Assembly (NCBI GenBank): GCA_029204225.1
Contig: CM055097.1
Location: forward strand, 30,223,785-30,287,784
Length of the DNA stretch: 64,000 bases
Origin: Diphasiastrum complanatum
Taxonomy: Eukaryota > Streptophyta > Lycopodiopsida > Lycopodiales > Lycopodiaceae
Direction: 5' to 3'
The stretch's first letter is position 1. Every line of letters starts with the position of its first letter. Below, in pieces: positions 1 through 64,000 of the stretch. The notes below the pieces were generated by a model, which saw only the letters and a list, made by a program, of their open reading frames with translations, was not told where the DNA came from and ran no database searches. A program made the position numbers and the translations under genes.

Positions 1-138
1 GTGGATCTCTGGTAGGTGAATTAGTTCAGTAAGAGGACTTTCCATGCAACTCCATTGTAGGAATTTAAGTCTCTCTCATGTAGGGAAAGCTGGACATGTT
101 TTGCCATATTGTGAATATTGAGATTTTGGTGTTTTGGA

Positions 139-306
<168 letters not shown>

Positions 307-497
307 CCGAGTTTTCTATGTATGTTTTTCTCTCTCTACCCGAGAGCAGCCTTTTTTTTCCATACTGGACACTTGGAATTATTTCTAGCATTCATTTCTC
401 ATAGTGAAGAGTTATATTTTTTCATCAGATGTATGCCATTGTGCGCTTGTCTTAGATTTTTCAAGCATACTGTTCTTTGATCAATCTCGTGCAATCA

Positions 498-1292
498 CAA
501 CACCTCAGTAAGATCCTATAGGGTGTGTGGTGAAGTTCACACGTGCAAAAACTTCACAAAACATATCTAGTTCTGATCGAATGTGATTGAGACACCAATC
601 TTCCTTGACCTCAATATATAGTCTAGATCAAAAACTTTCTAAAATTGCTGCATCAAGAGAAATCCAATCCTCACTCGAAAAATCTGATAGAGGATATGGC
701 TCTAATCTACCAACTAAACCATTTATATCAAGAAAATAGGTGTGATCATAAAAGAAAACTCCTAACTCTCAAAGTGATTTTGGAGAATGACTTTTATATT
801 GTAAAATACTGATATCCGAATGTATGACATCGATTATTCCTGCAATCTATTGAATTGTTTGCCATTCAACGAAATTTGATGGATACAAATTTGTAAAACC
901 AACAAAAGTATCACAAGAAAAATATAATTCAAAGAAAATGCTAACTCTAAAGAAATTAAATCTGAAAACTTACAATTGCATTTGTCTTCTATCATTTGGA
1001 TTCAAATCATGAATGTTGAGCCCATTGTGAAGATAAGCATGCTGAACTAAAACTTCTATGATAGATTGACCAGTAGGTGATACTTTGAAATCCATTATCC
1101 TGCCTTTCCAAGAGCTTCTATATATGTTACTTGATCTTTTTCTTTTTCGGAATGAGCCTCTTGTAGAGGGATCATCAAGATCCATTGATATTTTTGATAT
1201 ATTCTTGGTATCCATTGATCTTTTGCATTTTTTTCATTGCAAATATTGATTGCATCAATGGTTTCTCTTGGTCTCTGATTATGTGTAGCCAT
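498..1292 (-). pseudogene. Family X gene, copy 1 (degenerate)
   Basis: First of three copies of a gene family I cannot name. Exon 1 begins ATG at 1292 (MATHNQRPRE) and carries the family motif WIPRIYxKYQWILM; a one-base shift follows, and the frame resumes with WKGRIMDFKVSPTGQSI and the NDR motif near 980. After an intron the second exon starts near 891 (LYPSNFVEWQ) with several in-frame stops. A deletion near 600 joins exon 2 directly to the C-terminal module, recognisable as IEVKEDWCLNHIRSEL. Comparison with copy 3 shows this module is the C-terminal part of the same protein; its strand-helix pattern looks ubiquitin-like (beta-grasp), which is inference. No function can be assigned. The copy is dead: frameshift, stops and deletion. 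Confidence 0.7.
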
Positions 1293-1736
1293 TAGTCAAA
1301 AATATGTGTAAGCAAGTTGAGAACATAGAGAATGAAGAGGAGGTCAACCTAGGAATGACAATCCAAAATAAGAGATAAAATGAAGAGAATGCGAGGTATA
1401 CTTATGAATGACAAGAAGTTCCTAAACTAGAAGGATTAGTTAACTATAGTTTACGACTATTGACGTCAAATCAACCTCGAGTGTACAAAGACATGCATCA
1501 TAAGAGTATTTGGGCAATAACCGTGGTCCAATCACAATTTTTTGTTCTGCCCTCGGTGGGATATTTGAAAATCACGAAAATTTAGCCGAGAAGTTAAATA
1601 CAATTTCCGTTCGTCAACCACTGTTACGGTTCGTCACAGATGGACACCATCCATTGGGACACATAAGTGTTGAAAGCGCGCAAAGTCGAAAACAACATCT
1701 TGAAAAAGGGCCCATTTTGAGTTCTAATATCCCCTG
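1293..1736 (-). repeat. Conserved upstream block of family X, copy 1
   Basis: About 440 bp immediately 5' of the copy 1 ATG are clearly related to the DNA upstream of copy 2 and more distantly to that upstream of copy 3. On the minus strand the block opens AGGGGATATTAGAACTCAAA, followed by GGGCCCTTT and conserved stretches including TTGTGATTGGACCA. Conservation over non-coding DNA suggests either a mobile-element terminus or a co-duplicated promoter. Confidence 0.65.
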
Positions 1737-1746
1737 ATAGGCTAAA

Positions 1747-2160
1747 TTTGTTGTTAGATTCAAGTTTTGATACTACTATGTATAATTTTAAGTCGGTTTA
1801 ATACAGTTTAATTTTTATAATGTATATTGTTCAATTCAGTTGGCAAAATCAAGAGCACTATGAAAAGAGGCTTAGTGCAATTCAAGTTATATTTTTTTTG
1901 TTTATTGTGTAATGCTCTTCTTTTAATCTATGGTATTTGTTTTATTAATTTGTTGTTAGATTCAGGTTTGGATGCTCCTATGTATAATTCCAACTTGCTA
2001 TAATAAAGTTAAGGTTTTTATAATGTATATCGTTGTATTTGGTTTGCAAAATGAAGTGCAAAATGCAAAGAGGCTTATTGGAAATTCAAGTAGTGTTCAT
2101 CTATGGATTTGTTATGAAGAATGTTTTTTTTTTGTAATCTATGAATGCTGTTCGATAAAT
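1747..2160. repeat. Diverged direct tandem repeat, period about 202 bp
   Basis: Two units beginning TTTGTTGTTAGATTCA at 1747 and 1949 share further blocks (TATGTATAATT, TTTTTATAATGTATAT, AAAGAGGCTTA). The DNA is T-rich and has no coding capacity I can support. Confidence 0.6.
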
Positions 2161-2373
2161 TTTCATTGTCATGAAAGGTCCATCTATAAATCACAATCAT
2201 TTGGGTGAGGCTATACAACAAAAGTTTTACTATGCTAGATTTATTCATCTTTGTATGTTGTCTGCATTGTGCTTGCTCGATTCCCCCTTCTTGAATTCAA
2301 CTTTTGAGTTGTTATTAAAAAAGAATCACAACATTTTTTGGCTGATCATCTTTCCTGATTACCCAGTGTTGAC

Positions 2374-3030
2374 GCACCTGATGAGCTAATAAATGATGAG
2401 TTACCAAATGTGTGTTTATTTTATATAGATGCGACGACTTTATGGGCTGATGATATCACAAGATATCTCGCAACTGGGGAGATCAAGCTTATAGTCAAAT
2501 CCTTACCTTATCATCGTATTGCGAGACAACTATGTAAGTTAGGGGTTGATGGTATTACACAACGTTGCACACATGAGTCCGAAGTCCAATAGATTATTGC
2601 CTTGACACACGAAGGTATTGGGGGTGGACATTTATCTTCCGACGCTACTGCTAGGGCAATCCTTCTGGCAGGATTTTGGTGGCCAACCCTATTCCAAGAC
2701 ACCTATGCCTGTATAAAAGTTTGCGATGTTTGTCAACGCGCAAAGAATATTCAAAAGGCCAATCACAATCTCCTTACTCCAATACTTGAAAGTGAAGCAT
2801 TTCAAAAATGGGGTATCGATTTTGTTGGCCCAATTAGTCCAGCTAGGCACACAATCATGATACATCTTGATCGCCATTGATTATGCAACAAAGTGGATAA
2901 AGGCTAGAGCAACACGTAAAGCAGACGCGAAATCCGTAGCACACTTTTTCTATGAAAATATTATCACTAGATTTGGTTGTCCAATCGAACTTGTAAGTGT
3001 TTGAGGATCTCATTTCCTTAATGAAGTAGT
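2374..3030 (+). pseudogene. Ty3/gypsy integrase fragment
   Basis: Remnant of the pol integrase of a Ty3/gypsy LTR retrotransposon. The frame from 2374 gives a RNase H-integrase linker (WADDITRYLATGE). After one in-frame TAG at 2590 it gives the zinc-binding HHCC domain (two His near 2608-2630, FWWPTLFQD, then CDVCQR). The catalytic core begins KWGIDFVGPI with the first Asp present. A frameshift near 2870 moves the rest (AIDYATKW, YENIITRFGCP) to another frame. Where SDRGTHF is expected the sequence reads SV-stop-GSHF, so the second catalytic Asp is lost. No LTR, gag or RT remains. Neighbouring retrotransposons in the window are copia, not gypsy. Confidence 0.85.
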
Positions 3031-3039
3031 CATCTTTAC

Positions 3040-3345
3040 ATTCGACCGAAGGATCTGTCATGTTTACATCTCATGAGCCCTCCACATGTTTACATCCGAT
3101 GACCCTCAATATATTTACATCTGATAGATGGGTCTGTCATGTTTACATCCAACGATTCCTCAATGTCATTTACATCCGATGACACACCAGTGTTTATATC
3201 CGATAGACCCTCACCGTGTTTACATCCGATGATCCTTCACTGCATTTACATTTGAAATTATATTCTAAATTGGACCCAACAAACTTACATCTGGATTTTT
3301 AGACCATCAAATTTACATCTGATATCGGGCCTATCATTCAGAATA
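3040..3345. repeat. Degenerate minisatellite, core TTTACATCCGATGA
   Basis: About ten irregular units of roughly 25-35 bp, each containing TTTACATC(C/T)GAT followed by variable C/T-rich spacers (for example near 3060, 3090, 3145, 3165, 3215, 3245). Spacing is uneven, so this is an old, diverged array. The same core recurs at 4084-4146 and 4604-4692. Confidence 0.75.
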
Positions 3346-3364
3346 AAAACAGATGGTCGACGCA

Positions 3365-3715
3365 TCATTATGTAATGCTCAGTGCTCAGAGTTTGTTTGT
3401 GTTTTGGAAGCACCTCCTCTCACATAATTTTCAAGCAGAGAGTTCCTAATGCCACGATCTATAGAATGCGCTGTGACAACTAGATTAGTAGCATATTCAG
3501 CAAGAATGATCAATCTGACAATTGGATTACTAGTGCATTTTGCAAGAATTTGCACTGAGCATTACATGCTTGCATGAATTTGCACTGAGCATTACGCAGG
3601 GGAAAGCTCGGGCCCTCAGGCCTTTTGTGTAGTTCGGGCCATGCCCTCAAGCTCCCGCCCTTGGACAACGACCCTCCCAGCATGGAATGCCCTCGTGCAT
3701 GGCCTTCCCCCCCAC
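3365..3715. repeat. Dispersed repeat R1, copy 1, with GC-rich palindromic end
   Basis: A non-coding unit of about 350 bp: an AT-rich part starting near TGCTCAGAGTTTGTTTGTG and containing GCACCTCCT, then the motif GCATTACGCAGGGGAA and a very GC-rich tail (GGGCCCTC, GCCCTC, CCTTCCCCCCC). The same order of blocks occurs at 20785-21090 and, more diverged, at 4148-4575. It is probably a non-autonomous element; I found no protein in it. Confidence 0.65.
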
Positions 3716-4083
3716 AAAATTTTGAGAGCGTTCATGTCCAAAGGTGAATTTTCAAGTGATCTTCATGCTCAAGCATCCATTTTTGGCGATTTTTCATGCA
3801 CCCTACTCGCATTTGTTTGCTCTACATCACCATAATCACATTTCATCACGCGCCATCCCCATTCACTACATTTACAGTTCACCAACAACAAACACCCTTA
3901 ACGCATTTTCCAAACTTTTCTTCCACAGATCTTTTTCGTTCACATTACCCTACACCCAATCTACTTCCGAATCAACCAAAAATGCAAAAACACACACTTT
4001 GCATTTTTTATTTCGCATTTTTATGTTTGCATTCCATCTACACACCTACATCACACTTTCATTTAGGTCACAAACAACACCAA

Positions 4084-4692
4084 AATTTACATCCAACACA
4101 CCTACTCTGTTTTCATCCGAAGCACCCATCCTGTTTACATCCGTAATGCCTTGTGCTCAGGTGTCCTTTGTATTTTGGGACCACCTCCAAGAGCATAATG
4201 TCCATCCAATTTTCTCTCTCCTAGAAATCTATCATTCTCTCTCTATGGAATGCATGTTCTCTCTCCCATGGAATGCATGTTCTCTCTCTACCAAATGTAC
4301 GTTTTCTCTCCTCTCTCCATGGGAATGTGCATGTGCTATGTGGCAGCCCGGTGGCTGTCCACATCCACATTCCACCACAAATGTAAAAACATTTGCCCCA
4401 AAAACCTGAAAAAAAAAACTAGAAAAAAAAACTTTCGCCCAATGCATTACGCAGGGGAAGGTCCGAAGTCCTCGGGCCTTCCTTGTTGGTCAGAGCTTGC
4501 CCTTGGGCTTCCACCCTTGGGCGAGGGCCATCTCAGCAAGGAAGGCCCTCGGAAAGGGCTTTCCCCCCCATGAAAACCTTTCTATTACTCTATTCACATC
4601 CAAAACCAAACACACACTTTATACATCCGAAGCCAAACACTCTGTTTACATCCGAAATCTACACTACCATGGACTTTACATCCGACTCTCAC
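4084..4692. repeat. R1 copy 2 flanked by TTTACATCC units
   Basis: TTTACATCC-type units lie at about 4084-4146 and 4604-4692. Between them, from near 4148 (TGTGCTCAGGTG, ACCACCTCC) to 4575, is a diverged R1 copy ending in the GC-rich segment (CATTACGCAGGGGAAGG at about 4445, then CTCGGGCCTTCC and GGAAGGCCCTCGG). A short run of ATGGAATGCATGTTCTCTC duplicates lies near 4247-4300. Open frames here are artefacts of low-complexity sequence. Confidence 0.55.
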
Positions 4693-5119
4693 ACCTATTT
4701 CCCAGCACTTCAAAAATAGCCTATTCAGACTCTGAGCACGGTGAAGAGATCCTGGAAAGCCTAAGACATTGAATCTCTTAAAATGTGAAGCCAGTGCCAT
4801 GCAACAATGGTATATAGAAGCCGCTCCAAAGCAAAGGCACATCACCACCACCTCCACCACTAGTGCTATCACAAAAAGAGCACCCATAGGTAGTACATCC
4901 AAGGGAGGAAGAAAAGGATGTAACCAACACAACAAAGGCCGATACCATAGCAACAGTTCAAGATACCACAACGGCTGATACAATGGCAGCTGATGCAAAT
5001 ACAATGGTAGTGGATACAAAGACAAAGGAACATGATGCTAAAAAGACACCTCAAGCAGACAATGGAAAGAAGCCAAAGCTCGAGGACAAGGTAACCTTTT
5101 ATTCACAAGAAAAATAAGA

Positions 5120-5384
5120 CATGTTTCCTATATAGGAAAAAAAGGAAGTTTCCCTAGATTGAAATGAACTAATATAGGAAATTTCCATACTAGGAAAAGT
5201 GGTTCTTTTTCTAGAAAGCAAATCTAGGAAAAATGCATACATTTTACCTCTATAGAAAAATCATCTAGGAAAAATTCCCTAGATGATTATCCCTATATAG
5301 GAAAAATGTTTGTGCCACTTTTCCTAGTATGGAAATTCCGTAGTTCATTTCAATCCAGGGGATTTCATAGAAAAACTTATAGGG

Positions 5385-5392
<8 letters not shown>
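5120..5392. repeat. Foldback (MITE-like) element
   Basis: Near-perfect inverted arms: 5152-5202 (CCCTAGATTGAAATGAACTA to AGGAAAAGTGG) and 5315-5360, its reverse complement with one short gap of about 5 nt and very few mismatches. Inside is a second perfect 10-bp hairpin, ATCATCTAGG paired with CCTAGATGAT (about 5257-5287). Total about 250 bp, no coding capacity, compatible with a foldback MITE. Confidence 0.8.

Positions 5393-5463
<71 letters not shown>
5391..5463. repeat. Compound (CT)n(CA)n microsatellite
   Basis: About 16 CT units followed directly by about 20 CA units, abutting the foldback element. The stretch 5465-6488 after it has no gene I can support. Confidence 0.97.
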
Positions 5464-5466
<3 letters not shown>

Positions 5467-6488
5467 TTGTTTCCTACAAGGGTTGATGTTTACGTCATTT
5501 TTTTGGGTATAAACTTTTGCCAATATGGCACTCTTGTGCACCTAAAAATTGATGATTACGAACAACAACATGAATGATTGTAGGGCAGTAACATATGCTT
5601 TCCCAAGCTGAAGGAAGCCATTTAGAAATAGATACCTCACGCACTATGCAGCCATGCTGTATTTGAGGAAGGATCATTAGTCCACAACCAAGCGGATGTG
5701 AAATGCGAAAACATTATTAGTGCTGAATTGCTACAACTAAAGCCAACAGAAATAAAATAATTTCAATTATTCATTCGTAACAATCTAGTGTAAAACTAAA
5801 AAAAAGCCATTCATTAGTTGGTTAGACTCTCGTTTTGAATTTCAAAAGTATCGGTGCAAGCAGTATATGGCATTCTTCCTCCTCGGTTTGCCATAACCAG
5901 AGCTGTAGAGGACCTTGCAACATGATCCACTCAAACTGTAGATGATATGTATTGTCGGTCGAGGAATGGGTCTTGACGAGTGGTGTTGTTGAAGTTGTAG
6001 AGCCTACTGATAAAGAAAGAGCACATCTACTGGCCAATGGTATGAGCTCCATATTTCATTCCTATTACAGATCAACGTCTTGAAATAGCTAGACTTTTTA
6101 GATATATATGTGTTCAAAGAGAAAACCAGACACTGTTGACAAGGTTGAATTTCTAGAATTTGAACAATGTTAGTTGGTCGAGTAAGGGGAGTAAAAGAAA
6201 GAACATAAAATTTTTAAATCTGGACAACACACACACTCAAATTTAAAAAAATTAATCAAATGCGTTAATTCTTTGAATTTTTAGACTAATGATTAAAATT
6301 GAAACTAGTCGTACCTAAAAGGATAATCATTTCAGCTTACGATAGACCTTTTGCCAAAATTTTTTGAGTTTGTTGTTGAAAGTTGGAAGATGGTCTAGGC
6401 AAATTGCGACCAACGTCAGCTACGGGGGAGATATTGCTATCATGATGTCCGGATGTTATTTGCCAAAATGGTCCTCCAAGTTGTACAC

Positions 6489-6944
6489 ACAATATATTAG
6501 GGGATATTAGAACTCAAAATGGGCCCTTTCTCGAAATGTTGTTTTTGACTTTGCACGCTTTCAACGCTTATGTGTCCCAATGAATGGTGTCCATCTGTGA
6601 CGAACTGTAACAGTGGTTGATGGATGGAAATTGTATTTAACTTTTCCGACCAAATTTTTGTGATTTTCAAATATCTAGCCAGGCAGAACAAACAATTGTG
6701 ATTGGACCACAGTTACTGCCCGAATACTGTTATGCTACCCATCATTGTACACTCGAGGTTGATTTGACGTCAATAGACATAAATTGTAGTTAAAAAATCC
6801 TTGTAGTTTAGGTACTTCTTGTCATTCATAGGTATACCTCTCATTTTCTTCATTCTATCTCTTATTTTGGATTGTCATTCTTAGGTTTACCTCGCAATCT
6901 CTACATTCTCTCCGTTCTCAGCTTGCGTACTCGTATTTTCGACT
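6489..6944 (+). repeat. Conserved upstream block of family X, copy 2
   Basis: Begins AGGGGATATTAGAACTCAAA and GGGCCCTTTCTCG and is collinear with the inverted block at 1293-1736, including CATTCATAGGTATACCTC and ATTTTGGATTGTCATTC just before the coding start. It contains no reading frame of its own. Confidence 0.65.
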
Positions 6945-7740
6945 AAGGCTACACATAATCGGAGACCAAGAGGATCCATTGATGCAATCACTATTTGCAA
7001 TGAAAAAAATGCAGAAGATCAATGGATACCAAGAATATATCGAAAATATCAATGGATCTTGATGCATCCCTCTACAAAAGGCTCATTCCGAAAAAGAAAA
7101 AGATCAGGTAACATATATAGAAGCTCTTGGAAAGGTAGGATAATGGATTTTAAAGTATCACCTACCGGTCAATCTATCATGAAAGTTTTAGTTCAGCATG
7201 CTTATCTTCACAATGAGCTCAACATTCATGATTTGAATCCAAATGATAGAAGAAAATGCAATTGTAAGTATTCAGATTTATTTTTTTATAGTTAGCATTT
7301 TCGTTAAATTATATTTTTCTTGTGATATTTTTGTTGGTTTTGTAGATTTGTATCCATCAAATTTCATTGAATGGCAAACAGTTTAATCGATTGCAGGAAT
7401 AATCGATGTCATACATTCGGATATCGGTATTTTACAATATAAAGGTCGTTCTCTAAAATCACTTTTAGAGTCAGGAGTTTTCTTTTATGATCACATCTAT
7501 TTTCTTGATAAAAATGGTTTAGTTGGTAGATAAGAGCCATATCCTCTACCAGATTTTTCCAGTGAGGAATGGATTTCTCTTGATGCAGCAATTTCAGAAA
7601 GTTTTTGATCCAGGCTATATATTGATTCATAATATATTAAAATGTAGCACTGGATCAAAGAATAATAGATTAAGTTGGTATCTACCTTTTAATATTTTTG
7701 TTGATTTTTTTTTCCCAAATACAATGTTCTTTTAGGCTCT
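6945..7740 (+). pseudogene. Family X gene, copy 2 (degenerate)
   Basis: Best preserved first half of the family. The start codon has become AAG at 6945; the frame then reads GSIDAITICNEKN, WIPRIYRKYQWILMHPS, a basic segment (RKRKRS), WKGRIMDFKVSP and NDRRKCNC, ending at a GTAAG donor near 7264. The acceptor precedes LYPSNFIEWQ near 7346. Exon 2 (IIDVIHSDIGILQYKGRS, SSEEWISLDAAISESF) holds at least four stops (for example near 7384 and 7530). At the position of the copy 3 TAG near 22587 this copy has TGG (RLSWYLPF), suggesting a nonsense change in copy 3. The 3' part, including the ubiquitin-like module, is missing and copia DNA follows. Confidence 0.7.
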
Positions 7741-7829
7741 TTCATTTCTATGATCTCCATTTCCATGGTGCAAAACACAATGTAATTGTAACTGGATAAT
7801 ATGAGTTTTCGATAACAAGATTCATTACA

Positions 7830-8640
7830 GATCCAGAGAGACAGAGTGAGAGGACTGATCTATATCACTCAACAAAGGTATCTTCACAATGTTCTTAACA
7901 AATACAATCTAATAAATTGTAAATTAGCTCACTCACCAATGGATCCAAGCCTGTGTTTATCAAAGGACCAATGTCCCCAGACCAAGCAAGACGAGGAGCA
8001 GATGAGAGAGTTTTTTTTTTTTATCGATCGATACTTGGATCTCTCATGTACGCAATGGTCTATACAAGACCAAACATCTCTTTTGTAGTACGCTCACTCA
8101 GCCAATATACGGCTAATCCTGGCATTACCCATTGGAAGGTTCTCATAAGAGTCATGAGGTATATTCGAGCTACCATGGACCAGTGCATCTGCTATGGAGA
8201 AGTCAACAACGACAATTTTCATCAGCTCAGTGAATATTTAGATGCAAGCTGGAGAGGAGATGTAGACAATTGTAAGTCCACATTTGGATTTACATTCTTC
8301 TTCAATGACGGTCCTATCTCATGGAACAGTCGTAAGCAAACCTCTATCACTCTTTCTTCTACAGAAGCAGAATACATTGATGCTTCTCAATCTATTAAAG
8401 AAGCGTTTTGGTTGAGAAATTTACTATCAGACATTAATTTGTATCAGGACAACCCCACAATTTTATTCTGTGATAATCAGAGTGCTATTGTCTTATCAGC
8501 CAGCCCTAAATTTCACTCTAGGAGTAAGCACATTGAAATCAGGTATCACTACATCAGGGGCAAGGTTAATGCACACAACAAATTTCGTGCATTACTTAGT
8601 CTAAAGATCAAGGCATTCACGGATCCAGATTAAGGAGGGG
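7830..8640 (+). pseudogene. Copia RT-end/RNase H fragment
   Basis: The 3' end of a Ty1/copia pol. The first frame (QQRYLHNVLNKYN, then the PMDP motif) passes by a shift in a T-rich run near 8010 to SLMYAMVYTRPNISF and the RNase H region: YLDASWRGD (first acidic positions altered from the usual DADWAGD), SWNSRKQTS, LSSTEAEYI, DNQSAI and SKHIEIRYHYIR. The frame ends at 8631-8633 just before the polypurine tract AAGGAGGGG (8632-8640). Gag, protease, integrase and most of RT are absent. Confidence 0.88.
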
Positions 8641-9491
8641 TGTTGGATTTATCTCCTCTACTCTCCTAAATCCTACTTTAATCTGCCTCCATTCATGCTG
8701 CATTTTTACTCATGTTGTCGCACAGTCTGCATATTTACATGTAAAATAAGACAGACGAAAAACGTGACTATTTGCATAAATACAAGTAAATTTCCACAGG
8801 CGAAAGACGCGACCCTGTGTTTTTACACGTGATTTGTGATAGGTGAAAAAGATGACACTGCCCTACAAAATGCCGAGGTGCCCTTACAGAAAAGCGAAGG
8901 CACCCTGTAAATCAAATCTTAAGACATTTGTCAGAGTGTCGTATTTTTTGCATCTTCACCAACGTTCATTTCAGCGAAGGCTGATGTCGCGGCCTTCTCA
9001 TGTCATCCCATGAACTGTGCAATCAGATTTGACAACGACAGCAGCCACCCATGATCTCCCACAGACAGCACATCCACTTTGTACTTTTTTCATCTGCACA
9101 CCTGTAACATTAGGTATAGATTGGATACCATCTGCGTATTCAGCATGTGAAAAATAATAACATCAGAAGCTTATCAAAGATAGATGAAGTAGATGCTTTC
9201 GCGCATGAATTGTATTGTCAGTAATAGGTTTATTTCTTTTACAAATTGGATTAGCTTTGCGAAGCACGCGGTTTCGTCTGCTATTGTCTTGTGCTCACCT
9301 ACATTATTGACTTGTATATTTCGCTATACTCAATTTGATAACAACTCTGTTTGTTCTACATTAGATTCATGTCAATATTGTTATTCATGTCAATATTGTC
9401 TACATTCTATCTGACTCTCTTATTGCTTAATCTAGTAGTCTGTTCTTAGCGAATTATTATTAGTCTAGTTGTTCACGACTAATATTTAACA
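8641..9491 (+). mobile_element. 3' LTR of the preceding copia fragment
   Basis: Begins TGTTGGATTTATC directly after the polypurine tract and ends near ATATTTAACA, giving TG...CA ends and about 851 bp. No matching 5' LTR is in the window, so the length rests on the terminal dinucleotides alone. The segment to 9551 holds nothing else, and element A is inserted about 60 bp downstream. Confidence 0.6.
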
Positions 9492-9551
9492 CCACACACA
9501 CCCTCTTTCCCCAACCATATCACATTTAATGTCATTAGATTTTGACATTTT

Positions 9552-10233
9552 TGTAAAAATTACAGCAAATAAGGATCCTAAAACACTTGAAATGATGAGG
9601 GAAACAGTAGATTATGATTTCATAAGATTAGCACAAGTTGAACCATCAAAATCCATCAAAAATCTATGCTTGAACCTCACTAAATGGCCCAAATCCTTGA
9701 AGAAGGCTTCACACGTGTGAAAGTACGGCCTCCCACAGTCTGAGTACTGTACACCAGACCTACATTCAATCCTATAATCATTAGTAATCATAAGTACTCA
9801 AACAATTATGAACATAGAGAGCAATTGCACCATTATGAGAGAAAAAACATGAAATTGCTTGATTGATTTTGGTGAGATATCATCACCTATATATACATGA
9901 TCCATCACGGTTTTGGGCAGGTATGAGTAGCCCTAAACCTATCCCTAATGCTAATTTTGGTGGATCTTTCATCCCTACCAAGTTAGGGTTGGAATCTTGG
10001 AGATCCCTCAACAATGCAAAAATTACCAAAAATAGCTCCTATTTTTTCTCCCTTGTATCTAAGCATAATTTGGACTCATTCCAAAGGTTCTAACACTTAG
10101 GTCTACTTGAGAACATCCTTATGAATGGAATCTTATGCTATTTGGCACGTGTGACAAGCCACATCATGACCATCTAACTATTTACAAGTCATATGACCAA
10201 AACTAGTCAAGCTAGAATTGTGAATTTTTAACA
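9552..10233 (-). repeat. 3' LTR of copia A
   Basis: 682-bp partner of the LTR at 15034-15715, preceded on the minus strand by the purine tract TGAGGAGGAG. The gag-pol stop lies only about 15 bp before the LTR. Confidence 0.95.
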
Positions 10234-10247
10234 CTCCTCCTCACTAT

Positions 10248-13200
10248 CTAGCTTGGTTCAATCATTGCTTTACTAATCACTCCAAGTGATGATCTGAACT
10301 TCATAAAAGGTGTCTTTTGAAGTGGTTTAGTAAGTAGATCATCTACACATTCATTGCTTGGAACATGCTCCAAAGCAATCTCCTTGGCTTGCACCATTTC
10401 TCTCACAAAGTGATGGCATATCTCAATGTGCTTAGATCTTGCATGGAAGATTGGGTTAGATGCAAGGTGTTGGGCTGATATATTGTCATTGTAGATGATT
10501 GGTGCCTCCTCTAAATCCATGATCTTTAGTTCCACCAATAATCTCTTGATCCAAAGTACCTCCTTTGTAGTGGTTGTCAAAGCTTTGTACTCGGCCTCGG
10601 TTGAAGATAGAGATATAGTTTCTTGCTCTTTTGAAAGCCATGAAACCACACCTTCTCCTATGAAAGTTGAATAGGCACTTGTTGATTTCCTATCCCTCTT
10701 GTCCCCTGCAAAATCTGAATCACTAAATGCATGAAGGTTAATCACATCTCCTCTATATAGAATCCCAAAATCCAATGTACCCGAGATGTATCTTAGAATC
10801 CTCTTAGCCTTTTTCCAATGGATATTCAATGGCTTTTGCATGGATTGGCTCAACCTACATACACTAAATCTAAGATCTGGTCTAGTTATAGTGATCCACA
10901 TTAAGGAACCTATAAGTTGCCTAAACAAAGTGATGTCCATGAAGGATCTTTCATCATCTTCATTTGGCACTTTTACATCTTGCTCCATTGGTGTGTCAAC
11001 ACTTTTGCATACTTCCATCTTAAACTTCTTCAAAAGACTTTGAGCATAGTTTACTTGACTTATAAAGATAAAATCAGACCCTCTAAGTACTTCTATGCCT
11101 AAGATGAAGTGAAGACACCCTAGATCTACCATCTTGAACTCTAAGGATAGATCTATCTTGATTTTTTCAATACCATCAACACTATTTCCACTAATGATGA
11201 TGTCATCTACATAAATGAGTAAAAGTACAATACCAACATCATCAAACTTAATGTAAAGAGTAGGATCATATTCACTTTGAACAAAAGAAAGTGAAATAAG
11301 ATAGCAATGTAGTCTTGAATTCCAAGATCTTGAGGCTTGCTTCAAGTCATAGATGTTTCTTTGGAGATGGCATACTTTGTTCTCCATTCCATGCTTGATG
11401 AACCCTTGTGGCTGCTCCATATAGATATCCTCTTCCAAAAAACCATTCAAGAAAGCATTAGAGACATCCATTTGACATAGAATCCATCCAAAATGTGATG
11501 CAAGTGCAATGATTAGTCTTATTGTGACCATCTTGGCCACGGGTGCAAAAGTTTCCTCATAGTCTATCCCTCTCTCTTGAGCATAACCTTTTGCAACTAA
11601 TCTTGCTTTATGTTTGTTAACACTCCCATTTGCATTCAACTTAAGCTTGAAGACCCACTTGCATCCTATTACATTCCTTTGAGGTCTGTCAACAAGCAAC
11701 CAAGTTTCATTCTCAATCAAGGCATCATACTCATCCAACATAGCTTTATACCATTCTTTGGAGTTCAATGCATCTTCAACATTAGACGGTTCTTCAAAAC
11801 TAGATAAAGCATAAGAAGTGGATGAGATACCCTCAACTTGCTGTCCTTTGCCTTGATATGTGAGCCTTGATGGCTCCACTTTTGCCCTTGAAGATCTCCT
11901 TGGTGTGATAGGTAGGTTTGGTGCTTGCTCCTCCATGAGCTCCTCCTCAAAACCAAGATCTTGCTCCTCGGCCATCTTCTTCTTGATTGTTGGAGCACTT
12001 GAGCCTTGTTCAAGCATATGCATATGATGTTCATCAAAGATGACATCCCTTGAAACAACAAATTTGTTCAAGGATGGGAGATAGACTTTGTAGCCCTTGC
12101 TTGAGCTTGCATATCCAAGCATGATCCCTCTTGTGGAAGATGGATCCTCCTTGGTTCTTGTTTCCAATGGCACATGCACATAACATATACACCCAAAAAC
12201 TTTCAAGTGATTAAGATTGGGTTTCTTTCCATACAATATCTCATAAGGAGTTTTGCCTTCAATTGCTTTGCAAGACACCCTATTCATCAAGTAGTTTGCA
12301 CATACAAGAGACTCACCCCAAAAGGATTTGGGCAAACAAGCATCTAATCTCAAAGCCTTAGAACATTCACATAATGTTCTATTCCTTCTTTCAGCAACTC
12401 CATTTTGTTGAGAAGTGTAAGGACAAGAAGTCTCTTTCTTGATCCCTTCCTCCTCACAAAAGGCCTTGAACTCATTGGAGATGAATTCTCCACCATTGTC
12501 ACTTCTAAGAATCTTGATGCTATGATTATGATGCTTTTCCACAAACAACTTGAACTTTACAAAAGTATCAAATACTTGAGACTTGAAGGAAAGTAAGAAC
12601 ACCCAACAATATCTTGAGTAGTCATCAATGAAGGTTAAAAACATGGATGAACCTCCATTAGATTTGGTGCTAGCAATGTGCACATCCGAGTGTATGAGTT
12701 CAAGAGGATGAGATGACTTTGTGATGGAGTTAGGAAACACCTTCTTATGTGCCTTGGATAAGGCACAAGCTTCACAAACCTTGTCTTCCTTCCCAATAGA
12801 CCTTGGTAGGCCTAAAGCATACTCCTCCTTGATCATAGCCTCCATGGAACCCGAGTTGACATGTCCAAGTCTTTTGTGACATAAAGTAAAGGTAGATATC
12901 TTGTTCTTCTCGACCAACATGACAACATTAGTATCCACAAATGCATCCAACTTATAAAGTTTGCCAAGTCTAGTGCCCTTAGCCACTATCTTACCCTTCT
13001 TCTTGATGAAACATTCATTTGAAGCAAAGTCAACATTGAAACCATTGTCTACCATTTGGCCAACACTTAGTAGATTCTTTGTTATTGTAGGAATGTACAA
13101 AACACCTTCTATGTTGATCTTTTTGGAAGATCCTAAGCAAAGGGGAATGCTACCAACTCCTTCAATCTTACAAGCTTCATCATTTGCTGTATAGATAGAC

Positions 13201-14222
13201 TTTATAGGTCCATCATAAGATAAGAGAGAAGAGAAAAACTTCCTTTTACTAGTCATGTGTGAACTAGCACCCGAGTCAATCCACCAAGGATCTTCTCCTT
13301 TGAAGCTTGTTGAAGAAAATATGGACATCATGAGAGAGTCCTCATGTGAACTCTCCTCCTCCTCCTCCTCCTCTTTGCTCATGTTGGCTTGGCTTTGATC
13401 TTGCTTCCTCTTGAAGCATTCCGAGGCATAATGCCCCATCTTGCTACAATAGTAGCACTTCACCTTTGATTTGTCCTTCTTGACTTTGGTGGTTGATGGA
13501 GATGCCTTTGAGGGTCCTTCTTGATCCTCAAGCTTTGTAGACTTCTTGAATGTTGAAACTTTGCCTTTGGACTTGCCTTTGCCTTTGGTGAAGAGAGCTT
13601 GGTCATCTCCACCTTGGATGGAAAGCCTATCCATCCTCTCTTGCATTTGGCTCCTTCTTGATTCCTCGGCCATGAGTGTGCCTTGGAGTTCTTCAAGTAT
13701 GGGTAGCTTACCCATAATTGCATATCCCTGAACCAAATTTTCAAATTCAAAGCTTAGTCCATTCAATATGAGTTGAACAAGCTCTTCATCTTTGATAGGA
13801 TCACCTATAAAGGCTAGCTCTTTGTTCAATTCCTTTACTCTTAGGACAAAAGTATGTGCACTCTCTCCTTTCTTTTGATAGCTTCTATAGATTTGATTCT
13901 TCAAAGCTAACATTCTAGTTTGGTTCTTGGATTCATATACCTTTTGCAAAGTCTCCCAAGCATCTTGAGCTGAAGTGCAATCTCCTACCTCTCTTAAGAG
14001 TTCATTTGCAACATTCATTTTTATGCAATGTAGTGCAACATTGCACCTCTTGATGTATTTGGCTTTTTCTTGAGGATGAATAGGTTCACCCTCCTTACCA
14101 TTTACAATTTCCATCAGATCTTGCATGATCATGATAGATTCCATTCTAACTTTCCATATGGAATAGTTAGTTTTGTTGAGCCTTTCATTAGTATCCAAAA
14201 GATATGCATTTATAGATGCCAT
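10248..14222 (-). CDS. Copia gag-pol polyprotein, intact (1324 aa)
   Basis: A single uninterrupted frame with every copia domain in order. Gag (UBN2 type, residues about 1-200) leads to a CCHC zinc knuckle, CYYCSKMGHYASEC near residue 255. The aspartic protease has WWIDSGASSHMT near 312. The integrase has a GAG-pre-integrase HHCC region (HKRLGHVN, CEACALSKAH) near 450-500 and a core with SDVH, LRSDNGGEF and the QNGVAERRNRT glutamate. RT shows ETFAPVAKMVTIR, QMDVSNAFLNG and the catalytic YVDD near 1005. RNase H shows SDSDFAGD, LSSTEAEY and SKHIEICHH. All visible catalytic residues are present. The ATG at 14222 precedes a typical gag start (MASINAYLLD). Translation as a single polyprotein is usual for the family. 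Confidence 0.97.
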   Translation of the reverse strand: MASINAYLLDTNERLNKTNYSIWKVRMESIMIMQDLMEIVNGKEGEPIHPQEKAKYIKRCNVALHCIKMNVANELLREVGDCTSAQDAWETLQKVYESKNQTRMLALKNQIYRSYQKKGESAHTFVLRVKELNKELAFIGDPIKDEELVQLILNGLSFEFENLVQGYAIMGKLPILEELQGTLMAEESRRSQMQERMDRLSIQGGDDQALFTKGKGKSKGKVSTFKKSTKLEDQEGPSKASPSTTKVKKDKSKVKCYYCSKMGHYASECFKRKQDQSQANMSKEEEEEEESSHEDSLMMSIFSSTSFKGEDPWWIDSGASSHMTSKRKFFSSLLSYDGPIKSIYTANDEACKIEGVGSIPLCLGSSKKINIEGVLYIPTITKNLLSVGQMVDNGFNVDFASNECFIKKKGKIVAKGTRLGKLYKLDAFVDTNVVMLVEKNKISTFTLCHKRLGHVNSGSMEAMIKEEYALGLPRSIGKEDKVCEACALSKAHKKVFPNSITKSSHPLELIHSDVHIASTKSNGGSSMFLTFIDDYSRYCWVFLLSFKSQVFDTFVKFKLFVEKHHNHSIKILRSDNGGEFISNEFKAFCEEEGIKKETSCPYTSQQNGVAERRNRTLCECSKALRLDACLPKSFWGESLVCANYLMNRVSCKAIEGKTPYEILYGKKPNLNHLKVFGCICYVHVPLETRTKEDPSSTRGIMLGYASSSKGYKVYLPSLNKFVVSRDVIFDEHHMHMLEQGSSAPTIKKKMAEEQDLGFEEELMEEQAPNLPITPRRSSRAKVEPSRLTYQGKGQQVEGISSTSYALSSFEEPSNVEDALNSKEWYKAMLDEYDALIENETWLLVDRPQRNVIGCKWVFKLKLNANGSVNKHKARLVAKGYAQERGIDYEETFAPVAKMVTIRLIIALASHFGWILCQMDVSNAFLNGFLEEDIYMEQPQGFIKHGMENKVCHLQRNIYDLKQASRSWNSRLHCYLISLSFVQSEYDPTLYIKFDDVGIVLLLIYVDDIIISGNSVDGIEKIKIDLSLEFKMVDLGCLHFILGIEVLRGSDFIFISQVNYAQSLLKKFKMEVCKSVDTPMEQDVKVPNEDDERSFMDITLFRQLIGSLMWITITRPDLRFSVCRLSQSMQKPLNIHWKKAKRILRYISGTLDFGILYRGDVINLHAFSDSDFAGDKRDRKSTSAYSTFIGEGVVSWLSKEQETISLSSTEAEYKALTTTTKEVLWIKRLLVELKIMDLEEAPIIYNDNISAQHLASNPIFHARSKHIEICHHFVREMVQAKEIALEHVPSNECVDDLLTKPLQKTPFMKFRSSLGVISKAMIEPS

Positions 14223-15020
14223 CTAGTCTCCTAATCAAGGACTTGACACAAATGAAGGTTACTTCTATTGATTTGATTGAAGGTCTACCTTATCCCACTT
14301 CTTAAGGACCTGAAAAGATCAGTAATAGACTTCCTATAAAGATCTAAGAATGATCTCTAACAAAATCAAATCATAGAATACTAGAAACAATGCACTTGCT
14401 TGATTGAAGTAGACAATACTAGTAGAATTGCCCCTCTTTCTATAAAGAACATTAAAGCTTCCAAATGATCTGATCAAGAGTGAATTTCAGCAACCTAATA
14501 TACTTCCAAAATCACTTGTAAAAGATCTAAATGGAACTTAATGAGGATGCAACACAATCTACTATCCAATCACAAGCAAAAAATGATTAAAATTGATGAA
14601 AAATTGATCTAATTTGGTGCATAAGTCAAGCAATGGTTGGACTGAACCTAAATCACTTTAGGAGGTGTCTACTACACCTTAGAACAGCCTTGAAGAGTCC
14701 CCAAAACTCTGATCTTCCCTCTCCTTGAATGCTAGAAAGCCTCCTCTATGAAATCACCTCCAAAACTTGCTTAGAAATCAATGCTTGGAGCAAGCAAAAC
14801 TTGCTATCTTGGTAATGTGAATTGAATTCAACTTTGCCTATGGTTTTAGACACCTAAACACCTGCAAATGAAGTCACACAACACCAATCTCCAATGTATT
14901 TGACTCACTTTGAGTTCTAGAATCAATACTAGATGCTAAGATCCAATCTACACAAGATTTAGATCAAAAATTGTGATCAAATTGAATGAAAACCAAGGAT
15001 TTAGCTCATTTCAGCCTTTA

Positions 15021-15033
15021 GGCTCTGATACCA
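15021..15033 (-). other. Primer-binding site of copia A
   Basis: TGGTATCAGAGCC on the minus strand directly after the 5' LTR: the usual plant copia site for priming reverse transcription by initiator-Met tRNA. Confidence 0.93.
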
Positions 15034-15715
15034 TGTAAAAATTACAGCAAATAAGGATCCTAAAACACTTGAAATGATGAGGGAAACAATAGATTATGAT
15101 TTCATAAGATTAGCACAAGTTGAACCATCAAAATCCATCAAAAATCTATGCTTGAACCTCACTAAATGGTCCAAATCCTTGAAGAAGGCTTCACACGTGT
15201 GAAAGTACGGCCTCCCAAAGTCTGAGTACTGTACACCAGACCTACATTCAATCCTATAATCATTAGTAATCACAAGTACTCAAACAATTATGAACATAGA
15301 GAGCAATTGCACCATTATGAGAGAAAAAACATGAAATTGCTTGATTGATTTTGGTGAGATATCATCACCTATATATACATGATCCATCACGGTTTTGGGC
15401 AGGTATGAGTAGCCCTAAACCTATCCCTAATGCTAATTTTGGTGGATCTTTCATCCCTACCAAGTTAGGGTTGGAATCTTGGAGATCCCTCAACAATGCA
15501 AAAATTACCAAAAATAGCTCCTATTTTTTCTCCCTTGTATCTAAGCATAATTTGGACTCATTCCAAAGGTTCTAACACTTGGGTCTACTTGAGAACATCC
15601 TTATGAATGGAATCCTATGCTATTTGGCACGTGTGACAAGCCAGATCATGACCATCTAACTATTTACAAGTCATATGACCAAAACTAGTCAAGCTAGAAT
15701 TGTGAATTTTTAACA
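15034..15715 (-). repeat. 5' LTR of copia A
   Basis: 682 bp, carrying promoter and polyadenylation functions by family precedent. It matches 9552-10233 base for base except for about seven substitutions (for example GGC/GGT in the AAATGG segment, CACAGT/CAAAGT, CACTTAGG/CACTTGGG). Open frames inside both LTRs are incidental. Confidence 0.95.
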
Positions 15716-16363
15716 TTTTAACTAGTACTTATAGTGGATTTGAGTTCTATATGCAATACAGTTAACACTCTAATAAAATATTTAATATTTTTTTTCTCAT
15801 ATTTTGTTAGCTAATGTCTTATCAATTTTGTATTCCCTATTTGTTTGACATTCATATGATTATTGTTAGTTAGTTGATTTCTGGAGACTTGAGGCAATAA
15901 TGTTTGAGCTGAAATTTTTGAATTGAACGTGATATCTAAGTTTCACATACATAATCAATGATCTTCTGAGGCCAATATCTATATATGTGATATTTTACAT
16001 TACGTTACATTGTGTTATCAATAATGATAATTTTCAAAACATTAGAAGCTCACTAATATCATTCTGATCAGGTTATTTGTGAGTTAAAATTGTTGGAAAA
16101 TATTTACTTTTTAGAGCACAAAACAATGTAGATTTTAGATTTGAGAAAAATATGTCCTCGGATCGCTGCAGCATTTGACGCTGTATAAACTCTAATCTTC
16201 TCCAGCACGTCTACATTTTAGCCTAGTTTTGGGTTAGTTTAAGTGTCGGTGTGGTGCCATTTGAGAACTCAAATTTGTATACGGATCATTTTTTCTGCAT
16301 TCAATGCAACAAAGAACGTAGCTAGACTTTTAGGAGCACTCAATGATCAATGATCACCCACAA

Positions 16364-16365
<2 letters not shown>

Positions 16366-16455
<90 letters not shown>

Positions 16456-16460
16456 ACACA
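16366..16460. repeat. Compound (CT)n(CA)n microsatellite
   Basis: About 16 CT units followed by about 30 CA units with one TA interruption near 16451, the same compound type as at 5391-5463. Confidence 0.97.
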
Positions 16461-17159
16461 ATGCCGGAGAAACCACCATTTCGTTGCTTTGTCACTTACC
16501 AGCATCAAAGTGAAATGTAGGACGACTAGAAGCAGCAAAATCCAGCACACTTAACATGATGATAACGGTGCAGTAGCCAACACACGTCCCCATTCTATCC
16601 TGACCACTGCATCTGCCATTCCGCGCACAAAGTCTACCCATCTCCTTTCTTAGCCTAATCCAATATTGGATGATCAATTGTCGACTCGACATTTAATCAT
16701 TCAATATGTTAGAAATTTGGAAAATTTTCAGTTATAGGCTTTTGGTTGTCTTAAATTTTTCACTTTTAGGCTTTTGGCCACCTAAAAAAAATCTTGTAGG
16801 TTTTGAACTTTCAACATTTTCAAAAGCCTAATGGGTGTAATGCCCAATAGGTTTTATGTAAGGTTGAAAAAAATGTTTTCCGCAAGCACTGATGTAAACA
16901 TATGTTATTTCCAATTACTAGCTTGTGAGAGGCGATTGCCAACAATATGTCTTAGTTAAAGAGAGGAAAAAAATAGATTAGCTGTAATATAAGTATTTAT
17001 TACATGTTCATTTGAATACATTGATGGTTGTCATCGGAATACATCAAATTTATATTTCAATAACCTTTTTGGTTATTTGCTTATTTACGCAATGGATATT
17101 CATAAGGATATTTTCTGCATGAGATAGTCAATTGTTTATCGTTTTAGCATGATCTCACT

Positions 17160-17300
17160 AATATTTGCATGCAGGTATAGAGGGTGCCTGGTGGGCATGC
17201 CACATTTTGGTTTTGCTTGGGGTTCGATTCCCCATTAACCTTGCATGGTCCTTGGACATATACTTTAAATGCATTTCTAGTAAGTGATGCCACGTATTGG
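17160..17300 (+). repeat. Possible tRNA-derived SINE
   Basis: GGGGTTCGATTCCCC near 17219-17233 matches the Pol III B-box/T-loop consensus, and a weak A-box-like segment (GGTGCCTGGTGGGCATGCC) lies about 40 bp upstream. It does not fold into a recognisable tRNA, so a SINE remnant is more likely than a gene. Confidence 0.3.
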
Positions 17301-18457
17301 TGCATGTTGTTTTGAACCCTAAACCAATAATACCATTGGCTGTTTTCCCCATTAATCAGTTTGATGATGTTGGAACTACTTGTGATTGCTATTTAGAAAC
17401 CAATTGGAACTTTATAATAATCATCATCTATAATTATATGACATGAATTGGTGATTTTTTTTTTTTCGTGTCATTTTACCTTTTGCAGTGCACATTGTAT
17501 AATAACACATTCCTAGCAGTAAGCGTCGTTATTCAAATTTAAGTTACCGTCCAATACCATTAATTTCAACTAGCTCTTTGATTGTCTTTGGTAATCTTTT
17601 GCCAATCTGATGAAGCTCGACGTTCTTACAAAGGTTACAAAATTGTTAGTATCGTCACTTTTTACATATGGAAAAAGTGCTACTAAGCCTCTAGAATGAT
17701 GCATGCATGAGAATCTAAGTAGCCAAACTTGCCTCGTGGCAAATATACCTTATAAAAAGGCAGTTAAAAAAAAACACAATGGATAGTGAGAAGCAAGCCC
17801 CATAATATGGTAAGGCATGAGATTTCTCCCAGCTTCTTTTACAAGAGTAATGCGAAGCTTTTCCAGAGCGAAATATATTCCTGTTGGCTCTCAAACAAAA
17901 AATGTTTCCAGAGCCTGCAAGAAATGGGGATTTGTCGTTTGAGAGCTCTCGATAAGCGCGGGCGTAGGCTTAATTTTTTATCATGTTCGTTTGTTTTTAT
18001 TCGATTAGTCATCTGAGGAACACGGATTGATCTTGAGACAACCGACTTTGTTGGCGCTTGTTGGCACGTTCGCATGGTTAATGAGCGAGCCAATGCCATT
18101 GTGAACTTATGTTGTATATGGTATGTATTTACAATATTATGTTTGATTAATTTGAAACCCCATTTGAATAGACAATTAGTTAAAATCAAATTGGTGCATT
18201 AGAACCTGCCATATTAATGTGTAGTTAATTCATAATTAATTACATGCAATTCAATTTTTTAAATCACAACCAACTGCCAAAGTAAGAGTGTATGCCAAAG
18301 TAACTTTAGTTGAAAGCTTGCAAGACATGTATATTTTGTTTGAAAATCACATGAGAGGTGCACGTGAAGGGTGAGTGAACGGCAATGTGGGCAGGTGGCC
18401 GGTACAACACTGGTACCTGCCATGATGCATTAACACGTGGCTCCTAGTCACGGTTCA

Positions 18458-20292
18458 TTATCTAGATCGTGCCCGGGATCCACGACCCGCATGCGGCACA
18501 AACGCCGCTATTTGTTCGTAAGTGATACGAGTGCCAATATGTCCTTTGATGATGGCAGGTGCCTTAAACAGATTATACTCAGGAAAGGCTCCCTCTTTGG
18601 AAAGGTCAGAGATGAGTGCATTAACCAAGTCTGTGGTCACATGGTTCATGGTGAACACGTGCGAGTAGTGGCGATACTCATTTCCCACAATCAAGGTCTC
18701 GTTCGACAAGGAGTACTTCTTCACAATATCGAGGCGAGCCTGACGGAAGCGAACGGTAAGCGCGAGCTTGGATCGAGCCACCCGTAGGTTCTTGCCCAGC
18801 TTCTACTCCAACCCTCGTAATTTGTGGTATGCGTATTGTGCCATGGCCTCATTCGCCTTCGCCTTTTTCATCTGATCCTCATTGCTTAATTGGGACAGTT
18901 GGTGCCAAAGGATTATTGGGGAGAGACCGTTGCGAGAGCCAGCGAACGTGGTGTCTGGAGAGCCTACGTACTCAGGGCGGCTGGGGGGCGAGAGCTGATA
19001 CTTGGTCTTTGACATGAAGATTCCACATGGCATGGGAGATCCCACCCATTTGTGGCCACTCATGGAGATGGAGTGAACGAAGGGGAGGAGGAAATCGAAC
19101 ACGGGGCCTGTCTCCGGGATGAGCTTGGGGTCACGTTCATGTGCCATTTCGATGAAGGGCATGTACGCAGCACCCAGTGCACCATCGACGTGGATCCAAA
19201 AGCCCGTGCGCTTGTCGAACAACCCTGGTGAGTATTCTACCAGGCGTTCATCGAGATGATAACGCTTCATGATCGGCATGAGCTGCTTTCCAGCTTCCTG
19301 GACGTTGTCGTAGGCACCCTTGAAGGTGCTACCATAGTTGAACGAAACTAGGATTGGGTATCCCTTGGCTGCGAAGAATTCCACTAGCGCCTTCAGTGCA
19401 GTGATGTCGATCATCCCTTCGCCACCGCCGCCGCCCTCGGATGGCACCTCCTCAGGCCACCTGCCTTTAGCCCTCCATTCGGGCAGGGGGCAATCTTTGG
19501 GATACCTCTCCATGCCCAATTCGTAGAAGGTTTTAATCGCAATGAGCCTCATAGCCTTGGCAAACGAGTAGTGGGTGTCCTCCGAGTAGAATGCGACAGG
19601 CGTGTAGGCATTGGGATTGCACATTGGCAACGGGGCTTGACGAAGCACCAACCGTGGCCGCAGCAGATCAGCCGCTGTTGAGGGTATGATATGACGATCC
19701 GGAGTTTCCTCCCACAACAAGACCTTGCCATCCAAGTAATCACGAGCATTCCACATGGCGTACATGTTCGCCTCGGTCGATCCCATGGTCAGTGAGAATC
19801 CCCAATAAGTTTCACCATCTCGTTTGTCATGGGGCCACTTTGCATTCCACAATGATGCGTAGTAGTCGAGGACGGCGCGCTCCATCAGCTTGCTGTTTGT
19901 GGTCAATCCCCCATCTACAAAGGAATCACCAACGTTGTTCACCTGCAACCAATCAAACGAACATGCAAGTTATACCTTATTACAACAGAAGTAGCTTGCA
20001 ACCAAGAGATGCAAATTACTACAAAATTACCAGCAGCACACACGGAAGATCTTACGTGCATGTTAAGGTATGGGGCAATGTCATGCTCGTAATCCATCTT
20101 CTGGTTGACCTGGTACCCCAAGAAGTTTGACTGCTGGAGCTTCAGGTACGTCAACGTCTTCTCTAGAGTCACCTTTCGTACCTCTTCGGTGGGTGGATAG
20201 TATCCGAGACCATAATGCACATCCTTGAGGAATGGAGGGGGAGGCGGGTACACATGCTTGGGATCTTGGACGGGCTCAGTGATCCTGGGCAC
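18458..20292 (-). CDS. PLP-dependent group II decarboxylase, interrupted by one TAG
   Basis: Fold-type I PLP enzyme of the histidine/serine/glutamate decarboxylase group; substrate not determinable. Exon 1 (20292-20056; GYQVNQKMDYEHD) ends CAC|GTAAG; the intron is 20055-19943 (113 bp, ending TTGCAG); exon 2 is 19942-18458. Family marks: NNVGDSF, SLTMGSTEANMYAMW (PLP phosphate loop), HYSFAKAMRL, WIHVDGALGAAY (PLP-binding Asp) and SMSGHKWVG with the Schiff-base Lys near residue 377. At 18805-18803 GAG is followed by TAG, after which the same frame continues with good family sequence (KLGKNLRVARSKLALTVRF) to a stop at 18458. So the gene is one nonsense change from about 570 codons. No ATG is visible at the 5' end: the frame runs back to a stop near 20340 through possible acceptor AGTCAG, so an upstream exon or a lost start is implied. 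It is noticeably GC-richer than its surroundings. Confidence 0.88.
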
Positions 20293-20414
20293 TTGGGAAG
20301 TATTTCCTGACTTACTGTTTATGTATCAGGTAACTGCCGCCACAGGAACGTCGTTACAGCATGACTAATTCACAACGCCGCGGTAGCAGGAGAGCGAATA
20401 ACGAATGCTATGGT

Positions 20415-20566
20415 CCGACCGACAGTCATTATCGGACATAATTTGGTTGGTGGCCATTTTTGTACGTACATCTGGTCACCGACCAGCCTTTCGACCGACA
20501 GTCATTATCGGACGTAATTTTTTTGGTGGCCATTTTTGTACGTACACCTGGTCACCGACGTACCTT
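20415..20566. repeat. Tandem repeat, 76 bp x 2
   Basis: Two units starting CCGACAGTCATTATCGGAC at 20419 and 20495, each containing GGTGGCCATTTTTGTACGTAC and CTGGTCACCGAC. It lies just 5' of the decarboxylase coding region. Confidence 0.85.
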
Positions 20567-20610
20567 TCGTCCGGCGATCTCATGAGCAGCGGAAACCTTT
20601 TTTTACTCAC

Positions 20611-20780
20611 GATGAATCACGATGTACAAAAAGTCATCAGTTTTTTCAAAACAGATGAATCACGATGTACAAAAAGTCATCAATTTTCTCGAATCCTGGA
20701 TTCATGAAAAATTGTAGAAACCTAGAAGTTTCAAAAGATGCAAACTGGATTCATGAAAAAATTGATGAGTTTTTGTACAT
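20611..20780. repeat. Direct repeat and foldback
   Basis: GATGAATCACGATGTACAAA, followed by AAGTCATCA, occurs twice (20611 and about 20654). Its inverted partner (GATGAGTTTTTGTACAT, preceded by GGATTCATGAAAAAATT) ends at 20780, giving arms of about 35-40 bp around a loop of about 50 bp. The R1 repeat follows directly, so the hairpin may belong to it. Confidence 0.65.
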
Positions 20781-20784
20781 AGTA

Positions 20785-21090
20785 ATGTTCATTGCTCAAA
20801 GTTTGTGTGAATTTTGGAGGCACCTCCTGCCACAATTTTCAAGGGCACAGTTGGTAATGCCACAATCTGGAATGCCTGCTGTGACAGCTGGATTACTAGC
20901 AAGTTAATGATCCATTCTGCAGGAATGACAACTGGCTTAATGATCCATTCTGCAAGAATCTCCACCCTTTGCACTTAGCATTACGCAGGGGAACGCCGGA
21001 GCCCTCGGGCCTTCCGTGCAGTTTGGGCCCTGCCCTCGGGCTCCCGCCCTCCCAGCACGGAAGGCCCTCGGGCAAGGCCTTCCGCCCCAC
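20785..21090. repeat. Dispersed repeat R1, copy 3
   Basis: Same block order as 3365-3715: TTGCTCAAAGTTTGTGTG, GGAGGCACCTCCTGCCAC, GCATTACGCAGGGGAA, then the GC-rich end. Here the end shows a clean inverted repeat, GGGCCTTCCGTGC paired with GCACGGAAGGCCC about 40 bp apart. Non-coding. The AT-rich stretch 21091-21424 after it holds nothing recognisable. Confidence 0.7.
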
Positions 21091-21424
21091 CTGATTTTTT
21101 CATCGTGTATTGCTTGAGCCAGTAAATTACATTTTTGTTTTGGAAAATATTCGTCTTGCTTTAAATTGGTTTGAGCCCGTTTTTGTTTATCTGTTTCACA
21201 TTCATTTTATGACAAGTTGAACCAGTTTGTTGATTATTGTGTAATTATTAAACTTACGTTTCGTTGTTGAAACCATTGAGCTAAAGCAAAAATCAACCAC
21301 ATAAAGTGGTTAACGTTCAGGTCAAGAGAGTAAACTCAATTTGCATTTTTATTCGATTGTGAGATCATTTAATATGTTTGTTGATGTGCGTTAATTTTCA
21401 CCTATTGATATTAACACTTGTTAA

Positions 21425-21844
21425 TCATTAGAGGAGTTTTGAGCACCAAAAGGGCCTTTTGTCAAGATGCTGTTTTTGACTTTTCAACTATTCGACGTAC
21501 ACTTGGCCCAGTTATATATTTACGCCTGTGAAAGACCGTAACGTTGTTGCCGGTCGATTTCTTTTTTGGAACTTTCCGGTCATATTTTTATACAATTCAA
21601 AACTCCCGCCGGGCAGGCTCCCGACTTGTGATTGGACTGTAATTGCTGCCCGTGAATTTCCTAAGTGCCCAGGACCTAACACTTGTGGTTAAAGTAAGTC
21701 TATTTTGATCTAACCGTAGTTAGACTAACATACATGATTTACGAAAGACCGCCAACATTTATTACAAATTTGGTTATTTATTTTTATACTGATTCAACTA
21801 CATTTTGTTTCAAACTCTGTTGTTCATCTTCTTTTAGCTTTGCA
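21425..21844 (+). repeat. Conserved upstream block of family X, copy 3
   Basis: Diverged version of the blocks at 1293-1736 and 6489-6944: ATTAGAGGAGTTTTGAGCAC, AAAGGGCCTTTTGTCAAGAT, GCTGTTTTTGACTTT, then CTTTCCGGTCATATTTTTAT and TTGTGATTGGACTG. It ends at the copy 3 start codon. No reading frame of its own. Confidence 0.6.
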
Positions 21845-23256
21845 ATGGCTTCCGGAAGCCGTAGACCACGAAGCAATATTGTCTCAGTTTTTGTTTGTAA
21901 TGAAAAAGACTCTGATGGCTCTTGGATACCACGTATCTATAGAAAATTTCACTGGGTTCTCATGCATCCCTCCTCAAGAGGTGGTTTTGGTAAAAAGAGA
22001 AAATCAAATATGGATTATAGGAATTTTTGGAAAGGTAGAATTTTAGACTTCAAAGTTTCACCCAGTGGTCGATCCATTTTAGAGGTCTTGATTCAACATG
22101 TCTACATGCATAAGGAAATTAGAGTGGAAGGCATAAGTTCAAATGACAGACTCAAATGCAATTGTAAGTTTTGGAGAATTTTTTGCTTTGAGCTTTGCAT
22201 TAATCATTTAGATGTGTATCTGAGTATTTAAATGGCATATAGTTTTATGAATTTGTGCAGATTTGTATCCATCAAGCATAATCGAATGGCAACCTATACA
22301 ATCCCTTGTCGGCATCATGGACGTTATTCATTCTGGTATTGGTCTTCTGCAATACAAGAACCGCTCCACGAGATCACTTTTGGATTTTTGTATTTTCTTC
22401 TATGATTCATTTTACACACCATCCAGTTTAGGTGGAAAATTAGAGGCGATATCAGTACCCTCTTTCTCAAGCGAAGAATGGATTCTTCCAGATTCCACCA
22501 TAGCAGAGAGCTTCCGATCAAGGTTTTTTATGGACATTCAAAACTGTATGAAATGTAGCACAAGTTCAAAAAACAATAGATTGCACTAGTTTTTGCCTAT
22601 TGCAATTTTTGTTGATTTTTTTGTTGAATGTAATATTTGTAAAACAGTGACAATGTTCATTTGTAGTGATTTAATAGACAATATGTTATCAAGCCTCCTT
22701 GATGATCATTGGGATAAAAAGAGTAATGGCAATATCGAGTGCATAGTTAATAGATCGTCAGTGAAATTTAGATATCTTATAGAGAAACAAGTGCTTTCTT
22801 TAACATTTTATTATAGAAGATGGTCCAAAGTTGGCAATGGATGAAAAGCATTGGATCAGGATTTTACAGTGAATCATCAAGATCAAATAGAAATTCAAGT
22901 GAGGAAAAATAATTCTACTCTTACAACAATTGAGGTGGAAGAAGATTGGACACTCGATCACATTCGATCAGAGCTTACATTGCTGCAATATGATATTCCT
23001 AAACACTTCTGTTTTCGAGTCAACGAGAGATTGGTAGGTGTATGTGTATTTATTCCAGTACACATTTGAAATGACTTTCAATGATTTTATTTAAACATGT
23101 TTCAGTGTTTTCGGTATTGCAATATTTCATTTGACATAATCTCAATGTTGATATTGTTTAACAACTTTCTTTGATGTACAGGTAAGACCAAGACAAGAAA
23201 GTCGCATAGAGTGCAAGGACTTAAATAGAAGCGTAGAAATTGTTGAAACCGCATAA
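21845..23256 (+). pseudogene. Family X gene, copy 3 (longest copy)
   Basis: The fullest copy and the reference for the family. Exon 1 is 21845-22163 (MASGSRRPRSNIVSVFVCNE, WIPRIYRKFHWVLMHPSS, WKGRILDFKVSPSGRSI, NDRLKCN), ending at a GTAAGT donor. Exon 2 is 22261-23033 after TTTGTGCAG (LYPSSIIEWQ, IMDVIHSGIGLLQYK, SSEEWILPDSTIAESF). Exon 3 is 23182-23256 (VRPRQESRIECKD) ending TAA. Phases match at both junctions. Exon 2 carries TAG at 22587 and TGA at 22842 in an otherwise continuous frame; these may be nonsense changes or mark an intron I cannot place. The C-terminal module (IEVEEDWTLDHIRSEL, then FCFRVNERL) looks ubiquitin-like. Function unknown; not a host family I recognise. Confidence 0.65.
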
Positions 23257-23614
23257 ACATTGGGATGATAGACGAGCAACATCAATGTACTTTTTCAAAA
23301 AAAAAGGAATACAAAGAAGTCTCAAATGACTTCAAGATTTCATCAAGCAATTTGTATTTAGTGTTTTAAAAAATGTACATTGTTTTTGAAATCGATATAA
23401 TATATTTGTGGCATTCAGTAATAGCCCACTTTCTATTTGCCTATCTATTGTTCTATGGATCATCATGTGATGATATATTTCTATGTGTCTGTCGGATCTA
23501 TATTTACATTTCAATCAAAGGTGCCTGAGGCATATCCTCGAGCACTGTAACCTCATCCACGGATCCCCTGGCATGTTCATCCGAGGCACCTTCATGCTTG
23601 TAGGGCCTTGCACA

Positions 23615-25176
23615 TTATAGTAAAATTTTCAACATTTCATGCCGATATTGATGATTCGCATTTGTTGATACCTCAGGACATTGGAACTGCAAAAAAATAT
23701 ATCGAGTGTATGTATGTATTAGCCAATGTATTAAAATATATAAATTCACAAAGTTAACAATGTATCATCAGGATAATGGAACATTGAAAAAAATACCTCA
23801 CAGATACTAGCATCTGGAGGTTGCACCATATACCAATCCAAGAACGATTTAACGTTCCAGATTGAATACCATCCGCCGCTAAAAGCATCGTCTTGTTGCG
23901 AAGACTAAGAAATCACAACAAAAAATTGTTAAATCATAATTCAATATAATTCTAAACTATATGCCATCATGCAAATAAAATATGTAAAAAGATTCCTTTT
24001 ACCTTTGCATCAACAACCTCTATGTTGGTATTTACAACCAACCCATCCGGCCTGGGCAATAGCTCCACCATCCTTCTGTACATGGATTTAATCATGGAAT
24101 GGGTGGCATACAAAGAATTCATTGTCATGCACATAGGTGTGCAGCTTCCAGTCGTATCCACTTTCATGGATATGACGTGCACACTCCAATGTTTGCTGCC
24201 AGAAAGAGACAAGCAATGAATTACTGGAATCTATAAGAGTTTCCAAAAGAAAAATCTTACAAAAAACAGATATTACAAGAAAAAACTATCTTACTTTGAA
24301 CAGCATGGGATGATGAACAATGATGCCTCTTTGCTAGTGTGCCTGAAGATCCTTCTGGCTTTTCTCTCTTTATTTAACAGATGCCCAAAAAATGGAGATA
24401 CAACAAAAATCTCCTTCGTGACTGTATATGTATATTTATGTAGATAGTATGCACAAGCAGATTCAACTATTGTGTCTGAGATATATGTGGTCTTGTCTTT
24501 TAGCTCCCTACAATGCGGATCTTTGATACACATTGCAAAATTGATATCGTCTATACAAAACATAAACTCCCCTCCGAGATCATCTATTTTCTTGGCTATA
24601 TACAGGTCAAAATCAATGTACCTCTCAGAATCAAAAAATCTGTCATTAGGTTCATTCAGAAGTCTGATGTGCAACTCTTTATCAGTTGCATCAACATAAA
24701 AAACAATCATGTCTACCACTGTATTTAGGTCATCCTCATGTATACAAGGAGAATCGTGCAGTTGAAGATCAGGGTACGGGAGGACTCTCAACCAGTGGAA
24801 TTGTGGACGTACTAGCCAGATCTTTTCTAATGGAAGGAGGTGAGGGTGAAGAGCTGGGAGACCTGGGCTTGGCTTGCGAATGCTTGGGCTGTGCTTGCTT
24901 TCTCTTTTTGCAGGGTGGGACAGGCCCCCTTTCAAGAGGAACTTGCCTCTGTGTGAATCCAGACTTAAAAATGCTATCATAGGTGTTTCGAAGCCTCATG
25001 CGGTAGAAGGCTGCTTTCGAGATCAGAACTTTGGTGCTCCTCTACAAGGCCCTGATGTCCCTCAACCATGGACGGCTAGGTCTACCGCGTCTTTGCGGAC
25101 GTACGGGTTCAGATGTCTGGGGACGGGATGAATGAACGAAATTGGTAAGCCTAGCGGTTTGCTTCATCCGAGCCAT
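23615..25176 (-). pseudogene. Histone H3-like N-terminus joined to Ulp1-like (C48) protease domain
   Basis: ATG at 25176 opens MARMKQTAR, matching the H3 tail except T3M; it continues to RPSRPWLRDIRAL, a TAG at 25044-25042 where H3 has Gln (CAG), then RSTKVLISKAAFYR, collinear with the H3 alphaN-alpha1 segment. The frame runs on through a basic, Pro/Ser-rich linker (PPCKKRKQAQ) to a stop near 24770; the Ulp1 domain continues in the next frame, implying a one-base shift. Ulp1 exons: to 24295, 24195-24003, 23904-23797 and 23686-23615, all with GT-AG borders and matching phases. Marks: SPFFGHLL, LFIIPCCS|NKHWSVHVI (catalytic His present), TMNSL where DSL is expected, and QQDDAFSGGWY where Q...DCG is expected, so Asp is Asn and Cys is Gly. 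SUMO-protease activity is therefore unlikely. Ulp1 domains of this kind are common in plant DNA transposons. It is convergent with family X copy 3. Confidence 0.72.
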
Positions 25177-25477
25177 TGAAGCCGAATATCTATACTACGT
25201 GAGGACATAGACACAACAGAAGAGACACTGGGAACTCTAACCGTGATATCTCTACGACGCGAGAGAGTGGCAGAGTCAAGCGGGGAGAGGCAGGGGCTCG
25301 CGTGATGGCGATATTGAGGAAGTCAAGCTGATATCGCTACGACGCAAGAGGGTGTAAGGAACAAGCATGGGGAGGAGGTCGCTTTCGTGATGGCAATATC
25401 ACGAATGCATTTCGTATGGATGCAATCAAACGTGCCAGCAAATTATGCGAAAACCTGTACAATCCCCGGGAATGGAC

Positions 25478-25830
25478 TTATATAGGGGAGAAAAATTGGC
25501 ACGTGTGAATACCAGCGACATGTGGCCCAGTCAATAGCTGATATGTGGAACGACATGTCTGTATACGCACGTGTGAAACTGCACGTCTGGATCAACATGT
25601 GTGGGAACCCACATGGAGACACGTGGCCGAATGGATCAGTGACATGTGTTCTCGCACGTATAGGCTCGCACGTGTGGTCATGTGGCCCAATCAGTACCTG
25701 ATGTGTGGGACCTACACCTCTGTATCCGCACGTGTGAAACTTGCACGTGTGTCCACGTGGTCCAATGGTTTAGTGACGTGTGTTCTGGCACGTGTGATCT
25801 TGCACGTGTGGGCACGTGGGCAAATGTCAG
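25478..25830 (-). promoter_or_regulatory. TATA box and G-box array
   Basis: On the minus strand TATATAA lies at 25484-25478, about 300 bp before the ATG at 25176. Upstream of it (25497-25820) I count about ten CACGTG hexamers embedded in irregular repeats (GCACGTGTGAAAC, GACACGTGGCC, TTGCACGTGTG), plus ACATGT variants. CACGTG is the plant bZIP/bHLH (PIF-type) site. Between TATA box and ATG, 25190-25440 contains diverged repeats with GATATC(T/G)CTACGACGC, probably leader sequence. Confidence 0.6.
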
Positions 25831-25869
25831 ATTGACGCGTATTGTTTGAACAATGGTACTTCCACCTTG

Positions 25870-27491
25870 TCATTTCATGTTGACCCTTTTCCAGCTTGGT
25901 GCCCTCAGGTATTCTTGGAGTTGCTCTTCACTATTCAGCATCATTACAATCCTCCAAGATGGCTGAGGCTTCAAGGCATTCACTAGACTACTAAGTTTTG
26001 GATATTCCTCAGTGGTTATCTTCTTTAGGCCGCCTCGTTCTCTTGAATGTCCTTCTGAAATCATCCGACTCTTTTCTATCATCAGATTGCCTTTGGATTT
26101 TCTCTACGGATTTCTCTGGCAACTTCCTTGGAGGTTTTGCCAAATAGTCATCTAGGGTTGTGGCACCTTTGGTGGTTGGTTTGTCACAGGTACCACTTTT
26201 ACTCCTTGGAAGTGATGAAGAAAGCCCCATAGAAGGTTGCACATTGTCATCAAAATCTGGGGGTTGGTCTTGGTCTAGGAAGTCAGTTCCGGGTGGTGAA
26301 AATGGTAGTCGAGTGACGGGTGGTGGGTTAGTGATGAGGTCATAAACGGTTAATGAATTGTTTCGAAAGATGGTTATTGGATTTAAGGGAGTGTGTGGTA
26401 ACCATAGTGTTAGAGGTGGAGGTAGTTGAATAGGTGGAGGGAAATAGTGAAGGTTCAAGGAAAAAGGATGGTGAATTGGAAAAATAGGAGAGTTGGGTGT
26501 AATTGGAGGAATCTACAGTAGGGTTAGGGAGGGTCGTGGTGGTGGATCCTTGAAGTGACCTGCACCTAGTTGGTTGATTGACTGTTGGCTCTGCTCAGGA
26601 GCTCCAGATCCATCTTAGTCGCCGTCTTTCTTTAGCACCGATATGCCTGCATCAAGTCTACGGGACATATTCCATGTAAGGTCCAGTTGTTGCTTGGATC
26701 GGAGGAGTGCCTCCTGGACTTTATTCAAGCTCTCTTGAAGTGCTACGAACTTTTTGTTGTTTTCTTCTTCAACAATCTGCACGTTCTTCTTTAGGGCTTC
26801 ATGCTGCTTTATTAGTGCTACATATTTTTCCATTTTTATCACAACACCTGGAGGAATGGGAATGTTGATGTCTTCGGCCCTTATTGGTTGCTTGACCATC
26901 GTCATCACGTCAGTTAATCCCTTATTCTCAAAAGTCAAGAGATCTACTTGATGCTTAAGCTGGTCTTTTGCACTTGTTGTAAAGACTGGAGCTGGATTGA
27001 GAATTTATTCTGCTCCTCTTGTCTCTTGGCCTTTTCATTTTTCATTTCTTCCAAGGCTGCTTGTACTTCTGAATCGTGTTGCAGCTCCTGGTTTCTCGCT
27101 TTTAACTATTCTTCTTGTCGGACTTGCTGGTCAACCAACCAATGGAGGTGGTATGAGGTCTCAGCGTGCCATTTCATGGATTGCTTGGCCCTTTCTGATA
27201 GGTTATCAAAACTTGGAAGGGTTGGGAATTCAATAGGTCGACGGTGGAAAGATGGGAAACAAAATTGAGGAACCGTGGATGGGTAGGCAGAGAGATGGTA
27301 GGTTGTGTAGTTACAAGGGTGGTAGTATTATCGGGAATGGAAAGAATGGCGGTATTATCTGGAATGGAGGCTGTATTATCAAGGGTAGAGGTTAGTGGTG
27401 AATCTTGTGTAGCCTCTACGGAAACGTTCTCCTCCTTCTCCTCCACAATGTCATCTTCATCACAATAGCCTAATGCGTCTGATGAAAACAA
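25870..27491 (-). pseudogene. Degenerate reading frame: acidic, coiled-coil, Pro-rich, basic
   Basis: I do not recognise this gene. Segments in order on the minus strand: an acidic/Thr-rich start (27491-27174; MFSSDALGYCDEDD); a predicted coiled coil (26938-26615; MEKYVALIKQHEALKKNVQI with heptad-like Leu/Val); after stops at about 26615 and 26522 in the same frame, a Pro-rich stretch (YFPPPIQLPPPLTLWLP) and a basic, Ser-rich tail ending near 26009; then in another frame TTEEYPKLSSLVNALKPQ to 25870. At least two stops and two frameshifts mean it is not translated whole. It ends about 40 bp from the G-box array of the next gene. It may be a gag-like or accessory protein of a mobile element. 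Confidence 0.4.
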
Positions 27492-29935
27492 CTTGTTTTG
27501 GAGATGAGGGATCTGTCACAAGAAATATAAAACCATTGCCCATGTGGGGAAATCCCAAAATTTCCTAGTTCAACAGTGATTTTCCCGTTTATATATGGGG
27601 GTTTTGGAATGTCCAAGTAGGAAAATGTTTTTCCTATTTGCAATGGATCTCCAAGGTTTTCTAACTAGGAAATTGGTTCAACCTATGTAGGAAAACTTGT
27701 AATGTAATCTAGGTAAATCTAAATGATCAAGAAATGTATATGTAATTCACATTTTTCCTATTTTGCAAAAATTATGAATATGTAAGTAAAGTTAGATTGT
27801 GATGTAGGTATTCACACACAATTTATGAACACCTAAGAAAACTTGCATTGTCATGTAGGTAATTCCAAATCATGAAAGATATGATTTGCAATTCACATTC
27901 TACTTATGTATCACAATCTATATATACTTTTTTTTTATCTAAAAATACATTAAAACATCAATAAAATGTAAAAACACAAATAATTAGAAGCACTAATAAA
28001 ATGTATAAAGGAAAACTAAATAAATTAAACCCTTAAATAGAACCCCTAAATGTCGAATTTAAGCAAACTAAAAACACACAAAATGTCAAAATTGAAAACA
28101 TTAAAAGTTCTAAGAAAATGCAAGTTCATCAAATTAAAAGCCCAAAAAATGAGATTAATTTAAGACATTGAAAGCCCTAAAAAATTCTAAGGATTAAAAT
28201 ATTAAAAGCTCAAAAGGCATTACTTGTCATTCGTGGCATAAGGACAAGTGAATATTGCCTTTTTTGTGATTGGTCTAGCTTCAAATGTTCCTCATTGTCC
28301 ATTTGTTCAATTGTTGATCTTTGATTCATGACATGTATTTATTTTCAGAATCTTGACTGATTTGAGTTCATGGGAAATGTTGGAAGATAACTTGTATTGC
28401 AAAGCTTTATTGCTAGTACATTCTTCTTGTGCTTCAGTATGAATTCAGCCTCTTTCCCTCATTAGACATTATTGTTTCAAGACTAAAACAAGCAGCATGT
28501 GGGTTTACTTGTAGTTTTGCAATGAGAAAGCAATTCCAGCATGTCTTTCACTTTTCACCCTTGGCTATCTTGTTTCTTTTTTGGAGTGCATCTGTGTCAT
28601 GATGTTGCTTTGCATTTTGTTTTCTTTTAACTCATTTTCCCACTCGTAGGTCTAGTGACTGAATAACATCTCTACAGGGAAGATTGCTTATTGTTTTATT
28701 ATCATAGATAAAAAGGGTTTATCCGTTTTCCTTCTCTTTCTCGGCTCATTCATTGCTTTGATCATATTCTGATTATTTGTAGTGCTGTAAAACATGTTAC
28801 TTTTCATATATTTTTCAAAATAAATATTGCATAAATTATTTTAAAAAATGGTCTGAATTGCAAGCTCATGTCTCTGTGTAATGTCTAATTTGACTGTGGA
28901 CCTACTTTGAGGTTCATTTCGCTCTTTCTTATCGTGTTATTTCATTTCGAAAGGTATTGTATGCAAAATATGCACATCTGTAGAATGCTATCAGGAATAA
29001 TAATTGAAGAAGTGAACGTCGAATGGCTGAGTATTATTTGAGAAAGCCTTTCTTAATTAGGTTCACTTGATATCTACAATTTCGCATGAGCATGTTTTTC
29101 TCAGACTTCTATCATAGTTAGCGCGTATGATTTGTTCACTTAATTACCTAAATACAAAACTACATCACTAGAAATGGGATAGCACATTCCTAGTAGTGAT
29201 AATCAGCTGTCAAGTGCTGGTATTTTGAGCCTTTAGTTTAACTCGGGCTCAATATTAGACTACATGTATTATCAAACATAATCGAGCATTTGACCTCCAG
29301 CTTGACTAGATAAACACATTGGATCTACTCATGTTACTGTTCCTAGATTTTGTACGCAGACTACAACTTTCTGGCTCCCAGATTGATATATTTAATTGTC
29401 GGGATGCGTTCTTTTGTTATCATCTGGATTCTACATGTTGACTTAGTATTGCAAAATTCCTTTTGTTCAGAAAGTGTTGGTCTCGGGCTTGGGATGTGAG
29501 TGTGAGCTCACCGTTCAGTTTAAGTATTAATTCTTGAAGCTTTTAACAAATGTTACGTTGTCTTTTCCTACTCTGTATAGTACCTTTTTGGTGCCCATAC
29601 GGGGCATACGGCTACCTCACCAAAACAGATGTTCGCTTTTGCAAGCAACGATAATCAGCTATTTTTTTCGTATATCGCGTACTTTCTGCTTACATTATTA
29701 CTTTATTTCTGTGCGCTATTTACTGATTGTATCTCATTTAAAAATGTGAATTACCTCTAGAGTCTCTACCCTCTCCTCCTCATATATATGCTCATATATA
29801 TGTTTCAAAATGTGTGTGCAATAATTACTTGTACATCCCAAAAAAATCATAGACTATTATTATTATTAGCCCTAAGTTTCCTGCATCATCATAAATTGCA
29901 AGTCAATTCTGTTTGTGCTAAATGGATTAATGCAG
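27492..29935. other. Intergenic AT-rich DNA
   Basis: No supported gene. Near 27530-27690 there are repeated TTTCCTA/TAGGAAA motifs in both orientations (TTTCCTAGTT and AACTAGGAAA), resembling the foldback at 5120-5392 in composition but much more degraded. The rest is AT-rich. Confidence 0.5.
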
Positions 29936-30104
29936 GGCTGTGATGGCTATGTGCTCATAGATTCGACTATTGGAAACCCATTTGAGAAGGAAGCAGGTGC
30001 TTGATGTTATCGACAATGCCAAGGCTCAGCTGGAGGCGAAGTGTCTAGGAATGGTGTCATGCGCAAATATCCCTGCGTTTGTAGCCCACGACAACATATT
30101 TTTC
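29936..30104 (+). pseudogene. Class III peroxidase exon remnant
   Basis: The exon follows TTAATGCAG and begins GCDGYVLIDSTIGNPFEKEA, matching the GCDGS-V-L-L-D segment (calcium-binding Asp) after the classical first intron of plant class III peroxidases. A deletion/frameshift near 30000 removes the usual linker, then VIDNAKAQLEAKCLG and VSCANIP follow (functional enzymes have VSCADI), and the exon ends at a GTAAG donor at 30105. The upstream exon with the distal catalytic His and the downstream heme-His exon are not recognisable nearby, so this is an isolated relic. Confidence 0.75.
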
Positions 30105-30274
30105 GTAAGAAATTCAACGTTATCACGATGAGAATATTTCAGGAATTTTCAGCAGTTGATAATTTAATCCACCCAATAAAATTCCGGGTCACTTTTACAA
30201 TCCAGGAAGGACATAGTCATGCCAAGCGCATAGTTCATCTTGTAGCTTGTACTTATTCTTGCTTTTGACATATA

Positions 30275-30420
30275 CATTAGGGGAAATATGGGCTTAAAAT
30301 GGATCCTTTCAAAAATTTCACTTTAGAGAGGTTAAGTAGAGAGAGAATGAAAACCGGTAACTTCTGATCACCGTTTTCCGAGTTTTCGGCCTTACCCGAC
30401 GTTTAACTAGTATGGTTAAC
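30275..30420 (+). repeat. Possible family X-type upstream block before gene Y
   Basis: CATTAGGGGAAATATGGGC then AAAATGGATCCTTTC resembles the start of the family X upstream block (TATTAGGGGATATTAGAAC, AAAATGGGCCCTTTC); about two thirds of the first 36 bases agree by eye. It lies about 400 bp 5' of gene Y. Similarity further in is weak. Confidence 0.4.
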
Positions 30421-30679
30421 TTCAGATAATAGTTAGTTAAGCATGAGATGTAATAACTTCTCTTCATGCTCGTTCCAAAATTTGGGACTAGACCTTCAAG
30501 ACTAAAAATCTTGGTGGGCTTAATGCAAAAACTGAAGCGGGAGAGGCAGAACTTTTGAAATCATTGTATGCTTATTGTGAAATATGAAGCGGGACGATTT
30601 TTAAATGCGACATAAACATTACAAAAGTAAGGAATGCTAGATTTATTCATATTGATTTATTGTAGTTTGATTCATTTAC

Positions 30680-32448
30680 ATGATTGTAGCTTTAACAATG
30701 GCAATGTTCCATTTGCATGTTGCTCTTCCGATGGAATGCACTCCAATTATTAAGAAAAATTCGAAAGTTGTAGAGAATGCTGCTGCAATAGTTAGAGAAT
30801 GGAGAATGAATAATCATATGAATATAGATTTGTGGGTGGATGGATCAATTTATCCTAATGATCCAGCTAACTCATCTTCTCAGATATGTATGTGAAGGAA
30901 ATAGCGGATTATTTGGATATTGTCGAAGGTTGTGTGATATTGGAATGCATAGCATATCTTGTCTTAATCAACAATTATAGTTTGCTAATCAACAATTGCA
31001 ACGTGCAAATCAACAATTGCTTCATTATGTGCAACACACTCGTGCTGAAAACAATGCACTCAAGAATGCTATGTCAGAGTTGAATGCTACTGTCACTACT
31101 CTTCGGGGATCAAACCAAGAAATGTTAGAATCCATGAAAAAGTTGCGATCCGAGAGTTTAAAATCTGATGTTGATATAAAAGTTATCAATAAGGTAATGA
31201 TGAAGAGGAAAAGAAAGAGAGTACTGATGAAGAACATTGATGACTTATCTACACATAGCGGCAATCAGAAAAAAAGAATTCGAGTATTCAAGTATGTTGT
31301 CATATAAACTGTTTATTTGATTTGTATATGTCATTTAAGTTTGATTTGCACTTGATAACATGGATTATTTATTTATTAAGCATAATTTGAGTTTCATATG
31401 TTTGTTGCAGATCATGTTTGGTGGCAAAGAACTATTTAACAGATCGTTCATGCATTGGATCATCTTTAAGTCATGTTTTACCAAGAAAGTCAGCAAAAGA
31501 AATGATAAAAAATGCTCGGTTTGAAAAAATGAAAAATGAAATTGTAGAGACTGTTTTGATTAAGGTTCAATCATACTTGGATGCGAATGTGATACAAGGT
31601 GCATGTGATTTATCTGGAATTAGCAGAAATGCTTATTCTACTTTTTTTAGAATAGTTAAAGAAGCTTTTTCCCAAGTGATGGTGAAGAAAATTTATCTTC
31701 CGCATCCATATCGGGTAAGATTAGCTAGAAATTTTTATAATGACGGAATGTTCAAAGTAGTTGGCGAACCACTTCATATAACTGAATTATACAAATCAAA
31801 ATATGGTGAGCTCAATTACAACGATTGTAATAATATTTTCCGTGATATTGGAAATGTTCTAAAATACATTATTCGATTCTATAGACTAGACGAACATCAA
31901 GTAAATGGAAAGATCATTATTGTAATAAAATTGGATGAATCTGAAATCATCATGGGTCAGAAGTTGGAACGAGTGAGTGTCACTTTGATGAACAAAATTT
32001 CAGATACAAATGATCGAACGTTTAGTGTTCAATCAGAAAATCACATATGGTGGTTGGCGGCATTCTAGGTATACATTTCAATTTTTATTTAGAATAACTT
32101 TATCAACAATTCATACCTTGCCAGTTTTTATTGACATGTCATGCATTACTTGTTTCTCTACAGGTCTTGAAAGAGGACCATAAAATACTTTCATGGATAT
32201 TTTCAAGAACAAATTATGGGAAAACTATAAAGAGACATTTGGAGGGTGAGAAATTTACAGTAGAAAACCATGGAAGTTTTCGATTTCAATGGTACCTTGT
32301 AGGGGATTTGAAAACATTAAAATGTATGTATAATGTCTCTCATGGGACAACATCAAAGCATCCATGTCTTTATTGCATGAAAGATTGCTACAATATGGAC
32401 GATCAACAAACACTGGCCCAACACGAGAAGTTGAAGATCCAAATATGA
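30680..32448 (+). pseudogene. Gene Y: coiled coil plus transposase-like core (degenerate)
   Basis: Multi-exon remnant. 30690-30885 encodes a start-like segment (MECTPIIKKN, VVENAAAIVREW). After shifts, 30985-31290 encodes a coiled coil (LQRANQQLLHYVQ, ENNALKNAMSELN) and a lysine-rich segment. The intron runs from GTATG near 31291 to TTGTTGCAG at about 31411. The next exon (to 32068) has an HTH-like piece (LSGISRNAYSTFFRIV) and KIIIVIKLDESEI. It ends in an in-frame TAG beside a possible donor; 32165-32400 continues EDHKILSWIF, YLVGDLKTLKCMY and SKHPCLYC. The order D...GD-x-K...CxxC resembles an uncharacterised protein family I recall from invertebrate and fungal genomes and suggests an RNase H-fold transposase; this is inference. 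No named family assigned. Confidence 0.45.
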
Positions 32449-33038
32449 AAAGTGTTTATTATTCTTTGGATGACAAACGCTCGATGCTTCATTACAACAC
32501 TTCCGGACTGACAAGTTTTGAAAACTTGTTCCAGTATCCAGCCATGACCAAGAAACTAAAGAATTCAATGACGGGTTCTGTGGCTTGTCCCTACCAAAAG
32601 CCACAACAATTACTTAATCATTTAATTGATATTTTTTCTCACCCAGCTGATTGAGTTTTGGATTAATTTAGCGGTAGCGGCACTACGAGCGCATGTGCTG
32701 TTCAAAAAGACAGACATGTTGCTCCAGTAAATTTAGATTCTAATTTAGTTGATTTTATAAAAATGAGAATGAAATCTCTTTCAGTTTTGCCAGATGAATT
32801 ATCTGAGGTGGGAAAGAGTTTAGATAGCGAGGATTCAGTAATTCCCTTGTCCAAAGAACCTCAGTCTCCTGCTAGCGATAAAGTAGGCGATACAGGTGAA
32901 TTTACTGATGTCTTGGTTCAAGATTACAATGTGGTTAGGGTAGTCGAGGAAACTGTAGAAGAGGTGCCACTTGAAACTACAGTGGCTACTCAAGAAAAAG
33001 AAAAAGATGTAAATGACCTCGATGATTTTTGGAAATAA
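32440..33038 (+). pseudogene. C-terminal part of an N4/N6-type DNA methyltransferase domain
   Basis: Shifted one frame from the CLYC segment. It reads VACPYQKPQQLLNHLIDIFS (motif X-like KP..LL..LI), HPAD-stop-VLD-stop-FSGSGTTSA (motif I, normally D-P-F-x-G-x-G-T-T), then a QKDRHV-type segment and VNLDSNLVDFIKMRM (motif II region). The two stops (TGA at 32653 where Trp or Glu is usual; TAA at 32665 where Pro or Leu is usual) are single substitutions. The motif order X then I fits a beta-class methylase whose catalytic (D/N/S)PPY would lie upstream; I do not see it, so that half is lost or replaced by the transposase-like part. An acidic tail (EETVEEVPLE, DLDDFWK) runs to TAA at 33036-33038. 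Either a true fusion with gene Y or a juxtaposed fragment. Confidence 0.6.
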
Positions 33039-33039
33039 A

Positions 33040-33676
33040 ATTTTTTTCTTTTGTTTCAAAAGATAATTGCGTTTATATTTTTTGATGTATTGTGTTTTGA
33101 GATCTTTTTGATTGATTTAATATTTTTAAATTTGTTTTTTAATGATTTAAAATTAAGAGTTTGAAATATTTTAAAAATTTTAACATTGATAATCATTACC
33201 AAAACTAAAATTGTAAAGATTTGTCAAGTTTATAGTATTTTAATTTTGGATGTGTTTTTATAATCTTTTTTTGTAAAAAAAAGTATTGTTAGGAATTTAA
33301 AGAAATGAAAAGATTTTTTTCAGGGTGATTTAAATATTTTCACAAATCATTTAATCTCGATTATTGTAAAGTAATATCATTTGCGTTTATTTAATGTTTA
33401 AATATTCAATGACCTTACATAGGTATAAGTAAACATTTTAAAAAAATTAAAACTTTAAAAAATATTGATTAAAATTTTTATCATAATTTAAAAAATATTT
33501 TTTTCGATACAAGAATCGTAATTTAAAAAACTTTAAGAATTTCAAAAAAAAAAAACTATAATTTTTGTTTTAAATAGACAAAAAATATTTTTTAGTTATT
33601 TTAGTGGTTGTGTATCTAATGATTTTATTTTAAATAGTATTATTATTTTATATGAGCTAATTTTAAGCTATTTAAG
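33040..33676. other. Very AT-rich intergenic DNA
   Basis: Homopolymer-rich A/T sequence with no coding potential, separating the methylase remnant from copia B1. Confidence 0.7.
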
Positions 33677-33938
33677 TTAGAATAAAAGTAGAATTATTGT
33701 GCTACTGTACTGTGGGTCCTATCAGTTGATAAGGATCATCCTCGCCATGAGGCAAGTCGACGGGACACGCGTCCCGCCGACGGCAACTTGGGAGTCATGC
33801 ATGGGTTGCCTGAGTGAACAACTATATGTACAGTGTAATTTCATTTTGAGAAATACAGTTGCTATGTGAGCTTGCTGTAGAGAGTGTTTTATGTCTGTGT
33901 TACTGTGTAGCATGATCTGTGTTCCTATTCGAAGCAAA
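33677..33938 (+). repeat. 5' LTR of copia B1
   Basis: About 262 bp, about 90% or more like the LTRs at 40773 and 42546. It contains the palindrome GGGACACGCGTCCC near 33761 and the conserved segment TGGGTTGCCTGAGTGAACAA. Confidence 0.85.
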
Positions 33939-34952
33939 TTCTAAGTTGGTATCAGAGCCGTACAGGGAGTGTACACAGTACAGCATCGTCATTGAAGAGA
34001 GTTTCGGGAGAACTATCTTATGAGAGTTCGGGGTTTACAATGGGTTGAAGATGGAAAGAGAAGCACCGGTGCACGGTTTCTAGTTTATAGAGGCTTGCCA
34101 ATCTCAGCAGAGGGATTGTCAGCCTGTGCATAGCATCAGACAGGGAAAAATTTGGTGAAAAATTGACAATTTTGAAGCCAGTTGAAACTGAAACCGAGTT
34201 TGGGATTACGGTTTTCTACACATAATTCGTGATTTCTTCGATGTTTGTGCACCGTTTTGGATGTCGTAAGGACAGGAAGGAAGCTAACTATATTGTCAAC
34301 CAGCCATGGAGAGATTATTAGGTTTATGTTAGAGATTTGTCCGCAGACAGTTAACCTAGCAAATTTGCGGTAAAAGGTGAAAAAGCCATTTTGTCAAGTT
34401 GACCTAAAATCATCGTTTCTCCACGGAATTTCATGATTGAACACTCTGGAGACTAAGAATCAGTAAGGCAACCCTGTTCTAGGCCTCAGATCGCGGTCAA
34501 TTTGATCTAAAACAGAGTTTGATCAAGCTAAAAATGGGCAGGATAGGCGCATCCGTAGACAAAGAGAGAGCGTGGCTCGCGCGCGTCCAACCAAGCTGAA
34601 GTCGTAGTGTCTCGAGGGAGCTGGTGTCTCCAAGAAAAGAGTTCGATGCACGGGCAGGCTGGTGACCATAGGATAAGCTCCTGTGTAGATCGACGGTGGT
34701 AATCTGAATAAGGGAGCATCATCGGATCAAAACTGATCATTGGATCTCCTTAAATCCATTTGAATTTCAATGGAAGGGGCCTGAAGTGCAATTCACATTG
34801 CAAATTCATTAAAAATTTTCAAAGTGAAAGTTTAGTTGGGTCCCAAGTTCATGAAAGGTGAAGTTTTTTTATTCTGAAGAAACAGTTCAAAAACAAGAAA
34901 AATCCCTATTTTTGGGTCCTTTGTCCGTTTTGACCCAAACGAAAGGCTATAA

Positions 34953-35021
34953 CCTCCAAACGAAGGGCACCCGGACTGTACCTGCAAGTACGGTATAATT
35001 CGGGTGCCCTTAGTTTGGAGG
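34953..35021. repeat. Strong hairpin in the B1 leader
   Basis: CCTCCAAACGAAGGGCACCC (34953-34972, continuing GG to 34974) pairs with 35000-35021 (GGGTGCCCTTAGTTTGGAGG core) with one mismatch over about 21 bp; the 25-base loop itself contains GTACCTGCAAGTAC. It lies about 40 bp before the gag ATG. B2 has the left arm (about 43828) but not the right. Confidence 0.8.
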
Positions 35022-35061
35022 TACAGTACCTGCAAGTAGAGTATCTGCAAGCAGTTTTGTG

Positions 35062-35755
35062 ATGACAAACATGGGAGAGTCCATTTTGAGTGAAAGTAGC
35101 AAATTGGATAGAATTTCCAACTATGCAGTGTGGAAATTCAAAATGAAAAACATATTGATGGAAAAAGACGTCTGGGAAGTCATCACATGTGATAAGAGAA
35201 GGCCGCCAAATGAAGCGGATATCAAAGTGTTCGACAAAAAGATGAGGAAAGCTTTGACCTTCATTAACTTGTCAGTGAAGGATCACATCATTACCGACAT
35301 TTGTGATGCTGTTACATCCAGACAGGCATGGGATGCACTAAAGGAGCAGTTTGAGATGCCAAATCTGTCAAGAATCATGGTTCTGAAGTCAAAGTTGAAT
35401 AGTGTCTGAATGGAGCAAGGAGAGCACATTCAGACGTACATGACCAGAATCAAGACAATGAGGGATGAACTGCATTCTATTGGTGAGCGCATACGTGATG
35501 TGGAGCTGGTGCACAATGCATTGTTCAGCATTGCAGAACCCTATTGGATGTTTGTGAGCGGAATAGCATCAAGAGAACGATTGCCAACCTTTGATGAGCT
35601 CATAGGAATCTTGATGTAGGAAGAGCAACAATGAAAAATGGTGAAAGTTAGACGTCAAAATACTGACGATCAGGCACTTGCGACACGCCAAAAACAAGGC
35701 AAGGGCAAGGGCAAGAAAAAGTCTAAACAACAATTTGCCAAGACTCAGGAGGATT
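35062..35755 (+). pseudogene. Copia B1 gag fragment
   Basis: UBN2-type gag: MTNMGESILSES, YAVWKFKMKNILMEKDVW, then an in-frame TGA at 35407 where B2 has CGC, then MEQGEHIQTYMTRIKTM and a further TAG near 35617. It reaches the basic KGKGKKKSK segment before the zinc knuckle and stops at 35755, just before element C. Confidence 0.85.
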
Positions 35756-35767
35756 AGGGATCTTCCT

Positions 35768-38700
35768 GTCAAGAATTAGATATGCAACGTCAAGCAATCA
35801 CCATAAGCAATCACCACAAGAAAGCGGAAGAAGAACACGCACTGTCACTCTATCACACTAACTCATACAGAATGTAAAATGTACAAATAAACCCTGAACA
35901 TCCTGATAGAGAGAGAACACCTACGAGTAGACTAATAGACTAGAATACAACTATTGACAGCTGGTCACAACTGTCAACATTAATGTGCATCGTAAACAGT
36001 AACAATGAAGCTTATCATTGATTTTTAACACTCTCCCTCAATGATAAAATTACATTTTCCTATCCCTAATAGAGTACGAAACCTCTCAAATTTACATCTA
36101 CCTAATGACTTAGTAGAAATATCTGTCTTTTGATCTTCAGATTTACAGAAAACAAGATCAATGGCTCCATCAAGAATTTTCTCTCAAACAAAATGGTAGT
36201 GTATTTCGATGTGCTTGGTTCGAGCATGTAAAACTGGATTTTTGGCAAGGTGAATGCAACTTTGATTATCGCAAGATATAGTAGTCGCATCCACCTGTGG
36301 TTGACCTAAATCCACAAGCAATCTTCGTAACCATACTGCTTCTTGTGTAGCATTGCTAAGTGCTCGATATTCAGCTTCTGTCGATGATAAGGCTACTGTA
36401 GGCTGTTTTTTGCTGCTCCATGATATTGCAGTTGTACCATAGCTGAATATATGACCACCTGTAGATCTTCTGTCATCAATATTGCCTGCCCAAGCGGCAT
36501 ACTGTGTAACCTACCAACATTGGCATTTCAGGCTGATCATACTTCAAACCAAAATTCAATGTCCCTCGAATGTATCTAAGAATACGTTTAGCAGACTTCT
36601 AGTGTGCTTGACTAGGATCTTGCATAAATTGACTAACAACACCAACAACATAAGAAATATCAGGTCGTGTGTGTGCCAAATAAATCAAACTATGTCAATA
36701 CAAATAAGCATCCACTTTCTCAGATTCATCATATGCAGTAAGCTTCATGTTGACATCCATAGGTGTACTCAAAGGCTTACAATCTTGCATATTGAACTTA
36801 TAAAGCAAATCTCATGCATATTTGCTTTGTGTAAGAAAGACCATGTCTTCCTTTTGCCATACTTCAATGCCAAGACAATAGTGCATCAATCCTAGATCAC
36901 TCATGTCAAAAGCTTTGGAAAGATCTGATTTTATTTCATCAATTAAGCTCTCATTACTTCCCGTAATAATCAAATCATCCACATACAACACAATGAACAC
37001 TATATCTGAATCTTACCTTAGAATGTAAAGATTAGGATCAACATCACTCTTTATCATTCCCCTTTGCTTGAAGTGTTCATCAATGCAAGAGTACCATGCC
37101 CGTGGTGCTTGCTTCAATCCATAAATGGCTTTGTTGAGCTTACAAACGAGATGCTCTCTCCCTGGCTCAACAAATCCTTGAGGTTGTACTATGTACACCT
37201 CTTCATCCAGCACTCCATTAAGAAAAGCAGATTTAACGTTCATTTGTTGGATCTTCCAACCATAGAAAGCAGAAATAGCAATGATAGAACATATAGTTAC
37301 CATCTTAGCTACGGGTGCGAAGGTTTCTTCAAAATCAATACCTTCCTGCTGCTCAAATCCTCTTGCAACCAACCGTGATTTATACTTGTTGAGTTGCCCA
37401 TCAACTACATATTTGATCTTGTATATCCATTTGCAAGTGATAGGCATCTTACCATCAGGTAGCTCAACCAAGTTCCACGTCCTATTTTTCAATATAGCTT
37501 CCATTTCTGTTTCCATAGCTTCACGCCACTCCTTGTGCTCCTTTGATTTATCAAAAGTTTTTGGTTCCTGAGCCTTGAGCACAGAACCCATTAGGGCTAG
37601 ATTCATCTCTAATCTTGCAGGAGGTTTTCGATTTCTACTTGATCTTCTAAGCTCTCCCTGCTCACTTGATTCGGGAGTATTTCCCTTATTAGCATCACTT
37701 GTTACTGAGTACCACTTAGGCACTCTCCTAGGAATCTCATAATTGACCCTGTCTTTTTCCATTGGCTCTTCCATATTGACACCAACTTCTTTCTTCACTT
37801 GCATTTTAGCTTTATCATCAAAGGGATCAATTGCCAATTTTATTTGATCATTTTGACCCATCTCATCAAAAGTAGCATCTTTGGAAATCATGATCTTTTG
37901 TGCATCTGTGTCATACATCCTGTATGCCTTGGCTCTTTTATCATATCCAAGGAAAATACACTTAACAGCTTTTGCATCTAGTTTCTTTCGTTTTTCATCA
38001 GGTACATGAGCGTAAGCATCACAGCCAAATATTCGTAAATGAGAAACATTAGGTTTCTTTCCAGTAAAAGCTTCGTAAGGTGTCTTACCCTCCACAGACT
38101 TCGTAGGACACCGATTCAAGATATGAGTAGCTGTGTTGCATGCTTCTACCCAGAAAGTATTTGGCAAACCCTTGTTCTTAGGCATTACCCTAGCCATCTC
38201 CACAATGGATCTGTTTTTCCGTTCTGCAACTCCGTTCTGTTGTGATGAATAGGGTGTAGTGGTTTGTCTCTTGATCCCCTGATCCTTGCATAAATCTATA
38301 AACTCTGTTGAAAAATACTCACCGCCACCATCTGATCTGAGGGTCTTAATATAACAACCTGTTTGTTTTTCAACTAGAGCCTTGAACTCTCTAAACTTGG
38401 CAGAAGCATCAGATTTCTTGCTTATGAAATAAATCCAGATATGTCTACTATGGTCATCAATGAATGTGATGAAATAATAACAACCACTAATGGACCTAGT
38501 TTGTATTGGTCCACACAGATCACTATGAACAAGATCAAGAATGCCATTGGCTCTTCTTGCTCCATCTTTGGGAAATCTCTCTCTATGCTATTTTATTGAT
38601 ATGACCAAACCTTTAATGCCAAAGATCACTTCGACTATCAACAATGCTTACCATAGCTTGAGTAAAAGATCTCGCATTCAATTTGTAAAGTCGATTCCCG

Positions 38701-39370
38701 TTGACTCTAGCTCCTGTAGCAATCACTTTGTAGTGATTCTTGATGTTTTTGACAAGACATTTGTCACTGTCAAACTCAACCTTGAGTTGTTGATCAGCCA
38801 TCGTCCCAACAGATAGTAGATTGTTAGCTAAGCCAGGTACATATTGCACATTGCTTATATGCTTTATCTTCCCGTTGGCTAACTTCACTGGTACCACTCC
38901 AACTCCTTTAACAGATAGCAATTTGCCATCAGCTTGTCCAACTTCATCACCATTGTCAGTTTTCTTGAGTTCTGAAAACCACTCTTTCCTTGAAGTCATG
39001 TGCTTGGATGCACCACTATCAATGTACCAGGTATCCTTGGCTTCGTCACTTGTCATTAATGCTGTAATGAACAATTTTGAACTCTCACCTATGTCATCTT
39101 CATATTGATCATCATCGTATTGATGTTGATCAGTATAATTGTCTTCATAATAATAGTCATCAAATTGATGTTGATCAGCGTAATTTCCCGCTTGCCATCT
39201 GTCTTTTCTTTGTTCCATCTCCTTCTGTTTCTTGAAGCATTCATGCTCCTAGTGACCAGGTTAGTTGCAGTACCTACAATTTCCAAGTTTGTTTTGTCTT
39301 GAATAGCCGTGTCCTTGACCTCGGTCTTGATTCCAATTATCTCGATTCGGACTATCATTGACTTGCTCAT
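35768..39370 (-). mobile_element. 5'-truncated copia C nested in B1
   Basis: Minus-strand copia lacking its 5' LTR and most of gag. The 3' LTR is about 35768-36030 (TGTTAAAAATCAATG on the minus strand), preceded by the purine tract TGAGGGAGAG. Reading 39370 downwards: a zinc knuckle with two stops (CRYC...HEC); protease DTWYIDSGASKHMTS near 39030; integrase in 38600-38000 (MPKNKGLPNTFWVEA) with its first part frameshifted; RT 38203-37013 (ETFAPVAKMVTICSI, YGLKQAPRAWYS) broken before FIVLYVDDLIITGSNE (37000-36812); RNase H 36700-36110 with several stops. Non-functional. Its ends in B1 sit at GATCTTCCTGT and TATGAGGACCATGTCC. Confidence 0.85.
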
Positions 39371-39384
39371 GAAATTGTTGAAAT

Positions 39385-40760
39385 ATGAGGACCATGTCCT
39401 TAGGTAAAGCCTTATATTTCATGACCTTTATTGATGATATGTCACGTAAGATGTGGATCTACTTCTTGAAGAAGAAATCGGATGCATTAGACAATTTCAA
39501 GAGCTTCAAAGCATTGGTTGAAAATCAGACAAGTAGGAAGATCAAAGTCCTAAGATCAGATAGTGGAGGTGAGTACATGTCTAATGACTTCAATGATCTT
39601 TGTGATCAATGTGAGATTAAAAGACAATTTACGCAAGCTCATACTCCTGCTCTCAATGGTGTAGTTGAGCACAAGAATCGTACGATTGTAGAAAGTGCCA
39701 GATCTATGCTAGCTGAGATGAAACTACCAAAAGATTTTTGGTCAGAAGCATGCAGTATGGTAGTCTATCTTCAAAATAGAAGTCCTACCATTGCCATACC
39801 AAAGCTAAAACCTGAGGAAGCATTCACAAAGAAGAAGCCAAAGGTGAACCACTTGCAAATCTTTGGATGTAAGGCCTTTTTACACATTCCTAAGGAAGAG
39901 AGACATAAACTTGATGTAAAAGCTATCAAGTGTATATTCCTAGGATATGATGATCGTGTGAAGGGCTATAGATGTTTTGATCCAATGGAAAACAAAATCC
40001 ATGTAAGCCGAGATGTTATCTTTGATGAATCCAAGATGTATGAAGACGAGGATGCTGAGAAGATAGACACATCTAGTGGGAAAGATGGTATAGTGAGGAT
40101 ACCTCCTGATGATGATCCATTCATTGACCTTCCAAGTGATGAATATGAGGATACATCTCAAGATACTACTACTCAACCTCAAGAGACAGGTTCGAGAGGT
40201 AGAAACAAACCTTTTGGTGCGAGAAGGATTGAAGTTGCAGGTGACAAACGCAAGGAGAAAGATGTACCGTGGGATACATTTTCACCAGGAAGCCGATCAC
40301 TTGACTGGAAGCTCCCTAAGTGGTTTGAGAGATTGTTGGAGAGCCACGACATGGATGACTTTCCAGGATCATCTAGCCAGGGAGAGCTATGAAGATCAAC
40401 AAGAGAGAAGAAACAACATGAAACGTATGAAGCAAATTATGCTCTCTTATCCAGCATTATTCAAAGCAAAGAACCTTTGACTTATGGTGAAGCGAAGGAT
40501 GATGACATTTGGGTCAAGGCCATGGGAGAGGAGATGGAGTCAATTGCTAAGCATAGCACATGGGACTTAGTAGAATCACCAATTGGCAAGAAACCCATTG
40601 GTTGCAAATGAGTATACAGGACTAAGTACCATGCAGATGGAAGTATAGCAAAGCACAAGGCAAGATTGGTGATAAGGGTATGCACAAAGTAAAGGCATCG
40701 ACTATGAAGAGACCTTTGCACCAGTGTGTAAGTGGAATACTCTACGTCTACTTGTTGCTT
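39385..40760 (+). pseudogene. Copia B1 integrase/RT fragment
   Basis: Resumes B1 pol inside the integrase core: YFMTFIDDMSRKMWIYFLKK, LRSDSGGEYMSNDF and LNGVVEHKNRTIVES, followed by the hinge to 40392 (TGA). After the stop the RT region begins (ESYE/ETYE segment, WVKAMGEEMESI, KGIDYEETFAP) with further stops near 40608 and a frameshift at 40676, and ends in mid-RT near 40760 at the polypurine tract. Confidence 0.85.
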
Positions 40761-40772
40761 TAAGAGAGAGAG

Positions 40773-41034
40773 TTAGAATTAAAGTAAAATCACTGTGCTA
40801 CTGTACTGTGGGTCATATCAGTTGATAAGGATTAGTTGGCCTCGCCACGAGGCAAGTCGATGGGACACGCGTCCCGCCGACGGCAAACTGGGTCATGCAT
40901 GGGTTGCCTGAGTGAACAACTATGTACAATGTAATTTCATTTTGAGAAATACAGTTGCTATGTGAGCTTGCTGGAGAGAGGGTTTTCTGTCTGTACTACT
41001 GTGTAGCATGATCTGTGTTCTTGTTCAAAGCAAA
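40773..41034 (+). repeat. 3' LTR of copia B1
   Basis: Directly preceded by AAGAGAGAGAG (polypurine tract) and ending GTTCAAAGCAAA. It keeps the GGGACACGCGTCCC palindrome. Confidence 0.85.
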
Positions 41035-41344
41035 TAAGTATTTATAAAAACCTATTGACCAAATTTTTGTAGCTTGAATTATTTTCTTGCAAAATACAAC
41101 ATTTTTTTAACATTACAATATATATATTTGAATCATTTTAAATTTGGATAATTATAAAAAAAAATTAAAAAATCTGAAAAAAATGGGTCTCCATGTTATT
41201 TCTCTTTTTTTTGGTCATCATGTTATCTGCATTTCTATTGCAGGTTATCAGTCTTATTTCTACCAAAACATTGTTCAACAAGTGCACAACCAACTATATT
41301 CCAATATTATTGTTTCTACCAATGATCTCTCACTCTATACCAGA

Positions 41345-41810
41345 ATGGATCCATCTTCTAGTTCATCTTTGGTCGACAAACTCGATGGAGATAACTACCA
41401 TATATGGAAGTTCAAGATGAAAGTAGTTCTACTTACCAAAGAATTGTAGGACATAGTTGATGGCACAGAGGTCAAGCCAGAAGGTGATGCAACAATCATC
41501 ACCAAATGGAGATTGAGAGATGGCAAGGCATTTGCCATGATTACTCTCAAATCAACCATATACGAGCTATTCAGACTGCTAAGGATGCATGGGACATCCT
41601 AGCAGCTCTTTACGATATCAGGGACGTCACTTCCAAACTTCATTTGAGGAAAAAAAATTTCACCCTAAGAATGTCTAAAGCAGATAGTGTTTCGAGTCAT
41701 CTCAACACTTTGAAAAGTCTTATGGAGAAGATGACAGCAACTGGCTCAGTCATTGAAGATTCCAATGCACTCATGACTCTATTATCGAGTCTACTTGATG
41801 TATGAAAATT
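41345..41810 (+). pseudogene. Copia D gag fragment
   Basis: MDPSSSSSLVDKLDGDNYHI with WKFKMKVVLLTKEL, then TAG at 41447, WRLRDGKAFAMITL, a one-base shift, and TAKDAWDILAALYDIRD, LRKKNFTLRMSKADSVSSHL up to a TGA near 41803. Typical UBN2 gag of a copia lineage different from B. No pol follows; B2 begins about 740 bp downstream. Confidence 0.8.
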
Positions 41811-41924
41811 GGGTCATGGCAATTTCGACCCAGGAGCATCTCGCTCTATCTGAGTAATTTCGATGCTACTACAAGAGGAGATCAGAAGAACTACATCCTC
41901 CTCAGGCTCCGGATCGGATCCTCA

Positions 41925-42260
41925 AGCTTCGTGTTTCGCAAATTGTTCACAACACTTGTCTTTTCGCAACATTTTCGTCTTTCGCAAATTGTTCACGACA
42001 GATGACAATTCTTGAGCTTGAAGAAAAAATCTAGAATATTTCGCGAATTGTTCGAGATAGTTTCGCGACAGGTGAGCTTGAAGAACAGTCCAAAAGATTT
42101 CACAAATTGTCGCGACAATTTCGCGACATCTGAGGCTTGAACAAGAAACAAAATATTTCGTGACAAGATTCTGTTTGTGAATCTTTCGAGCTTCTACAAG
42201 AAATTGTATCGCGAATCTTTTGAGTTGACTACACGACAAATTTTGTGAATCGAGTTGGTC
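41925..42260. repeat. TTTCGCGA-rich degenerate repeat
   Basis: Irregular repetition of TTTCGC(A/G)A(A)ATTGTTC and CGCGACA (near 41934, 41966, 41980, 42040, 42062, 42107, 42116), alternating with GAGCTTGAAGAA. CpG-rich within AT-rich DNA. No protein supported. Confidence 0.6.
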
Positions 42261-42545
42261 ACGAATAGAAATGTTTCGAGTTCGCGTTCGTTTCTTTCTC
42301 ATCCTTTGTCAAGTAAACTGTGCACCTTGTTAGTAGAATCAAGATCTGTCTGATCAGTTGTTCTACAACTCCCTCTCAAAGTGGTAGTTGGATTAACCCC
42401 AATCTTCTTCGCTGCTTCTCGAACAAAGATTTACTTAGCTCTATATTCCAAAAGAAATCAGAAGTTCAGATCCAAGAGATCTACATGTCAGATTATCCTA
42501 ATAGGAAGAGCAACATGCAGCAACCTATACCAAATGAAGCATCAG

Positions 42546-42809
42546 TTAGAATTAAAATAGAATCATTGTGTTACTGTACTGTGGGTCCTATCAGTGGATA
42601 AGGATCAGTTGGCCTCGCCACGAGGCAAGTCGACGGGACACGCGTCCTTCCAATGGCAACCTGGGTCATGCATGGGTTGCTTGAGTGAACAACTATATGT
42701 ACAGTGTAATTTCATTTTGAGAAATATAGTTGCTATGAGAGCTTGCTATGGAGAGTGTTTTCTGTCTGTGTTACTGTGTAGCATGATCTGTGTTTCTATG
42801 CAAAGCAAA
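42546..42809 (+). repeat. 5' LTR of copia B2
   Basis: About 264 bp, collinear with the B1 LTRs. The palindrome is broken here (GGGACACGCGTCCTTCC). Confidence 0.85.
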
Positions 42810-44131
42810 TTCTAAGTTGGTATCAGAGCCATACAAGGAGTGTACACAGTACAGCATCGCCGTTGAAGAGAGTTTCGGGAGAACTGTCTTCTGAGAGTTC
42901 GGGGTTTACGGCGGGTTGAAGACGGAAAGAGAAGCACTAGTGCACGGTTTCTAGTCTATAGAGGCTTGCTAAGCTCAGCAGAGGGATTATTAGCCAATGC
43001 ATAACATCAGACAAGGAAAAATTTGGTGAAAAATTGACAATTTTGAAGCCAGCTGAAAGTTGAAACCAGGTTTGGGGTTACGGTTCTTATACATAACTGG
43101 TGATTTCTTTGTTGTTTGTGCACCATTTTGGATGCCGTAATGATAGGAAGGAAGCTAATCACATTGTCAACCAGCCATGGAGAGAGTCTGAGGTTTATGT
43201 CAGAGATTTGTCTCCAGACGGTTAACCTAGCAGATTTGCGGTAAAAGGTGAAAAAAGCCACTTTGTCAAGTTGAGCTAAAATCACCGTTTCTCCACGAAA
43301 TTTCTTGAGTGAACACTCTACAGTCTTGGAATCAGTAGGGCGACCCTGCTTCAAGCCTCAGATCATGCTCAAATTGATCCACCGGTGAGTTAGATCAAGC
43401 AAATTTGAGTGTGGGGAGGCGCGGCCGCAGACAGGGAGGTTGCGGACAGTTCGCGCGTGGAGTCCGAAGGGTGCTGTAGCGTCTGGAAGGCCATAGCGAC
43501 TGTAGGAGCGCGGTTCAATGCCCAAATGCAGTTTGGACCTTTGGATGAGGTGTCAGATGCATCGACGGTCTAGAACTTGTGATGGGAGAGAAACGTGGAC
43601 CACAAGATTTGGTTCAGCCATTGGATGGGAATTGAACAGGGCCCTGAAGAAGTGAAGTGCATTCTGGCCTTCAACTTCATTAAAAATTTTCATACTGAGA
43701 GTTGATTTGGGTCCCTTCATAAGTGAAGAGTGAAGTTTCTTCAAGGTGAAGAAATAGTTCAAAAACTAGAAAAGTTCTTATTTTTGGGTCCTTTTCCCGT
43801 TTTGACCCAAACGAAAGGCTATAACCTCCAAACGAAGGGCACCCGGACTGCACCTACAAGTACGGTACAACAAAAACAGAGTGATTGCAGCGGAAAAAGT
43901 GTTCAGAGTATGCCAGATGTGATTTCACCATTCCATTGGGCACGTTGTTGGGAGTTGACGACTGAGTGCATTTCGGAAAGCGACGCCGATTTGGCTTTTA
44001 ATTTGGTGGAAAAGCGGCGAGCGCCGCCTGGTAAGGAAAAAAGTGCAGGTCATTATTTTTAACTTTTGACATCACTATTGGCCTCGGCATACTGTTCTTA
44101 GCCTAAGGCAGAAGTTTCAAGCAGTTTTGCG

Positions 44132-44775
44132 ATGGCAAACATGGGAGAGTCCATTTTGAGTGAAAGTAGCAAATTGGACGGGATTTCCAACTAGGCAGTG
44201 TGGAAATTCAAAATGAAAAACATACTGATGGAGAAAACATGTGGGAAGTCATCATAGGTGATGAGAGAAGGCCGCCAAATGAAGCAGATATCAAAGTGTT
44301 TGACAAAAAGATGAGGAAAGCTTTGACCTTCATTAACTTGTCAATGAAGGATTGCATCATTACCCACATTTGTGATGTTGTTACACCCAGACAGGCATGG
44401 GATGTGCTAAAGGAGCTGTTCGAGACGTCAAATCCGTCAAGAATCATGTTTCTGAAGTCAAAGTTGAATAGTGCCCGCATGGAGCAAGGAGAGCACATTC
44501 AGACGTACATGACCAGAATCAAGACAATGAGAGATGAACTGCATTCTATTGGTGAGCGCATACGTGATGTGGAGTTGGTGCATAATGCATTGTGCGGCAT
44601 TGCAGAATCCTATCAGATGTTTGTGAGCGGAATAGCATCAAGAGAAAGATTGATGAGATCACAAGAAGAGCAATGGCGAGAAATGGTGAAAGCTAGACGT
44701 CAAAATACTGACAATCAGGCACTTGCGACACGCCAAAAACAAGGCAAGGGCAAGGGCAAGAAGAAGTCTAAGTAG
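44132..44775 (+). pseudogene. Copia B2 gag
   Basis: MANMGESILSES start at 44132, TAG near 44192, one-base deletion near 44234, then an open stretch (KVFDKKMRKALTFINLS, QTYMTRIKTMRDELHSIGER) to TAG at 44773. Relative to B1 a segment encoding LPTFDELIGIL is missing. Confidence 0.85.
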
Positions 44776-46561
44776 CAATTTGCAAAGTCTCAGGAGGATG
44801 ATTGATCTTCTAGTAAAACTAAGAAGAAAGGCAAGTGCTTCCATTGTGGTAAAAAGGGCCATTGGAAGAATGAATGTCGCAAATTCCTGGCGGAACAAAG
44901 CAAGGGGAAACCAAAACAAGCAGGTGACCTTGTCGATGAGGGTGAGATTGAAGACTAGCATCTTCATATCTGCATTGTCATCTAATCAAGATGATCAATC
45001 ATGGTATATTGACTCGGGAGCCACAAGACACATGACAGGTAACAAGAATTGGTTCAGTTGTTTGAAGGTGTTGGATAATGAAACATCTGTTCCACAAGCA
45101 AATGGTGAGGTGTGCAAGATCAAGGGGATAGGCACCGTTTCAATCCAACTATCTGATGGCAAAAGCAAGATGATCAGGGAGGTACTTTATGTACCAGGTT
45201 TGAAGAAAAATCTACTTTCTGTTGGAGTCATTACTGATCAAAAGTTGAAAGTAGAATTCGCCCATGATCGTTGCTTTGTGAAGGATGTGAACCAAAAGTT
45301 CAAAGTTATTGCAGATGGAGTAAGGGAGCCCAATACAAAATTGTACAGATTGAATGCCACAATTAAGGGGCAACACGGACTTGTATCGTCCATTCCATTG
45401 CAAACTGAGTTGTGGCATAAGAGGCTTGGTTACTTGAACTTGGGAAGCCTTAGTTTGATGAGAAAATTGGAGATGGTAACATGATTGCCTACCATAGAAG
45501 ATCACTTGAAATCGATGTGCGAATCCTGTGTATATGGGAAGCAACATCGAGATAAGTTCAATAAAGCGGGTGTTGCAAGAGCAAAGAACATCCTGGATTT
45601 AATCCACACAGACTTATGCGGGCCTATGAGGACCATGTCCTTAGGTAAAGCCTTCTATTTCATGACTTTTATTGATGATATGTCACGTAAGACATGGATC
45701 TACTTCTTGAAGAAGAAATTAGATGCATTTGATAACTTCAAGAGCTTCAAAGCATTGGTCGAAAATCAGACAGGTAGGAGATCAAAGTCCTAAGATCAGA
45801 TAGTGGAGGTGAGTACACGTCTAATGACTTCAATGATCTTTGTGATCAATGTGGGATTAAAAGACAATTTACGCAAGCTCATACTCCTGCTCTCAATGGT
45901 GTAGTTGAGTGCAAGAATCGTACGATTGTGAAAAGTGCCATATCTATGTTAGCTGAGATGAAACTACCAAAAGATTTTTGGTCAAAAGCATGTAGCACGG
46001 CAGTCTATCTTCAAAATAGAAGTCCTACCATTGCCATACCAAAGATAACACCTGAGGAAGCATTCACAAAGAAGAAGCCAAAGGTGAACCACTTGCGAAT
46101 CTTTGGATGTAAGTCCTTTGTACACATTCCTAAGAAAGAGAGATGTAAACTTGATGTAAAAGCTATCAAGTGCATATTCCTAGGATATGATGATCGTGTG
46201 AAGGGCTATAGATGTTTTGATCTAGTGGAAAATAAAATCCATATAAGTCGTGATGTTATCTTTGATGAATCCAAGATGTATGAAGACGAGGATGCTGAGA
46301 AGATAGACACATCCAGTGGGAAAGATGATATAGTGAGGATACCACCTGATCATTGACTTTCCGAGTGATGAACACGAGGATACATCTCAAGATACTACTA
46401 CTCAACCTCAAGAAACAGGTTGGAGGGGTAGGGACAAACCTTTTGGTGCAAGAAGGATTGAAGTTTTAGGTGACAAACGCAAGGAGAAGGATGTACCGTG
46501 GGATACATTTTCAGCAGGAAGCCGATCACCTGACAAGAAGCTCCCTAAGTGGTTTGAGAGA

Positions 46562-47847
46562 TTGTTGGAGAGCCGCGACATAGATGACTTTCCAGGATCA
46601 TCTAACCAGGGAGAGCTACGAAGATCAACAAGAGAGAAGACACTACTTGAAAGTTATGAAGCAAATTATGCTCTCTTATCCAGCATTATTCAAAGCAAAG
46701 AACCTTCGACTTATGGTGAAGCGAAGGATGATGACATTTGGGTCAAGGCCATGGGAGAGGAGATGGAGTCAATTGCTAAGCATAGCACATGGGACTTAGT
46801 AGAACCACCAGTTGGCAAGAAACCCATTGGTTGTAAATGGGTATACAAGACTAAGTACCATGCAGATGGAAGTATAGCAAAGCACAAAGCAAGATTGGTG
46901 ATCAAAGGGTACACACAAAATAAAGGCATCGACTATGAGGAGACCTTTGCGCTGGTTTGTAAGTGGAATATTCTACGTCAACTTATTGCTTTAGCTTCAC
47001 ATTTTGGTTGGCCTTTGCATCAGATGGATGTGAAATCTGTTTTTCTAAATGGTGAGTTAGAAGAAGTGTTCATGGATCAACCTGAAGGCTTTGTAATGAA
47101 GAGACAGGAAAATAAAGTATGTCGCTTGAAGAAAGCGCTTTATGGTCTTAAACAAGCACCACGTGCGTGGTATAGCAGGATTGATGCCTACTTTCATTCA
47201 AAGGGGATGGTGAGAACACATTCTGATCCAAATCTATATGTCTTATGCTTTGATGGTATGGTTGCTTTGATTGCTCTTTATGTTGATGACTTGATTATTA
47301 CAGGAAATAATCAAGAGATGATAGACATGTTCAAGAAAGACCTCATGGAACAATTTGAGATGACAGATCTCAGCCTGATGCATTACTGCCTTGGAGTAGA
47401 AGTGTGGCAAAAAGGACATGAAGTGGGTTTAACACAAGTGAAGTATGTCAAAGAGTTGCTGCATAGGTTTAGGTTGTAGGATTGCAAACCAGTAAACACT
47501 CCTATTGAACTAGGTAAAAAGCTTTCTAACTTGATGAGTCACAATCATTTGATGCTACACTGTATAGACAATTAGTAGGGAGCTTGATTTACCTTACCAC
47601 GACTAGAACAGATATATGCTATGCTGTTGGCATTGTTAGTCAGTTTATGGCAGCACCTACGGAAATGCATTGGAAGGCAGCTGAACGCATTTTGCGTTAT
47701 GTGAAAGGCACTTTAGAATATGGCTTGATATACAGGAAGCATGATGATTTACCTGAGTTGTGTGGCTATGTGGATGCGGACTGGGGAGGTGACTATGATG
47801 ATCATAGATCCACCACAGGGTATGTATTCCAGTTTTGTGGTAGTTGA
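46562..47847 (+). pseudogene. Copia B2 RT/RNase H
   Basis: RT open from 46562 to 47479: KGIDYEETFALV, QMDVKSVFLNGELEE, YGLKQAPRAWYSRIDAYF and catalytic YVDD near 47280. TAG at 47477 precedes DCKPVNTPIE; a shift follows. RNase H (LIYLTTTRTDICYAVG, DADWGGD) ends abruptly in GYVFQFCGS-stop. Confidence 0.88.
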
Positions 47848-47919
47848 TTGAATTTGATATAGAGGGCTGCACCATACTCGATTAATTCAGAAAAGTTTTA
47901 GATTTTGGTAGACGATGTG

Positions 47920-49620
47920 GCTATCTTTACAAGCTTAGTCACTACTATTCGAAAAATAGACAAGGTCTTCATTCATTCACTTCTGAATTGACTGATATGC
48001 TTTGGCATTTCAGATTAGGCCATCTAAACTTCAATAGTATTCATCAAATGTTGACTCAGTATCTGGTGCAAGATCTTCCTTCTGTCAGCAAACCAACTTC
48101 TCCATGTGAAAGCTGTATTATCAGCAAGCATGCTAGAAGTCCTTTTATTTCTGATTCAGTCCATACTTCCAAAGGTTTGCTTGATCTTGTACATAGCAAG
48201 ATTTGTGGCCCGATGCAGACTGCTTTCATAGGGGAAGCCCTCTATTTCCTAACATTCATTGATGACTTCTCTCGAAAAACTGCGACTTATTGTCAGAAGA
48301 ACGAATCCGAAGCTTTCAAATTTTTCAAGCAGTTCAAGGTGTCTGCTAAAAATCAGACCCAGAGAAAAATCAAGGCTCTACATATTGATGGAGGGGGAAA
48401 ATTCATCTCTATCGAATTCAAGGACTTCTGCAAGGTCAATGGAATACATCAGCAATACACATCCAGCTACTCACCTCAATCCAATGGCATAGCTGAGAGG
48501 AAGAATCAGACACTCATCGAAAGTGCCAAGAGCATGCTGGCCCATGCCTCTCTTCCAAAGAAATTCTGGGCAGAAGCTGTTACCACAACTGCCTATCTGC
48601 AGAATCGATCCATCACAAAGACCCTGAATGGCAAAATACCTTATGAGGTATGGAGAGGATCAAAACCATCACTCAATCATATTCGAGTGTTTGGATGCAT
48701 TGCCTATGCTCAGAGCCCTGCTAATCTAAGAAAGAAACTGGATGACACTAGCAGAATGTCGATTTTCATCGGCTATTTTCAAGACCACAAAGCATACAAG
48801 CTCTACAATCTGGAAACCAATTCTGAACTTAGCATTGATCAGCAAATCGACTCTGACTTTGACAAAGAGACAGACCCTTGATCGGTTCAACCCAAAATAT
48901 CGAATCGATCCAGACAGCCTCCATCCTGATTCATGGATGATCCAACCTGCTACTTTGTGCAGGAACCAAACATTATTTTGTCGCAGAAGCGAGACTGTTT
49001 CTATTTCGTATTCGTCTCCGTATTCACGAACTATTTTGTTTCTTTAAATTTTCTTATTTGCGGAAGCTTTTACAGGATTCCAAACACTCGACTACACATC
49101 ACAGAACATATTTTATTCTAGCAATTTAGAATAACAGCACAAGACAAGAAGATGCACAAAAATAGAGCGACTGTATTATCAGTTTAATTTTTTTAGAACA
49201 AGATTGTCAATGTCAATGCTCTACACTCAACCAGAGCCAGTTATTATTGAATCCAAGTTCAACCCATTGGAAGGCACTCATAAAGGTCATGAAATATGTC
49301 CAAGCAACAAAACATCTTAGCATCTGTTATGGAGGCAGCCAACCTGCCAATATTCTCGAAGGATACATAGATGCAGATTGGGCAAGAGATATCGACACCA
49401 AAAGATCAAATTTTGGATTTGTATTATTATACAATCAAGGCTCAATCTCATGGAATAGCCGAAAACAAACCTCAGTAGCAATATCATCGACCAAATCAGA
49501 ATACATAGCTGCGACAAATGCTACCAAGGAGGCAATTTGGCAGATGTCGACCTTGCCCAACCACATCCAACAACAATCTATTGTGACAGTCAAAGCACAA
49601 TTGCATTCTTGTTGAATGAT
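47920..49620 (+). pseudogene. Copia E integrase and RNase H fragments
   Basis: 47988-48881 is a continuous integrase frame: MLWHFRLGHLNFNSIHQML and CESCIISKHA (HHCC), YFLTFIDDFSRKT, HIDGGGKFIS and QSNGIAERKNQTLIES. The first catalytic Asp is altered (HSKICGP for HTDLCGP). The frame ends at TGA 48881, and RT is absent. From about 49229 RNase H follows (THWKALIKVMKYVQ, DADWARDIDTKRSNFGF, SSTKSEYIAATNA), with E to K in the catalytic STEAEY motif, ending near 49615. An internal deletion of the RT is implied. Confidence 0.85.
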
Positions 49621-49980
49621 AACTCTCACTCTTACACAAACACTATTATCAGAGTATTGTATGGCTGTCTTTGATGCCTAAATCGATCCTACATTCTCTT
49701 CCTACCAGGTTATCAGTATTAGAGTATTGCATGGCTGTCTCAGACGCTTAATCTTTTTCGCAATCTCTCTTCACGGCAGTCTATGAGTCCTATGTTGATA
49801 ATCTAATTCAACGCAAAGCACAGCTCATAAAACTCCATTCTCTAAGTAATCCACGATCCTGCTTTCAAGAATTCTTTGTTTCTTCAATTGACATCAATCC
49901 AAACATCAACTGAAGTGGCATCAGAGTTGATAAATCAACATTTCATCTGATCCCACAAATTGGTATCAAAGCCCACAAAG
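49621..49980 (+). repeat. Possible LTR region of copia E/F
   Basis: Non-coding segment between the RNase H of E and the primer-binding site of F, containing a duplicated piece (GAGTATTG(T/C)ATGGCTGTCT at about 49650 and 49721). Its position fits a 3' LTR of E or a 5' LTR of F; the ends could not be fixed. Confidence 0.4.
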
Positions 49981-51960
49981 TGGTATCAGAGCCACAAGTT
50001 TATTGGATTACTAGAGTCTAGGACTTATAATAAAACTTAATATGTTATTGTTCTATAGAGATGATTCATTTAGTTTGTGTTTTATCTCTGCTACTCGATC
50101 AATGAAAGGTTCAACAAATTTAATGGAGACGATTTCCACATGTGGAAGTTCAAAATAGGATGATCTTGATCGAAAAAGAGTTATGGAGATACGTCAACGA
50201 TTTCATAGCCAGACCGGCAAAACCTGAATTGCTTCCAGCATGGAAAGCAAAGGATGGCAAAGCACTTGCCATTGTATCCCTGAACCTAAAGGACACTCAA
50301 ATTGCTCATGTATCTAGCTGCACCACCTCCAAAGAAGCGTGGGATACACTTATAAGCATCTACGAGACCTCAGATGTTTCCACTCGTCTCTTCTTGAGGA
50401 AGAAGGTACTGACACTCAGAATGAGTGAAGCCACCTCAGTAAGCGACCATCGGAATGAGTTCAAAACCAACTGGCTATAATAGGTTCACCTATCTCAGAA
50501 GAAGACTCTACCATGTCTCTTCTTGCCAGTCTTCCATCCTCCTACGACAATTTAGTGTTGCTTCTTAGCAATACTCTTGCGCTGTCTCTCCAAAAATTGA
50601 CAGCAAGTCTGTTGCAAGAAGAAGTTAGGAGAAAAAGCTTGTCAACGCCAATGAGTACCAATTCCATGGCACTCTAATCAAACAAGCAGCAGTCCAAGAA
50701 GAAGAAAGGCTTCAAAGACAAGAAGACAAAGGCAGAATAGTGAGCAACATCGCAACCACAATAGCAATAGCACAATCAATCATCGTCCAAGACCAAGAAA
50801 TTTTGCAAATACTACAAAAGAACCAACGAAGACATCAAAGACTATCGTATCCTCAAGCATAATGAAATGAGGAAGAAGATGCAACAACATCAAGGAGGCA
50901 ACTCTGACACAATCAGAGATTCTCAAGATGATGATAAAGTGTTGATGGTACAAGATCAACCTAGTAGAAATGCCCATCAATGGTATCTCGATTCAGGTGC
51001 TTCTCAGCACATGATGCCATGCAAAGATCTCTTCACTACACTCACAGCTACAAAATCAAAGTATATCTTCTTTGGTGACTCCAGTTCACATCAAGTCGAA
51101 GGCCAAGGCTCTATTCGACTACAAGTCTCTGATGGCATCACTAGGCAACTTGATGGTGTACTTTATGTACCCAAGTTAACTAAGATGGTGTACTTTATGT
51201 ACCCAACTTGATGGTGTACTTTATGTTACCCAAGGCATTATACGGTCTGAAGCAAGCTCCAAGGGCCTGGTACGATAGAATAAATCGTTTCTTATTGCAA
51301 CATGACTTTACCTCCTGTTTCGTAGATTTGAATGTGTATCTAAAACGAAAAGAGCCAAGCTATGTCATAATAGCACTATACTTCGATGATTTCCTAATCA
51401 TTAGCAATTCAAATCAGTTACTACTAGGAACCAAATCCTTACTCTCATCAGAGTTTGAGATGACTGATTTAGGTCCAGTCCATTACCTACTTGGAATGGA
51501 GATTCACAAAGATCACGCAAGTAGAAGGATCACCATAAGCCAACAATCTTACCTAATCAATGTACTCCGCAGATACGGCAGGGAGGATTGCAAACCCATA
51601 GATACTCCTATGGATCCAAGATGCAAGCTATCCAAAGACATGTGCCCTAGAACAAAGGCAGATCAACAAGAAATGTGCAAGTACCCCTATCAGTCAGTCA
51701 TAGGTTTTATCATGTACTCTATGATCTGCACATGACCTGATCTTGCATATGCTGTAAGCACATTGTCGCAATTCATGTCCAATCCAGGCCTACAACACTG
51801 GAAAGCCCATGCAAAGAGTTCTGAAGTACATCAAAGCCTCAAAGCACTATGCCTTGAGTTACAACGGCAACACAGAAGTTGCACTCACACTGACTACCTA
51901 TTCAGATTCCGATTGGGCAAGAGACGTGGATACCAGAAAATCCACATCAGGTTATATTTG
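49981..51960 (+). mobile_element. Internally deleted copia F
   Basis: Primer-binding site TGGTATCAGAGCC at 49981-49993. Gag starts near 50106 (FNGDDFHMWKFKI) with a shift near 50158, then EKELWRYVNDFIARP, LRKKVLTLRMSEATSVSDH and further shifted gag to about 50850. Protease HQWYLDSGASQHMM is near 50985. The frame then jumps, through a triplicated GGTGTACTTTATGTACCC segment at 51155-51225, straight into RT (ALYGLKQAPRAWYDRINRFL) with YFDD in place of YVDD near 51390. TGA at 51733, then PDLAYAVSTLSQFMSNPGL and a shifted RNase H end. Integrase and half of RT are deleted. Confidence 0.8.
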
Positions 51961-51964
51961 TTTG

Positions 51965-54900
51965 TACTCAAGCATCTGCAGACCATAATCTGTAGGATAA
52001 TACCATCCACGAGATTAATTAAATTCTCCCATTGAGTAAAATAACTTACCTTGTAAGAATGTCTGTGAGATCCATAGGCTCTCAACAAAACACTAGAGTA
52101 AAGAGATCCATATTTTTAAAACACTGATATGAATTCCTAACTCATCTAATAGATCGAGAATTAATCGCCACACTTAAGAATCATCACAATTTATTATAAT
52201 GCTCTGACAATAATTATGTATCTATTTGTGATCCGTCAATCATAAATATTTAGATCCTTATGATTTGTCAGTCATAACTCACTAGAATCCAAAACCATAA
52301 TCATTAAAGGATACTGGAGTATATATCCAACATAACTCATGAAAGATAAGAATCACTCCAAAATCTTTCCCACCAAGAAAATACTAGATTTTAAGAATAT
52401 TCTCCAAATCGGATTCTAAACAAAAGTGCGAGATATTCAAGTTCTATATGCCATAGGTAATTAAAGACAGAAAGCATACCAAAAAGATAATGACTACCAT
52501 CTTCAACTACAAAAAACTTTAGATTACCGTCTAGAACCACATCTAGACACCCAAAGTTCTAATGAACACAAATTCAATTGTTATTCTTGGAATCATTAAG
52601 ATATGCTATCCAATTGAGCTCTTTGGGATCCAATCACTAATGAACTGAGTCTATTCCTCAACTAAGGAATACTCTATACCAAGAATACTGTATATCCAAT
52701 GCACATAATTTTAACCGATGAATCTTGATGACTCACAAATCATGCGTCTTGCAAGCAATATAACTTAAAACAACCAGTCTCTGATACAAGAAATTACTAA
52801 GAAGTAAAGGTATAGATTTAAAGGTTTTCAATTTTGTAAATGGTGAGATACCCAGTTGGGACCCAGATTAAATCTCATAATTTCACAAAATACCCCATGA
52901 ATTTTGACCAACGGTTTTAGACCGACATCCAATAATTACCGAAATCTACCATTGTCAATCAAATCCTTATGGTCCTAGAACCTTCCCTTTGGAATTACTG
53001 ATGTTCCATACCACCAGCTTTTCCTCCAAAAGGATCCTTAACCCCTTAATCTGACTTTTCTAGAGATCCACTGATCCATCTAGTTGTCCTAAATTCTATA
53101 TAGGATATTATACTTTGTTCCCAAAAACTGGAGAATCCATTTTTTTGGATGACTGACATGCCCTTCAGATGGATATAACAGATCCACACATGACTCTATG
53201 ACTTAAGCAGAAGAATTAAGATGGTTCAATATCACATTACCAACCCCTCCAAATTAGGGATAAGCTTTGAATCCCCATTGATCCAAGAGCATTAACTCTA
53301 GAGATAAACTTCTGTCAACTAGCAGGTCCAATGTAATCCATGTATTAAAACTCTACTTTTATCATCACAAATTACATTCAAACTGTGGATAAACTCAATG
53401 GTTACAAAGATTTCCTGTTATGAATTCAACTAAATGAATTCCCTTTAGGAACACAATATCCGGTATTAAGCAATTATTCCCAGGGATTTCCAAAATTCTA
53501 ACTACAAAACACATTTCTTTGTTTGGCCATTTCACATTATTTGACGGTTTAAAATTCAATTTTACGAGTATCTTACACAAACGTTCACTCGATCTACTTC
53601 TAACGGTCAATATTGATTAGAAATGTATCAAACAAGTAACCGATTTCAAATTTTAACCAAATTTGAAATTCAACATAAAAGAAAAAAAAATCATTTTAAC
53701 TTTCTATTGGGGAGTTCTCCACTCCAAAAGCTAAAATGACATAAAACTATTAAACTGCCGGCAAATTTCATGTACTAGATTACAACGATATTTGCGGTTC
53801 CTTCAGTCAATTTTAAATTATCTATAACCGGAAAATAATTTAGCTTTAGCGAAAACACTGTGATGAAATCTGATTGATAAAAAACTCAGTATAGCCAATT
53901 CACTAATCTAAATTCATTTTATAGATAACGAAAAAGATTGAAATTTTGAATTTTCTTTTAAAATTTGATTTGTAACTAATTTCATGTAACTCAAAAATTC
54001 TGACAAAAATACTGTTAGTACATAAGTTAATCGCAATAAAAAAAATTGAAATATTGTTTGATTCCTAATATCACTAAACCAATGTCAAACTGGCATGCAA
54101 AGCACACTACATCAGCCACAAAACGTCATTATGGAATTTTTTACGTAAAACTCAATCACTTAGAATCCACTAGCCATTAATACAAGTCTATGACAAAACC
54201 GACAGAAGACATGCGTACCACTCAAAACTACTGTAGATCAATCATGAATGTCAAAATCACTATTTGAATCACCATGCAACCGATTTCCACAGGTATAGTA
54301 TGGGAAAAAACAAACATGCATCAGAACAATTTGGAAATTTTGCAACTTTTACTTTAAAAATTGCCAAACTTCGACAGCCATAACTTTTGCTATAGGATGC
54401 CAAATTGGTCACTATAAAGCACTGTACAAAGGGAGACTGGGTCAGCAAAATGATTGCCATGTCAGCCTACCACCTAGACCTCACACGTGCGAGTTGTATG
54501 AAACCAAAAAAATAGTAGGAGGGTGCACTTTTCCAAGGAGGTTATGTCCAAAAATCCTATTCTAGACCCACGTGCATCCAATTAGAGGTTACAAGCACTC
54601 CTATGAGGTTCATTAGAGAGGCATAGAGGCTTCCACCAGGTCTAGCAAGCAATCATAAGCTCAAACAAGCAAAATTTGCTTTTATGGAGTCCTTCAACAA
54701 GCAAAACTTCATGCTATTGGTGCCTAGGGCTCCCAACTCCAAATTGGGTGCATGAGGGCTCAAATTAGAGGAAATACAACACAATTTTCATCTTGTAAGA
54801 AGATCCAGAGGTTTCAGACCACATATCAAGAGTTATTCATGCTCAAAAAACACCAAAATACACTATTTTTTTTTACTTTTTGAGACTCTTAATGGTGTCC

Positions 54901-55546
54901 AATCCCTACCAAATTTCATGAAAGACTTAGTAAAACATAATTACATCTTTGAAAACATGCATGAAAAGTTTTAGCCATGGATCTTAGGAATATCTCCCAA
55001 AATAGTTAAAAAAACCATCGAAAACCCATGTTTTTGACCATTTTTCAACTTTTTTGGCAAGTTCTTGTGGGTATAATCCACATGCAAGTGCAATTCAAAC
55101 TGTTCTACTATAATTTGATTACATGCAAGCACTAAAAGTTTTGATTTTGCAAGATCATAGCTCTTATTGCCCATTTCTAGTCCAAAATCCTTAAATTTTT
55201 GACTAGAACATAGCCTAGAATCGTAAATCTTGCAAATTTCCTGCATGCAATGATTAAATCATCATTAAATGACTCCCAAACTAAAAGTACACTTGGAAAT
55301 TCAGATCTACCATAAGTTATGAGATATATAAGCAAAACTCTGAAAACTGGCTAAAATCGACAATCACCCATAATTACTATGGAGAAAGCCAATATTTGAT
55401 GGATCTTAGTAACATGCAAGTGGAACTATTGAAAGAACACCCACTTGGAAGCTTGTTCACCACCAAGAAGAGAAAACGGATTGATCTCCACCAAAGTGTC
55501 GATGAAAAGCTTCATAGCTCCAATCCCTTCAATCTTCGTAAGCCTT
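51965..55546. other. Long non-coding AT-rich stretch
   Basis: About 3.6 kb without a supported gene. The right end (about 55440-55546) adjoins the primer-binding site of H1 and is probably its minus-strand leader: on that strand it reads ATGAAGCTTTTCATCGACAC and further. The middle may be the non-coding interior of the same element. Confidence 0.5.
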
Positions 55547-55558
55547 GATCTGATACCA

Positions 55559-56143
55559 CTATAAGGAGAAACACCTTTAAGATTTTCCTTACAAGACACA
55601 CATAAAGGAATGACTGTGGAGCCAAACCACCCAACCATGCAGATGCTATTGATCAATCTCCAATAGCATATCCCTCGTGCTAGGGAATAGGATGCAGGTG
55701 TAGAGAGAGTAGCCTAGCATATCCCCCGTGCTAGGGAATAGGATGCAGGTTTAGAGAGAGTAGCCTAGCATATCCCCCGTGCTAGGGAATAGGATGCAGG
55801 TTTAGAGAGAGTAGCCTAGCAATGAAAACTCACAATGAGAATGGGAGTAGGGTGAGTTTCACAAGAGGAAATAGTCGTTGTCTTACCTTTGCATGTGTCC
55901 ATGCAAGCATACAACATTCCCATACATGCAGTTCATTACTATTGATACTCTACACCATGCCAATAGTCGTCCTAACCCATGCAATAGCTCCACACACCAC
56001 AATATGTGTGAATTAGTCCTCATAAGATTATTAATTACATTTTTGAAATAACGAGGTGTAACCAAAACTCAAGTACTGGAGTACCATGTTTTCAAGTCTA
56101 GGACTATACCGATTCCTATATATAGGATGTGGACGTAAAACAA
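55559..56143 (-). repeat. LTR H1 (minus-strand family)
   Basis: Begins on the minus strand TGTTTTACGTCCACATCC and is followed at its left end by a primer-binding-like TGGTATCAGATC (55558-55547), so it is a 5' LTR of a minus-strand element. It matches H2 (58922-59382) in several blocks (GGAGCCAAACCACCCAACCA; the GTTATTAATTA segment; the terminal segment). Its extra length comes from a 51-bp tandem repeat. Confidence 0.7.
55665..55819. repeat. 51-bp tandem repeat, about 3 units, in LTR H1
   Basis: Unit starts TAGCCTAGCATATCCCCCGT at 55710, 55761 and (partial) 55812, with an earlier copy from 55665 that differs slightly (CCCTC, GGTGTAG). Each unit contains CTAGCA...TGCTAG, able to form a hairpin, and ends TAGAGAGAG. 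Absent from LTR H2. Confidence 0.9.
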
Positions 56144-56149
56144 TGGAAC

Positions 56150-58558
56150 ATGAATCATTAGGGCATTCCAGATATTTTGTCACCCTTATAGACTATTTCA
56201 GTTGAAAGACATTTTTGGATCCCATAAAAACTAAAGACCAAGTGTATGAGAAATTCAGAAGATTTGTCATCAAAGTTGATACGCAGACAAGGCTGAGAGA
56301 AGAAAAAAGGTCAGACTATGGCGGCGATAAACTCAAAAGTTCTTGTGCAAAGCAAGGAATCCATCAGCAATTCACCATGTCATATAGTCCACAACAAAAT
56401 GGAGTCACCAAAAGAAAGAACATGACTTTGATGAACATGGTAAGATGTATGCTTTATGATAGGAATCTACCTAAATTCATGATCTGGGCAGAAGCTATAT
56501 GCATGCATGGCCACACACATCTTGAATAGAGTCACTAATAGAGCAATAAAAAACGATATACTAGAGATAGTTTGGTCAGGGGGAAAAAAATCAACGAGGC
56601 ATATGAAGGTCTTTTGATGCAAGGATTTCATACATATAAAGAAGTTGGACCCAAGAGAGTTTCCATGTATATTTGTAGGTTATCCCAAGAATGCATGTGG
56701 CTACAAAGTTTATGACCCTGCCTTGCTCAAAGTAGTGCTCTCCAGGGATGTGATTTTTGAAGAAGATGATCTTGAGGAAACTAAGAAAGAAGCTGAGAAA
56801 AAGAGACAAATAGAATGGCTAATATTTAATGATGAAGATAGATCAGATCTGGGGAGGGAGAAAAATCAAGAGAAGAGAGTGAAGAACCTGAAGGACCAAA
56901 AGAAGATAAAGGGGGACAACCCATTGAGCAAATGCCAAGAGAGCCAAGGAGATCAAAAAGAGAATGAAAGGCACCTGAAAGATATGATGAGATGACCTTC
57001 ATATCTCATAAGCAGGGAGAGAAAATCAAAGAATCAAGGACACTGAAGGAAGACCAAGAAAGTGCATAATGGGAGTCGTGGAAACTAGCAATGTTGGATG
57101 AATTAGATTCAATAAAGAAAAATGAGACTTGGAAGTTAGTGGAATTACCGTATGGAAGGAAAGCCATAGGGTGTAAGGAAAGCCAAGTGGAGAAGTGGAC
57201 AGACTCAAAGCAAGATTAGTCGCAAAGGGTTCAGTCAAGTTGAGAGAATTAATTACGTGGAGACCTTTGCCCCAGTGATGAAGATGAGCTTGCTTTGAAT
57301 ATTAATAGCTTGAGTGACAATGCAGAGAATGGAAATAGAGCAGATGGACATCAAGACAGCCTTCTTACATGGGAACCTAGACGAAGAAGTGTACATGGTA
57401 CAATCCCCTGGCTTTGAAGAAGAAGGCAACAAGGTATGCCTTCTAAAGAAAGCCCTATATGGGATTAAACAGTCTTCAATGATGTGGTATCAAAATATTG
57501 ACACATTCTTTCTACAAAGAGGTCTTAGCAGGTGCTACTTAGACACCAACATTTATTATAGAATAGATGAAAGCATTTTTCTGGTTGTTGCACTTTATGG
57601 AGACGACATAATTATCATTTGTATGAAAGGGATTTGATGGAGGAGTTTAAGCTAAACATGCCAAAGGAAATTTCGAGCTGAAAGATTTAGGTCATGTTCA
57701 TTATTGCTTAAACATTCAAATAGTAGGGGACCGAGAGAAAGGCTTGACCTGGTTAAACCAAAAAGTATATCTGGATTGTATCATTGATAGATTTCACATG
57801 ATAGAAACCTTCCCTATGACTACCCCAGTTGACAACAATGTGAAGTTTAATGGAGAGATGTACCCTGGTACAGATCTAGAGATGGAATTAATGAAAGATA
57901 GGCCCTATAGGAACCTGATAGGAAGCCCTATGTATGCAATGGTATGTACACGACCCGATATCGGAGTAGCAGTTACCAAATTAAGTCAGTTTTTGAGTGA
58001 CCCAGGTGAGGAACATTGGTATGTTGCCAAACGAGTGTTAAAGTACTTAATAAAAAGGCACTGTTGACATGGGGTTATTATTCAGGGCTAGAAAAGGAAG
58101 CCGACTTCAGGTTACATTTTCATGATGGCTGGATCCTCGTCAGTTCGAATTGTAAAAACCAACATGCTACAGCCTTCTCATCTATCGAGGCATAATACAA
58201 GGGAGTTTGTCAAGTAGCAAAGGAATACCTTTGGATATAGAGTCTATTAAGTGAGCTCAACACCAACACCGAAAAGATGGTGCTTCATAATGATAATCAG
58301 GGATGTGTTTTCTTTAGCAAAAATGATGGCTTTCATAGGAAGACTAAACACATTGGTATATATACAATACCATTTCGTCAAAGACCTTGTTCAAGAGAAG
58401 AAACTCATTCTGTATTGTCCTACCCAAGACATGGCAGCTGATCTAATGACCAAGGCTCTTCCTAGAAATTGTTTTGAGCATTTAAGGAATATGATAGGAT
58501 TAAGTTAGCAGAGGCAAAGAGTGTAAATCAGGGATAAAATGTGAAGTGAGAGAGGGCA
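56150..58558 (+). pseudogene. Degenerate copia G pol
   Basis: Starts inside the integrase core right after LTR H1 (RYFVTLIDYFS), then RSDYGGDKLKS and SYSPQQNGVTKRKNMT. Further on are the FVGYPKNACGYKVYDP hinge and a Lys/Glu-rich stretch, RT pieces with frameshifts (INYVETFAPVMK, QMDIKTAFLHGNLDEEVYM, YGIKQSSMMWYQNID) and YGDD for YVDD near 57597. RNase H is broken (HNDNQGCVFFSKN, KTKHIGIYTIPF). The polypurine tract GTGAGAGAGGGCA ends at 58558. At least six shifts or stops. Confidence 0.85.
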
Positions 58559-58908
58559 TGTGGACCAACGGTTTTCCACTTCACAGACTAGTGAAATATT
58601 AGTCTAGGTAAGTTTAAGATGGGAGTCTGCCTTTAAGACTAGTCCCATGAGTCACCTTATGTGGCCAAGTTTTTTAGAATCTTGATATGATGAGTGACGT
58701 GGATAAAGGCCATTTTCTTGGCATGTCCTACTCAGAGTAGATATAATAGAGATGACAATGGAAGAACGATCACCTTTTTTCTGGCAATCCTATTGTGTCT
58801 TGCACTCTTGTATTACTGTGCGATTGTGTGTGAATTTGTTAGTTGTTTACTTCCTCCATTGATAGGTATGTGCTCACATTTGGATCAAACACTCAACCTC
58901 TTGGACTT
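58559..58908 (+). repeat. Probable 3' LTR of copia G, right end unclear
   Basis: Begins TGTGGACCAACGG directly after the polypurine tract. It contains short inverted pieces (GGTTTTCCACTTCACAGAC; AGACTAGTGAAATATTAGTCT). The right boundary cannot be fixed because H2 in the opposite orientation follows. Confidence 0.45.
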
Positions 58909-58921
58909 TGCTCTGATACCA

Positions 58922-59382
58922 TGAGTCTAACAAGACACTTGAAAAGACAAATTGGAGCCAAACCACCCAACCAAGCTCAAGATCAGTCAACCTAGGCTTC
59001 ACCCCCAAACAATGGTTTGTGAATATATGAAAAGATATTAGAGGAAACAAGAATCCAAAGAATGAATTCTCAATAGTAAGAGGGCAAGTTTCCACTTGTA
59101 TATATAGCGTAAAGAGGCCTATGCATGAGTCCATACAACACCCACATCGACTGCTCTCACTCGAGCTGAAACTATTAGTCTCTCTGCATGCATATTAGTC
59201 ATTGCACACCATGTGCTACTCCACATGTTACCATAGGAGTCTTGGGTACTCACAAGGTTATTAATTATATAATTGACCTTTGAATGTAATTTCGAGGCGT
59301 AATTAGTAATCTCAACAACTGGATATCCTAATACCCATATCAAGGATTATTCCAAATCCTTGGTATCGACATGGATGTAACA
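58922..59382 (-). repeat. LTR H2 with adjacent primer-binding site
   Basis: Starts on the minus strand TGTTACATCCATGTCGATACC and ends TTGTTAGACTCA, immediately followed by TGGTATCAGAGC (58921-58910). Related to H1 but lacks the 51-bp repeats. Little or nothing of its internal region remains to the left. Confidence 0.7.
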
Positions 59383-60422
59383 AGATTACTCTATGAAGAT
59401 CATCAAATGATAAGAATCCCATAATTTTGAAGAGTTAACAATGAAAAATATAATGACCTACAAAAGATTTATTGGAGTTTTTGATATTGTCCAAAGCATA
59501 TTTGTAAAGAGATTTTCACTAATTATACCTCTACTCATGCAAGCAATGAGAAGACTAACACAAACATATTTTCTTTCAATATGTTATCTTTTTTGTAAAA
59601 TCAAGTCTCCAAATTAACGATGGATTTTCAGTCATAAATGGCAATGTTGCTAAGTTCCTGGGCGGTATGATTCTCAACAGAAAATCCCAAGAGAAGCACT
59701 ACGTACACTTACAAGTGTAAATGTTTTTCAGAGTATTCAATCTATTGTGTCAGACTTAGTACCTCCGCCGCATAACAAGTCTATTTTGTTCCGTGAAGCC
59801 ATACAAGTAACTTTCCTGCAAGCATTTCCAAACAGAGTGAAAATAAATGGATATTTTGTATAGTTGTACACTTATGAGCTGAATGTTGTATAATCTACAA
59901 GATTGAAGTGCTCAAGTGCCAAAAAGTATTCACTGAGATGAGCTCTACCTTAGATGTTCGATCCTGTCCTCGTGATCTAACCTTTATACAAAAGAGTGCC
60001 TGACAATGCTGAAGAGAGCATTTCTTGAACAGATTCTGTTTCTGATTTTCGGGGTCCATCATCTTCGCCTATTGTATGAGAATTAAATGCTTTGAATGAG
60101 TCCCTTTGAGTTGATACATCATCCCATTATAACTGTCTATTTTATTGGGGATGATTCCAGTCAGTGCAGGAGAAGAAGAATTCATATCCACATCTTGATT
60201 GCTAAGCTTGAACCGTGTAGACTTAACGTTATGGTCAATTTTGAAGCACACTCTATTGAAAAGAATCACCGTCTGTGGTGTTGAGGTCCTCAGCCCTTTT
60301 GATAGCAGAACGTGTAGAATACATATGTGCGGTACATCTGGATGCCAAAAAATTATATCTGTAGAGGGAAAGTTCTTTGTTAGCTAGGTGTTAGTGAATA
60401 TGAGCAGGATTTAATTTGGTGC
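59383..60422. other. Intergenic; includes the 3' flank of the HD-Zip gene
   Basis: No gene recognised. The right-hand few hundred bases should contain the 3' UTR of the HD-Zip gene; no strong poly(A) signal stood out. Confidence 0.5.
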
Positions 60423-61582
60423 TCAACAGTCAACTGTCAGAAATCTCTTGCAAAATGTGCAAATGGAGATAGGCTTTTCTGGAAGTGGCCTCTGAAAATT
60501 ATGAGGGATCTCGCACGGAGGAGCCGCTGCCAGTGCCTTCAAATTTTGAATTTCTTGCCGCAATATTTTGTTTTCCTGTCTTAGACGGTCCCGGCAACAT
60601 TTCAGAATCTCGCAATTTACTTCGGTTTGTTTTGATTTTGTTCTGCAAGTACCAGCAGTGAAAAGAAACACTTAATTTGATTTATGCAAGAGTTTACTTT
60701 CACCAGAAATTTTAAGAATACAAAATGATTTGCTTACCTTGCTCTTCTGTTTTGAAACCAGACCTCGATTTGCCGAGCTTTCAAGTTCACCTCCTTGGCC
60801 AGAGCATTCTTTTGATTCTGCAATTCCAGTAACAATAAAAGAAGCATTAAAACCTAGGCAACTTATAAAAGTTACACGGTGAACCAGATAATACGATGGA
60901 AGTATCAGAAAAGGTATTACCACGAACAGAAGCGGGGTTTGAGGGTACCAGATTGATGGTGCTGTGTTGCTTGAAGCTTTCTTCAAGAATGTCTGATTGT
61001 CTCTTTGAAAGCCTTAACTTTTTTCGAGGACTCCTCTTTTCCACATCTTTGCTTGTTCCGTTTGAGTTTGTTGTACTGGGGATATTTTTCTCACGACAAC
61101 TGATCTTTGCTGAATTGCATTTATTGATCCGATTTTTTTGCAAAGAACGAGTTGACAACCCAATATTACAGGCTGGAGCACAAACATTCGCATCACCGTG
61201 GACCATTGACTGGGAAAAGCTATGAGATGATGTCGATGAACCATTGTCAAAATTTGCCGAGCCATCTGTTGTGAAGCCAAATATGAATCACTAACGTAGC
61301 TGATAATTTTGAATGGCAGATTGCATGAGCATTTCTAGACATCACCATAAGGTCGATCTTACCCTCGAAGGAGGCTCCTGAAAGCAGCTGCTTGGGAGAT
61401 GTGAGCAACGAGAAAGAAATCGATTGTTTTCCTGATAATTGAGCTATAGATCGGGAACGTATTAGATCCAATTTCACGGGACTATGTAGCTGGTCATTTT
61501 CTGCTTCTGATTCTCGCTTTGATTCATACGTGTTCGAGACCAAACTCAGCCCTAGGTTGAGCCCTAGATTGCATTCAATCAT
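60423..61582 (-). CDS. HD-Zip class II homeodomain-leucine zipper transcription factor, 278 aa
   Basis: Nuclear DNA-binding factor; dimerises by its zipper and, in the family, binds AATNATT-type sites. Four exons with exact phase: 61582-61363, 61265-60949, 60817-60738 and 60642-60423 (837 nt with stop). Introns are GT-AG (GTAAG, GTACC, GTAAG donors; CAACAG, TTGCAG, TTGCAG acceptors). The N-terminus has LGLNLGLSL, an EAR-type LxLxL repression motif, at residues 6-14. The homeodomain begins RKKLRLSKRQSDILEESF near residue 150, helix 3 is RQIEVWFQNRRAR, and the heptad zipper follows directly (TKSKQTEVNCEILKCCRDRL, LRQEIQNLKAL). The class II CPSCE motif is divergent: ICTFCKRF keeps CxxC only. The C-terminus stops soon after. 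The leader may include an intron (GGTAAG near 61848). Intact and probably functional. Confidence 0.95.
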
Positions 61583-61967
61583 TTTCGTGTTCTTAAAACC
61601 AATAGATCTTCCTGCTCATTCCGTATCCGTCACCCTACACGGCGATAAAAGCAATCTCTGGCAAAATACTGAGTCTACTGAAAGATAAACCAAGTATCTC
61701 ATGTAGGTTAGAGTAATTTGCAAAAGCCCATAAAAATGCATAGCACTTTGCAGCAGCAAATCACCGGAGCATTCAACAAACGTGAACAAAACTTTAAAAC
61801 TATCCTCAGCTATTAAGAAATCAAAGCTAGCAACAGCTGAGTCTTACCTTATAGATAAAATCTCTATTCCAATCCACTTCAAGCTCTTTGTACTTCAAAA
61901 TGCTGGCACTTTCACCACGAGTAATCTGCTTCTATGCCTGGTGCATGCATAATTGGCTCGATCAAAC

Positions 61968-61973
<6 letters not shown>

Positions 61974-62013
<40 letters not shown>
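61974..62013. repeat. (GA)n microsatellite
   Basis: About 20 GA units on the plus strand, CT on the HD-Zip sense strand, within its upstream region. Confidence 0.95.
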
Positions 62014-62016
<3 letters not shown>

Positions 62017-62161
62017 ACTGTGTAGCACTATAAATAAGAGGTTGCTGCTTTGTGAGCGAGTGGAAGGAGAGATCGGGGACAAATGGATCACGCAACTATC
62101 CAGTACTCCATTTCCACGTGCTCTTTAGAAAAAAAAAAGTTATTTTGATGACACCTTTATA
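61974..62161 (-). promoter_or_regulatory. Candidate promoter/leader of the HD-Zip gene
   Basis: On the minus strand: TATAAAG at 62161-62155 (TATTTATA at 62036-62029 is an alternative), a G-box CACGTG at 62115-62120, then a CT tract of about 20 units (61974-62013), typical of plant leaders. A short upstream frame starts ATGCATGCACC near 61948 (12 codons). Which TATA box is used cannot be decided from sequence. Confidence 0.35.
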
Positions 62162-64000
62162 GACATTATTTTTCATGTGTTTAACAACCATTCAAGGGCT
62201 TGTGTTTTAAAGCCATAGAAGCATTTCACTACAACTCTCATGTGGTTCTCCGATAGAAAATTAACACCTAGCAATTAGCATTGTGGTGAATTTTCCTTGT
62301 ATCCTATAAAACATGCACATGTGACATACATGTGATATGTGAAAAAAAATTAAGTCCATTCGATGATGTATGGGTAAAGTTGTTGACTGTGACTAGCAAC
62401 ACGAAGGCTTGAATCCCAACCATTGCGTAGTGACATCTTAAGAGCTTGCTCCTCACTTGGTGTTGACCACATGGTGCTGCCAAGCTATACATGTTGTGTA
62501 TAATCCCCACGTAATATTTTTACCAAGCTCCTAAAATGTCACTTTGCAGTGGTTGGAATTTGAGCATGCGCCTTACCGATCACAATCAACAACTCTCTAC
62601 TCATACACGATGCTGCGCTAAACATTAAGTCACATCACACTGGAAGACCTCGATTAAGAAAGTTCTAGCCCATGCGATCTAAAAGAAACTCTCAATATTC
62701 ATAAATAGTTTACAGAAGTTTAATACTGGTAAAATTAATGAGCATGCATGGATAGTCTAAAACTTATTTTCATCCCTGAATCACTCTTCATGTCAAATTG
62801 AATGCACCATTGACCAACCAGCCACCATCAAATGGATAAACCCTTCTTCTAAGCTACCCAATACCCATGCATATCTCTAGATGAAAACTATCCCAAGATG
62901 ATGGCAAATTAATTTCTAAAAAGGAGAAAAAAAACTTAGAGCTTACTTGAGCACAATATGCAATAAGGGGCAACTACAACTTGTATTTACTTGTAATTTC
63001 TGAGGACGTCAATAAGCCCTAACAAACATGGTCCCATAGATTGTCCTAAGAAGTCATGAGTTCGAACTCACCCTAGAGTCTAAACTTGTTTGGGTCTTCA
63101 TGGCCTCGAAGCTATAATAGTCAAAGGCTAAGTCCTTAAGTTGTGACTACATAAGTTTTTAAAAAAAAGTGCTTTATACTGGGTGAAAAAACTAAAACCA
63201 TTTTAGCTTAAAGGGTTTTGAAAACCTAGTACTACTTTAGATTTAGTAGGTGAATTACCATTATAAGAAATGAACCAAGACTTTATAGATAATTTGTGAC
63301 CACTTGCATTGAGTAAATCAAATTTGTAAACATCCAAGTCTCAACGTTAGTCAATATATGATCTTGGAATGGTAGTCTCTTTGAATTTTTCCACACATGT
63401 CAATCTCAAGATTTCCACATGTCCTTATCATTTGTCACACTCATTTTCTTTATTATGAGATGCCATTCTCAACATTGTTCTAGAAATACACTTTTGATAT
63501 TATTGGTGCATATATTCTTGTTCATATAAAATACACACACTTGAGAGTATAGAGTCAATATGTATATTAGCCAGCCTATTAGCGAAATGAAGTCTAGCTA
63601 TGGCTATTTCACAATAATAATGAGGACATTGTGATATACCACAAAGGCCTTGCCATATTGTGGTATTTTCAGATTTTGTAAAATGAAAAATATCATTGTG
63701 TAAGATGAAAAGCGACCAACGATTAGTTTTTTTGTAGACACAAATGTCCCAGAAACGATGCATAGTGGTTGGCAATGTTTTTTTTCTCTTTGAAGCTTGA
63801 CTATTCATGATCCTAGAATTCAATATTGACTAATTTACTATTTAATAATCATTATTTTTCAAGTTGGAGGCAGGACTTAAAGACAATAGCCACAATATTC
63901 AATATTGAGCATTTAACATTTCACAGTGAGTATTCATAACATGTTTTTAGGTTTTTAATAATTGCAGTCATGATTTTGAAATGGTTACTACTACATTAGA
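62162..64000. other. Intergenic AT-rich DNA with possible SINE remnants
   Basis: No gene supported. Two tRNA-like B-boxes occur: GGCTTGAATCCCAACC near 62405, with an A-box-like TATGGGTAAAGTTG about 35 bp upstream; and GAGTTCGAACTCACC near 63058. Each could mark an old SINE, without clear ends or tails. Confidence 0.4.

Follow-up and report, generated by a model that had tools for sequence, protein, structure and literature searches.

The locus raises the question of whether a bacterial-type DNA methylase segment, recognised beside a transposase-like core in a plant genome, is real and, if so, whether it belongs to a mobile element. The window, that is, the whole 64-kb stretch analysed (C6:30223785-30287784 in the 1.745-Gb assembly), contains at 32571-33038 an in-frame translation reading CPYQKPQQLLNHLIDIFSHPAD, stop, VLD, stop, FSGSGTTSACAVQKDRHVAPVNLD...NDLDDFWK, and all the elements that the original prediction had named (KP..LL..LI, FSGSGTT, the subsequent strand and the acidic tail) are present in it. 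With X placed at the stops, positions 32571-33035 matched PF01555 (N6_N4_Mtase; E = 3.6e-11, 43.9 bits against a cut-off of 26.7) over profile positions 163-217 of 221, which is not a chance match. The spliced exons 5-6 of another genomic copy, designated copy A (L029+L017), matched the same profile over positions 3-217 of 221 (E = 7.2e-13, 49.4 bits against 26.7). Consequently, the methylase segment is real, and the outcome of a profile search without a significant match is ruled out by both copies. The two predicted nonsense codons were found, whereas no frameshift occurs inside 32571-33035, the frame changes being located upstream. The features of the window are given in Table 1.

Table 1. 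Positions of the methylase-element fragment and of the adjoining or inserted repeats in the window.
Feature	Position	Strand	Basis
T2, degenerate transposase-like repeat, separate from the methylase element	~30275..32452	+	abundance, co-location counts
E6 (last-exon) methyltransferase fragment, two stops inside	32453..33038	+	DNA alignment and PF01555
Motif X region CPYQKP	32586..32603	+	translation; PYQKP retained in 4/4 deep copies
In-frame stops flanking VLD	TGA 32652-32654, TAA 32664-32666	+	translation
Motif I FSGSGTT, SAM-binding loop	32667..32687	+	translation, PF01555
3' non-coding portion of the methylase element	33039..33674	+	DNA alignment to fetched loci
Copia-type LTR element inside the methylase element	~33675..41034 (ends approximate)	+	alignment gap, LTRs
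Methylase element right end	41035..41224	+	ends with the 12-bp terminal repeat ggtcatcatgtt at 41213-41224

The degenerate upstream protein also exists (GDLK...CLYC at 32098-32448), with no significant Pfam match for it or for the ORFs of 30671-32448; the best weak match upstream was to PF01555 (0.005), in an ORF running into the methylase part. This region belongs to the repeat T2, which is more abundant than the methylase family (11,245 first-look candidates in the genome) and whose portion 30275-31545 matches locus L021 at 91.6% in the opposite orientation. T2, with its GDLK...CxxC region, possibly represents an undescribed family. It had been proposed that a single mobile element encodes both the degenerate transposase upstream and the methylase, and the two do adjoin on the same strand in the window; moreover, T2-like pieces lie near some other fetched methylase loci (A, its duplicate L024, L021, sL004 and L062). 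However, their position and orientation vary from locus to locus, and the similarity of methylase loci to the window is lost sharply at the T2 boundary. Of the 20 fetched loci, 19 start to align at 32453 or 32456 and the remaining one at 32474. Among the best 150 of 11,245 T2 matches, two had a listed methylase locus nearby, where 0.66 would be expected: the copy in the window and a second one at a distance of 14.5 kb. The adjacency in the window appears to be a matter of chance, because just two of the 150 listed T2 matches are near a methylase and one of these is the window itself; that both parts form one element is thus very improbable, and this portion of the original prediction is disfavoured.

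Downstream of the coding part, the alignment with the fetched loci reaches 33674 in 16 of 20 cases and stops earlier in four, and it picks up again at 41035, 41039 or 41080 in 18 of 20 (82.6-92.1% identity over whole alignments). The LTRs of the intervening Copia element are 89.6% identical across 269 aligned bases. Because of the shared start at 32453/32456 and the right piece resuming at 41035-41080, the window copy is read as a right-hand, 5'-truncated and decayed fragment that is split by Copia and reaches 41224. Since the Copia element sits within it, the methylase copy predates that insertion. The right flank (41225-41500) resembles Copia gag sequence by eye, so the methylase element may have inserted into a retrotransposon that was there before it.

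The structure of the element was read from other copies. A search of the genome with the 155-residue window query gave 2744 first-look candidates, the best 150 of which had 74-86% identity apart from the window itself; 20 stretches of 10 kb were fetched around methylase loci, and two loci were then extended leftwards. Copies A and B align across 7.1 + 1.9 kb with 90-91% identity and define an element of ~9.1 kb that is bounded by imperfect inverted repeats of 12 bp and flanked by target duplications of 4 bp. Left ends start with AACACGATGACA and right ends finish with GGTCATCATGTT, or with close variants; 10 of 12 bases agree, by inspection, when the left AACACGATGACA is set against the complemented right end. 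Both ends were available for copy A and for five of six further probed copies (C22 had no right end in the fetched stretch), and a perfect duplication was found in five of these six (A, C9, C578, C5 and C1; AACT, TTAA, TTTA, GTAG and AATC), with three of four bases agreeing in C11. The left part carries on the minus strand a DUF7869 (PF25273) gene in several ORF pieces, separated by either introns or frameshifts (E = 8.4e-49), and the right part carries on the plus strand the methylase gene, for which a model of six exons is proposed, with GT..AG borders in A and B, some of them mutated in copy A. The two genes diverge, each being read away from a palindrome array. The DUF7869 gene is missing from the window fragment.

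Because of the inverted ends and the 4-bp target duplications, the element is classified as a terminal-inverted-repeat DNA transposon. The 5'-truncated copies and the sharp 3' end had suggested a LINE or a retrogene, which was ruled out by the left end, the inverted repeats, the 4-bp duplications and the intron-like gaps. Placement within the ends and abundance point to the DUF7869 protein, a Pfam family of unknown function, as the putative transposase. No intact copy was found among those read, all having stops, frameshifts, gaps or truncations.

Association of the two genes was evaluated from the best 150 of 2744 (exon 6), 2472 (exon 5) and 4166 (DUF7869) candidates, as for the best 150 of 11,245 T2 matches, and the values below are co-location counts, not rates. 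Thirty of the best 150 of 4166 DUF7869 candidates lay within 15 kb of a listed methylase match, against 0.66 expected after merging of methylase exons; these pairs include segmental or haplotype duplicates. Among these listed pairs, 25 of 30 were on opposite strands, 18 of them 3.5-6.5 kb apart. The remaining 120 of 150 listed DUF7869 matches had no listed methylase within 15 kb, for which restriction to the best 150 could by itself account. In a prospective test (n = 1), the position of exon 6 was predicted from a DUF7869 match and a palindrome array, and the 501 bases fetched there were exon 6, with up to 94.8% identity to L012. DUF7869 matches fall into two groups by profile start (position 1 or ~4); the prospectively tested copy belongs to the second, so that the one copy probed in that group had the methylase. 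Beside the divergent methylases L062, L063 and L067, DUF7869 was not found at the expected offset in any of three narrow probes (1.2-1.9 kb), for which positions may shift.

The spliced exons 5-6 of copy A also matched the NCBIfam CcrM model (6.4e-10, yet far under the model's cut-off) and phage DNA methyltransferase families. A five-copy profile compared with PDB found RsrI (1e-8), CcrM (1e-7) and MboIIA (8.7e-7) ahead of the cytosine-N4 enzyme PvuII. With these bacterial beta-class 6mA enzymes the family shares, besides profile similarity, the location of motif IV ahead of X and I, and it differs from them in its introns, its long unmatched N-terminal part and its acidic tail. A fold search with the predicted model of the window fragment, confident at residues 62-125 only, likewise had RsrI as the top match (E = 8.7e-4), but with a TM-score of 0.23 and an rmsd of 11.4. 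Motif IV, upstream of X and I, was DIPY in 15 of 20 readable copies (ADIPY in 12 of them) and NIPY, DVPY, DMPY or DITY in the other five; one further copy was gapped there and four loci lacked the stretch. In a separate set of four copies it was DIPY in two and changed in two. SPPY occurred in none of the 20 readable copies, and DIPY deviates from DPPY as well. Under the SPPY/DPPY rule (PMC8885841), DIPY rather than SPPY together with the nearest solved structures makes a predicted 6mA writer more likely than a 4mC writer.

The form of motif IV could also indicate an accessory DNA-binding protein, a methyltransferase acting on RNA or protein, or a catalytically dead binder, and the absence of significant Pfam matches in exons 1 and 2 is compatible with this. 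Against it, the leading profile matches are to DNA methylases from bacteria and phages, a methylase of viral contig L050 has ADIPYN as its own motif IV, and 20 of 28 copies have kept FSGSGTT unaltered, so that such a role is regarded as improbable. A ParB domain N-terminal to the methylase, as in the ParB-methylase fusions of phages, seemed likely by eye in exon 2 but was not supported (hhalign probability of 0.3%, not better than for 20 shuffled controls; no Pfam match).

Several candidate origins of the gene were rejected. Identity to phage and plasmid proteins was 22-30% (among the 15 listed of 98 records and the 10 listed of 83, respectively), and that to short segments of six viral contigs was 27-43%, which excludes a close source among them; a contig scan for such a source with two peptide patterns gave 214 stretches, none of which was confirmed. 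A host single-copy methylase was not obtained either: among the best 150 of 1605 PF01555 candidates, eight loci were read, and all eight belonged to the same family. Viral contig L066 (719-2794) appears by eye to encode one long protein that combines, in a single frame, parts resembling a cytosine methylase, ParB and an N6/N4 methylase.

Selection on the methylase was estimated from divergent copies read at eight loci and from recent copies with more than 80% of an exon in one match (15 for E6, 6 for E5 and 10 for E1 of 28 sequences); eight short search loci were left out as repeats. L024, which is 98.1% identical to L017 through segmental duplication, stayed in wherever it reached the 80% threshold, and the rows are accordingly not all independent. 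Over exon-6 codons 1-130, L056 differed from the main family with dN of 0.10-0.12 and dS of 0.94-1.25 (dN/dS ~0.1), which is attributed to purifying selection; over codons 61-130 alone, dS was 0.44-0.66 and the ratio ~0.2. For L053, L054, L057 and L059 against the main family, over the same codons 1-130, dN was 0.20-0.28 and dS was 1.4 or more or saturated, and among L053, L057 and L059 themselves the ratio was ~0.5-0.7. The tail of the methylase evolves faster. Motifs X and I were retained in all four deep copies, whose exon 6 has ~60-65% identity to that of the main family. Pairwise dN/dS among recent copies was 0.42-0.57, and in 15 of them the spectrum-corrected ratio, with the neutral expectation drawn from the mutation spectrum of those same copies, was 0.91 on terminal branches (P = 0.27 against neutrality) and 0.65 on internal branches (P = 0.02), where N 71 and S 40 were under the neutral share.

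Captured gene fragments occur in plant transposons, and it could be supposed that the transposon acquired a methylase on a single occasion and has since multiplied it as an unused passenger. In favour of this, decay is seen in the copies read, and their terminal branches are neutral and not significantly different from the internal ones (Fisher P = 0.18); on the other hand, the domain is near-complete, and neither the low ratio for L056 nor the motifs kept in the deep copies is easily reconciled with such a passenger, which is considered quite improbable. Because ratios to divergent copies are low and terminal branches are near-neutral, the methylase lineage appears to have been long constrained while individual copies decayed. 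Thus, the idea that a mobile element carries a prokaryote-type methylase of its own finds support in other copies, as indicated by the near-complete domain, inverted ends, 4-bp duplications, DUF7869 linkage and purifying selection, although the neighbouring core is not its gene and the linked DUF7869 candidate lies several kb off on the other strand. As judged from sequence, the methylase claim is right and stronger than originally worded, the adjoining transposase is a coincidence, and the true element is the one read from other copies.

Palindromes similar to CCTATGCTnAGCATAGG (≤3 changes) occur between the divergent genes and in introns, 16 in stretch A and 17 in stretch B; in copy A, the array occupies ~7137-7610, and the intron sites are at 8222, 10031 and 10115 (introns 1 and 4). 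Among the spacings, 75 of 138 in the 15 commonest classes are 40-42 bp. The exact 17-mer CCTATGCTnAGCATAGG was found at 2,141 places in the genome, and the reversed control at none. At divergent loci, 12 cores with ≤1 change (seven exact) were found against 0.35 expected, in four of six loci (none in L053 and L060); the loci had already been inspected before this test, which omitted L055 and L058 as being close to the main family. Among recent copies, palindromes were no better conserved than spacers (0.924 vs. 0.928). The downstream flanks of 19 loci contained 20 exact cores in 68 kb, explained in part by a second element copy in L019, and the 64-kb window contained no exact core and four one-change cores. 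A role in regulation or as a methylation target is proposed for the array.

Taken as a whole, including the mechanism, the explanation that the window holds a decayed copy, truncated at its 5' end, of a DNA transposon with a beta-class amino-methyltransferase as regular cargo is given a probability of about 0.75. The DUF7869 protein would move the element by cut and paste, and the methylase would be an active adenine-N6 writer or, less likely, a cytosine-N4 writer. A methylase with marks of past selection suggests that the element marks DNA, perhaps its own, and the palindrome array and the intron sites would be candidate targets. Adenine methylation tunes some bacterial transposons; by analogy, such marking would favour transposase expression or escape from host silencing, after which copies, that of the window included, would decay neutrally. 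A narrower version, in which the element's own methylase recognises the arrayed and intronic ATGCTnAGCAT and methylates new copies as a switch for the two genes or as a silencing shield, is possible but doubtful; if true, it would represent a DNA transposon of eukaryotes that comes equipped with a modification circuit of bacterial style.

The element was compared with known systems, the Repbase classification (PMC4455052) included. The 4-bp target duplications and short inverted ends are traits of Sola elements, the comparison being one of ends: Sola2 transposons with Fanzor cargo are described with 12-13-bp inverted ends and 4-bp target duplications (PMC3627910), and they share with the present element the length of the ends, the duplications and a layout in which the transposase and an accessory gene occupy different parts. 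The likeness concerns ends and layout; the present element has a DNA methyltransferase as its cargo. The Mariner elements of large viruses encode a transposase, an endonuclease and a methyltransferase (PMC3627910) and are likewise DNA transposons with their own methyltransferase; however, their methyltransferases are of other families and accompanied by the endonuclease, and they are virus-borne, whereas the present element is a high-copy nuclear resident. Retrotransposons, including those of a charophyte alga, are also mobile elements bearing DNA methylase genes, but these encode cytosine-5 methyltransferases or Dam-like adenine methylases (PMC5890265), unlike the PF01555 gene carried here by a DNA transposon. 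The N4CMT of bdelloid rotifers is a bacterial-type amino-methyltransferase in a eukaryotic genome as well; it is encoded by the host, contains SPPY and a chromodomain, and acts on transposons (PMC8885841), whereas the present gene has DIPY and is carried by the transposon. The present case, in which a high-copy DNA transposon has a beta-class methylase among its genes and under constraint, differs from every one of these relatives. In the open literature searched, no earlier report of a bacterial-type amino-methylase conserved in a high-copy DNA transposon of a large eukaryotic genome was found; one may exist elsewhere. If active, the enzyme would be a source of 6mA or 4mC belonging to a parasite, could confuse methylome surveys, and would offer an entry route for bacterial methylases into eukaryotes.
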